Shown one piece after another: positions 1 through 40,477 of a DNA stretch of 40,477 nt; position 1 is the first letter of the stretch; each line of letters opens with the position of its first letter. The translations under genes and the position numbers were made by a program. Origin of the DNA: Candidatus Dadabacteria bacterium (GTDB taxonomy: Bacteria > Desulfobacterota_D > UBA1144 > Nemesobacterales > Nemesobacteraceae); contig JAPPFE010000039.1 of the NCBI GenBank assembly GCA_028823955.1, positions 1 to 40,477 of the forward strand, given 5' to 3'. The notes under the pieces are model-generated. The model worked only from the letters and a program-made list of their open reading frames with translations. It was not told the DNA's origin and made no database searches.

Positions 1-186
1 CTCCCCTGAAAAGAGCTTATCGAAGTCAGTGGTGCACTTTAAAGTTCAAGTGGTGGAATGATAAGAATCCCTACAATACGTATAGTCCTAGAGAATGTCT
101 TTAAGTCTGTATCTTCTGGAACGATAGGAGTGTTCTCTCTTCGCTTACCGTTTCTCATGGCAAATCCCTATATGGTTATAATGTAA
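1..186. other. Left-edge noncoding stretch
   Basis: No convincing gene is visible here. There is a small dyad around the palindromic ACTTTAAAGT near position 40. A TATAAT hexamer lies at 177-182, just before the first gene, but no good -35 element sits at the right distance. The one short minus-strand frame (39-158) has no recognisable product. Confidence 0.5.
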
Positions 187-1425
187 ATGAATATATTAAT
201 TCCTTTTCATTACGTTTACCCATTGCGAACAATGAAATCGCAGAAAAAGCTATCTAAAAAATCAACCTCATTCCAGATATGCCATTCGATAACGGAAGTC
301 GAAAAAAGAAAATACGACTCCATCCAGCCCGATAACAACCCCTTTTTCGAGTTTGATTTTCTCTTCGCTCTCGAGAAATCCGGATGTGTGGGCCCGGGCA
401 CCGGATGGGAGCCGTGCCACCTTCTGCTGCGCGAGGGGAAAAAGCTTGTCGGGGCAGTTACGTTCTACCTGAAAACCGATTCCTACGGCGAGTACATATT
501 CGACTGGCAATGGGCGCGGGCCTATCAGGACGCGGGGTTAAGATACTATCCCAAGGCGGTCGCAGGAGTGCCGTTTACGCCGACAACCGGCCCGAGAATA
601 ATCGTTCGCAAAGACTACGACTATGAAACGTGTGCGCGGGCACTCATAAAGAAACTGGTTGAAGTATGTTCTCTTAAGAGCCTCTCTTCAATACATTTTC
701 TGTTCGTAACAGAAGAGGAGCAGGAACTGCTCTCTGACTGCGGGTTTCTCTCAAGACTCACCCACCAGTACCACTGGCATAACTCGGGTTATCTCTGTTT
801 CGATGACTTTCTCGGAGACCTTCGCTCTGGAAGAAGAAAACAGATAAAGAAGGAAAAACGCCGCCTCGGCGATCTGGGCGTTGAGATCTCGGTACTCGAG
901 AAAGAGCAGATACGACGCGAGCACATAGACTCCATCTGGGAATTCTATATGAACACCAACTCGAGGAAATGGGGAAGCGCCTATCTTAACAGGGAGTTTT
1001 TCGACTCGGTGTTCGAGACGTACAGGGAAAAAACCGTGCTTGTGATCGCGCAGATAGATGGCCATCCGGTCGGTGGCACCATAAATTTCAGAAAAGGCGA
1101 CAAGCTCTACGGCAGGTACTGGGGATGCAACATAGAGATTCCGTACCTTCATTTTGAGTGCTGTTACTACAGACCGATAGAGTTTGCCATAGATAACGGA
1201 ATAAATGTCTTCGAGGCCGGCGCTCAGGGCGAACACAAGTTCCTCCGCGGTTTTGAAGCGGTACCGGTTTACAGTTCCCACCTGTTTTTCAACCCCGGGG
1301 CGCAGAGATCCATAGATAACTTCCTTCGGGAAGAAAGACCCTACATGCGCTCGCTTATCTCAGAGTACAACAGACACTCCCCGCTTAAGCGGGCCCGCGG
1401 TGGCAAACCGGAAAAAATCGTATAA
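187..1425 (+). CDS. GNAT/FemAB-like N-acyltransferase (DUF482, COG3146 family)
   Basis: This 412-residue protein resembles the DUF482 predicted N-acyltransferases, which carry a GNAT-like fold related to peptidoglycan FemAB enzymes; substrates are not established for most members. The conserved family start is near residue 50 (NNPFFEFDFL), followed by GTGWEPCHLL and a C-terminal half with GRYWGC, a Cys/Tyr-rich FECCYY segment and the signature FEAGAQGEHKFLRGF near residues 335-355. No signal peptide or membrane segment is obvious, so it is probably cytosolic. The start is uncertain: ATG at 187 has no Shine-Dalgarno and lies only 4 bases after a TATAAT hexamer, so the in-frame ATG at 232 may be the real one. 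clpS follows after about 10 bases, so cotranscription is likely. Confidence 0.8.
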   Translation: MNILIPFHYVYPLRTMKSQKKLSKKSTSFQICHSITEVEKRKYDSIQPDNNPFFEFDFLFALEKSGCVGPGTGWEPCHLLLREGKKLVGAVTFYLKTDSYGEYIFDWQWARAYQDAGLRYYPKAVAGVPFTPTTGPRIIVRKDYDYETCARALIKKLVEVCSLKSLSSIHFLFVTEEEQELLSDCGFLSRLTHQYHWHNSGYLCFDDFLGDLRSGRRKQIKKEKRRLGDLGVEISVLEKEQIRREHIDSIWEFYMNTNSRKWGSAYLNREFFDSVFETYREKTVLVIAQIDGHPVGGTINFRKGDKLYGRYWGCNIEIPYLHFECCYYRPIEFAIDNGINVFEAGAQGEHKFLRGFEAVPVYSSHLFFNPGAQRSIDNFLREERPYMRSLISEYNRHSPLKRARGGKPEKIV

Positions 1426-1435
1426 AATATTGCGC

Positions 1436-1771
1436 ATGTCTGAGCGCGAGAATCCGACTCATACTAGGGACCCCCAGCAGGTCGTCAGGGAGGATATCCG
1501 GGTAAAAAGGCCGGATATGTATATGATAGTCCTGCTAAACGACGACTACACCCCGAGGGACTTCGTAGTCTGGGTTCTCATGAAGGTGTTCTTCAAAAAT
1601 GAAAACGACAGCAGAAATATAATGCTCGAAGCTCACACCAAGGGAAAAAGCGTCGTCGACTGCTATACCTACGACATAGCTACCACGAAGATAAGACAGG
1701 TAAAAGACCTGGCGGAGAAATACGAGCATCCGCTGAAATGCATACTTGAAGTCCAAAAGGCGGAGAGCTGA
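1436..1771 (+). CDS. clpS: ATP-dependent Clp protease adaptor ClpS
   Basis: ClpS delivers N-degron substrates to ClpAP and modulates ClpA specificity in the cytosol. The core matches the family: LLNDDYTPRDFVV (Asn-Asp-Asp contacts the substrate N-terminal amine), EAHTKGKSVV with the pocket His, and the C-terminal YEHPLKCILE. From ATG 1436 the protein is 111 residues, close to the usual 100-110. A GTG at 1400 would add 12 residues and overlap the upstream gene; neither start has a clear Shine-Dalgarno, and I prefer 1436 on length. clpA starts two bases after the stop, the classic clpS-clpA arrangement, so coupled translation is expected. Confidence 0.95.
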   Translation: MSERENPTHTRDPQQVVREDIRVKRPDMYMIVLLNDDYTPRDFVVWVLMKVFFKNENDSRNIMLEAHTKGKSVVDCYTYDIATTKIRQVKDLAEKYEHPLKCILEVQKAES

Positions 1772-1772
1772 C

Positions 1773-4028
1773 ATGGTAGCATCAGAAGAACTCGAAAAAA
1801 CCCTCTACCGAGCCTACCAGCAGGCAAAAGACCGCAAGCACGAGTTCATCACCCCGGAGCATATACTCCTTGAACTCACAAGGGACAAAGTCGCCGTGGA
1901 AGTGCTGATAGAATGCGATGTCGACACCGGGCTTCTCGCAAACGATCTTGAGGAGCACCTAACTAAAAACGTATCCTCGATCGACTCCCCCCATCTCCCC
2001 GAACCGACGTACTCCGAAGGAAGCAAATACATCTTCAGGGTGGCTTCAATGCACGCCGAAAGCGCGGAAAAAAAAGAAATAACCGGGGCTAACATACTGG
2101 TCGCCATGTTCAGGGTTCCCGAATCGCACGCCGTGTACTTCCTGAATCGCCAGGGGCTTACCCGGTTTGCCGTTATAAAGCATATCTCCCACGGAAAAGG
2201 CGAGGGGACCGAGGAACATCAGGAAAAACCCGCAACCACCAAGGAACAACAGAAGGAAACAAAAAAGACCGAGACCAAGAACCCCCTTGAGCTTTACTGC
2301 ACGGACTTGATCGAAAAAGCCCGGAACGGGAGCATCGACCCCCTCATAGGAAGAGAGAAAGAGGTTCAGAGGATAATCCACATTCTCGGCAAGAGAAAGA
2401 AAAACAACCCCGTGCTTGTCGGGGACGCGGGGGTAGGGAAAACGGCGATCGTTGAAGGGGTAGCTCACCGCGTGGTTTCCGGGGAAGTCCCCGAAGCGAT
2501 GAAAAACCTCAAGATACATCTTCTAAACATAGGAACCCTTACGGCCGGAACGAAATACAGGGGGGACTTCGAGGAAAGGCTAAACGCCGTAATAGACGAA
2601 ACCAAGAGGGATCCGGACAACGTGCTTTTCATAGACGAAATCCACACGGTCATAGGAGCCGGAGCGGTTTCCGGAGGAAGCCTCGACGCGTCTAACATGC
2701 TAAAGCCCGCCCTTGCCGGAGGAGACATAAAGTGCATAGGAACGACGACGCTTAAGGAATACAGGATCATCTTCGAGAAAGACCACGCGCTTTCTAGAAG
2801 ATTCCAGAGAGTAACCGTGGATGAGCCGTCGGTTGAGGACTGCGGAAAAATCCTGTTCGGACTTAAGCGCCATTACGAAAAGTACCACAACGTGAAATAC
2901 TCCCGGGGAGCGATAAGGGCGTGCATAGAACTCTCCGACAGGTACATAATGGACAGAAAGCTTCCGGACAAGGCGATCGACATCATGGACGAGGCCGGAG
3001 CCGCAGTGAAGCTCCGCAACCCTGATCCCGAGATAACGAGACAGGTAAAAGTGTCCGACATGGAGAAGCTGGTCGCGAAGATCGCCAAAATACCGACCAA
3101 ATCGGTAAAAGCAGAGGACCGAAACCTCCTCCACGACCTCGGGGACAACCTAAAAGAGTTCATCTACGCCCAGGACGAGGCCATAGACAAGCTCGTAAAC
3201 GCCATACAGATGTCGCGAGCCGGCATAAGCGAACCGGAAAAGCCCGTGGGCTCCTTCATGTTCTCAGGACCTACGGGGGTCGGCAAAACGGAGCTTGCGA
3301 AAAAGCTCGCAGAGATCCTTGGGGTTGAATTCATACGTTTCGACATGAGCGAATATATGGAAAAACACACCGTCTCCCGCCTCATAGGCTCGCCGCCCGG
3401 ATACGTCGGCTATGACCAGGGAGGACAGCTTACCGAAGCCATATACAAATCTCCTCACTGCGTACTTCTGCTCGATGAGATCGAGAAAGCGCACGAGGAC
3501 ATATACAACATACTGCTTCAGGTGATGGACCACGCGACGCTCACGGATTCAAACGGAAGGAAGGTGGACTTCCGACAGGTAATTCTGATTCTGACGACGA
3601 ACACCGGCTCAAGGGAAAGCATGAACAGGAACGTCGGGTTCGCGAAAAAAGAGTTTGAGGACAAAAGCCCGGAAGCCATAGACAGGTACTTCTCTCCGGA
3701 ATTTAGAAACAGGCTGAATGAAATCATCAGGTTTAACCCTCTTGATATAAAGATAGTGGAGAGAATAGTTGACAAGATGATCGGAGAGCTTCAGCAGAGG
3801 CTCGTCCCGAAAAAAGTAACGATCAGTCTTACGCCGGAAGCAAGGCTTTTTCTCGCCCGCAAGGGCTACGATCCCCAGCTCGGCGCAAGACCCGTGCAAA
3901 GAGTAATAAACTCCGAGGTGGCGGAGAAGCTTTCAAAGGAAATCCTCTTCGGCGAACTCTCAGGCGGCGGCAAGGCGATTCTCTCCCTTGAAGATGAACA
4001 GATAGTTCTTCGGGCGGAAACTGACTGA
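1773..4028 (+). CDS. clpA: ATP-dependent Clp protease ATP-binding subunit ClpA
   Basis: ClpA is the AAA+ unfoldase that feeds substrates into the ClpP peptidase. The protein has an N-terminal Clp repeat domain (residues about 1-145), a low-complexity Lys/Glu/Thr linker, AAA-1 with Walker A GDAGVGKT and Walker B VLFIDEIHT, and AAA-2 with Walker A GPTGVGKTE and Walker B VLLLDEIEKAH, ending in the ClpB D2-small domain (GYDPQLGARPVQR). It lacks the long ClpB/ClpC middle domain, and at about 751 residues it fits ClpA (E. coli about 758). ATG 1773 is preceded by AGGCGGAGAG overlapping the end of clpS; an in-frame TTG upstream at 1746 lies inside clpS and is less likely. clpP is not in the window. 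Confidence 0.97.
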   Translation: MVASEELEKTLYRAYQQAKDRKHEFITPEHILLELTRDKVAVEVLIECDVDTGLLANDLEEHLTKNVSSIDSPHLPEPTYSEGSKYIFRVASMHAESAEKKEITGANILVAMFRVPESHAVYFLNRQGLTRFAVIKHISHGKGEGTEEHQEKPATTKEQQKETKKTETKNPLELYCTDLIEKARNGSIDPLIGREKEVQRIIHILGKRKKNNPVLVGDAGVGKTAIVEGVAHRVVSGEVPEAMKNLKIHLLNIGTLTAGTKYRGDFEERLNAVIDETKRDPDNVLFIDEIHTVIGAGAVSGGSLDASNMLKPALAGGDIKCIGTTTLKEYRIIFEKDHALSRRFQRVTVDEPSVEDCGKILFGLKRHYEKYHNVKYSRGAIRACIELSDRYIMDRKLPDKAIDIMDEAGAAVKLRNPDPEITRQVKVSDMEKLVAKIAKIPTKSVKAEDRNLLHDLGDNLKEFIYAQDEAIDKLVNAIQMSRAGISEPEKPVGSFMFSGPTGVGKTELAKKLAEILGVEFIRFDMSEYMEKHTVSRLIGSPPGYVGYDQGGQLTEAIYKSPHCVLLLDEIEKAHEDIYNILLQVMDHATLTDSNGRKVDFRQVILILTTNTGSRESMNRNVGFAKKEFEDKSPEAIDRYFSPEFRNRLNEIIRFNPLDIKIVERIVDKMIGELQQRLVPKKVTISLTPEARLFLARKGYDPQLGARPVQRVINSEVAEKLSKEILFGELSGGGKAILSLEDEQIVLRAETD

Positions 4029-4074
4029 ACTTCTCCCGGAGCGCACGCCGCGGCGGAGAGCGGCCAGAAAACTC

Positions 4075-5097
4075 ATGATCTCCATACGCGAAACTGCTAA
4101 CAAAATGGTCCAGTACGTGCTTCCCGAACACTCGAACAACCACGGGACCCTGCACGGCGGAATACTCATGGACTGGATTATGCTCACCGGCAGCATCACG
4201 TCCTTTAAGTTCGCAAACGGGCCAGCGGTCCTAGGGGCTACAGACAGCATAGATTTTCTTAACCCCGTAAAGATCGGGGAAATAGTAGTTCTTGAAAGCT
4301 GGGTTGAGTATGTGGGAACCTCATCCATTGAAGTCGCGGTACGCGTGCACTCAGAAGACGGGGAGACCGATGAAAAAAAGCTTATAACCCTCTCCTATAT
4401 GGCCTTCGTCGCCGTGGACGAAAATGTAGGAGCGAGAAAAATAGAAGCAAAACTAAGCGCGTCCAGCACGGTTGAACGGGAGCTTATAGCCCGGGCAGAG
4501 GAAAGGAAGGCTCAAAGACTTCCAGAGATAAAAAGAAGGCAAAGAAACGTCTCCAACGTAGCGGATGAGACGGAAAGTTCAAGGCTCATTTTCAATACCA
4601 CCAAGATGGTGCTCCCGGAAGACGCCTTCTACGGGAAATTTATGTCCGTAGGGAAGCTTATGAAGTACATTGATGAGAGCGCCGCCATTTTGGCGAAAAG
4701 GTTTACCAAAGGTGTTCTGGTTACGGGATCCCTTGACGACCTTTTCTTCTACTCGCCGCTTAATGTCGGGAATCTGATCGAATTCAAGGCGGGCATCACC
4801 CATGTGGGAACAAGGTCTCTTGAACTGGCGATCAAGGTCGATTCGTATGATACACAGACCGGAGAGTCATCCCACGCGTGCACGGCGTTTCTCACCTACG
4901 TGAAAGTCGACGAAGCCGGAAACCCCGTCCCGGTCCCCGAGTTCACCCCTGAAACTCCCTACGAAATCCGGCTCTGGAAAGAAGCGGAAAAAAGAAAGGC
5001 AAAGAGAAGAGCGAGGGTGGAGAGAGCCAAGAGTCTTGCCGATGATTACCTGAACGAATACAAAAAAGTAAGCTCACGATCAAGAAAAGAGAGTTGA
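4075..5097 (+). CDS. Double-hotdog acyl-CoA thioesterase
   Basis: The protein is two tandem hotdog domains (about residues 1-130 and 175-300) joined by a charged Lys/Arg/Glu-rich linker, as in the BACH/YciA-type acyl-CoA hydrolases. Domain 1 has the family signature NNHGTLHGG followed by MDW; domain 2 has the shorter FYGKFMSVGKLMKYIDE, so the two halves are not equivalent, as in eukaryotic BACH, where one catalytic residue comes from each half. A paired fold in one chain replaces the usual homodimer. The reaction is hydrolysis of acyl-CoA to free acid and CoA in the cytosol; chain-length preference cannot be read. The C-terminal about 40 residues are very basic. It follows clpA by 46 bases and precedes murI. 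Confidence 0.88.
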   Translation: MISIRETANKMVQYVLPEHSNNHGTLHGGILMDWIMLTGSITSFKFANGPAVLGATDSIDFLNPVKIGEIVVLESWVEYVGTSSIEVAVRVHSEDGETDEKKLITLSYMAFVAVDENVGARKIEAKLSASSTVERELIARAEERKAQRLPEIKRRQRNVSNVADETESSRLIFNTTKMVLPEDAFYGKFMSVGKLMKYIDESAAILAKRFTKGVLVTGSLDDLFFYSPLNVGNLIEFKAGITHVGTRSLELAIKVDSYDTQTGESSHACTAFLTYVKVDEAGNPVPVPEFTPETPYEIRLWKEAEKRKAKRRARVERAKSLADDYLNEYKKVSSRSRKES

Positions 5098-5171
5098 TCG
5101 CCTTCTCCGGCGGAATTTGAAATCCGTTTTTCCCATCCCCGGAGTAAGCACGCAGCCACGACGGCAGAATT

Positions 5172-5984
5172 ATGGAAGAGAGAAAAAACCGGCCAATAGG
5201 GATTTTTGACTCGGGAATAGGAGGACTTACGGTCTCAAAGGAGATAATGAACCTTCTTTGCGAGGAGAATATCGTATATCTCGGCGACACGGCCAGAGTC
5301 CCTTATGGAACGAAATCCCAAAGAACCGTAAGAAAATACGTTGAGAGCACCACTAATTTCCTTTTATCAAAAAACATAAAACTCCTGGTCGTGGCGTGTA
5401 ACACCGCATCTGCGTACGCTATAGAGATGCTGAAAGAAAATCTCGAAATTCCCGTTGTGGGAGTAGTGGAGCCGGGAGCGAAAAGAGCCTCGGAACTCAC
5501 TGTTAACGGGAAGATAGGGGTAATAGGCACCCAGGCGACCATAAAAAGCGGCTCCTACGAGAAAAAACTGCGGGAAATCTGCTCCTCTTCAATAGAGATA
5601 CACTCAAAACCCTGCCCGCTTTTCGTTCCGCTTGCAGAAGAAGGATGGGAAAATGATGAAACCGCCGTCCTTATAGCCGAGAAATATCTTGGAGATCTCA
5701 AGGAATCCGGAATAGACGTGCTGATACTAGGCTGCACGCACTACCCTATTCTTAAAAACACGATCGCCGGGGTTATGGGCAAAGGGATAAGTCTCGTCGA
5801 TTCAGCTGAAGAAACCGCAAAGCAGACCGAAAATATACTAAGGTCCCAGGGGTTGCTAAGAGAAGACGGCAAGGCGCGGGAGATGTCGTTTTACCTTACC
5901 GATGATTCGGAAACCTTTACTTCAATCGCGTCCAGATTCCTCGGAAAACCCATGGAAAAAACGGAAGTCGTCGATATAGTGTGA
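5172..5984 (+). CDS. murI: Glutamate racemase
   Basis: MurI interconverts L- and D-glutamate by a two-base cysteine mechanism, supplying D-Glu for peptidoglycan. Near the N-terminus, IGIFDSGIGGLTV holds the conserved Asp13; VVACNTAS carries catalytic Cys76, and LGCTHYPIL carries catalytic Cys188 with His190. The length of 270 residues is normal. The start is ATG 5172. The gene converges with etfA, and only 9 bases separate the two stops, without a recognisable terminator between them. Catalytic residues are all present, so activity is expected. Confidence 0.97.
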   Translation: MEERKNRPIGIFDSGIGGLTVSKEIMNLLCEENIVYLGDTARVPYGTKSQRTVRKYVESTTNFLLSKNIKLLVVACNTASAYAIEMLKENLEIPVVGVVEPGAKRASELTVNGKIGVIGTQATIKSGSYEKKLREICSSSIEIHSKPCPLFVPLAEEGWENDETAVLIAEKYLGDLKESGIDVLILGCTHYPILKNTIAGVMGKGISLVDSAEETAKQTENILRSQGLLREDGKAREMSFYLTDDSETFTSIASRFLGKPMEKTEVVDIV

Positions 5985-5993
5985 CGGGTTCCG

Positions 5994-6977
5994 TTACTCG
6001 GACAAGGCTTTTTTGAGCTCTTCCGTAAGCGGGGGAAGAACCTGGAAAAGGTCTCCGCAGATTCCATAATCGGATTTCGCGAAAATCGGGGCTTCCGGAT
6101 CCTTGTTTATGGAAACTATGACCTTTGATGAACCCATGCCGGAGAAATGCTGTACCGAACCGGATATGGCAACCGCGACGTAAAGCACTGGAGATACCGC
6201 CTTTCCGGTCTGGCCGACCTGCATGTCATATGGACAGTATCCCGCGTCGACCGCGGCTCTTGTCGCCCCAGCGGCCGCGCCAAGCAGATCCGCAAGATCG
6301 TATATGTGATTGAAATTCTCCTCGCTTCCAAGTCCTCTGCCGCCGGAAACCACCCTCTCGGCCTCGGTAAGCTCGGGTCGGTCGGATTCCTTGGTTTTCA
6401 TTTCAATGACCTTGATCTTTATGTCGGCATCCGTAATCCCTGCATCTTCGCTCACTACCTGCCCCGCGCCGGCCGACTCTTCCTCCTTAAAGGAATTGGG
6501 CCTCACGGTGGCGATCATCGCACTTCCGTCGCCGTTAAACTCCTGGGTGGAGATTGCTCTGCTTGAGTGTGAATACCTTTTTATCCTGAGCCTTCCGTCG
6601 TCGGTCATGCCTATATCTACGCAGTCCATTGCAAGCCCCGAACCCGTGCCAGAAGCGACTCTGGGCATATAATCCTCGGCGAAAGCCGTGTTGCCTGAGA
6701 GCACAACCGCCGGAGAGTGTTTCTTTATAAGTTCGCAAAGGGCTTTCACGTAACCGTCAGGATTAAAATCCCTGAGGTTGGGATTATCTACCACGTAGAC
6801 TTTCTCCGCTCCGTAGCTTGCAAGCTCAGAAACCCTGTCCGAAACGCCGCTCCCGAGCAGCACTGCGCAGACGGAACCTCCAAGTTTTCTTCTGGCCTCG
6901 GAAAGAACCTCAAACGTCACCTTTCTTATCTGTCCGTCAGCCTTTATATCAGCAACAACCCAGATTTCACTACTCAT
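5994..6977 (-). CDS. etfA: Electron transfer flavoprotein alpha subunit
   Basis: EtfA binds FAD and, with EtfB, carries electrons from acyl-CoA and related dehydrogenases to ETF:quinone oxidoreductase in the inner membrane. The N-terminal domain (about 1-190) has the usual loose ETF fold. The C-terminal FAD domain is clear from VVSGGRGLGS, GATRAAVDAGY, GQTGKAVSPVLYVAVAISG and SINKDPEAPIF. The length of 327 residues is standard. AGGAGG sits upstream of ATG 6977. It lies downstream of etfB across 55 bases and is likely the second gene of a two-gene operon. No dehydrogenase or ETF-QO gene is adjacent, so the electron donor is unknown. Confidence 0.97.
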   Translation of the reverse strand: MSSEIWVVADIKADGQIRKVTFEVLSEARRKLGGSVCAVLLGSGVSDRVSELASYGAEKVYVVDNPNLRDFNPDGYVKALCELIKKHSPAVVLSGNTAFAEDYMPRVASGTGSGLAMDCVDIGMTDDGRLRIKRYSHSSRAISTQEFNGDGSAMIATVRPNSFKEEESAGAGQVVSEDAGITDADIKIKVIEMKTKESDRPELTEAERVVSGGRGLGSEENFNHIYDLADLLGAAAGATRAAVDAGYCPYDMQVGQTGKAVSPVLYVAVAISGSVQHFSGMGSSKVIVSINKDPEAPIFAKSDYGICGDLFQVLPPLTEELKKALSE

Positions 6978-7032
6978 TTAATTCAAGCCTCCTAGCGATA
7001 CTTTCTGATAAAGCAATTCCGGATGTCCCGGA

Positions 7033-7875
7033 TCATATGACCTTCGCGTCATCTCTCAAAAGCTTAACGAGTTCCCTTGCGGACTCGGCAATCTCATCTC
7101 CCTTGACCGTGGTCTCGTCGCTTCCTTTTATGATTCTCAGTTTTCTCTCCACCTCGGGAACTTCAAGACTCACTGTTTTTATCTTCGCCCCGGACTTGCC
7201 CACGGCATCCCTGTCAATACCGAGAGAACCGAAATCCACATCGTCTAGGGAGACTGTTTTCATCGGTTTTCTCTTCGCTTTCATTATATTGGGAACGGAC
7301 GCGTAGCGGGGCTCGTTCATAGCGTCGGGACAGGTTATAAGGGCCGGGAGAGAAACCTCGACGGAAACGCTCCCGCCATCGATCTCTTTCTGGCAGACAA
7401 GTTTTTTCTCGTCCGGCTTTACGTCAATCACCTTACTTACAAGCGCAAGATGGGCAATTCCAAGTTCTTCGGCTATCTGTATGCCCACCTGAACGGATTC
7501 CTCGTCAATGATCTTCATCCCCGTGAAAATCAGGTCCACCCCCTCGATATTTCCGAGTTCCGACGCGACTAGTTTTGAAATGACAAGGGAGTCAACGGTC
7601 TCCCCGAGAGCTTCATCCGAGATATGCACTGCGGAATCGGCGCCCATTGCAAGCCCCTGAAGCAACGCCTGTGAAGCGCGCTGCGGGCCCGCTGTGATCA
7701 GAACAACTTCGCCCCCGTATGCTTCCTTGGTCCTGATGGCCTCCTCAACGGCGAATTCATCGTAAGGATTCATGATCCATTTCATGCCTTCTGTATCTAT
7801 GGAATCGCCGGAGGAATCGACCTTTATCCTCGCTTCGGTGTCCTGCGTCTGTGTTATAAAAACCACTATCTTCAC
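7033..7875 (-). CDS. etfB: Electron transfer flavoprotein beta subunit
   Basis: EtfB is the AMP-binding partner of EtfA. Recognisable segments are the N-terminal KIVVFITQT, MKWIMNPYDEFAVEEAIR (the start of the beta-subunit nucleotide fold), ALAMGAD-like GLAMGADSAVHI, DLIFTGMKIIDEESVQVG and a C-terminal NIMKAKRKP, which is the family signature. At 280 residues it is slightly longer than the usual 250-260 because of a C-terminal extension. The GTG start at 7875 has GGAGG nine bases upstream. The leader contains a consensus promoter and an intrinsic-terminator-like hairpin (see those entries), so expression may be attenuated. Confidence 0.97.
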   Translation of the reverse strand: MKIVVFITQTQDTEARIKVDSSGDSIDTEGMKWIMNPYDEFAVEEAIRTKEAYGGEVVLITAGPQRASQALLQGLAMGADSAVHISDEALGETVDSLVISKLVASELGNIEGVDLIFTGMKIIDEESVQVGIQIAEELGIAHLALVSKVIDVKPDEKKLVCQKEIDGGSVSVEVSLPALITCPDAMNEPRYASVPNIMKAKRKPMKTVSLDDVDFGSLGIDRDAVGKSGAKIKTVSLEVPEVERKLRIIKGSDETTVKGDEIAESARELVKLLRDDAKVI

Positions 7876-7923
7876 CTGATACTACCTCCATGCTGGACTG
7901 ATTTAATCTAGAGATGAAAATTC

Positions 7924-7955
7924 AAAAAAAAGGAGCGGAAAAGCTCACTCCTTGC
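7924..7955 (-). terminator. Intrinsic terminator or attenuator in the etfB leader
   Basis: On the minus strand an 8-bp stem (AAGGAGTG paired with CGCTCCTT, one G-U) with an 8-base loop runs into a tract of eight T. This has the form of a Rho-independent terminator. It lies between the promoter at 7966-7993 and the etfB start at 7875, and also 150 bases after the stop of the upstream peptide-binding gene. It may terminate that gene's transcript, or act as a leader attenuator for etfBA. Confidence 0.75.
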
Positions 7956-7965
7956 TAAGCGTATC

Positions 7966-7993
7966 ATTATAAATACTAGGGAATTGCTGTCAA
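7966..7993 (-). promoter_or_regulatory. Consensus sigma-70 promoter upstream of etfB
   Basis: On the minus strand TTGACA (7988-7993) and TATAAT (7966-7971) are separated by 16 bases, a perfect match at both hexamers. The predicted transcription start is near 7959, directly before the hairpin at 7924-7955. Confidence 0.8.
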
Positions 7994-8103
7994 GAACAGA
8001 AAGCCCCCCTGCAGAGAGTTATCCTCGGAGAAAAAGCCGGATTTCCACCCGCACCGCAGGCGCCCGGAATCATCAATCGTTGTTCCGAGGCTCAGGAGCA
8101 CTG

Positions 8104-10008
8104 CTATAGATCAGTTCGATAGAGGTAGCGGATATCCCAAAGCCCGTACAACGTGGGCGTCGTGTTGCCGAAGACGTTTCGGACTGCGGTCAGCCGTTCC
8201 GAATGCGTTGTGTAGATGAGCGGCACTTTCTCGGCAACGATTTCCTGGGCGCGGTGGTATAACTCTACGCGTTGGCCACGATCCAGTTCCTGACTCGCCC
8301 TTATGTAAAGACTATCTATTTCGGCTTCCCAGTCCGTTGCCGGCTGCGGCTGATTCGGATACCAAAGGTGCAGATTCTCACTGCTATGCCAGACATTAAT
8401 GCCGCCATGAGGGTCTGGCCCCCCGCTTAAGCCAATGACTATAGCTTCCCAGTCATAAGAGCGTGTCAACTGGGAAACGAGTTCGCCGAACTCGACCAGC
8501 CTGAAATCCGCCTTGATGCCGACCTCCTCGAGACCCTGTTGGATGATCTTTCCAATCCTTTCACGTACGTTGGCCTGGGTTTGGGTTACCAGAGAGAATG
8601 CAATCGTATTGCCTGCATCGTCTTCACGAATCCCGTCCCCGTCAGTATCGACCCAGCCGAGATTATCTAGGATTCGGTTGGCTTCGGCGATGTCGTACTC
8701 GTACCGCCGCACGTCGGGATTGTGAAAATCACCTGCGGCCGGACTGATGGAGGACCACTGCGGGTAGCCGAGTCCATGCTGTACGTCGCGTATGATCGTC
8801 TCTTTGTCAACGATGTGTGCGACAGCCTGGCGGAACTGCGTATTCCGGAACCACTTAAGCTTGGTGGCCGCTACATAGGGTTCCATTGTATCCGGGTTTT
8901 GGTCGGGGTTCATGTTAAAAGCCAGAAACGTCGACCCGAAGTTGGGACCTCTCCTGTGGATAGTGAAATTCCCCTCCGCTTGCAGCGGTTCGAGTTCCGC
9001 GAATTCCTCGCCCAGCACACCATGAATGTCTGAGTCCCCTTCCTTGAACCTAGCGAGTTCGGTCTCTAGGGACGGGACGATAAGGTGAACGATTTTGTCC
9101 AAGTACGGCAGACTGTTGCCCGTTTCATCCTTGAGCCAGTAATTCGGGTTGCGGCTGAAGACCACGCGATCGTCGGGGACATAACGCTCAATGGTAAAGG
9201 GACCGGTGCCGATGACTTCGGTCGGCTCCGTGTCTATGCCCCATACCTCGTTGAAAGTGCCGTCATCCACGTACGGCTCCAGGATATGCTTGGGATAGAT
9301 AGCGGTACCCATGGAGCGCAGGAACGGTGCAAACGGCACCGGCAAGACGCACCGTACCGTATAGTCGTCAAGCGCCGTAACAGTCATCCTCTCCTGCGTC
9401 CAAGTTCCTGTAGCCTCGTCCAGAAACCGGAAGTTGAACGTTGCCCCGGCGCTGGATTTTATGTCCTCGTTGTATACGATGCGGTTGAAGGTGAACTCCA
9501 CGTCATGCGCCGTAAAACGTGTTCCGTCGTGCCAAGTCACGTCCTTGCGCAGGGAGAAGGTCCAGGTCAGTCCGTCATCCGAATGGGTCCAGGACTCGGC
9601 CAGCAACGGTTTGACTTCGTCAGTGAGCCACGAGGTCTCGGTCAGGCCCTCGAAGAGATACCCCAGAACTCCTGTCGACCCGGTATCGTTCGCAATAGCC
9701 AAGTTCAGGGTAAGTGGCTTGGAGGTGGTCGCGACCGTCAGCACCCCGCCGGTCTTGCCAATCGTGTACTCAAACGCCTCGGCATTCTTTCTTAGCTGGT
9801 CGGCAATGCTGCCCGGGCGGTCGCTGTCGTGCAAGCAGGCAAGCAAGGCCAGCGTTGTGAAAACGGCTAAAGTGGCAAAAAGAACACCGGTCTGAGCACA
9901 TGACCGCAGTAATCGTCCTCCTCTGCGGAGTACACGGCCTCCGGCAAGCTTGCTACGCCAAGAACTGCTGGGAGAAATGTAAGTTTTTAACTTTCGCTGT
10001 TGAGACAT
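8104..10008 (-). CDS. Peptide/oligopeptide ABC transporter substrate-binding lipoprotein (SBP family 5)
   Basis: This 634-residue protein belongs to the DppA/OppA-type family 5 solute-binding proteins, which capture peptides or related solutes outside the inner membrane. Typical segments are VLTVATTSKPLTLNLA, LAESWTHSDDGLTWTFSLR, DVTWHDGTRFTAHDVEFTFNR, GTGPF and LDNLGWVDTDGDGIREDD. A hydrophobic stretch at about residues 40-57 ends in the lipobox LLAC with Cys58; the basic n-region before it is unusually long. ATG 10008 has GGAG eight bases upstream; a GTG at 10017 overlaps that GGAG and is unlikely. No permease or ATPase genes are adjacent. Arginine is written mainly with CGN codons, whereas neighbours use many AGA/AGG, which suggests transfer, but this was judged by eye. 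Confidence 0.9.
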   Translation of the reverse strand: MSQQRKLKTYISPSSSWRSKLAGGRVLRRGGRLLRSCAQTGVLFATLAVFTTLALLACLHDSDRPGSIADQLRKNAEAFEYTIGKTGGVLTVATTSKPLTLNLAIANDTGSTGVLGYLFEGLTETSWLTDEVKPLLAESWTHSDDGLTWTFSLRKDVTWHDGTRFTAHDVEFTFNRIVYNEDIKSSAGATFNFRFLDEATGTWTQERMTVTALDDYTVRCVLPVPFAPFLRSMGTAIYPKHILEPYVDDGTFNEVWGIDTEPTEVIGTGPFTIERYVPDDRVVFSRNPNYWLKDETGNSLPYLDKIVHLIVPSLETELARFKEGDSDIHGVLGEEFAELEPLQAEGNFTIHRRGPNFGSTFLAFNMNPDQNPDTMEPYVAATKLKWFRNTQFRQAVAHIVDKETIIRDVQHGLGYPQWSSISPAAGDFHNPDVRRYEYDIAEANRILDNLGWVDTDGDGIREDDAGNTIAFSLVTQTQANVRERIGKIIQQGLEEVGIKADFRLVEFGELVSQLTRSYDWEAIVIGLSGGPDPHGGINVWHSSENLHLWYPNQPQPATDWEAEIDSLYIRASQELDRGQRVELYHRAQEIVAEKVPLIYTTHSERLTAVRNVFGNTTPTLYGLWDIRYLYRTDL

Positions 10009-10287
10009 ATCTTTCACTCCATGTTCAAGTTGCTTATCTTGTCCTGACGACAGATCATTTACAATATCACATGTTTTAGAGTATTTCGAAATTGAGCTTC
10101 ACTGGCGGTACCAACCAGAAGCTAAGCGTTAATTAACCTTATCAAACATTCTGCAGACGGAAAACACTTCTTTAAAGCGATAACCCCGGCAGGTTGTTCG
10201 ACCCGTGATGTAGCCGCCATATTATGGTATAGACTTATATAAAAATGAATCGGTATGTTTTTCGATCTGAGAAAGGAGATCCCGAAG
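10009..10287. other. Divergent intergenic region
   Basis: This AT-rich 279-base stretch separates the minus-strand peptide-binding gene from the plus-strand RpiB-like gene. It must hold both promoters, but I see no hexamer pair with good spacing. Near 10220-10240 there are TATTAT and TATAGA boxes upstream of the RpiB-like gene. No gene or repeat is recognisable. Confidence 0.4.
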
Positions 10288-10740
10288 ATGAAGATCGCTG
10301 TTGGAAGTGATGAAAAAAACGCTCTTACCGACGAGGTAATAGAGGAGCTTCGCAAAAGAGACATGGACGTTGAGCTCTTCGGACCGCTTGTGGATGAAAA
10401 CGTGGAATGGGCGGAAGTCGCAGAGCAGGTGGCCGAGAAAGTCTCTCAGAAAGAGTGCGATCAGGGAATACTGTTCTGCTCGACGGGAACGGGGGTAAGC
10501 ATTGCCGCGAACAAGGTTCCTGGAATACGGGCCGCCCTGTGCACGGACTCAAAGACGGCCGCGGGGGCGCGCATGTGGAACGACGCGAACATACTCGCTA
10601 TGAGTCTGCGTCTAGTATCCCCTGACGTAGCTAAGGAAATCCTTGACGCTTGGTTCCAGAGTGAACCGGATCCCTCTGAGAAGGAAAATATAGAAAAAGT
10701 AGCCGGAATCGAATCAAAGCATCGTAGCCGTACGGATTGA
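10288..10740 (+). CDS. rpiB: RpiB/LacA/LacB-family sugar-phosphate isomerase, non-canonical active site
   Basis: The 150-residue protein has the RpiB/LacAB fold signatures: N-terminal KIAVGSDE, FCSTGTGVSIAANKVPGIRAA with Cys64 at the position of the catalytic Cys of E. coli RpiB, and WNDANILAMSLR. Canonical RpiB isomerises ribose 5-phosphate and ribulose 5-phosphate. Residues expected to be His are changed: Asp-His near the N-terminus is Asp8-Glu9, and the His before NDTN is Trp97. I recall a coherent subfamily with this GSDE/WNDAN pattern, so this looks like a subfamily trait and the substrate may differ. AAGGAG lies 7-12 bases before ATG 10288. asd starts 7 bases after the stop, so the two are likely cotranscribed. 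Confidence 0.85.
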   Translation: MKIAVGSDEKNALTDEVIEELRKRDMDVELFGPLVDENVEWAEVAEQVAEKVSQKECDQGILFCSTGTGVSIAANKVPGIRAALCTDSKTAAGARMWNDANILAMSLRLVSPDVAKEILDAWFQSEPDPSEKENIEKVAGIESKHRSRTD

Positions 10741-10747
10741 TCGAAAA

Positions 10748-11779
10748 ATGGAAAGAAAAGAAAAATACAACGTGGCGATAGCGGGAGCCACGGGTGCTGT
10801 GGGACAGGAAATGATGCAGATACTCGAGGAAAGAGATTTTCCCGTGGAAGAACTGCGCCTTCTCGCTTCCGAGCGCTCCCGAGGGAGAAAATACAGTTTC
10901 CGCGGAAGGGAGATAACCGTCTCGGTGCTGGGTGAGGACTCCTTTCGTGGCATAGACATAGCTCTTTTCTCCGCCGGCTCCGAAAGAAGCAGAAAATACG
11001 CGGACTGCGCCGTTGCAAGCGGAGCGGTGGTTATCGACAACAGTTCGGCGTTTCGCATGGACCCCGAAATTCCCTTGGTAGTACCCGAGATAAACGCCCA
11101 GGCGGCCGCGCTTCACGAAAAAAAAGGGATAGTTGCCAATCCCAACTGCACAACTGCGGTAGCCATTATGGCGCTTAAGCCCATCCATGACGTATCAAGA
11201 ATAAAAAGGGTGGTCGCAACGAGCTTTCAGGCGGTCTCGGGAGCGGGAGCCGGTGGAATAGCGGAGCTTGAAAGCCAGGTGCGAAACTGGTCTGAGAGCG
11301 AAGAGCCCCCGCGCGAAACAAACACGTTTCCCCACCAGATAGCCTTTAACGTGATCCCGCACATAGACTCCTTTACGGAGAGCGGCTACACGAAGGAAGA
11401 AATGAAGCTTCATAACGAAACGCGCAAGATACTGGGGGATGATTCCATAGTCCTCACGGCGACGACCGTGAGGGTCCCGGTTTTCCGGTCCCACTCGGTT
11501 TCACTTAATCTGGAAACGGAAAGAAAAGTGACTGTCGAGGAGGCAAGGGAGGCGATCAGGAATTTCCCTGGGGTCTCGCTCGTTGACGACCCGGAGAATT
11601 CCGACTACCCGATGCCGGTTGAAAGTTCCGGGAAAGATGACTGCTTTGTCGGAAGAATCAGGGAGGACTACACGGTCAAGAACGGTCTTTCTCTCTGGGT
11701 AAGCGGAGACCAGTTAAGGAAGGGCGCGGCTCTTAACGCAGTGCAGATAGCTGAGCTTCTGGTTAGAAACCATGTCTGA
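10748..11779 (+). CDS. asd: Aspartate-semialdehyde dehydrogenase
   Basis: Asd reduces aspartyl phosphate to aspartate semialdehyde, the branch point to lysine/DAP, threonine and methionine. Seen here are the NADP-binding VAIAGATGAVGQEMM, FSAGSERSRKYA, IDNSSAFRMD, catalytic Cys134 in NPNCTT, SFQAVSGAGAGG and the C-terminal GDQLRKGAALNAVQIAE. The length of 343 residues is normal. The stop overlaps the next gene's start by 8 bases (ATGTCTGA), and dapA follows after that gene, so this is a lysine/diaminopimelate operon. Confidence 0.97.
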   Translation: MERKEKYNVAIAGATGAVGQEMMQILEERDFPVEELRLLASERSRGRKYSFRGREITVSVLGEDSFRGIDIALFSAGSERSRKYADCAVASGAVVIDNSSAFRMDPEIPLVVPEINAQAAALHEKKGIVANPNCTTAVAIMALKPIHDVSRIKRVVATSFQAVSGAGAGGIAELESQVRNWSESEEPPRETNTFPHQIAFNVIPHIDSFTESGYTKEEMKLHNETRKILGDDSIVLTATTVRVPVFRSHSVSLNLETERKVTVEEAREAIRNFPGVSLVDDPENSDYPMPVESSGKDDCFVGRIREDYTVKNGLSLWVSGDQLRKGAALNAVQIAELLVRNHV

Positions 11780-12299
11780 GAGAGGTGTTTTGAAAAAGCT
11801 TTCGGATTTTTTCCTTGCGCCGCCAAGGATCGACTCCGATGAACTGAAGGAGCTGCTCGGGGAAGACGACTCCGTGCTGCTCACGGTTCAGACCCTCAGC
11901 TGCACTTACAAACCGAGGGCGTGGATAGACAGAAACACTTTTTTCAGAAGCATCCTGATGCTTACGAAAAAAAGGGTCCTGATACTTAAAAACAGCTCCA
12001 AAGTGAGCGTTCTAAGGGACATAGAGCTTAACACCATAACGCATCACAAGTTCGGTTCCACCAGAAGCAAGGGACTCAAGCTTGAAATAAAAACAGTCGA
12101 CGCGGAAGACTCGATAATGTTTCACCAGCAGTACAGAAAAGAGTTTGAGGAGCTTTCGGGGAAATTCGAAGAGGTGATGGCCCAGGCCATTGAACTCTCC
12201 GCGGGAACCGGAGAAACTTTTTTCTGCATGCACTGCGGAGCGAGAATTCCCGCCGCGAGCGTCTTCTGTTCTTCCTGCGGCAAAAAAGTTAGGGTATAG
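11772..12299 (+). CDS. PH-like domain protein with C-terminal zinc ribbon
   Basis: I recognise no named family with certainty. The 175-residue protein has a central region (about residues 30-140) that looks like a bacterial PH-like domain, with alternating strands such as SILMLTKKRVLILKN and GLKLEIKTVD followed by a helix. A C-terminal zinc ribbon has Cys152, Cys155, Cys166 and Cys169 (CMHC and CSSC pairs). No membrane segment or signal peptide is seen. It overlaps asd by 8 bases and precedes dapA by 24 bases, so it is translated within the lysine operon. A role in that pathway is possible, but the position alone does not show it. Confidence 0.75.
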   Translation: MSERGVLKKLSDFFLAPPRIDSDELKELLGEDDSVLLTVQTLSCTYKPRAWIDRNTFFRSILMLTKKRVLILKNSSKVSVLRDIELNTITHHKFGSTRSKGLKLEIKTVDAEDSIMFHQQYRKEFEELSGKFEEVMAQAIELSAGTGETFFCMHCGARIPAASVFCSSCGKKVRV

Positions 12300-12323
12300 C
12301 AGCCTCTTGGTACGGAGAGAAAA

Positions 12324-13199
12324 TTGATACACGGTTCTATAGTAGCGATAGTAACGCCGTTTGAAGACGGCGCCGTTGACTACGGAAAGCTAGAGGAGTT
12401 AATAGAGTTCCATATAGAGAGCGGAACCCACGGCATAGTTCCGGTCGGAACCACAGGAGAATCCCCCACCCTCTCTCACGCTGAGCATGAAGAAGTAATA
12501 AAATTCACCGTGGATACGGTAAAGGAGAGGATTCCCGTGGTCGCGGGCACCGGGTCAAACAGCACCGAGGAAGCCCTGCGACTCACGAAATTTGCGGAGA
12601 AGGCCGGTGCGGACGCAGCTCTGGTGGTGACCCCTTACTACAACAAGCCGACTCAGGAAGGAATCTATAGACATTTCCGTACAATTGCAGACGAGACAGC
12701 CGTTCCCCTGATACTCTACAACGTGCCGGGGCGCACGGTCGTAAACATAGAGCCGGAAACCGTGGAGAGACTTTTTTGCGACTGCGAGAGCATAATCGGC
12801 ATCAAGGAAGCCTCGGGCTCGCTTGAGCAGGTAAGCAGAATCATTTTTCTCTGCGGAGAGGACCTGATCCTTCTCTCGGGAGACGACGCGGTTAACTACC
12901 CTCTTCTAACGGTCGGTGGGAAGGGCTTCATAAGCGTGACAGCGAACATAGCCCCCGCAGACGTATCGGAAATGTACAACTCCTTTGCAAGAGGGGAACT
13001 TGAGAGGGCCAAAGAGCTTCACTACCGCCTTCTCCCGCTTAGCAGAGTTCTCTTCGTGGAATCAAACCCGATACCCGTAAAGGCCGCTCTTGCCGTGATG
13101 GGGAAAATAAGCCCCGGGATAAGGGCCCCTCTTTACGAACTTTCGGGAGAAAACCTCGAGAGGCTGAAAAGAGAACTTGAGAGCTACGGGCTCACGTAA
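12324..13199 (+). CDS. dapA: 4-hydroxy-tetrahydrodipicolinate synthase
   Basis: DapA condenses aspartate semialdehyde with pyruvate, the first committed step to diaminopimelate and lysine. The Schiff-base Lys161 is in GIKEASG, Tyr132 in LYNVPGRT, and Thr43-Thr44 in PVGTTGESPTL; the N-terminal GSIVAIVTPF is standard. At 291 residues the length is typical. The start is TTG 12324 with GGAGAGA about five bases upstream; no better ATG lies nearby. It follows asd and the PH-like gene, and rnhB follows 8 bases after its stop. Confidence 0.97.
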   Translation: MIHGSIVAIVTPFEDGAVDYGKLEELIEFHIESGTHGIVPVGTTGESPTLSHAEHEEVIKFTVDTVKERIPVVAGTGSNSTEEALRLTKFAEKAGADAALVVTPYYNKPTQEGIYRHFRTIADETAVPLILYNVPGRTVVNIEPETVERLFCDCESIIGIKEASGSLEQVSRIIFLCGEDLILLSGDDAVNYPLLTVGGKGFISVTANIAPADVSEMYNSFARGELERAKELHYRLLPLSRVLFVESNPIPVKAALAVMGKISPGIRAPLYELSGENLERLKRELESYGLT

Positions 13200-13207
13200 C
13201 ACGGAAA

Positions 13208-13810
13208 TTGTCTGAATCCGACTGCCTTTTACACACTGAAGATGGAATCTCAGGATCTGGGAGAATCATAGCCGGCGTCGACGAAGCCGGAAGAGGATGT
13301 CTGGCCGGGCCGGTAGTGGCAGGCGCAGTAATACTTGATGAGAACCGGCCTATTCACGGACTCAGGGATTCCAAGGCGCTTTCCGAAAAAAGGCGCAATG
13401 AGCTTTTTGAGCAAATCCGGGAAAAGGCCCTCGCCTACTCGGTCGGCATGACCGCGGCCGAGGAGATCGATCGCATAAACATCCTGCGGGCGGCACTCTT
13501 GGCAATGGAAAAAGCCGTTCTATCCCTGGGGAGAAAACCGGACTTCCTTCTCATAGACGGCAACTCGAAGACTTCTCTCCCCATCCGGCAAAAAGCGATA
13601 ATAAAGGGTGACTCAAAGTGCGCCTCAATAGCAGCCGCTTCAATTGTCGCAAAAGTGACAAGAGACCGCATGATGACCGAGATTGAAAGAGAATACCCCG
13701 GATACGGCTTTTCCCGTCACAAGGGGTATCCAACAAAAGAACACCTCGGTGCCTTGCGAAATCTGGGACCCTGCCCGATACATAGAAAATCCTTTAAAGG
13801 TGTCTTATAA
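13208..13810 (+). CDS. rnhB: Ribonuclease HII
   Basis: RNase HII cuts RNA in RNA-DNA hybrids and at single ribonucleotides in DNA. The signature GVDEAGRG (Asp25, Glu26) is followed by GPVVAGAVIL, DSKALSEKRR, LIDGN (the second Asp) and KGDSKCASIAAASIVAKVTRD with the last catalytic Asp; YGFSRHKGYPTKEH is also typical. The 200-residue length is normal. The start is TTG 13208 with only a weak ACGGA upstream; the first about 15 residues are not conserved in the family, so the true start could lie slightly downstream. Confidence 0.96.
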   Translation: MSESDCLLHTEDGISGSGRIIAGVDEAGRGCLAGPVVAGAVILDENRPIHGLRDSKALSEKRRNELFEQIREKALAYSVGMTAAEEIDRINILRAALLAMEKAVLSLGRKPDFLLIDGNSKTSLPIRQKAIIKGDSKCASIAAASIVAKVTRDRMMTEIEREYPGYGFSRHKGYPTKEHLGALRNLGPCPIHRKSFKGVL

Positions 13811-13830
13811 CTGATTGACATAATTATATC

Positions 13831-13860
13831 TTGACTTTTTCCCAGCGTTGAAACGATAAT
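13831..13860 (+). promoter_or_regulatory. Promoter of the MerR-type regulator gene
   Basis: TTGACT (13831-13836) and GATAAT (13855-13860) are 18 bases apart. The -10 box ends six bases before the ATG at 13867, so transcription should start at or next to the start codon, giving a leaderless or nearly leaderless message. A second TTGACA at 13815 has no -10 partner. Confidence 0.6.
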
Positions 13861-13866
13861 ATACGT

Positions 13867-14217
13867 ATGACTGGGATGCTTTCAGGTCTGTCTCTGCCGG
13901 ACAAGCTTTATTTCAAGATCGGAGAAGTAAGCGAGATCATAGGAGTGAAACCCTATGTTCTCAGATACTGGGAAACCGAATTCAAAGAAGTAAGGCCCAT
14001 CAGGAGGAAGTCCCAGAGACTTTACGACAAGGACACGATTTATCTCTTCCACAAGATAAAGCACCTGCTTCACGATCAGAAATTCACCATAGCGGGGGTT
14101 CAGAAAAGACTCAGGGATGAGAAAAGCGGAAGCGGAAATATATCCCCCCTCTATTCGGACAAAGTACTGTTGCGCGAAATTCTAAATGAGTTAAAATCCC
14201 TGAGGCAGGATCTCTGA
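13867..14217 (+). CDS. MerR-family transcriptional regulator
   Basis: The 116-residue protein has a MerR-type winged helix-turn-helix (about residues 14-85): LYFKIGEVSEIIGVKPYVLRYWETEF, then RRKSQRLYDKDTIYLFHKIKHLL, the wing and the following helix. It has a short C-terminal helix and no effector-binding domain. It contains no cysteine, so it is not a metal sensor of the MerR/CueR type. Similar short proteins are common in Deltaproteobacteria-like genomes and are often near tRNA genes. ATG 13867 has no Shine-Dalgarno and sits at the predicted transcription start. The 3' end of the coding sequence contains a likely promoter for the tRNA downstream. Target genes are unknown. Confidence 0.88.
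   Translation: MTGMLSGLSLPDKLYFKIGEVSEIIGVKPYVLRYWETEFKEVRPIRRKSQRLYDKDTIYLFHKIKHLLHDQKFTIAGVQKRLRDEKSGSGNISPLYSDKVLLREILNELKSLRQDL
14170..14197 (+). promoter_or_regulatory. Promoter for tRNA-Pro(GGG), inside the merR-type gene
   Basis: TTGCGC (14170-14175) and TAAAAT (14192-14197) are 16 bases apart, within the last codons of the regulator gene. A near copy of the whole element precedes the second tRNA-Pro (14419-14446): 23 of 29 bases match, including spacer bases that promoter consensus would not constrain. Confidence 0.6.
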
Positions 14218-14267
14218 ACGGGCCACTTCGCGTCCTGTTCGCCTCTGATCCGGTTTCTTGTTAAATA

Positions 14268-14343
14268 CGGGGTGTGGCGCAGTTGGTAGCGCACCGGTCT
14301 GGGGGACCGGGGGTCACCGGTTCAAGTCCGGTCACCCCGACCA
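14268..14343 (+). tRNA. tRNA-Pro, anticodon GGG
   Basis: The 76-base cloverleaf starts with acceptor strand CGGGGTG and ends with its complement CACCCCG, discriminator A and an encoded CCA. The D loop is AGTTGGTAGC, the anticodon stem-loop CCGGT-CTGGGGG-ACCGG reads anticodon GGG, and the T arm has GGTTCAAGTCC. It decodes CCC/CCU proline codons. Confidence 0.97.
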
Positions 14344-14418
14344 AATCAAACCCCCAAGTCAGTTTCCAAGTCAAGTTCAGTTGTCCACGCGACTCTCTCA
14401 GTGCGCCGGGATTGGCTG

Positions 14419-14446
14419 TTGCGAGAAATCCCTGATGGGTTAAAAT
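14419..14446 (+). promoter_or_regulatory. Promoter for tRNA-Pro(CGG)
   Basis: TTGCGA (14419-14424) and TAAAAT (14441-14446) are 16 bases apart; the predicted start is about 13 bases before the tRNA at 14466. The element is a near copy of the one at 14170-14197. surE begins 9 bases after the tRNA, so this promoter may also drive surE. Confidence 0.65.
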
Positions 14447-14465
14447 CTAGCCGGAACTTTTTATT

Positions 14466-14542
14466 CGGGGTGTAGCGCAGCTTGGTAGCGCACCGGCTTC
14501 GGGAGCCGGGGGTCACCGGTTCAAATCCGGTCACCCCGACCA
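14466..14542 (+). tRNA. tRNA-Pro, anticodon CGG
   Basis: The 77-base cloverleaf uses the same acceptor stem and T arm as the upstream tRNA-Pro, with a D loop one base longer (AGCTTGGTAGC) and anticodon stem-loop CCGGC-TTCGGGA-GCCGG, giving anticodon CGG. CCA is encoded. The close similarity and shared upstream element suggest the two genes arose by local duplication with an anticodon change. Confidence 0.97.
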
Positions 14543-14551
14543 TTCCCAGAC

Positions 14552-15310
14552 ATGAAGCATAAAATACTGCTCTCAAACGATGACGGGGTGAACTCAGAAG
14601 GCCTGAAGGCGCTTGGAGAAGCCCTGTCCCACTTGGGAGAGGTCTACACCGTGGCCCCTGACCGTGACCAGAGCGCTTCTAGCCACTCGCTAAACCTCAT
14701 GAGGCCCCTGAGGATAGAAGAGGTTTCAGAAAGAGTGTTCTCCGTGGATGGAACTCCGACTGACTGCGTGAATCTCGCCGTGAACGGAATCCTGAGCGGC
14801 AGAAAACCCGATCTTCTGGTCTCCGGAATAAACATGGCCGCCAACATGGGGGACGACATAACGTATTCGGGAACCGTAAGTGCCGCCATGGAAGCGACCC
14901 TTATGAAAATCCCCGCGATAGCGGTATCGCTCGCGGCGAAAAAAGATTTTTTGTTCCAAACCGCGGCCCATTACTCAAAAGTGGCGGCGGAATTCGTTCT
15001 CAAGACCGGTCTTCCCGAGCACACCCTGCTGAACGTAAACGTTCCCAACCTTCCCCTTGAGGAAATAAAGGGAATACGGGTTACGCGCCAGGGCAAGAGG
15101 GTTTACGAGGCTCCGATAGTGGAGAATACGGACCCCAGGGGGAAAAAGTATTACTGGATAGGCGGAGACGAGCTTGATTCCCTTAGAATTGAAAACTCAG
15201 ACATAGTGTCCGTCCTTGAAGGCTATGTCTCGATAACCCCGATAAAGCTTGACATGACGGATTACGGGTACCTAGAAGAGCTCAGGGAAAAACTAGAGAA
15301 CCATGCTTAA
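14552..15310 (+). CDS. surE: 5'/3'-nucleotidase SurE
   Basis: SurE is a metal-dependent nucleoside monophosphate phosphatase linked to stationary-phase survival. The metal site is visible as Asp10-Asp11 in LLSNDDG, Ser in DRDQSASSHSLN and Asn in SGINMAANMGDD; the YSGTVSAAMEA stretch is characteristic. At 252 residues it has the usual length. The start is ATG 14552, only 9 bases after tRNA-Pro(CGG), with no clear Shine-Dalgarno. Its stop overlaps the next gene by 8 bases, so the two are translationally coupled. Confidence 0.97.
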   Translation: MKHKILLSNDDGVNSEGLKALGEALSHLGEVYTVAPDRDQSASSHSLNLMRPLRIEEVSERVFSVDGTPTDCVNLAVNGILSGRKPDLLVSGINMAANMGDDITYSGTVSAAMEATLMKIPAIAVSLAAKKDFLFQTAAHYSKVAAEFVLKTGLPEHTLLNVNVPNLPLEEIKGIRVTRQGKRVYEAPIVENTDPRGKKYYWIGGDELDSLRIENSDIVSVLEGYVSITPIKLDMTDYGYLEELREKLENHA

Positions 15311-15884
15311 AAGCCTCTACGAATGGGTTCTGGGCTGGGCGGACAGAAAGCATGGCCCCTTCGCGCTTTCCCTGGTTTCCTTCACGGAAGCCTCTTTTTT
15401 CCCCATCCCCCCGGATCCGCTTCTCATGGCGCTTTGCCTCGGAAACCCGCGGAAGTCATACCGCTTTGCTCTTTACTGCTCCGTTTTCTCCATACTGGGA
15501 GCGGCGGCGGGGTATCTCATAGGATACTGGGTGTGGGAGCTTGTCGGGGACTTTTTCACATCCCACATAATAACCCCGGAGACGTTTGCGATTGTAGGCA
15601 ACAAATACTCAGAGAATGTCTTTGAAGCCGTTCTGGCCGCGGCCTTCACTCCCATACCCTTTAAGGCGTTCACCGTGACGGCGGGGGTCTTCAAGATCGA
15701 CTTCCTCACCTTCATAGCCGCCTGCGCCGTGGGAAGAACGGCCAGATTCGCTATAATCGCTTTCCTTCTTTCGGTTTTCGGAGAAAGAGTAAAATTGCTT
15801 ATCGACAAATACTTCAACATATTTACGGTTATATTTTTCATACTGCTTCTGGTTGGGGTATTGCTTCTAAAGGAACTGGGCTGA
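15303..15884 (+). CDS. YqaA-family (VTT/DedA-like) inner-membrane protein
   Basis: The 193-residue protein has the SNARE-associated/VTT-type topology of the YqaA (COG1238) group: an amphipathic start with SFTEASFFPIPPDPLLMAL, glycine-rich membrane segments around residues 60-80, the conserved AAFTPIPFKAFTVTAGVFKI, then FIAACAVGRTARFAIIAFLL and a final hydrophobic helix. VTT proteins are linked to lipid scrambling or undecaprenyl phosphate recycling in other members; the YqaA branch has no settled function. It overlaps surE by 8 bases. Confidence 0.85.
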   Translation: MLKSLYEWVLGWADRKHGPFALSLVSFTEASFFPIPPDPLLMALCLGNPRKSYRFALYCSVFSILGAAAGYLIGYWVWELVGDFFTSHIITPETFAIVGNKYSENVFEAVLAAAFTPIPFKAFTVTAGVFKIDFLTFIAACAVGRTARFAIIAFLLSVFGERVKLLIDKYFNIFTVIFFILLLVGVLLLKELG

Positions 15885-16009
15885 AGTGCCTGGCAAAAGC
15901 TTCGCGGACATGCGGACACGGAAAGTGATTTGTTGGCACGTAACTTGCCGCATAAGAACATATATGTTTCATAGAAACCTGGTTTCAAACCGTATCACAC
16001 GTACAGATT

Positions 16010-17038
16010 ATGAGCGCTAGAAAAGTCGTTTTAATCCCGGGAGACGGTATCGGCCCGGAAATCGCCGAAGCGACAAAGGACGTCATCTCCGCTTCCGGAG
16101 CCAAGATCGAATGGGTTATAAGAAGGGCCGGAGTATCGGCCATAGAAAAATACCGGGAAGTCCTGCCGGAAGTTACTCTGGACGCCATAAGGGAACATAA
16201 AGTCGCGCTCAAGGGACCATGCACGACCCCGATAGGAGAGGGATTTTCATCGGCAAACGTGGAACTGAGAAAAAAACTTGACCTGTACGCGGCCGTAAGG
16301 CCGGTACGAAGCATTGAGGGCGTGAGGACCAGATTCTCCGACGTTAACATAGTCATCGTGCGCGAGAACACCGAAGGTCTTTACAGCGGCGTTGAAAACA
16401 CGGTTTCCCCTGGAGTCGTGATGAGCATGAAGGTCGCGACCGAGAGAGCGTGCGAGCGAATCGCCAGATGGGGATTTGAGTACGCGAGAAAAAGAGACAG
16501 AAAGAAGGTAACCGTGTTTCACAAGGCCAACATAATGAAGATCACCGACGGTCTCTTTATCAGCAAGGCAAGGGAGGCAAGCGAGCAGTACCCGGACATA
16601 GAGTATGAAGAGTACATCATAGACGCGGGATGCATGAGGCTGGTTCAGGACCCGGGCATGTTTGACACGCTGCTGCTTGAGAACCTCTACGGCGACGTGA
16701 TGAGCGACCTCTGCGCCGGTCTTGTCGGAGGACTCGGGGTTGTTCCCGGCGCCAACATAGGGAATGAATACTCGGTCTTTGAAGCGGTGCACGGGTCTGC
16801 GCCGGACATAGCGGGACTCGAAATAGCAAATCCGCTCGCCCTAATAATGTCAGCGGTAATGATGCTCAGGTATCTGGCCGATTCAGAAGGAAGAGAGGAC
16901 ATGAGAGAAGCGGCCGACAAGATAAAGACGGCTTACAACATAGCCCTTTCAAACGGCGACAAGACCCGGGATCTCGGAGGCAACCTCAAGACGGCCGATT
17001 TTGCCAGGGTTCTCATACAGAATATACTGAAGATATAA
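16010..17038 (+). CDS. icd: NAD-type isocitrate dehydrogenase (isocitrate/isopropylmalate family)
   Basis: Members oxidise and decarboxylate 3-hydroxy dicarboxylates. Features are VLIPGDGIGPEIAEA, the substrate loop GEGFSSANVELRKKLDLYA followed by VRPVR, VIVRENTEGLYSG, VFHKANIMK with the catalytic Lys, DTLLLENLYGDVMSDL and EAVHGSAPDIAG. The SSANVELRK loop resembles mitochondrial IDH3 and bacterial NAD-IDH more than LeuB, so I call isocitrate dehydrogenase of the TCA cycle; homoisocitrate dehydrogenase or an isopropylmalate enzyme is a weaker alternative. The length of 342 residues is typical. It is separated from its upstream neighbour by 125 bases with no clear promoter, and no other TCA gene is nearby. 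Confidence 0.88.
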   Translation: MSARKVVLIPGDGIGPEIAEATKDVISASGAKIEWVIRRAGVSAIEKYREVLPEVTLDAIREHKVALKGPCTTPIGEGFSSANVELRKKLDLYAAVRPVRSIEGVRTRFSDVNIVIVRENTEGLYSGVENTVSPGVVMSMKVATERACERIARWGFEYARKRDRKKVTVFHKANIMKITDGLFISKAREASEQYPDIEYEEYIIDAGCMRLVQDPGMFDTLLLENLYGDVMSDLCAGLVGGLGVVPGANIGNEYSVFEAVHGSAPDIAGLEIANPLALIMSAVMMLRYLADSEGREDMREAADKIKTAYNIALSNGDKTRDLGGNLKTADFARVLIQNILKI

Positions 17039-17080
17039 ACAGGCCCCGCCTCCCGCGTGGCAAAATGCTGGTAAACCCCG

Positions 17081-17977
17081 ATGAACAGAAACAGAAAAGT
17101 CCCTTTTCCGGTTTTTCTTCTGATCTCAACCGTGCTGAATTTCATACTGATTCAGTTTCTTTTCTCAGAGATACTTCCAGACCCCGAAAGTCTTAAGGAC
17201 TCGCTCGAGAGAACGTACATAGAACTTATCGAGATACCAGTTAAAGAGACTGAACCTCCCGACAAACCGTCAAGGCTCGCCGATAAGTCTCACAGGGCGG
17301 AAAAAGAAACTACCATAGATGACACGACAAAACTCTCAAGGTCCGCTCCCCAACCGACAAAGAAAAACACGGCGCAAAGAAAACCCGCGGGAGCGATTCA
17401 ACCCGGAGAACAGGAAAAGAGCACGGAGAGGTTCTCTCCCGAAAAAGACCGGGTCGCCATCATACCCGAGGGGGAAAGAAATAAATCCGAAAAAAGAAAG
17501 GCCAGCCCCGATCAGCTGCCTAGAAGCGACCCGAGTGCTTCCGCTTCCCAGATGGTGAACCCCAGCATAGTGGATGTTCCCTTCGATTACAATACAGAAG
17601 AACAACTTCTTGGCACCAAAGACGTCGAGAAGGAAATTACCGTTGATCTCAACACGACGGAATACAAGTACATCTCCTATTTCACGAAACTGAAAGAGAG
17701 AATTTACCAAGTCTGGAAGTACCCCAAGGAATCGCAGGTAAGAAGGGAACAGGGAAACGTACGGATCGTTTTCACTCTCAGAAAAGATGGATATCTTGAA
17801 AACGTGAGGATAATCCAGCCCTCCGGTTTCGAGAACCTGGACAGGGAAGTGCTGCGCACAATAAGGGTGGCTTCCCCCTACAACCCCTTCCCCGAGAGCT
17901 GGAAGGAAGAAAGACTCAGAATACCCGCCACCTTCGATTACAAGCTTCCAGCTTGGGTAAGAAGGTACTACAACTGA
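17081..17977 (+). CDS. TonB-family periplasmic-spanning protein
   Basis: The protein has one N-terminal transmembrane helix (about residues 9-29), a long charged Lys/Glu/Pro-containing spacer (about 45-195) and a C-terminal TonB domain (about 196-288: YFTKLKERIYQVWKYP, VRIVFTLRKDGYLENVRII, SGFENLDREVLRTIR). TonB proteins carry proton-motive energy to outer-membrane receptors; some members are instead linked to cell-envelope functions. ExbB/ExbD and TonB-dependent receptors are not in the window, so its partner is unknown. ATG 17081 is the chosen start; it follows isocitrate dehydrogenase by 42 bases. The gene converges with purM. Confidence 0.88.
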   Translation: MNRNRKVPFPVFLLISTVLNFILIQFLFSEILPDPESLKDSLERTYIELIEIPVKETEPPDKPSRLADKSHRAEKETTIDDTTKLSRSAPQPTKKNTAQRKPAGAIQPGEQEKSTERFSPEKDRVAIIPEGERNKSEKRKASPDQLPRSDPSASASQMVNPSIVDVPFDYNTEEQLLGTKDVEKEITVDLNTTEYKYISYFTKLKERIYQVWKYPKESQVRREQGNVRIVFTLRKDGYLENVRIIQPSGFENLDREVLRTIRVASPYNPFPESWKEERLRIPATFDYKLPAWVRRYYN

Positions 17978-17987
17978 ACCTGCACTC

Positions 17988-19031
17988 TCAGAGAATGCGG
18001 ACCTTGGGGCCAGGGGTATCGGCCTCTTTTATCTCCCCGATAAGGTAAGCCGTTTCCGGTAGATCCTGCGCGAAGGACAAAGCTCCTTCGGCCTGCTCCC
18101 GCGGCAGCACCGCTATTATTCCCACCCCGCAGTTAAACGTCGAGTACATTTCGTCGCGGCTTATGTTCCCGGTTTTCATTATCAGGTCAAAAACGGGAGG
18201 TTCAGGCCAGTTTTGGCCTTCAATTGCCGCAAAAAGTCCGTCAGGAATGACTCTTGAGAGGTTTCCCGGAATCCCGCCACCCGTTACGTGGGCAAGAGCC
18301 CTTACGTCGAATTCTCCGCAGAGCCCGAGAACGGCCCTTGAGTATATGGCCGTGGGGGTGAGAAGTTCCTCTCCAATGGTTTTTGAGAGGCTTGGGGGTT
18401 TCGAATCAATCGAGTAGTCTCCGATATCGAAAAACACTTTTCTCGCAAGCGAGTAGCCGTTTGAATGAAGACCGCTTGAAGCAAGCCCGATGACCGCGTC
18501 GCCCGGCCCTACCCCGGCGCCGTCAATATAAAGATCTTTCTCTACCACTCCGACACAAAAACCCGCAAGATCAAACTCCCCCTCGGCGTAAAATCCGGGC
18601 ATCTCCGCCGTCTCTCCCCCGATAAGCACGCATCCCGCCTGGACACATCCCTCGCAGATACCTTTCACCACCTCGGCCGCTTGCTCGGAATCAAGCTTCG
18701 AGGTAGCCAGATAATCAAGAAAAAACAGGGGTTTCGCGCCGCACGTAATCACGTCGTTAACGCTCATGGCAACCAGATCTATGCCTATCGTATCAAATCT
18801 GCGCGCGGAAAAGGCCGTCTTGAGCTTCGTGCCGACGCCGTCTGTGGCCGATACAAGCAGGGGCTCGCGAAAAGTGTCCGTATCAAGCGGAAAAGCGCCC
18901 GCAAAACTCCCGAGCGGGCTTACTTTGCTTTCGCCGTAGGTCGACTCGACCAGAGGCTTTATAAGCCGCACGAACCTCTCGCCTTCCTCCACGTCAACTC
19001 CGGCGCTTTTGTAAGTAATTTCTTCCGACAC
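17988..19031 (-). CDS. purM: Phosphoribosylformylglycinamidine cyclo-ligase (AIR synthetase)
   Basis: PurM closes formylglycinamidine ribonucleotide to aminoimidazole ribonucleotide with ATP, in purine synthesis. Clear family motifs are YKSAGVDVEEGE, SATDGVGTKLK, GIDLVAMSVNDVITCGAKPLFFLDY, IGGETAEMPGFY, GLASSGLHSNGYSLAR and AHVTGGGIPGNLSRV. The length of 347 residues is normal. The start is GTG 19031 with a weak ribosome site. No other pur gene adjoins it; the exported cyclophilin gene lies 18 bases upstream on the same strand. Confidence 0.97.
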   Translation of the reverse strand: MSEEITYKSAGVDVEEGERFVRLIKPLVESTYGESKVSPLGSFAGAFPLDTDTFREPLLVSATDGVGTKLKTAFSARRFDTIGIDLVAMSVNDVITCGAKPLFFLDYLATSKLDSEQAAEVVKGICEGCVQAGCVLIGGETAEMPGFYAEGEFDLAGFCVGVVEKDLYIDGAGVGPGDAVIGLASSGLHSNGYSLARKVFFDIGDYSIDSKPPSLSKTIGEELLTPTAIYSRAVLGLCGEFDVRALAHVTGGGIPGNLSRVIPDGLFAAIEGQNWPEPPVFDLIMKTGNISRDEMYSTFNCGVGIIAVLPREQAEGALSFAQDLPETAYLIGEIKEADTPGPKVRIL

Positions 19032-19049
19032 GAAAAAAGAGACCGTCTG

Positions 19050-19664
19050 TTAATTGACGACCTTCATGGACAAAATAGACACCGTCTCGACGGGAACATC
19101 TCCCGGTCTGGTCTGAACAGCGGCTATTTTGTCAACAACTTCGATTCCCTCAGCCACTTTTCCGAACACCGCATAACCGAAATCACGGACACCATGATCA
19201 AGAAAAGGATTGTCCCTGTGATTTATAAAAAACTGCGACGTAGCGGAATTAACATCGGCGGTCCTAGCCATTGCTATGGTGCCGCGTTCATTTTTAAGGC
19301 CGTTTTCAGCCTCGTTTTTTATCGGGGCTTTAGTAGGCTTTTGTTTCATGTCCGCGGTGATACCGCCACCCTGTATCATGAAATTATTTATCACCCTGTG
19401 AAATATGGTGTTGTCGTAAAAACCCTCTCCCACGTAGGAAAGAAAATTCTCCACGGTAATCGGCGCTTCTTCTTCATAAAGCTCAAGTTTTATGTCGCCC
19501 AGCGAAGTTGAAATAAGAACCATTGGTTTTCTCCTTTCTTTCTTGCCGCTCGATTCAGCGGACGTTTTTTTGTTCTTACTAGAATCAGAATTAGAGTACC
19601 CATCTCCGGGAAAAGCGATTAAAGCGAAAATAAAGCATAGAGCGAAAACAACTGCGTTTTTCAT
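19050..19664 (-). CDS. Exported cyclophilin-type peptidyl-prolyl isomerase
   Basis: A hydrophobic N-terminus (about residues 3-18) forms a signal peptide, followed by a Ser/Lys-rich linker and a cyclophilin domain from about residue 48. Catalytic and binding motifs are [39 protein letters not shown] and FGYAVFGKV. It catalyses cis-trans isomerisation of X-Pro bonds, here probably in the periplasm. AGAGG lies six bases upstream of ATG 19664. Cytosolic expression from the internal Met near residue 48 is a less likely alternative. It is likely cotranscribed with purM. Confidence 0.93.
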
Positions 19665-19844
19665 TGGAAACCTCTGGATCGTAGATTTAAGAAGAAATGG
19701 AATTCGTTCTATTTAAAACAGGCGGTAAAAAGTTCCTCAGACACTGTGGGCTTTCTTCTTCCCGCCGCCCGTAATGATAGCACAAAGAAGTGAAACAGTG
19801 AACTTTTATTTCCCTGCCCAAGCAAGCGAAGGGGCACTGCCATG

Positions 19845-19873
19845 TTTACAGCATCCTCAGCTAAAGGGATAAT
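19845..19873 (+). promoter_or_regulatory. Promoter of the luciferase-like oxidoreductase gene
   Basis: TTTACA (19845-19850) and GATAAT (19868-19873) are 17 bases apart, with a predicted start near 19880 and a leader of about 45 bases to the ATG at 19925. Confidence 0.6.
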
Positions 19874-19924
19874 TACCCGTGCGCTTTACAACCCTGCGCG
19901 AACACCAAAAAACGGAGACAGACA

Positions 19925-20857
19925 ATGGGCAGACCCGAATTCGGAGTAATGCTGAGACAGCAAAAAATAGACTTTGAAGACATAAAGGCTGCGGCGCAGT
20001 TATGCGACTCGACCGGATATGATTCCGTTTGGTTCTACGATCATGTTCTAGGTCAGGGAATAATCGGTATCGACATCTATGAACCCTGGACTCTAATGTC
20101 AGCTCTCTCGACAGTAACGGAGAACGTTAAGCTCGGAACGATGGTGCTTTGCAACCCATTCAGGTACCCTCCCCTGCTCGCCAAGATGGCTTCAACGCTT
20201 GACGTGATAAGCAACGGACGCTTGGAATTCGCAATAGGAGCCGGGTGGTTTGAAGAGGAATTTCGCGCTTATGGATATCCCTTCCCCTCAACGGAAGAAA
20301 GAATAGAGATGCTGAGAGAAGCGGTCACGATACTCAAACTGATGTGGACGGATGAGACCGCCTCTTTTGCCGGCAAACATTACAAGGTGGAAAACGCGTT
20401 TTGCAACCCCAAGCCCGTTCAGCGTCCCAACATTCCAGTATGCATCGGAGGTTCCGGAGAAAGATTCCTCTTAAGAGCAGTGGCAGAACTCGCCGATGAA
20501 TGGAACTGTCCCGCGACAAGCGCAATTGAATTCGACCGTAAGCACTCGATACTCCGCAAGCACTGCGAGGAAGTCGGCAGAAACATAGAAGATATAACGA
20601 TATCTCAGCAGACAGTCTGCGTTCTGGTTGAGGACAGAAAAGATCTTCCCGAAAAACTCGAAAAGGCCCAGAGACGCTACGGATTCTTCGGAGATATAGA
20701 AAAACTCGGGATCGTGGGAACCCCGGAAGACTGCGTAGAAAAAATCAACACGGATCTGGAGAAGGGAATATCCAAATACACGATTTTCTTCTCCGACGTG
20801 ATGAACCCCAAGACCATAGAACTTTTCGGAAAGGAAGTAATACCCGAATTCAGATAA
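19925..20857 (+). CDS. Luciferase-like (LLM class) flavin/F420-dependent oxidoreductase
   Basis: The 310-residue protein has the bacterial luciferase-type TIM barrel: FGVMLRQQKIDFEDI, CDSTGYDSVWFYDHV, TENVKLGTMVLCNPFRYPP, LDVISNGRLEFAIGAGW, REAVTILKLMW and NIPVCIGGSGERFLLR. The family uses reduced FMN or F420; the cofactor cannot be decided from the sequence seen here, and no F420 biosynthesis gene is in the window. GGAGA precedes ATG 19925. It stands alone between divergent and downstream genes and has its own promoter candidate, so its substrate is unknown. Confidence 0.88.
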   Translation: MGRPEFGVMLRQQKIDFEDIKAAAQLCDSTGYDSVWFYDHVLGQGIIGIDIYEPWTLMSALSTVTENVKLGTMVLCNPFRYPPLLAKMASTLDVISNGRLEFAIGAGWFEEEFRAYGYPFPSTEERIEMLREAVTILKLMWTDETASFAGKHYKVENAFCNPKPVQRPNIPVCIGGSGERFLLRAVAELADEWNCPATSAIEFDRKHSILRKHCEEVGRNIEDITISQQTVCVLVEDRKDLPEKLEKAQRRYGFFGDIEKLGIVGTPEDCVEKINTDLEKGISKYTIFFSDVMNPKTIELFGKEVIPEFR

Positions 20858-20936
20858 AGACGGATTATTGCAGTTCTTCATTGATTTGCAACCACTCCTG
20901 CGCAATCTGCTTCTTTCGAACCTCCGCCATTGAAGT

Positions 20937-20963
20937 TTGAACTAAAAGTGAATAGTTTATAAT
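20937..20963 (+). promoter_or_regulatory. Promoter of the metal-handling cluster
   Basis: A perfect TATAAT (20958-20963) is preceded by TTGAAC (20937-20942) at a short 15-base spacing. Short or long spacings can mark activator-dependent promoters, but no dyad of the MerR type is visible here. The predicted start is near 20970, giving a very short leader to the ATG at 20979. Confidence 0.5.
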
Positions 20964-20978
20964 CAGGACGTGGACACT

Positions 20979-21320
20979 ATGAAGACAGTACTGCTACTGG
21001 CGACATGCATCGCATTGTTTCTTACCGGCGGCATGGCAAACGCCCTCTCCACATGTCCAATGAAGATGGACAAGGCTTCCGCCGAAATGCAGATGGACGC
21101 CGACATGGAAATGCCTTGCCATGAAACAAAAGATTCGGAAGATCGAAGCTCCGACCAGTGCGATGGCTGTGATTGCCAGCATTGCGTCCAGATAAACGCA
21201 CTGCTGGTTGAAGAGTTAAAAGATCATCATGGGGGAGATGCTGTCGGAATTCTTGCCGGTCAGCTCCTGTCCTCCCGCCAGATCAAAACCCATTTCCGAC
21301 CTCCAAAACACCTCTCCTGA
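20979..21320 (+). CDS. Exported Cys/Met/His-rich small protein (DUF2946/CopL-like)
   Basis: The 113-residue protein starts with a signal peptide (KTVLLLATCIALFLTGGMANA) and then carries metal-type motifs: CPMKMD, a Met-rich acidic segment MQMDADMEMPCHE and a Cys cluster QCDGCDCQHCVQ. It ends in FRPPKHLS, like many small periplasmic DUF2946/CopL-like proteins found beside copper or other metal genes. I infer soft-metal binding in the periplasm; the metal is not determined. ATG 20979 is chosen because the signal peptide begins there; a GTG nine bases upstream is possible. It is the first gene of a four-gene cluster. Confidence 0.75.
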   Translation: MKTVLLLATCIALFLTGGMANALSTCPMKMDKASAEMQMDADMEMPCHETKDSEDRSSDQCDGCDCQHCVQINALLVEELKDHHGGDAVGILAGQLLSSRQIKTHFRPPKHLS

Positions 21321-21328
21321 GCAAACCT

Positions 21329-21376
21329 GCGCGCGTCCGCGCGCTACAAACGGCTTCGCTTCGGCGTCGCCAAGCC
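21329..21376 (+). repeat. Two adjacent GC-rich hairpins between metal-cluster genes 1 and 2
   Basis: GCGCGCG and CGCGCGC (21329-21335, 21338-21344) form an inverted repeat around two bases. A second stem pairs GGCTT (21352-21356) with AAGCC (21372-21376) and has further inner pairing. There is no T tract, so this is more likely an mRNA processing or stability structure than a terminator. The composition is unlike the flanking sequence. Confidence 0.6.
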
Positions 21377-21399
21377 ATAATCGATACTCAGGAGGAAAC

Positions 21400-22047
21400 A
21401 TGAAATTAACGGTTTTCACTTTATGTTGCGTGATCCTGATGGGCTACGCCCCTCAGTCACTGTCTCGTCCGGTCTCATATCCGGGCGGCTGGACGGTCAT
21501 GCAGAAAAACGACAAGAACGCGCATTCTCTTCACGTTCATTATTCGCCGACGGCAAAGTATTCAATAGGATACAGAACCGAATACTGGCGCGAGGAGGAT
21601 TGGCAGTTCCACGGTGTGCAGATTAACTATCTGGTAAAGCGCCTCAACGCGCCGGCCTCGCAGGCAAACTTCTATCTTAAAGGCGGCCTTGGCACAGCCT
21701 ACGGTGATCTTGGAGTGCCCGACGGCGAACTCCAGCCCGCTGCCTTTGCCGATATCGCCCTTGACTGGGAAACTCGACGGTACTTTACGAGTTATGAGAA
21801 CCGCGTCTACTACGCCGAAGACATAGCGAAGTTCTTCAGGCAGAAAGCGCGGGTGGGAATCGCCCCTTATATCGGAGACTACGGCGATATCCACACCTGG
21901 CTCATGCTGCAAGTTGACCACATCACGGGGGAGAGAGATAACATCTCGTTTACGCCTTTTGTACGGTTTTTTAAGAACGAATATCTCGCTGAGGTCGGAA
22001 TCAGCGACAAAGGTGGGATTTTGTTCAATTTAATAATAAGATTTTAA
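21400..22047 (+). CDS. Putative outer-membrane beta-barrel protein of the metal cluster
   Basis: I do not recognise a named family with confidence. The 215-residue protein has a signal peptide (residues about 1-22), then alternating short amphipathic strands rich in aromatic and charged residues (YSIGYRTEYWREED, VQINYLV, ANFYLKGGLGTAYG, NISFTPFVRFFKNEYLAEVG) and ends with a terminal Phe in LIIRF, the usual beta-barrel C-terminal signal. AGGAGG sits directly upstream of ATG 21400, so this start is secure, although the frame stays open upstream. Gene order suggests it serves the same metal function as its neighbours, perhaps as an outer-membrane partner. That role is inference. Confidence 0.7.
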   Translation: MKLTVFTLCCVILMGYAPQSLSRPVSYPGGWTVMQKNDKNAHSLHVHYSPTAKYSIGYRTEYWREEDWQFHGVQINYLVKRLNAPASQANFYLKGGLGTAYGDLGVPDGELQPAAFADIALDWETRRYFTSYENRVYYAEDIAKFFRQKARVGIAPYIGDYGDIHTWLMLQVDHITGERDNISFTPFVRFFKNEYLAEVGISDKGGILFNLIIRF

Positions 22048-22057
22048 GGAGAAAACT

Positions 22058-22438
22058 ATGAAAATATCAATCAGAGTGATTTTTTTTATGACACTTTTTT
22101 TCGCGTTCCAAAGCCTTGCGCATGGAGAACACGAACATAACCATGAAGGTCAGGTGGTGGAGCCCTCTGCCGTTTCAAACAACATGGGAAACGTTGCATG
22201 TGAAGACACCATCAATATCAAGGTAACCGGGCTTGTATGCGATTTCTGCGCCCGTTCCCTGGAAAAAGTCTTCCTAAAACGCGGCGATGTTGGGGGAGTC
22301 AAGGTTGATCTCGGCAAAGGCTCCATAGTAGTCGCTATGAAACCCGGATTGACCATTGACGATGCAACGCTTACGAAGCTTATTGCGGACTCAGGATACA
22401 ACGTGAGCGCCATTCGCAGGGGGTGCGAACATGGATAA
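22058..22438 (+). CDS. Periplasmic heavy-metal-associated (HMA/MerP-like) protein
   Basis: The 126-residue protein has a signal peptide ending near residue 21 (FQSLA), a His-rich mature N-terminus HGEHEHNHEG and a single HMA domain with the metal-binding CxxC at Cys61 and Cys64 in VTGLVCDFCARSLEK. Two further cysteines, Cys48 and Cys123 near the C-terminus, may add to the site. MerP-type proteins carry soft metal ions to an inner-membrane carrier; the MerT/MerC-like gene overlaps this one by 8 bases, so the pair is probably functionally linked. The His tract and CxxC could bind copper, zinc or mercury; the sequence does not decide. Confidence 0.88.
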   Translation: MKISIRVIFFMTLFFAFQSLAHGEHEHNHEGQVVEPSAVSNNMGNVACEDTINIKVTGLVCDFCARSLEKVFLKRGDVGGVKVDLGKGSIVVAMKPGLTIDDATLTKLIADSGYNVSAIRRGCEHG

Positions 22439-22826
22439 GACAGATCCCGGCTATGGAGTGAAGCAAACGCTTCTCCCTTCGCTCAGTCTGCTTACGTCCG
22501 CTGGAACCCTGGTGTGTTGCGCCCTTCCCGCATTATTAGTGACGGTCGGCGCCGGCGCAGTCCTAGCGGGAATCGTAGGAACCGCACCCTGGCTGATTGC
22601 GTTGTCAGAATATAAGATATGGACGTTTGGAATCTCCGGCGCGATGCTTCTAATCGCCGGATTCGCGCTCTGGAGTTCAAGAAACGCCCCCTGCCCGATT
22701 GACCCGGCGCAGGCAATGGCGTGCGCCAGATTACGAAAGACAAGCAACTGGATATACCTGTTATCCGTGCTCCTATGGTGCGTGGGGTTTTTCTTCGCTT
22801 TTATCGCCGCGAGAGTTTTTTACTGA
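22431..22826 (+). CDS. MerT/MerC-like inner-membrane metal carrier
   Basis: The 131-residue protein has about four membrane segments (about residues 15-35, 38-58, 63-82 and 105-128). The first carries an adjacent cysteine pair, Cys29-Cys30 in TLVCCALPALLV, as in MerT/MerC, where the pair takes metal from the periplasmic side. A second Cys pair, Cys88 and Cys98 in the PCPIDPAQAMAC loop, matches the cytosolic pair of MerT in position. Four segments fit MerC better than MerT (three). No mercuric reductase (MerA) is in the window, so mercury as the substrate is not assured. Confidence 0.82.
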   Translation: MDKTDPGYGVKQTLLPSLSLLTSAGTLVCCALPALLVTVGAGAVLAGIVGTAPWLIALSEYKIWTFGISGAMLLIAGFALWSSRNAPCPIDPAQAMACARLRKTSNWIYLLSVLLWCVGFFFAFIAARVFY

Positions 22827-22847
22827 TTTCTTTCGGGTCACAAGATT

Positions 22848-22879
22848 AGGGAAATGTCGGGGAAAACCGGCGTTTCCCT
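22848..22879. terminator. 13-bp stem-loop between convergent genes
   Basis: AGGGAAATGTCGG pairs along its whole length with CCGGCGTTTCCCT (two G-U pairs) around loop GGAAAA. It lies between the end of the metal cluster (+) and the GldC-like gene (-), where a bidirectional terminator would be expected. No T tract follows on either strand, so it may act with Rho or protect 3' ends. Confidence 0.55.
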
Positions 22880-22905
22880 GGCCTGCAGGGGCCTAGGGAT
22901 GTTGG

Positions 22906-23256
22906 TCAGGAATTCTTCTGGCCTCCGAAAGACTCAAGGACCATCTCGGCGAACTCGCCCGCGAATTCTCTCATTCTGTTTGATATCTGCTTCTCGGAGG
23001 TAGCCTTTTCATATGTGTCGGCCATTTTCATCATCGTATAGTAAAAATGATAGTTCATCTCCCCCACTTCCATTTTCTTTGTCCAAAGATCTACTACAAG
23101 AGATTCCTTTTTCTCGGCATCCCACATGGAGAGAAAAGCCGCCTCGCAGCGCTTCTCTCCCGGTTCCTCAGATTGGGAAGCCTCCCAGAAAAGCCCCTCG
23201 GGAACATTGTCGTCCCCCAGCACTACCTTAAGCTTGATTTCGGCGTTTTTGGACAT
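22906..23256 (-). CDS. GldC-like protein
   Basis: The 116-residue protein from ATG 23256 matches the GldC family, named in Bacteroidetes gliding motility but present in other phyla: EIKLKVVLGDDNVPEGLFWEAS, AAFLSMWDAEKKESLVVDLW, MNYHFYYTMMKMADTYEKAT and a C-terminal helix. AAGGAG lies about nine bases upstream of ATG 23256; an upstream extension of 16 residues is therefore rejected. It has no signal peptide. Other gld genes are absent, so motility is not implied; the family function outside Bacteroidetes is unknown. A terminator separates it from the act operon. Confidence 0.8.
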   Translation of the reverse strand: MSKNAEIKLKVVLGDDNVPEGLFWEASQSEEPGEKRCEAAFLSMWDAEKKESLVVDLWTKKMEVGEMNYHFYYTMMKMADTYEKATSEKQISNRMREFAGEFAEMVLESFGGQKNS

Positions 23257-23283
23257 GGAAAACTCCTTAGAAGATTTTTTATG

Positions 23284-23301
23284 AAAAACGGGAAAATCCC
23301 G
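23284..23301 (-). terminator. Intrinsic terminator after the act operon
   Basis: On the minus strand CGGGA and TCCCG form a short stem with a 3-base loop, followed by five T. It lies after the small membrane protein gene and before the GldC-like gene. A TATAAT box at 23309-23314 on the same strand might start GldC transcription inside this hairpin, but no good -35 element is visible. Confidence 0.6.
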
Positions 23302-23388
23302 CACGGAAATTATATCCGGTTTCGAGCAAAGCGTCTTAAGGCATATTCTGCGTCGCCCGGTTAACGCACAATGGAAGGAAAGAAGGAA

Positions 23389-23538
23389 TTACCAGGGAAG
23401 TTTGCCCATCAATGGGGCTATCTTGGTGCCGAAAAGTGCCACGGTGGCCACTATACCTATAAAAGCCGCGATACCGATAGCCACTTTCACAGTGAAAAGC
23501 AGAACTATTTTGTCGAGCTGTTCAGGAGTAAGCTTCAT
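23389..23538 (-). CDS. Small single-pass membrane protein, possible alternative complex III subunit
   Basis: From ATG 23538 this is a 49-residue protein: a charged start (KLTPEQLDK), one hydrophobic helix (about residues 10-36) and a short tail ending KLPW. GGAGG lies eight bases upstream, overlapping the end of actF; the stop of actF and this ATG are separated by one base, so translation is coupled. Chloroflexus and Rhodothermus alternative complex III contain small single-helix subunits (ActG/ActH); the size and position here suggest an equivalent, but similarity cannot be proved from sequence by eye. Confidence 0.7.
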   Translation of the reverse strand: MKLTPEQLDKIVLLFTVKVAIGIAAFIGIVATVALFGTKIAPLMGKLPW

Positions 23539-23539
23539 C

Positions 23540-24718
23540 TTAATGTCCTCCTCCTTTTGACTTGCCGTCAAAGTACGGGTCGCCGAAAGGTATTACCGGG
23601 AACCTGTTTATAAACAGGAGGAAAGTCGCCACAAATCCCGCAAGAAAACCGAGAGTGATCAGGAAGTGATTGATACTGAAAACCAGCTCGTTGGTAAGCG
23701 AGGGGATAACCAGCAGGAATTTGTCCATCCAGAGACCCGAGAAAGAAACCGTAGCGATAAAGACAGCTATCGGGGTAACTATCTTGTGCGTTCGGGGCAG
23801 CAGGGAAACAAAAGGAAATATGAAGCAGCAGGTAAGGATAGCCCACGCAAGCGAGCGGAAAGGTTCATCCACCACCCTTTTTATCACAAACCCGGTCTCT
23901 TCGGGCATGTTCGCGTACCAGATCGTAAGAAGCTGGGAGAACATAAGGTAAACCCAGAAAAGGGAAAAGCCCTGGAGTATCTTTCCCATGTCCCAGTAAT
24001 GATTAACGGAAAGGTAGTCGTCAAGTCCCAGGTAACGCTTGAGGGGGACCGAAAGTATTATCGTCGCCCCTATGGCCGCTATTAGACTTCCAATAAAGTA
24101 GTAGGGTCCGAAAAGCGTGCTGAACCAGTGAGGATCAAGCGACATCATGAAATCCCAGGCGAAAAGGGAAAAAACAAGAGCGTAGACCCCGATTACGGCA
24201 GGAGCCAGTTTCTTTAACCTGACGATCCTCTCCTTGCCGTTTAGGTCCTGTTCAATTGAGGTTTTCAGGTAGAAGTAGTTCAGAACGAGAAGGATCGAGA
24301 AACCTATTACGTTTCTCGCCATTACGAAGTTCATATTAAGCCATATGTCCTTGGGACTGTGGTAGTGATGATGCGCATAAGGAAGGACGAATTCCTGTCC
24401 GATGAAAAGAACCAGCAGGAGCACTAAGGAGACTAAAGTGAAGCTCGCAAAACCCTCGCTTATGCGAAGAAGCCCCCTGCCCCACCTGGCGTTGGTTATC
24501 CTCAGTATGCAGGAGAACACGAGCCCGCCCTGGGCCACTCCCGTCCAGAAAAGAAAATTCACCAGGAAGAGCTGCCAGACCTCCTCGGCCCTCTCCCCCC
24601 TGGCGTTAATTACAAAAGCCACTACACCCACAGCCGCCAGAGCGAGGAAAACCTTGAATACCCAGCCGGGTATCTGGTTTCTCTTCGCTAGTATCTCCTG
24701 GTTTATGGACTGATCCAT
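23540..24718 (-). CDS. actF: Alternative complex III subunit ActF
   Basis: ActF is one of the two NrfD/PsrC-like membrane subunits of the quinol:cytochrome c oxidoreductase. The 392-residue protein has about ten membrane segments and the family-like stretch FLFWTGVAQGGLVFSCILRI, FVLPYAHHHYH, a FAWDFMMSLDPHWFSTLFGPY segment of the ActF/quinone-binding type and NHFLITLGFLAG. It works in the inner membrane beside ActC. It lies 4 bases after actE and one base before the small membrane gene, in the canonical act order. Confidence 0.93.
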   Translation of the reverse strand: MDQSINQEILAKRNQIPGWVFKVFLALAAVGVVAFVINARGERAEEVWQLFLVNFLFWTGVAQGGLVFSCILRITNARWGRGLLRISEGFASFTLVSLVLLLVLFIGQEFVLPYAHHHYHSPKDIWLNMNFVMARNVIGFSILLVLNYFYLKTSIEQDLNGKERIVRLKKLAPAVIGVYALVFSLFAWDFMMSLDPHWFSTLFGPYYFIGSLIAAIGATIILSVPLKRYLGLDDYLSVNHYWDMGKILQGFSLFWVYLMFSQLLTIWYANMPEETGFVIKRVVDEPFRSLAWAILTCCFIFPFVSLLPRTHKIVTPIAVFIATVSFSGLWMDKFLLVIPSLTNELVFSINHFLITLGFLAGFVATFLLFINRFPVIPFGDPYFDGKSKGGGH

Positions 24719-24722
24719 CGTT

Positions 24723-25304
24723 TTACTGACTCTCCTTGACAGAACCCGGGTTCTGAAGCTTCCTCACGTAATTGACCACGTGCCATGCGTCCTGTTCCGA
24801 AATGTTCTCGCTGTAAGAAGGCATCATCACCTTGCCCCCGTAGCGTATATAGGCATAGATGTAACCGTCAGTTCTCTGCGCCACGGTCGGCGTGGTAAGG
24901 TTAACCGGGTAAAAACCGAGCCCTTTCTTTATTATGATTCCGTCTCCCAATCCCCCGGGGCCGTGACACACGGCGCACTGCTCTTTGTAAACTTTCGCTC
25001 CCCTGGCTACCGACTCGCCGCTTCCGGGAACCGGTCCCTTTTTTATCTGCTCGACCTCGCCCCTGTCTTCAAGTTTTGTTTGCTTCCCGTCGGTGGAAAT
25101 CGAGTTGCGCGGAAAAAGCACGGGCTCTTCATAGGGCTGAATCGAGTCCTGAGACCACATGTCCCACGACCACGGAAGCGAGTGGGCAGAGGAAACGGAA
25201 AGCGCAACCGCAAAAGCAACGGCGGTACATACTTTCAATCCCCCGAGGAAGTTAAGATCCCAAGCTCCCCCTGGAACTGTCCGAAAAAACTTTTTATGCC
25301 TCAT
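24723..25304 (-). CDS. actE: Alternative complex III monohaem cytochrome c subunit ActE
   Basis: ActE is the monohaem cytochrome c of the complex, attached to the periplasmic side, and passes electrons to the acceptor. Haem binding is CAVCH (Cys110, Cys113, His114), with a Met ligand candidate in VMMPSY. A hydrophobic stretch near residues 25-42 is a signal or membrane anchor. From ATG 25304 the length is 193. The gene overlaps the end of actD by 11 bases. A TTG one codon upstream is an alternative start. Confidence 0.93.
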   Translation of the reverse strand: MRHKKFFRTVPGGAWDLNFLGGLKVCTAVAFAVALSVSSAHSLPWSWDMWSQDSIQPYEEPVLFPRNSISTDGKQTKLEDRGEVEQIKKGPVPGSGESVARGAKVYKEQCAVCHGPGGLGDGIIIKKGLGFYPVNLTTPTVAQRTDGYIYAYIRYGGKVMMPSYSENISEQDAWHVVNYVRKLQNPGSVKESQ

Positions 25305-25800
25305 CAAACTTAATTTCTTCAGCTCCCGTAGAATTTAATATCGCTTCAACCGCACCTATATTTTCCTTCTCGCATATAACGGCGACCCCAAACTTGTCAT
25401 CCGAAAAACGCTCGTCATAGAGCCTCACCGGGGTTCTCTGTCTTATAAGGGAATTCACTATCAGCCCCAGAAAGGTTGAAAGCGCGCCGAAAAGGACCGT
25501 AAGCTCAAAAACGATGACCATGTAGGGAATTATCGAAACTATGGGCTTGGCGCTCACCGCTATCGGCCAGGAACTTGAAGTAAGAACCGTAAAACCGATT
25601 CCGCAGGTCGCCCCCAGCAGACCTCCGAAGAGGGTAAAAAACCGCACAGGGCTCTCAGGCAGATCAACCGCCGCCTCAATTTCGTGGTCTGGAAACGGGG
25701 AGAACACCCTCATGTTGCGGTAACCCGCTTCCTTGAGCTTGCCAATGGCTTCAAGAACCGAATCCTGATACGAGTAAATTCCGATTACGCCCTGATCCAT
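25294..25800 (-). CDS. actD: Alternative complex III subunit ActD (DUF3341)
   Basis: ActD is a two-helix membrane subunit with a cytosolic domain. The 168-residue protein has a ferredoxin-like N-terminal region (GVIGIYSYQDSVLEAIGKLKEAG, VFSPFPDHEIEAAV), membrane helices at about 58-78 and 90-112, and a C-terminal soluble part. This is the DUF3341 pattern found in all known act operons. It follows actC by 6 bases and overlaps actE. Confidence 0.93.
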   Translation of the reverse strand: MDQGVIGIYSYQDSVLEAIGKLKEAGYRNMRVFSPFPDHEIEAAVDLPESPVRFFTLFGGLLGATCGIGFTVLTSSSWPIAVSAKPIVSIIPYMVIVFELTVLFGALSTFLGLIVNSLIRQRTPVRLYDERFSDDKFGVAVICEKENIGAVEAILNSTGAEEIKFDEA

Positions 25801-25806
25801 TTCCTG

Positions 25807-27138
25807 CTAACCTCCCTTCTTCGGCACCGGAAGTATCTCCTTCATCTCCGCTATGGAAACTGCCGGAAGAGTTTTCACAAACAGTAAGAAGAACATGAAG
25901 AACCACGCGAAACTTCCGATCGTTATGCCGGCCTCGACAAACGATATCTTGTATATGCCCCACGCGCCGGGCTCAAAATCTCTTGAAAGCGATATCACGA
26001 TGATATTGAACCGCTCGAACCACATCCCTACGTTTATCAGTATGGAAATGGCGAAAAGCGCCTTTATGTTTTTTCTAACCTTCTCCCACCAAAACGCTAT
26101 CGGAACAACGCAGTTGCACACCACCATCGTCCAGTAGAAAAACGCGTACTCTCCAGTCATCCTGTACACAAACTGTCCCCATTCATAAGGACTTCCACTG
26201 TACCACGCCATGAAAAGTTCCGCCGCGTACGCGTAGGTGACTATGCAGGAGGTCAGAATTATGAGCTTCGCCATGCCGTCGTAGTTATCAAGCGTTATGT
26301 AGTCCTCGAGATGGAAAATCTTCCTTATCGGTATGGTAAGGGTGATAACCATCGCGAGTCCCGAGAAAATAGCTCCCGCAACGAAGTACGGAGGGAATAT
26401 GGTTGTGTGCCATCCGGGAACGTTGCCCATCGCGAAGTCCCAGGACACGACGCTGTGAACCGAGAGAACAAGCGGCGTGGCGAGAGCCGCGAAGTAGAGA
26501 TACGCCCTCGTGTAGTGAAGCCATTCCTTGTTTGAACCCTTCCATCCGAAGGAGAGAATCGAGTATATGATCTTTCTCGGAGCTTCCTTTACCTTGTCCC
26601 TTATCGCCGCTATATCGGGAATCATTCCGACCACGAAAAACACCGAACTCACCGTAAGATAAGTACCCACCGCGAACACGTCCCACACAAGCGGGGACTT
26701 GAAGTTTATCCACAGCTCCCTTGAATTCGGATATGGTATGAGCCACAGGAAGTTCCATGGTCTTCCGAGGTGGATTATGGGGAAAAGTCCCGCCGTGAGA
26801 ACCGCGAAGACCGTCATGGCCTCGGCGATTCTGTATATGGACATCCTGAACCTTGCGCGGAACAGATAAAGTATGGCCGAGATAAGGGTTCCCGAGTGCG
26901 CTATTCCAACCCAGAAAACGAAATCGGTTATGTAGACTCCCCAGAAAACCGGGTGACGATAGCCGGCAACTCCAAGTCCCGTGGCCACCTGATAGAAAAA
27001 GCACGTGACGCCGAGTCCGACGAGCGCCACCGTGGGAAGAAAAAGCGCCCACCATTTCGCAGACGGCTTGTCGACCATCCTGACTACATCTTCAGTTATT
27101 CTCGCGTAAGTTAAAGGTGTCTGCTGCGTCTGGCTCAT
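25807..27138 (-). CDS. actC: Alternative complex III NrfD-like quinol-oxidising subunit ActC
   Basis: ActC is the NrfD/PsrC-like polytopic subunit generally assigned the quinol site. The 443-residue protein has about ten helices; FWVGIAHSGTLISAILYLFRA, MTVFAVLTAGLFPIIHLGRPW, SVHSVVSWDFAMGNVPGWH and WYERF-like MWFERFNII are typical. ATG 27138 overlaps the actB stop (TAATG), so translation is coupled to actB. Together with ActF it forms the membrane core. Confidence 0.95.
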   Translation of the reverse strand: MSQTQQTPLTYARITEDVVRMVDKPSAKWWALFLPTVALVGLGVTCFFYQVATGLGVAGYRHPVFWGVYITDFVFWVGIAHSGTLISAILYLFRARFRMSIYRIAEAMTVFAVLTAGLFPIIHLGRPWNFLWLIPYPNSRELWINFKSPLVWDVFAVGTYLTVSSVFFVVGMIPDIAAIRDKVKEAPRKIIYSILSFGWKGSNKEWLHYTRAYLYFAALATPLVLSVHSVVSWDFAMGNVPGWHTTIFPPYFVAGAIFSGLAMVITLTIPIRKIFHLEDYITLDNYDGMAKLIILTSCIVTYAYAAELFMAWYSGSPYEWGQFVYRMTGEYAFFYWTMVVCNCVVPIAFWWEKVRKNIKALFAISILINVGMWFERFNIIVISLSRDFEPGAWGIYKISFVEAGITIGSFAWFFMFFLLFVKTLPAVSIAEMKEILPVPKKGG

Positions 27139-30077
27139 TACACTCTTTCCTGTTTGACTTTCTTAAGATAGGTAATCGCGGGCTTGGTGTTTACCACTTC
27201 GAGAACCTTGTAGCCCCTATCGTCCTCGGACAGCACCGACGCCCTGCTCTTGTCGTCAAGCAGGTTGCCGAACACTATCGCATCGCTCGGGCAAGCCTGC
27301 TCGCAGGCCGTGAGAACCTCTCTGTCGCGAAGAAGCCTTCCTTCATCCTTGGCGAGGTCCTTCCCGTAACTTATTCTCTGAACGCAGAAAGTGCATTTTT
27401 CCATGATTCCCTTCGACCTTACCGTCACGTCGGGATTAAGCTGCCAGTTAAGAGGCTCGGGGAACTTGTAGGTATACCAGTTGAACCTTCTCACCTTGTA
27501 GGTGCAGTTGTTCGCGCAGTACCTGGTGCCCACGCAGCGGTTGTATATCATGCCGTTTAGGCCCTCGTGGTTGTGGTAAGTCGCGAAAACCGGACACACG
27601 GGCTCGCAAGGGGCGTTTCCGCACTGCTGGCAGAGCATGGGCAGAAATCTCACGTCAAGGCTTCCGTCGCTGTTTTTCTCAAAGAATCTCTCTATGCGAA
27701 TCCAGTTCATCTCGCGGCGTTTCGCCATCTGCTTCTTCCCGACAAAGGGAATGTTGTTCTCTGCGGAACACGCGGTCACGCAGGCCCCGCAGCCGGTGCA
27801 CTTGTTAAGGTCTATGGCCATTCCCCATCTGTATTTCGAGTATTCTATTTCCGGGTAGAAGTCAGGGTGCTCCGAGTGGTGCGCTCCATGGGCGCCGTTA
27901 TGATGGCCAATCTGGTCAAGAGCGATGGTCTTGGCGACGTGCCTGTCTCCCTGGCTCTTTGTGTACTGTGTCCTTACAAGCAGGTCTCTTTTCCTAAGGG
28001 ATGAAACGTTCGCCTTGGTTGAAAGCAGCGAGGGTCCACCTGAAAGCGCATCGGTAGCCGCCGGCAGCAGAGCAAAGGGATTCACCCCTCTTCCCTTCGC
28101 GTACCTTCCGTAGGAAGTGTGTCCCTGCCCAATTGGAATGGCAATTGTATCCGGCCTTATTCCCTCATAGACGAAAACCTGTACCTCGAAACTTCCCCCG
28201 GGGGTATCAACCTTCACGTAAGAACCGTCTTCAAGACCCATTTTCGCCGCGACGGCGGGATTTATCTCAAGCCATGAATCCCACACCGAAGTGGTAAGGG
28301 CATCGGGAAGTTCCTGAAGCCAAGGCTTGTTCGCCCCTCTTCCGTCAAGAAACCTGTGGGACGGATAAGCAATCAGGTGGAAATCTCCTTCTCCCCGGAA
28401 CTGTGGATCGCTGAAAGAAACGGAACTTACCCTGGATGAAAGAGCGACATTGACAGGAGCAGGTGTGGTCGTCACCGAACCTTTTACAAGAAGTTCTTTC
28501 CAGAATTTCTCGAAGCTTGTTCCGGGAGAAAGAGCCGCGGCTCTTTTCTTCCAGGCGCTTCTTAGATAGTCATAGTATTTTTTCTCTGTGAACGTGTTTT
28601 TAAGCGCCTCGACATTCTTTGAAACAGATATCAGCGTATCGCCCGCGGATTTGGTATTGAAAACTGGTCTCATGACGGGCTGAGTGATGCCGGTCACGCT
28701 CTTTTTCGGGCTGTAGTCTCCCCAGCTCTCAAAGGAAGTGCTTTCGGGAAGTACGAGATGCGCCTTCTCGGAAGTCTCGTCAAGGAACGGGGAGAGACTT
28801 ACGACAAACGGCACTTTTTCAAGAGCCTCGGCAACTTTCAGTTCTCCCGGAAGCGTGAAAACCGGGTTCACATTATGAACGATGAGAATTTCCACCTTGC
28901 CCGACCTCATTTCCTCCACCAGTTTCTTCATGTCGCCGAAGCTGTTTGCATCCGAGATTGAAAGAGAATCGGAGAAATCAACCGTCTTGCCGATGTTTCC
29001 GGCAAGGTAGTTAAGCATGTTCACGGCAACCATGGTTTCGGTCGCGTTTGATCCCGTGTTGGCTGCTCCGCCCCCTATCGCCAGGCTTTTTGAAGACGCG
29101 AAGTCCCGGGCGATTTTCTCTATGGTGTCCGTGGACACGTCGGTGAGCGCCGCAACTTTTTTGGGCGTGTAGCCAGAAACCATTCTGGCTATCGGCCCCG
29201 GGGCAACCTTGTTAAGACCCTTTGAGATCATAACGTTGGCAATTCCGAGAGCGAGATACTGCTCCGTGCCCGGTTTCGCCGCAACCCACGTATCGGCGTT
29301 TGAAGCGGTCATTCCGGAGCGCGGCTCTATATGAACGACCTGACCGGTTTTTCCGTGATCTATATCTCTTAGCTTTGAATATCCTATGGAGTTTGAAACC
29401 GCAGAAAGCCACGTTTCAAGGTAATCAGCCCCGAATGAGAGAAGGTAGTCCGCTTTGTCTATCCTGTAAGAAGGGATTTCGTCTCTTCCAAAAACAATTG
29501 AATTCGCCTTTCTGATGGGTTCATGGGAGAAAGTCTCGTAAACGTAATGCTTTCCTCCAAGAGGCCTCAGGAATTCCGCCACGAACTTCGAGTAAGTTCC
29601 CGACACGTTGTTGCTCAGATAGACAATCTTCCCCGAGCCGAGAGAATTTAATTTTTCTGTGAGTATCCCTTCACCCCGCTCCCATCCTATGGCCTCGAGT
29701 CTCTGGGTTTCAGTGTTGCGTACAAGCGGGGAGCGGACTCTGTCGGGGTTGTAGAGACCCTGTAGGGAGGCCTGACCCATGGCGCACGTCTTTCCCCTGT
29801 TTATAGGGCTCTCGGGATTGCCTTCAACCTTGATGGCCCGTCCCTCGCGGTTTTTCACTACGAGACTGCAGCCCGACGAGCACTCCCTGCAGGTCGTCGC
29901 GTAGAACTTGGGTACTCCGGGAATAATGTTTTCAGGAGGAATAACGTAAGGAATTATCTGCTCCACCGGCTCCGAACAGCTTCCGGCAACGGCTGCCGTA
30001 CCGCCGGCTACCCCGATCACTTTCAGGAAATCCCTTCTCTTCATGCCGTTTTTTCCTTTATTTTCTTTCCGAGACAT
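27138..30077 (-). CDS. actB: Alternative complex III iron-sulfur/molybdopterin-like subunit ActB
   Basis: ActB fuses a molybdopterin-oxidoreductase-like domain without a molybdenum role to an NrfC-like ferredoxin domain. From ATG 30077 (GGAGGGG upstream) it is 979 residues. It starts with a Tat motif RRDFLK (residues 14-19) and a possible lipobox GSC (Cys34). The MoCo-like part retains a CxxCxxxC...C cluster motif (Cys63, 66, 70, 98). The ferredoxin part (about residues 755-935) has four Cys groups: CTGCGACVTAC, CQQCGNAPCEPVC, CVGTRYCANNC and CTFC with ACEQAC, consistent with three 4Fe-4S and one 3Fe-4S. It carries electrons from quinol to the haems in the periplasm. Confidence 0.95.
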   Translation of the reverse strand: MSRKENKGKNGMKRRDFLKVIGVAGGTAAVAGSCSEPVEQIIPYVIPPENIIPGVPKFYATTCRECSSGCSLVVKNREGRAIKVEGNPESPINRGKTCAMGQASLQGLYNPDRVRSPLVRNTETQRLEAIGWERGEGILTEKLNSLGSGKIVYLSNNVSGTYSKFVAEFLRPLGGKHYVYETFSHEPIRKANSIVFGRDEIPSYRIDKADYLLSFGADYLETWLSAVSNSIGYSKLRDIDHGKTGQVVHIEPRSGMTASNADTWVAAKPGTEQYLALGIANVMISKGLNKVAPGPIARMVSGYTPKKVAALTDVSTDTIEKIARDFASSKSLAIGGGAANTGSNATETMVAVNMLNYLAGNIGKTVDFSDSLSISDANSFGDMKKLVEEMRSGKVEILIVHNVNPVFTLPGELKVAEALEKVPFVVSLSPFLDETSEKAHLVLPESTSFESWGDYSPKKSVTGITQPVMRPVFNTKSAGDTLISVSKNVEALKNTFTEKKYYDYLRSAWKKRAAALSPGTSFEKFWKELLVKGSVTTTPAPVNVALSSRVSSVSFSDPQFRGEGDFHLIAYPSHRFLDGRGANKPWLQELPDALTTSVWDSWLEINPAVAAKMGLEDGSYVKVDTPGGSFEVQVFVYEGIRPDTIAIPIGQGHTSYGRYAKGRGVNPFALLPAATDALSGGPSLLSTKANVSSLRKRDLLVRTQYTKSQGDRHVAKTIALDQIGHHNGAHGAHHSEHPDFYPEIEYSKYRWGMAIDLNKCTGCGACVTACSAENNIPFVGKKQMAKRREMNWIRIERFFEKNSDGSLDVRFLPMLCQQCGNAPCEPVCPVFATYHNHEGLNGMIYNRCVGTRYCANNCTYKVRRFNWYTYKFPEPLNWQLNPDVTVRSKGIMEKCTFCVQRISYGKDLAKDEGRLLRDREVLTACEQACPSDAIVFGNLLDDKSRASVLSEDDRGYKVLEVVNTKPAITYLKKVKQERV

Positions 30078-30091
30078 ATATCCCCTCCGGC

Positions 30092-30694
30092 CTAGTAATG
30101 GCAGGTCAGACAATCCTTAAGTTCGGTTTTGTGCTGTTCGTTGTCGGCGTTTTCTTCATGACACGATATGCAGAACCCCATCGTCAGGTCCTTTGCCTTG
30201 TGCACCACGTCCATCTTCTCAACTTCCCCGTGACAGGTGCTGCACTCAAATCCGCGCTTTATGTGCCTTTTATGGTTAAAACGCACAAACTCCGGCATTC
30301 CCGCGGAGGTCGTGCCGTACATTCCGGTAACCCTTACCCACGGTATCGGTTCCTGCCTGCGCCAGTAACCCTTTACCTTGTTTATCTCTTCTCTTATGTT
30401 GATCGTCTGCCCTCCCTGCGTTGTGTACTCGACGTCCCTTCCGGCAACATAGGAATGACATCCCATGCACTTCTGCACCGAGGGGATACCGGGATGGGGA
30501 GAAACTTCCGTGTAGCTGTGGCAGGTCTGACATTGTATCTGGTTGTCACCAGCGTGTATTTTATGGCTGAAAAGAACCGGTTGCGCGGGGCCCTTGTCGC
30601 TACTCTCGGCAGTTTCCGCATAAAGGTAAAAACCCGCCGTCACAAGTAAAACGGTCATAGCGATACGCAGGAGTCTGTGTGTATCTCTCTTCAT
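30092..30694 (-). CDS. actA: Alternative complex III pentahaem cytochrome c subunit ActA
   Basis: ActA is the membrane-anchored multihaem cytochrome of the complex. The 200-residue protein has an N-terminal hydrophobic segment (about residues 8-25) and five CxxCH haem motifs at residues 55-59, 76-80, 151-155, 175-179 and 195-199, the last just before the C-terminal Tyr. Five haems match the Rhodothermus and Chloroflexus subunit. It is the first gene of the operon. ATG 30694 has only an adjacent AGG as ribosome site. Confidence 0.94.
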   Translation of the reverse strand: MKRDTHRLLRIAMTVLLVTAGFYLYAETAESSDKGPAQPVLFSHKIHAGDNQIQCQTCHSYTEVSPHPGIPSVQKCMGCHSYVAGRDVEYTTQGGQTINIREEINKVKGYWRRQEPIPWVRVTGMYGTTSAGMPEFVRFNHKRHIKRGFECSTCHGEVEKMDVVHKAKDLTMGFCISCHEENADNEQHKTELKDCLTCHY

Positions 30695-30752
30695 CCTAAA
30701 TTTGCTGAAAAACGGGTTTATTAATCAGGAAGCAAATTAATAATGGGGTAGT

Positions 30753-30781
30753 ATTATTAGCAAGTTCTTCAAATCTGTCAA
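30753..30781 (-). promoter_or_regulatory. Promoter of the act operon
   Basis: On the minus strand a perfect TTGACA (30776-30781) precedes AATAAT (30753-30758; TAATAAT with the base before) by 17 bases. The predicted start is near 30746, about 50 bases before actA. This is the only strong promoter between bioD and actA. Confidence 0.65.
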
Positions 30782-30860
30782 GAACTCAGAAACCGCTCTG
30801 GAAAAACCGCGAAACTCTAGAGAAAAAAGCCGGTGGCGACTGGTTACGGTCCGGGGAAAA

Positions 30861-31616
30861 TCACCGCCGTGTTTTCTCCGAAAGCTCGCTCAAAAAGGCA
30901 TTCGCTGAGAATTTTCCACCGAAAAGCGGGGAAAAACAGCTCTCCCCAATATTCTTGAGTCCAGAAAAGGAGCCGCCTTCTACGTCAAGCCCCGGCAAAT
31001 AGGGCAGGACCCCGAGTATGTCCACCGAGAAAACATCCCTCAAGACGGCCGGGTTGGTCGCTGAAGCCACGTCGGCAGGTTCCGGAAACCCGTTTATCAC
31101 CACCCCGAGCACACGTGCGCCCTTTTGTCTCGCGTACTCAACCGAAAGGGCGGTATGGTTAAGCGTGCCGAGCCCCGGACGGGCGACTATAACCATCGGG
31201 GCATCGAGATCAACGGCGAGGTCAGCCATCATGTAGCTCCCGGTAACGGGTACGCAGAGACCTCCCGCGCCTTCAACGAGGGTTACGTCGTTTCGGGATA
31301 TATAATCCCGAGTATGTTCTATTATGTCCCGAAGAGGAATATCAGCCCCTTCAATCGCGGCAGCTCGATAGGGAGAAAGAGGAACTTTCAGGCGGCAGGG
31401 AGAAACCTCCGAGAGCACGCAGTCCCTTCCCAGGAATGCGTAGATGAACTCGGCGTCGCTCAGGCCTTCGAGATCCGTTCCAGTCTGAAACGGCTTTATT
31501 ACTCCGGTCACAAGACCTTTTTCCCGGAGAAGAGCCGCGAGCGCCGCGGTGACCGCGGTTTTCCCCACTCCCGTGTCGGTACCGGTTATGAAAACGGCTT
31601 TGGGAAGATCCTTCAT
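30861..31616 (-). CDS. bioD: Dethiobiotin synthetase
   Basis: BioD forms the ureido ring of dethiobiotin from diaminopelargonate, CO2 and ATP. The P-loop GTDTGVGKT is at the N-terminus, with KPFQTG (substrate lysine), VEGAGGLCVPV and IVARPGLGTLNHTALS. At 251 residues from ATG 31616 it is normal in length; a TTG one codon upstream exists. No other bio gene is adjacent. It is the last gene of the long minus-strand run and lies 20 bases after bcp. Confidence 0.95.
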   Translation of the reverse strand: MKDLPKAVFITGTDTGVGKTAVTAALAALLREKGLVTGVIKPFQTGTDLEGLSDAEFIYAFLGRDCVLSEVSPCRLKVPLSPYRAAAIEGADIPLRDIIEHTRDYISRNDVTLVEGAGGLCVPVTGSYMMADLAVDLDAPMVIVARPGLGTLNHTALSVEYARQKGARVLGVVINGFPEPADVASATNPAVLRDVFSVDILGVLPYLPGLDVEGGSFSGLKNIGESCFSPLFGGKFSANAFLSELSEKTRR

Positions 31617-31635
31617 CAAATTCGCGGCAGGAGAA

Positions 31636-32094
31636 CTACAAACCCAGTTCTCTTACCTTCTCGGTTACCTCTTCAGCGTGAGACGAGGTCTTTACCTTTT
31701 TCCAGATATGGACTATCCTGCCACCTTTTTCTATGAGGAAAGTGACCCTGCGGGCGGTATCGAACTTGCTTTTTATCCCGTACAGATCCACTATCTCCCT
31801 GCTTTTATCGCTCAGCAGCGGGAAGTTGAGTGAGAACTTGTTTCTGAAGTTCTCATGGGACTTGACCCCGTCTGTGCTTACTCCCAGGACCTGCACTCCA
31901 AGAGATATAAGTTCCTCCTCCGCATCGCGAAGCGAGCAGGCCTCCTTGGTACAGCCCGGAGTGTTGTCTCTGGGATAGAAGTAAAGAGCTACGGTCCCTT
32001 TCGAATAGAAGTCGCTCAGTCTTACCTTCTCCGCCCCATAGGTTTCGGCTTCAAAATCAGGGGCCTGGCTCCCTACCTCAAGATTTTCTCCCAT
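31636..32094 (-). CDS. bcp: Peroxiredoxin, BCP/PrxQ type (copy 1)
   Basis: BCP reduces hydrogen and organic peroxides using thioredoxin. The active site FYPRDNTPGCTKEACSLRD holds the peroxidatic Cys and a second Cys five residues on, as in E. coli BCP. From ATG 32094, with AGGAGG upstream, the protein is 152 residues. A close paralogue lies at 32787-33251; a 98-base block (31809-31906) is 96% identical between the two while flanking parts differ more, which suggests gene conversion. It sits between the MIP18-type gene and bioD. Confidence 0.95.
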   Translation of the reverse strand: MGENLEVGSQAPDFEAETYGAEKVRLSDFYSKGTVALYFYPRDNTPGCTKEACSLRDAEEELISLGVQVLGVSTDGVKSHENFRNKFSLNFPLLSDKSREIVDLYGIKSKFDTARRVTFLIEKGGRIVHIWKKVKTSSHAEEVTEKVRELGL

Positions 32095-32132
32095 TTCCAA
32101 CCTCCTTGGTCACGGCGGCAAAGCACGTGGAG

Positions 32133-32456
32133 TCAGAACATCCCCAGGCTTTCCTTTGCCGCTTCGCTCATCTTTCCCGGATCCCAGGGAGGATCCCACA
32201 CGATCTCGATGTTTACCTCGGAGACCCCGTCAAGCTCCTCGACAAGGTACTTGGCCTCGGCAACTATCTGCGTTGCGGCGGGACATCCGGGAGACGTCAT
32301 GGTCATATCGATATTCACCCGGGAATCTTCTATGGCAACCCGGTAAACAAGCCCCAGATTGACTATATCTATCGGTATCTCGGGATCGTATATGTCGCCG
32401 AGAACCTCCATCACGTCATCTTCGGTAATTTCGAATTTTTCAGTCGTCTCGCTCAT
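32133..32456 (-). CDS. MIP18/SufT-type (DUF59) iron-sulfur assembly protein
   Basis: The 107-residue protein is a DUF59 domain: VMEVLGDIYDPEIPIDIVNLGLVY and MTMTSPGCPAATQIVAEAK, with the conserved Cys in the second motif and WDPPWDPGKMSEAAKESLG at the end. DUF59 proteins help mature iron-sulfur proteins (SufT, MIP18) or act in phenylacetate oxygenase assembly (PaaD); without suf or paa neighbours, the first is more likely. The cell has many Fe-S and haem proteins in the adjacent act operon that could be clients. Confidence 0.9.
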   Translation of the reverse strand: MSETTEKFEITEDDVMEVLGDIYDPEIPIDIVNLGLVYRVAIEDSRVNIDMTMTSPGCPAATQIVAEAKYLVEELDGVSEVNIEIVWDPPWDPGKMSEAAKESLGMF

Positions 32457-32483
32457 CGAAAAAAGACCTTTACTTAAAAAATA

Positions 32484-32741
32484 TCATTCCCCAGCCTGCA
32501 ACTCAACACCGCATCTGGGACAGAAACCATCAGACTCTCGGTATTCGTAGTATTCGCCACAGTAAGGACAAAGCTTTACCCTGGGTCTCGTGATAAGCCA
32601 CAGCGGCAGAAACAGTATGAGGACGAAAAACACGCCGAGGAACCATAAAAACGCCTTCCCCGTGCTCTTACCCCTGTTTTTCGCATCCGTATAAACCCAG
32701 AAAGCCGCTATAAACGCAATCGCCAGTCCAAGAAACTCCAT
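32484..32741 (-). CDS. Small membrane protein with C-terminal zinc ribbon
   Basis: The 85-residue protein has two hydrophobic helices (about residues 2-18 and 31-51) and a zinc ribbon with Cys58, Cys61, Cys74 and Cys77 (CPYCG and CPRCG). AGGGAT precedes ATG 32741. I know no function for this type; it lies between the two bcp paralogues and is probably cotranscribed with them. Confidence 0.75.
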   Translation of the reverse strand: MEFLGLAIAFIAAFWVYTDAKNRGKSTGKAFLWFLGVFFVLILFLPLWLITRPRVKLCPYCGEYYEYRESDGFCPRCGVELQAGE

Positions 32742-32786
32742 GGTAATCCCTATTTCCTATAGAAAATTATATGCTTTGTTCACCGT

Positions 32787-33251
32787 TTAAAGACCTAGTT
32801 CTTTTACCTTGCTGAGTATCTCTTCGGCATGGGACGAGGGTTTAACTTTGCGCCAAATATACGCTATCCTGCCACCTTTTTCTATAAGGAAGGTGGTCCT
32901 GCGAGCAACGAAGGGGATGAGCCTCCACCTTGCCCCGTACAGATCCACTATCTTCCTTCTTCTGTCGCTCAGCAGCGGGAAGTTGAGTGAGAACTTGTCT
33001 CTGAACTTCTCATGGGACTTGACCCCGTCTGTGCTTACCCCCAGGATCTGCACTCCAAGAGATGCAAGTTCCCGCTCCGCATCGCGAAGCGAACAAGCCT
33101 CCCAAACACAGCCCGTACTGTTGTCCCTAGGATAAAAGTAAAGCACCACGGTCCCTTTAGAATAAAAGTCGCTCAACCTTACCTTCTCCGCTCCGTAGGT
33201 TTCGGTTTCAAAATCAGGAGCCTGGCTCCCTATCTCAAGATTCCTTCCCAT
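32787..33251 (-). CDS. Peroxiredoxin, BCP/PrxQ type (copy 2, altered active-site neighbourhood)
   Basis: This 154-residue paralogue of the bcp at 31636-32094 keeps both cysteines, but the motif reads NSTGCVWEAC where copy 1 reads NTPGCTKEAC. The Thr of the PxxxTxxC signature is Ser, which the family allows; the following Pro is Thr, and Thr after the Cys is Val. Activity toward peroxides is plausible but altered. AAGGAA lies upstream of ATG 33251. The two copies are in the same orientation 1157 bases apart, so they arose by tandem duplication. Confidence 0.9.
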   Translation of the reverse strand: MGRNLEIGSQAPDFETETYGAEKVRLSDFYSKGTVVLYFYPRDNSTGCVWEACSLRDAERELASLGVQILGVSTDGVKSHEKFRDKFSLNFPLLSDRRRKIVDLYGARWRLIPFVARRTTFLIEKGGRIAYIWRKVKPSSHAEEILSKVKELGL

Positions 33252-33305
33252 AATTGTTCCTTATTCTTATGAAATCTCTGGTGAATTCTGTATATAATTC
33301 CCTTT

Positions 33306-33818
33306 CTATCCTATTGATTTTATCGCATCAAGCGCCGCATTGTAATCTGGCTCGTTCACTATGTCTCCAACATACTCAACGTGCTCAATTACGTTATCAC
33401 GACCCACAACGAAAATCGCGCGGGCAAGGAGCCTGTTCTCCTTTATAAGCACCCCGTAGGCCTCGCCGAAAGAAGCGTACTGGTAATCTGACGCCGTCTT
33501 TACCCTCTCCACTTCTGCGGCCGCACAGTAGCGGCTCTGCGCGAAAGGAAGATCCATGCTCACCGTTATTATCTGGACCGAATCAGAAAACGCCGCCGCT
33601 TCCTCGTTGAACCTTCTGATCTGGACATCGCAGACCGGCGTGTCTACCGAAACCACGACGTTAAAAACCTTCACGTCATCGCCGAAATTCTCAAGGCTTA
33701 CCTCGCTTCCCAAGGTTTCCACGCACCTGAAATCAGGAGCCTGGTCGCCTTTTTTCAGTTCAGGACCGATAAGGGTAATCGGATTGCCTTTCATCTTTAC
33801 CGCATCATCTCTTTCCAT
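33306..33818 (-). CDS. tpx: Thiol peroxidase Tpx
   Basis: Tpx is a thioredoxin-dependent atypical 2-Cys peroxiredoxin. It shows SVDTPVCDVQIRRFNEEA with the peroxidatic Cys, the resolving Cys in SRYCAAAEV, and FEAYGVLIKE-like FGEAYGVLIKENRLLARAIFVV. The length of 170 residues is typical. GAGG lies ten bases before ATG 33818. It lies 54 bases upstream of bcp copy 2, making a cluster of three peroxidases. Confidence 0.96.
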   Translation of the reverse strand: MERDDAVKMKGNPITLIGPELKKGDQAPDFRCVETLGSEVSLENFGDDVKVFNVVVSVDTPVCDVQIRRFNEEAAAFSDSVQIITVSMDLPFAQSRYCAAAEVERVKTASDYQYASFGEAYGVLIKENRLLARAIFVVGRDNVIEHVEYVGDIVNEPDYNAALDAIKSIG

Positions 33819-33833
33819 CTGGCTTTTTCCTCC

Positions 33834-34178
33834 TCAAAGCTGTTTTTCTTCAATATCAAGATTTATTTTTTTGGCCGTCACGTTCGCGTCGTAAATTGAT
33901 ATCCCCGCAATGAAAAGCGTCGCAAGAGAATACCCCGCGACGAGAGTAAGTGTAGAGCGGGGAACATCTTCGAGCGTCTGGGTATCCGCAAACTCAAGGA
34001 AAACCCGAAGCGGTTCGCGCGAGAGGATATTCACTATTATTATAAGGGCGAATATCGAGATGGCCTTAGCAAACTGCCCGTTATAGAGCTGTCCCAGTCC
34101 CGGGAAAAAAAGGGAAAGCAGAACTGCCAGCCAAGGTCTTTTTCTTCCTTCTCCACGCATGCTCCACAAGCACTCCAT
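33834..34178 (-). CDS. Small TM2/DUF5683-like membrane protein
   Basis: The protein of about 114 residues has the PWLAVLLSLFFPGLGQLYNGQ segment typical of small multi-pass membrane proteins of the TM2/DUF5683/DUF6677 type, two further hydrophobic segments (about residues 35-50 and 85-100) and a charged C-terminus. Function is unknown. ATG 34178 overlaps the trpC stop (TGATG) and suggests coupling; ATG 34160, just before the basic RGEGRKR start, is an alternative. Confidence 0.65.
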   Translation of the reverse strand: MECLWSMRGEGRKRPWLAVLLSLFFPGLGQLYNGQFAKAISIFALIIIVNILSREPLRVFLEFADTQTLEDVPRSTLTLVAGYSLATLFIAGISIYDANVTAKKINLDIEEKQL

Positions 34179-34951
34179 CAGCAAAGAAAACCGCGAAGAG
34201 CCTCCCCGGGGCTTTCGGCTTTCATAAATGTTTCTCCTATAAGAAAAGTGTCTATACCGCAGTCAATAAGTCCTTCCATGTCCTTGACCGACGATATGCC
34301 GCTTTCGCTTATTATGATTTTCCCTTCAGGCACCATGCCGGAAAGCCTCTTTGACACGTCAAGCGAAACATCAAATGTCCGAAGATCCCTGTTATTTATG
34401 CCGATTATTTCGCTTCCCGCCAAAAGAGCGGTCTCGAGTTCCTCCTCGCCGTGCACCTCCACGATGCAGTTCATCCCTAGGGAACCCGCGAGAGAAAGAT
34501 ATTCCTCTATCTGCCCACGATCCAGTACGGCGACTATAAGAAGCACGAGGTCGGCCCCGTGGCACCTTGCCTCATATACCTGGTAGGGGTCTATGGTGAA
34601 ATCCTTTCTCAGAATCGGAAGCGCCGAGTGAGTTCTTATATCGGAGAGATAGGAAATATCCCCTCCGAAGAACTTGCGGTCGGTAAGAACCGAAAGCGCA
34701 AAAGCCCCCGAGGCTTCATAATCCCGGGCAATAGAAAAATGATCGAAATCATCCCTTATGACTCCCTTGGAAGGAGAAGCCCGTTTTATTTCCGATATTA
34801 TCTTCACCCCACGGGTCTTTGCGTGAAGAGCGGCAAAATCAATGGCCGGGGAACGGTCCGCGGCGGCGGACACGAGTTCTTCGAGAGGAAGCTTTTTTTT
34901 TGCCTCATCCAGTTCCTGCCTTTTATACGCAACTATGTCGTCAAGAATCAT
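34178..34951 (-). CDS. trpC: Indole-3-glycerol-phosphate synthase
   Basis: TrpC closes the indole ring in tryptophan synthesis. Motifs are VKIISEIKRASPSKG, ALSVLTDRKFFGG, PILRKDFTIDPYQV, IGINNRDLRTFDV and IISESGISS. At 257 residues it is the monofunctional enzyme, without a PRAI (TrpF) fusion. It overlaps trpD by 11 bases (ATGATTCTTGA). Confidence 0.97.
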   Translation of the reverse strand: MILDDIVAYKRQELDEAKKKLPLEELVSAAADRSPAIDFAALHAKTRGVKIISEIKRASPSKGVIRDDFDHFSIARDYEASGAFALSVLTDRKFFGGDISYLSDIRTHSALPILRKDFTIDPYQVYEARCHGADLVLLIVAVLDRGQIEEYLSLAGSLGMNCIVEVHGEEELETALLAGSEIIGINNRDLRTFDVSLDVSKRLSGMVPEGKIIISESGISSVKDMEGLIDCGIDTFLIGETFMKAESPGEALRGFLC

Positions 34952-35975
34952 TCGGCTGGTTCCGGTTGGTAATTTCGATCAGCATCTCAAGCTTTCCAAG
35001 AGCGGCCCCGCTTAAAAGAGAATCTTTGGCCAGAACAAGTGCTTCTGCAAGACTCGCCGCCTTGCCCGAAACGTATATGGCCGCCATCGCGTTAAGCAGA
35101 CTCGCGTCTGTTTTCGCACCGCTCTCCCCTCCTCTCAGCACAGAGAGGGTTATCTCCGCGTTTTCGGCCGCGCTCGCCCCGCCCCTGAGTTCTTCGTGCG
35201 AACGGGTTTTTACGCCAAAATCTTCGGGGTGCAGATCGTATTCGGTGATTTCGCCGTCACGAAGTTCGGCTACTTTCGTGCTTCCCGTAACTGTTATCTC
35301 GTCCATGCACCCTTCTCCATGAACTACCATTACTTTTTGCGAACCTAAGTTTTTAAGCACTTCGGCAACAGAAACGAGAAGCTGGGGGGAGTAGACTCCC
35401 ATAACCTGATTTCTCACCCCCGCAGGATTTACCACGGGACCTATCAGGTTAAAGACAGTCCTTATTCCGAGTTCCTTTCTGCACTTTGCTACGTTTCTCA
35501 TGGCGGGGTGATATACAGGAGCGAAAAGAAAAGCTATGCCCGCTTCCAAAAGACATTTCTGTGCAAGAGACGGGGGAATACCTATTTTCACTCCAAGCGC
35601 TTCCAGAACATCCGCGCTTCCAACCGGGCTTGAAACAGACCTGTTGCCGTGTTTTGCGACCGTGACTCCTGCTCCTGAGACTATGAAGGCAGCGGTTGTG
35701 GATATGTTAAAGGTCCCGCTTCCGTCACCTCCGGTCCCACAGAGGTCCACCGCGGTTTCCCTGTCGCAGTCTATCTTTTCAGCCTTACCCAAAAGGGCCT
35801 TCGCCACGCCGGTTATCTCGGAAACGGTTTCCCCCTTCATGCGAAGCGCCGTAAGAAAGGCGGCCATCTGGCTTTCGGGAAGTTCCCCTTCCATCATAAG
35901 GTCAAAGACCGCTGTCACTTCCTTTTCCGAGAGGTCTCCACCTTCCACAAGCTTAGAAATCACTTCAGTTATCAT
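34941..35975 (-). CDS. trpD: Anthranilate phosphoribosyltransferase
   Basis: TrpD joins anthranilate to PRPP. The signature DLCGTGGDGSGTFNIST is followed by VAKHGNRSVSSPVGSADVLEALG and FLFAPVYHPAM, FNLIGPVVNPAG and VVHGEGCMDEIT. From ATG 35975 the length is 344. It overlaps nusB by 11 bases with GAGAGGGG upstream inside nusB; a longer start further up would run deep into nusB and lacks support. trpE, trpG, trpF, trpA and trpB are not in the window. Confidence 0.97.
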   Translation of the reverse strand: MITEVISKLVEGGDLSEKEVTAVFDLMMEGELPESQMAAFLTALRMKGETVSEITGVAKALLGKAEKIDCDRETAVDLCGTGGDGSGTFNISTTAAFIVSGAGVTVAKHGNRSVSSPVGSADVLEALGVKIGIPPSLAQKCLLEAGIAFLFAPVYHPAMRNVAKCRKELGIRTVFNLIGPVVNPAGVRNQVMGVYSPQLLVSVAEVLKNLGSQKVMVVHGEGCMDEITVTGSTKVAELRDGEITEYDLHPEDFGVKTRSHEELRGGASAAENAEITLSVLRGGESGAKTDASLLNAMAAIYVSGKAASLAEALVLAKDSLLSGAALGKLEMLIEITNRNQPNDS

Positions 35976-36420
35976 CGCCGAACTCGCCCCTCTCCATACT
36001 TTTCCCAATCTTATCGAGAATACCGTTTATAAACGCGGCGGAGGTCTCCGACCCGAACTCTTTGGCCACTTCGATCGCCTCGTTTATAGTAACAGGCAGA
36101 GGTATATCGCTCAAGAAAACGATCTCGTAAACCGAGAGACGCAGAATGTTCCTGTCTATCATGGACATTCTCGACACCCTCCAGTGCTCAGAAGATCTGT
36201 TTAAGATGCCGTCTATGGCGTTGATATTTTCCAAAACGCCCTGACAGAGCAGAAACGCAAATTCAAGCGTTTCGCCGTCCGCCGCTTCGTGATGAAGTAA
36301 ACAGAAAGATTCAAAATTGGAACGCAGGTTGGATGACCGTGAGGAACTGCCCCCGGAGGCTGAATCAGCCTGATAGAGAAACTGAAGGGCGGTTTTTCTG
36401 GATGACCTTCTCTTCCCCAT
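35965..36420 (-). CDS. nusB: Transcription antitermination factor NusB
   Basis: NusB, with NusE (S10), binds boxA RNA in rRNA antitermination. The protein has the N-terminal RRSSRKTALQFLYQADS, a helical middle, and the conserved C-terminal MIDRNILRLSVYEIVFL, PLPVTINEAIEVAKEFGS and AFINGILDKI. At 151 residues it is normal, apart from a Ser-rich insertion near residues 20-30. ribH-nusB adjacency is common in bacteria; here trpD follows with overlap. Confidence 0.95.
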   Translation of the reverse strand: MGKRRSSRKTALQFLYQADSASGGSSSRSSNLRSNFESFCLLHHEAADGETLEFAFLLCQGVLENINAIDGILNRSSEHWRVSRMSMIDRNILRLSVYEIVFLSDIPLPVTINEAIEVAKEFGSETSAAFINGILDKIGKSMERGEFGDDN

Positions 36421-36429
36421 CTGGTAAAT

Positions 36430-36897
36430 CTAGGAAAGCGCTTTTACGAGATTAACCATCTCGAGCGCGCTAAGTGCAGCCTCGCTTCCCCTGTTTCCTG
36501 CCTTGACCCCTGCCCTTTCAATGGCCTGCTCGGTGGTCTCAGTGGTTATTATTCCGCAGCAGACGGGCACTCCGGTCTCAAGAGCCACCGCTGAGAGATC
36601 CTTTGTCACCTGCGAAGCGAGAAAATCAAAATGGGAAGTCTGCCCCCTTATTATGGCTCCAATCGCCACGACGGCATCGTATTTTCCTGACAGCGCCGCC
36701 TTTTTCACCGCCAAAGGCACCTCAAAAGAACCCGGAACCTTTATCACGTCTATTGACCTCTCGCCCGCGCCGTGGCGAACGAGGGTATCGATCGCTCCCT
36801 CCGTCATGGGGTTCGTGACGAAACTGTTGACCCTGCTTGACACGATGGCGAAGCGGAATTTCCCGGCGCTCAGTTTTCCTTCTATCGTTTGAGGCAT
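36430..36897 (-). CDS. ribH: 6,7-dimethyl-8-ribityllumazine synthase
   Basis: RibH condenses DHBP with the ribitylaminopyrimidine. Motifs are FAIVSSRVNSFVT, VPGSFEVPLAVKKAA and AIGAIIRGQTSHFDF (catalytic His), and the C-terminal NRGSEAALSALEMVNL. At 155 residues it is normal. AGGGGAG precedes ATG 36897. It follows ribBX by 11 bases and precedes nusB. Confidence 0.97.
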   Translation of the reverse strand: MPQTIEGKLSAGKFRFAIVSSRVNSFVTNPMTEGAIDTLVRHGAGERSIDVIKVPGSFEVPLAVKKAALSGKYDAVVAIGAIIRGQTSHFDFLASQVTKDLSAVALETGVPVCCGIITTETTEQAIERAGVKAGNRGSEAALSALEMVNLVKALS

Positions 36898-36908
36898 TTG
36901 CTCCCCTC

Positions 36909-38108
36909 TTACTTTGATATTGAAACAATATTACCGTAATCAGCGCTTTTTCCCATTGCAATTTCCTTTTCCGTGTAATCCGAAATGTCTATGGGAACGC
37001 TCCCGACCATCCTGAGCCCGAATCCCTCAAGCCCCTTTACCTTTATCGGATTGTTAGTGAGAAGCCTTATGTCGCGCACTCCAAGATCCCTGAGTATCTG
37101 GGCTCCCACTCCGTAATGCCTGAGTTCAGCCTTGAGTTCCTGTCTCTCCGGAACAAGGGCAGGCGTCTCTTTTATTTTTCCGTTTGAATAGCGCTTTATC
37201 TTTTTCGCGAACCCCCCGTTGCTTGACTCTTGGTTTATGTAGACGAGGACTCCGGAGCCGTTTGCCTCTATCATCTTCAGGGACTGGGTAAGCTTCGCCC
37301 TGCTGTGGCAGTAAAGAGAACCGAAAATATCGCTTATGGCGCAGTCGGAATGCACCCTAACTAGTGTCCCATCCTCGGGACTCAGTTCCCCCTTCACAAA
37401 GGCCATGTGCTGAAGGCCGTCTATTTCATTTTCAAAAGCGATAGCACGGAAAACCCCGTATTCGGTAGGCACTTCCGCCTCGGCCACCCTGCGCACGAAG
37501 CTCTCCTTGCCTATTCTGTATCTTATGAGATCGGCTATAGTGGCAATCTTTATGCCGTGCTTTTTCGAGAAAGCCATCAGGTCCTCAAGACGCGCCATGT
37601 CGCCGTTCTCCTTCATTATCTCGCAGATAACCGACGCCGGGTGAAAACCCGCCAGCCTTGATATGTCAACCGAGCCTTCCGTGTGGCCGGCGCGGACAAG
37701 CACCCCGCCCTTTTTCGCTATGAGCGGAAAAATATGTCCGGGACGCACGAAATCCTCAGGTCTTGAATCCTGGGATATCGCCTGTCTTATCGTTGAGGCT
37801 CTGTCATGGGTCGATATGCCGGTCGTAACCCCCTTTTTCGCATCTATTGGAACGGTGAAAGCCGTGTGTTCGGGAGCTTCGTTGTACTCGGGCTTTATGG
37901 GCTGAAGAGCCAGACGGTCTGCGTCTTCCTGGATAAGAGAAAGGCAGATAAGGCCACGGCCGTGAGTAGCCATGAAATTGATCACTTCCGCGGTAGCGTT
38001 TTCGGCGGGTATGACAAAATCTCCCTCGTTCTCCCTGTCTTCGTCATCGACCAGTATTACGAGTCTGCCCTGTTTTACGTCATCAATAATTTCTTCGATG
38101 GAGTTCAT
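36909..38108 (-). CDS. ribB: RibBX-like: DHBP synthase with degenerate GTP cyclohydrolase II domain
   Basis: The N-terminal half (residues 1-200) is a normal 3,4-dihydroxy-2-butanone-4-phosphate synthase: [46 protein letters not shown] and GHTEGSVD. The C-terminal half (about 205-399) keeps the cyclohydrolase II fold ([31 protein letters not shown]) but loses key residues: of the three zinc ligands Cys256 and Cys267 remain, while the third is Ser269 (CHS for CDC), and the RQEGRGIGL catalytic segment reads NQESSNGGF at 292-300. This is the pattern of RibBX proteins, whose second domain has lost activity. A functional GTP cyclohydrolase II should be encoded elsewhere. Confidence 0.9.
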
Positions 38109-38168
38109 CTTTCTATATACTCTTCCGTCGCAAAAAAGGTCATAAACACAAACAATTTCTTTAAGCAG

Positions 38169-38196
38169 GATATAGAATAGACGGCGTCTCTGTCAA
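38169..38196 (-). promoter_or_regulatory. Promoter of the rib-nusB-trp run, with a spacer palindrome
   Basis: On the minus strand TTGACA (38191-38196) and TATATC (38169-38174) are 16 bases apart. The spacer contains the palindrome AGACG-C-CGTCT (38179-38189), which could be a repressor site. The leader to ribBX is about 55 bases, too short for an FMN riboswitch. Confidence 0.55.
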
Positions 38197-38211
38197 CAAA
38201 CACGCAGAGCC

Positions 38212-39213
38212 TTACGTGCGGAAAAGACCAACCTTCTCCTTTATCTCTTCCATGTTCTCTTCGGCTATCCGTTTCGCCTTGAGGGTTCCCTCGCGGAGTA
38301 TGTCCCTTACCTCATCCGTCCTTTTTTCATACTGCGCCCTTTTTTCCCTGATGGGCTCAAGGAGAAGGTTTATGGCGCGGGCGAGTTTCTTCTTCACCTC
38401 TACATCCCCGACGTTTCCTGTCCTGTAGCGGTCCTTGAGGTCCTCTATTTCCTCGGTATCGTCGTTGAAAAGATCGTGGTAGATAAAAACCGGGTTGCCT
38501 TCCACGGTGCCCGGTATGTCGGCCCTTATTCTCTTCGGGTCGGTATACATGCTCCTTACCTTGCGCTCAACTTCCTTTTCGCTGTCGCTTAGGTATATGC
38601 AGTTGTTAAGACTCTTGCTCATTTTCCTGTTCCCGTCGGTGCCCACGAGGCGAGACGCTTTGCTGATAAGCGGTTCAGGCTCCCCGAAGTAATCGCCGTA
38701 GAGAAAATTGAACCTCCTGGCAAGCTCCCTGGTGAGTTCCACGTGACTCAGTTGATCCTCGCCCACGGGGACCTTGGTCGCCCGGAACATCAGTATGTCG
38801 GCCGCCATTAGCACGGGGTATCCGAGAAGCCCGGCCGAGTAGTTGTCCCCAACTCCCATATCCTGAATTTTCTCCTTGAGTGTGGGGATTCTCTGGAGTC
38901 TCGGCACGGGACAAAGCATCGAGAGTATGGTCGAGAGTTCCGTTATCTGCGGCACCTGGGACTGGACATAAAAAACTGAGCACTCCGGGTCCATTCCCAC
39001 GGAAAGCCAGTCGCACACCATTTCGACCGTGTTTTCCTCAACCTCGACGGCCCTGTCGTAATGCGTGGTCAGCATGTGGAGGTTGGCAACCAGAAAAAAG
39101 CAGTCGTATTCACTCTGAAACCTGATGCGGTTCTGAAGCGAACCCACAAGGTGTCCCAAATGAAGTTTTCCAGTCGGCCTGTCTCCGGTAACCAGGATGG
39201 GTCTTCCGCTCAC
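38212..39213 (-). CDS. trpS: Tryptophanyl-tRNA synthetase
   Basis: TrpS charges tRNA-Trp with tryptophan. The class I signatures are [11 protein letters not shown] (HIGH-type) and KMSKS in [25 protein letters not shown] and [22 protein letters not shown] are also characteristic. The length of 333 residues is normal. The start is GTG 39213 with GGAGG five bases upstream. It lies 103 bases before the rib promoter and is likely a separate unit, placed next to the trpD-trpC region. Confidence 0.97.
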
Positions 39214-39308
39214 TTTAACCTCCGATAAATCGATGCGTGGCGGTAATGTTACTCAAACAGCAAAGATACTCAACAGGATGGGCGGGGTTTGAGTCTATCC
39301 ACCTAGGC

Positions 39309-39330
39309 TTTCCGCAAATTTCAGCGGAAA
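39309..39330. repeat. Perfect 7-bp inverted repeat, possible operator
   Basis: TTTCCGC (39309-39315) and GCGGAAA (39324-39330) flank an 8-base spacer in the divergent region between trpS and the first DUF5666 lipoprotein, upstream of the promoter at 39357-39385. No T tract follows on either strand, so a protein-binding site is more likely than a terminator. Confidence 0.4.
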
Positions 39331-39356
39331 AACAGATGACGATAGTGCTAAAGAAG

Positions 39357-39385
39357 TTGCAACCAGAACATTAGAAAAATATAAT
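39357..39385 (+). promoter_or_regulatory. Promoter of the DUF5666 lipoprotein genes
   Basis: TTGCAA (39357-39362) and a perfect TATAAT (39380-39385) are 17 bases apart. The predicted start is near 39392, giving a 25-base leader with AGGTGAT as ribosome site before ATG 39417. Confidence 0.75.
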
Positions 39386-39416
39386 CTAACTAGAAAGAAA
39401 ATTGAGCAGGTGATAT

Positions 39417-39731
39417 ATGTTAATCAACAATTCTCTAAGGTTAGTAGCTGTGGCCTTGCTACTCATGCTCGGTGCGGCGGCCTGTAGTAACGGAAATCAT
39501 GATAAATACGATTACGAAAAGAATTACGAAACTGAAGGTGTAATCACAGGTATCGTTGACTCCCAATCCTTCCTCTTGGGCAACGTCCTCGTAACGCACG
39601 ATTCTTCAACCCGTTTTGAACACGGCAGGGCCGAGGACCTCGCCGTCGGCAAACGCGTAGAAGTCGAAGGCACCAGAACAACTTCGGGAATTATCATCGC
39701 TCGAGAAATCGAGTTCGAGGATAGAGATTAA
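39417..39731 (+). CDS. DUF5666-domain lipoprotein (single domain)
   Basis: The 104-residue protein has a lipoprotein signal peptide ending GAAAC with Cys23, an acidic His/Asp/Tyr linker (NHDKYDYEKNYE) and one DUF5666 domain (about residues 37-101: EGVITGIVDSQSFLLGNVLV to IIIAREIEFED). DUF5666 is a small beta-rich domain of unknown function common in exported proteins. It is probably attached to the outer or inner membrane, facing the periplasm. The next gene contains close copies of this domain, so the two arose by duplication. The start ATG 39417 follows a good promoter. Confidence 0.82.
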   Translation: MLINNSLRLVAVALLLMLGAAACSNGNHDKYDYEKNYETEGVITGIVDSQSFLLGNVLVTHDSSTRFEHGRAEDLAVGKRVEVEGTRTTSGIIIAREIEFEDRD

Positions 39732-39755
39732 TGAGGAGAGGGGTGAAAAGTCTCA

Positions 39756-40477
39756 ATGAAAGACTCCTGGACAGCTCTTGCAGTTGTTCTGGTAATGTTG
39801 GGTTTAATAGCCTGTAGCGGTGGAGATACCGGCAATACAGGAATAAGCAATACAGCAAGACCTACGGAACAGACTGACACGGGGTTAAGAACTACCGCTT
39901 CCAGTTACGAGATCGAGGGCGCAATCACTAGCATTGTTAACTCCCAGTCCTTCTTTCTTGGCAACACCCTCATAGTACACGATTCCTCAACCCGCTTTGA
40001 ATACGGTAACGCCGACAACCTCGCCGTCGGGAGACGCGTGGAAGTCGAAGGCTCAAAAATAACTCCGGGAACCGCCACAGCTCAAGAGATTGAATTTAAG
40101 GATAGGAACTACGACGATGATTATGAGGACTATTACGAGATCGAGGGCGCAATCACCAGCATTGTTGACTCTCGTTCGTTTTTCCTGGGCAACATCCTGA
40201 TAACGCATGATTTCTCCACCCGATTCGAATACGGCAACGCCAATGACCTCGCTGTCGGAAGACGCGTGGAAGTCGAAGGCTCAAGGATAAGTTCGGGAGC
40301 CATCACAGCTCGAGAAATCGAGTTCGAGGATGGAGACTATGACGATGACAATAACCATAATAACGAGATCGAGGGAACAATCACCAGCATTGTCGACTCC
40401 CAATCCTTCCTCTTGGGCGACATCCTCGTAAGGCATGACTCTTCAACCCGCTTCGAATACGGCAACGCTAACGACCT
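39756..40477 (+). CDS. Tandem DUF5666-repeat lipoprotein (incomplete, runs off the window)
   Basis: The frame from ATG 39756 stays open to the window edge (240 codons). It starts with a lipoprotein signal peptide ending LIAC (Cys20), a Thr/Ser-rich linker, then DUF5666 repeats beginning at residues 51, 127 and 203, each 76 residues apart and separated by acidic linkers such as NYDDDYEDY. The third repeat is cut by the window end. AGGAGAGGGG lies 12 bases before the ATG. Very likely exported and lipid-anchored; function unknown. The full length and number of repeats are not visible here. Confidence 0.85.
   Translation, partial: MKDSWTALAVVLVMLGLIACSGGDTGNTGISNTARPTEQTDTGLRTTASSYEIEGAITSIVNSQSFFLGNTLIVHDSSTRFEYGNADNLAVGRRVEVEGSKITPGTATAQEIEFKDRNYDDDYEDYYEIEGAITSIVDSRSFFLGNILITHDFSTRFEYGNANDLAVGRRVEVEGSRISSGAITAREIEFEDGDYDDDNNHNNEIEGTITSIVDSQSFLLGDILVRHDSSTRFEYGNAND
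39906..40477 (+). repeat. 228-bp tandem DNA repeat encoding DUF5666 domains
   Basis: Repeat units begin at 39906, 40134 and 40362 with an exact 228-base (76-codon) period. Blocks such as CGCGTGGAAGTCGAAGGCTC and CCCGCTTTGAATACGG recur with few changes. A fourth, more diverged copy lies in the preceding gene (about 39525-39722). The array may continue past the window edge. Confidence 0.9.

What the first reader, a model, noticed from the sequence alone, without database searches (positions are those of the whole stretch)
20979..22826. Four-gene metal-handling cluster lacking known resistance enzymes
Signal-peptide Cys/Met-rich protein, a putative beta-barrel, a periplasmic His/CxxC HMA protein and a four-helix MerT/MerC-like carrier sit in one transcription unit, with the last two overlapping by 8 bases. 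The parts form a plausible route across the outer membrane, periplasm and inner membrane. There is no MerA, CopA or other efflux pump, nor a metal-sensing regulator nearby. This combination may be an import or trafficking system for a soft metal such as copper or mercury. The individual families are known; the joint system is inference.
Basis: partly seen in the sequence, partly recalled or inferred. Interest (0 to 1): 0.72.

Follow-up and report, generated by a model that had tools for sequence, protein, structure and literature searches.

The report
Metal operon with arrest-peptide-like leader
Four bacterial genes that probably move copper or a similar metal across the cell envelope travel together in many bacteria, and the first of them looks like a built-in metal sensor that controls the other three through the ribosome.

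Summary
The cluster is real and conserved. Barrel, HMA protein and MerT-like carrier lie together in 66 of 80 barrel loci from public genomes; a small Cys-rich leader ending in Pro-Pro precedes the barrel in 57 of 80.

The main revision is gene 1. It has the anatomy of a CutF/CopL/CruR-type regulatory leader: apparent Sec signal, Cys cluster, 38-46 residues to a C-terminal PP (57 of 57 PP leaders), stop. The barrel's Shine-Dalgarno (SD) pairs with the end of gene 1, often its stop codon: pairing probability above 0.9 in 34 of 58 leaders against 1 of 54 control junctions. So 'no metal-sensing regulator nearby' is probably wrong; gene 1 is the likely regulator. A CsoR-type gene with copper-type ligands lies beside 8 of 21 leaderless loci, against 2 of 57 with a leader.

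Gene 2 is a predicted 12-strand barrel without a Pfam or NCBIfam family. Gene 4 resembles MerT, not MerC. MerA: 0 of 19 genomes over cut-off. Copper ATPase: no match in the 8 Dadabacterial carriers searched, though 28 of 50 other carriers have one.

Copper is favoured; arrest, metal and inward flow are inferred. No experiment exists.

The parts
20958..20963 (+). Possible -10 box (TATAAT) just upstream of g1
   Evidence: Read from sequence; the region is partly conserved in 12 genus genomes. Inference, no transcript data.
20979..21320 (+). g1: 113-aa apparent Sec-exported leader with Cys 26, 47, 61, 64, 66, 69 (and Cys 10 in the signal) and C-terminal ...FRPPKHLS; proposed CutF/CopL-like nascent-chain metal sensor
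   Evidence: CopL_fam full-length but 17 bits against a cut-off of 40
21300..21305 (+). The two Pro codons (CCT CCA), proposed arrest point
   Evidence: Conserved as PP in 12 of 12 genus carriers; codons vary among other loci
21313..21321 (+). 5' arm of the SD hairpin (TCTCCTGAG), includes the g1 stop codon 21318-21320
   Evidence: RNA folds, pair counts
21329..21344 (+). Inner hairpin 1 (GCGCGCGTCCGCGCGC)
   Evidence: 3 pairs with changes on both sides in 12 aligned leaders
21352..21371 (+). Inner hairpin 2 with TTCG loop
   Evidence: 2 pairs with changes on both sides in 12 aligned leaders
21387..21395 (+). 3' arm of the hairpin (CTCAGGAGG) = Shine-Dalgarno of the barrel gene
21400..22047 (+). 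g2: 215-aa outer-membrane barrel, 12 strands predicted, starts RPVSYPGGW after the signal; unnamed family
   Evidence: no Pfam or NCBIfam match for the window protein
22058..22438 (+). g3: periplasmic His-rich N-terminus plus HMA domain (GLVCDFCA)
   Evidence: HMA 20.7 bits, below the Pfam cut-off of 24.8; CopZ models 1e-6; 33% identity over 72 columns to R100 MerP
22431..22826 (+). g4: 131-aa MerT-like inner-membrane carrier with C29-C30 and C88/C98 invariant in 62 relatives
   Evidence: PF02411 matches 18 of 62 relatives weakly, not the window protein

Best explanation
A translationally controlled operon for moving a soft metal, most likely copper, through the envelope. Gene 1 is a CutF/CopL-like leader peptide made to be sensed rather than kept. 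While its nascent chain is exported, the Cys cluster meets metal, and this changes how long the ribosome stays at the C-terminal Pro-Pro. A ribosome held there lies against the foot of the hairpin formed by gene 1's last codons and stop codon; it loosens the hairpin and frees the barrel's Shine-Dalgarno, so that barrel, HMA protein and MerT-like carrier are made. The products would form a relay: barrel in the outer membrane, HMA protein in the periplasm, carrier in the inner membrane taking metal from the HMA domain as MerT takes Hg(II) from MerP. Shown here: conservation of the unit, the leader anatomy, the narrow Cys-to-PP spacing, the SD hairpin, and CsoR-type genes at many loci without the leader. 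Inferred: that arrest occurs, that metal controls it and in which sense, that the metal is copper, and that flow is inward.
For: Unit: 66 of 80 loci with HMA and carrier by profile. Leader: PP-ending Cys leader in 57 of 80; last Cys to PP 38-46 residues, sd 2.6, while the upstream Cys spacing has sd 6.1, close to the 45 residues of CruR (PMC9426467) and CutF (PMC9973294); PP in the last 12 residues in only 11 of 519 other neighbour genes; PP codons vary, so the peptide is kept. Hairpin: mean SD-to-g1-end pairing 0.79 against 0.39 in shuffles, 33 of 58 loci at the 5% level; above 0.9 in 34 of 58 against 1 of 54 control junctions; 47 of 58 minimum-energy folds have the arm between 27 nt before and 15 nt after the start of the stop codon, 37 across the stop codon; five pairs with two-sided changes, 2 of 500 shuffles as high. 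Regulator exchange: CsoR-type gene at 8 of 21 leaderless against 2 of 57 leader loci, Fisher P 0.0003, all 11 with Cys...His-x3-Cys. CopL_fam matches 25 of 57 leaders, best 1.8e-8. Carrier aligned with R100 MerT; HMA resembles MerP and CopZ.
Against: No arrest, metal binding or transport has been measured. The Arg before PP, important in RAPP arrest peptides, is Q or H in some genus members and another residue in many other loci, and CutF's own Pro-rich tail alone did not arrest in E. coli fusions (PMC9973294, passage). Most Henriciella-type loci have PPPP but little or no hairpin; G018, G022, L080, L109 and L134 have a Cys leader without PP; 21 of 78 loci with room have no PP leader. The SD stem itself shows no two-sided change in the 12-leader alignment; these lie in the two inner hairpins. 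Eight loci have HMA but no carrier. Zinc-uptake genes, not copper genes, adjoin the operon in Dadabacterial relatives outside the genus. The statistics treat related loci as independent.
Confidence: 0.55

Rival explanations
1. Plain translational coupling: g1 is an ordinary periplasmic Cys/Met-rich metal-binding protein, and the hairpin only makes barrel translation depend on ribosomes reaching g1's stop codon. No arrest and no sensing.
For: The hairpin arm often spans the stop codon itself (37 of 58), as coupling would want; L080 and L134 have a Cys leader and a hairpin without PP.
Against: The PP at 2-6 residues from the end and the narrow Cys-to-PP spacing in leaders of about 20% mean column identity have no role in plain coupling.
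Confidence: 0.25
2. Zinc rather than copper: the operon is an accessory to ZnuABC zinc uptake and the leader senses zinc.
For: In 6 of 6 Dadabacterial carriers outside the genus the operon adjoins a znuA/zur cluster (Pfam-checked in one), on either side of it; the same in two gammaproteobacterial loci, L099 and L103. Genus genomes have a ZnuA-type cluster about 20 kb away in several assemblies.
Against: No Zur-like palindrome seen upstream of the operon although one is at znuA/zur (by eye); the associated CsoR genes carry copper-type ligands (type recalled); CutF/CopL-like Cys leaders are mostly next to copper genes (PMC9973294, section 11).
Confidence: 0.2
3. Metal release or detoxification: the same relay works outward or stores metal, induced by excess.
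For: CsoR repressors release DNA on copper (recalled), which would switch the operon on under excess; the 8 Dadabacterial carriers searched lack a copper ATPase match.
Against: MerT carriers are known as importers (recalled); 28 of 50 other carriers have a copper ATPase over cut-off, so the operon is not simply its replacement.
Confidence: 0.25
4. A mercury uptake or resistance remnant.
For: MerT-like carrier and MerP-like HMA protein; G014 has a related carrier after a MerR-family gene and L107 a MerR-type gene beside the operon.
Against: No MerA over cut-off in 19 of 19 genomes (weaker matches to related oxidoreductases occur there and in control genomes). Importing Hg(II) without a reductase would harm.
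Confidence: 0.07

Closest known systems
CutF of the Rhodobacter capsulatus cutFOG operon and 'CutF-like' proteins incl. CopL (PMC9973294; passages and sections 10-12 read)
   Same: Small exported Cys protein with C-terminal Pro motif about 45 residues after the Cys; short intergenic region; hairpin over the next gene's SD
   Different: Next genes are barrel, HMA and MerT-like, not a multicopper oxidase; 'MerT' does not occur in that paper (listing); the hairpin arm here includes the leader's last codons and often its stop codon
CruR of Bordetella pertussis (DUF2946; PMC9426467, passages read)
   Same: Leader ORF heading a metal operon, Cys motif and C-terminal PP at a fixed distance
   Different: CruR has RAPP and a 162-nt intergenic region with Rho termination, copper switching off; here FRPP, 79 nt and an SD hairpin; the window g1 does not match DUF2946
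MerT and MerP of mercury resistance operons (plasmid R100 as yardstick)
   Same: Carrier with CC in helix 1 and a Cys pair in the next loop; HMA partner
   Different: No MerA, no MerR in the window; 'C-x9-C' in the loop; carrier of the window gives no PF02411 match
MerT/HMA genes without MerA on plasmids, e.g. Vibrio diabolicus (H5) and Variovorax (H1)
   Same: MerT-like carrier joined or next to an HMA protein
   Different: Vibrio: beside a GDCCVxC protein, and the following protein does not align with this barrel family; Variovorax: only HMA-type gene and carrier seen together

Membership tests
[quoted passage not shown]
   113 aa, PP at 108-109, 79 nt to g2; signal by eye and hydrophobicity only (58 of 60 leaders)
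CutF-like leader proteins | Stem-loop shielding the next SD | tested here: met
   Window and most relatives; not in most Henriciella-type loci
CutF-like leader proteins | Metal-dependent translational stalling | not testable with these tools
   Needs in vivo reporters and in vitro translation
CutF-like leader proteins | Membership in one of the published sequence clusters | not tested
CopL family (NCBIfam NF033807) | Score over the curated cut-off of 40 bits | tested here: not met
   Window g1 17 bits, E 0.0071, nearly full length; 25 of 57 leaders match at E 0.1 or better, best 1.8e-8
DUF2946 / CruR (PF11162) | Pfam match | tested here: not met
   No match for window g1; 10 of 57 leaders weakly, best 0.0028
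MerT (PF02411) | Pfam match | tested here: not met
   No match for the window protein; 18 of 62 relatives weakly, best 1.9e-4
MerT (PF02411) | CC in helix 1, Cys pair in the following loop, alignment with a known MerT | tested here: met
   C29, C30, C88, C98 invariant in 62 sequences; hhalign to R100 MerT probability 65, E 6e-5 for the single comparison; the MerT Cys layout is recalled
HMA domain (PF00403) | Score over the Pfam cut-off and CxxC | tested here: inconclusive
   20.7 bits against 24.8, E 5e-4, CDFC present; CopZ models 1e-6 but far below their cut-offs
mer mercury resistance operon | MerA mercuric reductase | tested here: not met
   0 of 19 genomes over cut-off
PagL lipid A deacylase (PF09411) | Pfam match of the barrel | tested here: not met
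   None for the window; 8 of 62 relatives weakly, best 1.3e-4

The most novel reading that the evidence does not exclude
An undescribed three-part copper route: a new family of 12-strand outer-membrane barrels, an HMA relay and a MerT-type carrier used for copper instead of mercury. It is switched by metal-tuned ribosome arrest on its own leader peptide, whose stop codon doubles as the lock on the next gene; in some lineages a CsoR repressor takes the leader's place.
Probability: 0.35. Interest if true: 0.8.

Novelty: new variant of a known kind. Interest (0 to 1): 0.62.

Why it matters
How copper enters Gram-negative bacteria is poorly known (general knowledge), and MerT carriers have been studied for mercury. 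A widespread barrel-HMA-MerT unit without MerA is a concrete candidate route, with named isolates among its carriers (for example Hyphomonas atlantica, L114). It would also extend arrest-peptide metal sensing to a new set of target genes and gives a searchable signature: Cys cluster, about 40 residues, PP, and a leader end that pairs with the next SD.

Tried and rejected
Zur control: a Zur-like palindrome is at znuA/zur, but I saw none upstream of the operon (by eye), so it is not filed as a Zur target. Replacement of CopA: the 8 Dadabacterial carriers searched, and the non-carrier G007, gave no TIGR01511 match (G013, also without the operon, gave fragments), but 28 of 50 other carriers have it over cut-off and 17 of 50 have no match, so replacement is not general. 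Viral contigs: 24 pattern matches, none confirmed. Plasmids: none for the barrel at E 0.01. Rfam: no match in 20700-23000 at E 1. MerC: no alignment. The idea that PP is kept only because CCUCC is an anti-SD: rejected, as the Pro codons differ between loci. PDB neighbours of the barrel are many unrelated barrels, so no function is read from them. PDB sequence search with g4: no match. Literature: searches found no paper joining MerT with such a leader; 'MerT-like' with 'copper' gave 0 papers. The library lacks most subscription journals and preprints. From PMC9426467 and PMC12992588 I saw passages; from PMC9973294 passages and sections 10-12; others only in listings.

Limits and rows dropped: the genome scan confirmed 123 relatives but only the best 80 could be kept. 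Many loci are close relatives (8 of the genus; several Hyphomonas and Henriciella), and no test corrects for that. Alignments used 61 of 67 carriers, 56 of 60 leaders and 61 of 77 barrels, each plus the window. The hairpin test used 58 loci: 56 PP leaders plus L080 and L134; L138 fell out for want of a recognised SD. Observed values were typed in's rounded output; control genes' starts were chosen by script and only SDs of 4 nt or more used. MFE count: 53 of 58 have four or more SD pairs to the end of g1, but several Henriciella-type loci have only 4-5 pairs far upstream of the stop, hence I quote 47 and 37. In one search, of the 14 loci not passing both profiles two end at a contig edge, eight have HMA without carrier, four have the carrier without a detected HMA; a check of those four used a faulty pattern and says nothing (one search's looser pattern had found HMA-type ORFs in L116, L117 and L122, not in L115). 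The CsoR count was first assembled partly by eye (Fisher in 108), which could favour leaderless loci; it was repeated with one profile on all 80 loci and came out the same. The leaders of L100 and L102 as called lack a hydrophobic start.

Full report
What is there. The window is a contig of a 1.68-Mb genome in 55 contigs; near-identical public relatives are labelled Candidatus Dadabacteria. The four ORFs are as described, in one direction, with gaps of 79, 10 and -8 nt. They lie between an LLM-family oxidoreductase and a GldC-like gene, close to alternative complex III genes. In G013, of the same family, the oxidoreductase is followed directly by the GldC-like gene: the empty site (L062).

Distribution. 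Among 60 relatives the barrel is in 18 and the carrier in 20; all 18 barrel genomes have the carrier. Of 13 genus genomes only G007 lacks both. In the class, 18 of 57 genomes carry the barrel. A scan of one genome per species confirmed 123 relatives, of which the best 80 loci were kept. They are mostly labelled Pseudomonadota (Alpha, Beta, Gamma) and Dadabacteria, with one locus each labelled Omnitrophota, Thermodesulfobacteriota, Campylobacterales, Marinamargulisbacteria and UBP17 and two Akkermansiaceae. By profile, 66 of 80 have both HMA and carrier just downstream; of the rest two end at a contig edge, eight have HMA but no carrier, and in four the carrier is there but HMA was not detected.

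Gene 1. It has an apparent Sec signal, seven Cys, and ends ...FRPPKHLS-stop. Across 57 aligned leaders mean column identity is 20%, yet PP is kept and three Cys columns are at least 90% conserved. From last Cys to final PP there are 38-46 residues (mean 41.6, sd 2.6, n=57); the spacing between the upstream Cys and the cluster is 17.0 with sd 6.1. CruR has 45 residues between CXXC and RAPP, and adding five strongly weakened the copper response (PMC9426467, passages). CutF has 45 (PMC9973294, passages). Pro codons at the PP differ between loci, so the peptide is conserved. PP in the last 12 residues occurs in 11 of 519 other neighbour genes. PP-ending leaders occur in Dadabacteria, Pseudomonadota and a few MAGs without a phylum label; none of the seven loci labelled with other phyla has one.

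The hairpin. In the window, TCTCCTGAG (21313-21321, with the g1 stop codon) pairs with CTCAGGAGG (21387-21395), the barrel's SD. The same device in other letters occurs elsewhere: CCCCCAATTGTTTAA with TTAAATAATTGGAGG in family f8, ACCTCCTCTTG with CAAGAGGAGGT in G022, and TATCCTAG with CTAGGATA in an alphaproteobacterial MAG whose leader stops with TAG. Over 58 loci the pairing probability of SD with the end of g1 averages 0.79 against 0.39 in dinucleotide shuffles; 33 loci reach the 5% level, 43 the 10% level. It exceeds 0.9 in 34 of 58, against 1 of 54 control junctions. In the minimum-energy fold, 47 of 58 have the arm between 27 nt before and 15 nt after the start of the stop codon, 37 across the stop codon. 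Exceptions: most Henriciella-type loci have PPPP but little or no hairpin; G018, G022, L080, L109 and L134 have a Cys leader without PP. In 12 aligned leaders the structure has five pairs with changes on both sides (2 of 500 shuffles as high), all in the two inner hairpins; the SD stem shows only one-sided changes there. In G019 a leader ending HPPKVLL-stop precedes the HMA gene, followed by a PF13557 barrel and the carrier, and the SD of the HMA gene folds into a long stem with the leader's end.

How it would work. In CutF the leader, its export, its Cys and its Pro motif together open a stem-loop over the next SD (PMC9973294). CruR arrests with the two Pro codons of RAPP in P and A sites (PMC12992588, passages). 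A ribosome so placed here would have its leading edge at the first bases of the 5' arm; one reaching the stop would cover it. That gives a switch in which arrest turns the operon on (inference). Whether metal prolongs arrest, as proposed for CutF, or ends it, as for CruR, cannot be told from sequence.

Regulator exchange. CsoR-family genes with the Cys...His-x3-Cys pattern of copper sensors (pattern recalled) lie beside the operon in 11 of 80 loci: 8 of 21 without a PP leader, 2 of 57 with one, and one locus cut off upstream; Fisher P 0.0003, relatedness not corrected. This supports both a control role for the leader and copper. Against copper, all six Dadabacterial carriers outside the genus have the operon beside zinc-uptake genes (families checked by Pfam in one; in G022 only znuA and the start of zur were read), as have two gammaproteobacterial loci. 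Family f6 and f8 have the operon on opposite sides of the zinc cluster.

The proteins. g2: 12-strand barrel, pLDDT 89; no family; PDB neighbours are diverse 12-strand barrels, with the copper barrel PcoB at Z 11.6 against 17.6 for the best. g3: HMA domain below the Pfam cut-off, CopZ models at 1e-6, 33% identity to MerP over 72 columns. g4: three long helices in a model of modest confidence, CC in helix 1 and C88/C98 in the next loop, invariant in 62 sequences; aligns with R100 MerT, not MerC. No MerA over cut-off in 19 of 19 genomes; weaker matches to related oxidoreductases occur there and in control genomes. No copper ATPase match in the eight Dadabacterial carriers searched, but 28 of 50 other carriers have one over cut-off.

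Verdict. Closest known: CutF-like leaders and mer transport genes. By curated cut-offs g1 is not a CopL or DUF2946 member and g4 is not a Pfam MerT member; in layout they work like them. The searched library shows no paper joining MerT with such a leader.

Noticed in passing
L149 5695-5985 (-) and 3674-4114 (-) (own genome, contig C15); L148 4011-4340 and 6161-6445; L150 9128-9418 (-): Further small exported leaders with EHEHEG..CE[IV]C and C-terminal RGPP, exactly 45 residues apart in 5 of 5, ahead of a large coiled-coil/porin-like gene and a ZnuA-type gene. This is the CruR-like layout with a stronger arrest motif, here on a probable zinc-uptake cluster.
   Followed up: partly
L048 5119-7274 (G019): Variant operon: PP-ending Cys leader, HMA, PF13557 barrel, MerT-like carrier; the SD of the HMA gene pairs with the leader's end.
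   Followed up: partly
L049 6362-9780 (G014): MerR-family gene followed by a MerT-like carrier, a PF13557 barrel and two HMA proteins; another non-MerA barrel/HMA/carrier set.
   Followed up: no
L099, L103 and Dadabacterial loci L042-L047: znuA/zur/znuC/znuB plus a porin adjoin the operon in both Gammaproteobacteria-labelled and Dadabacterial loci, with related porins; possible transfer of a whole island.
   Followed up: partly
window 31636-32100, 32787-33251, 33306-33818 (-): Three AhpC/Redoxin-family peroxiredoxin genes within about 2.2 kb.
   Followed up: no
L093, L096, L098, L140 (and L080, L085, L089, L108): Barrel plus HMA without the MerT-like carrier; in four of these eight a CsoR-type gene follows the HMA gene.
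   Followed up: no
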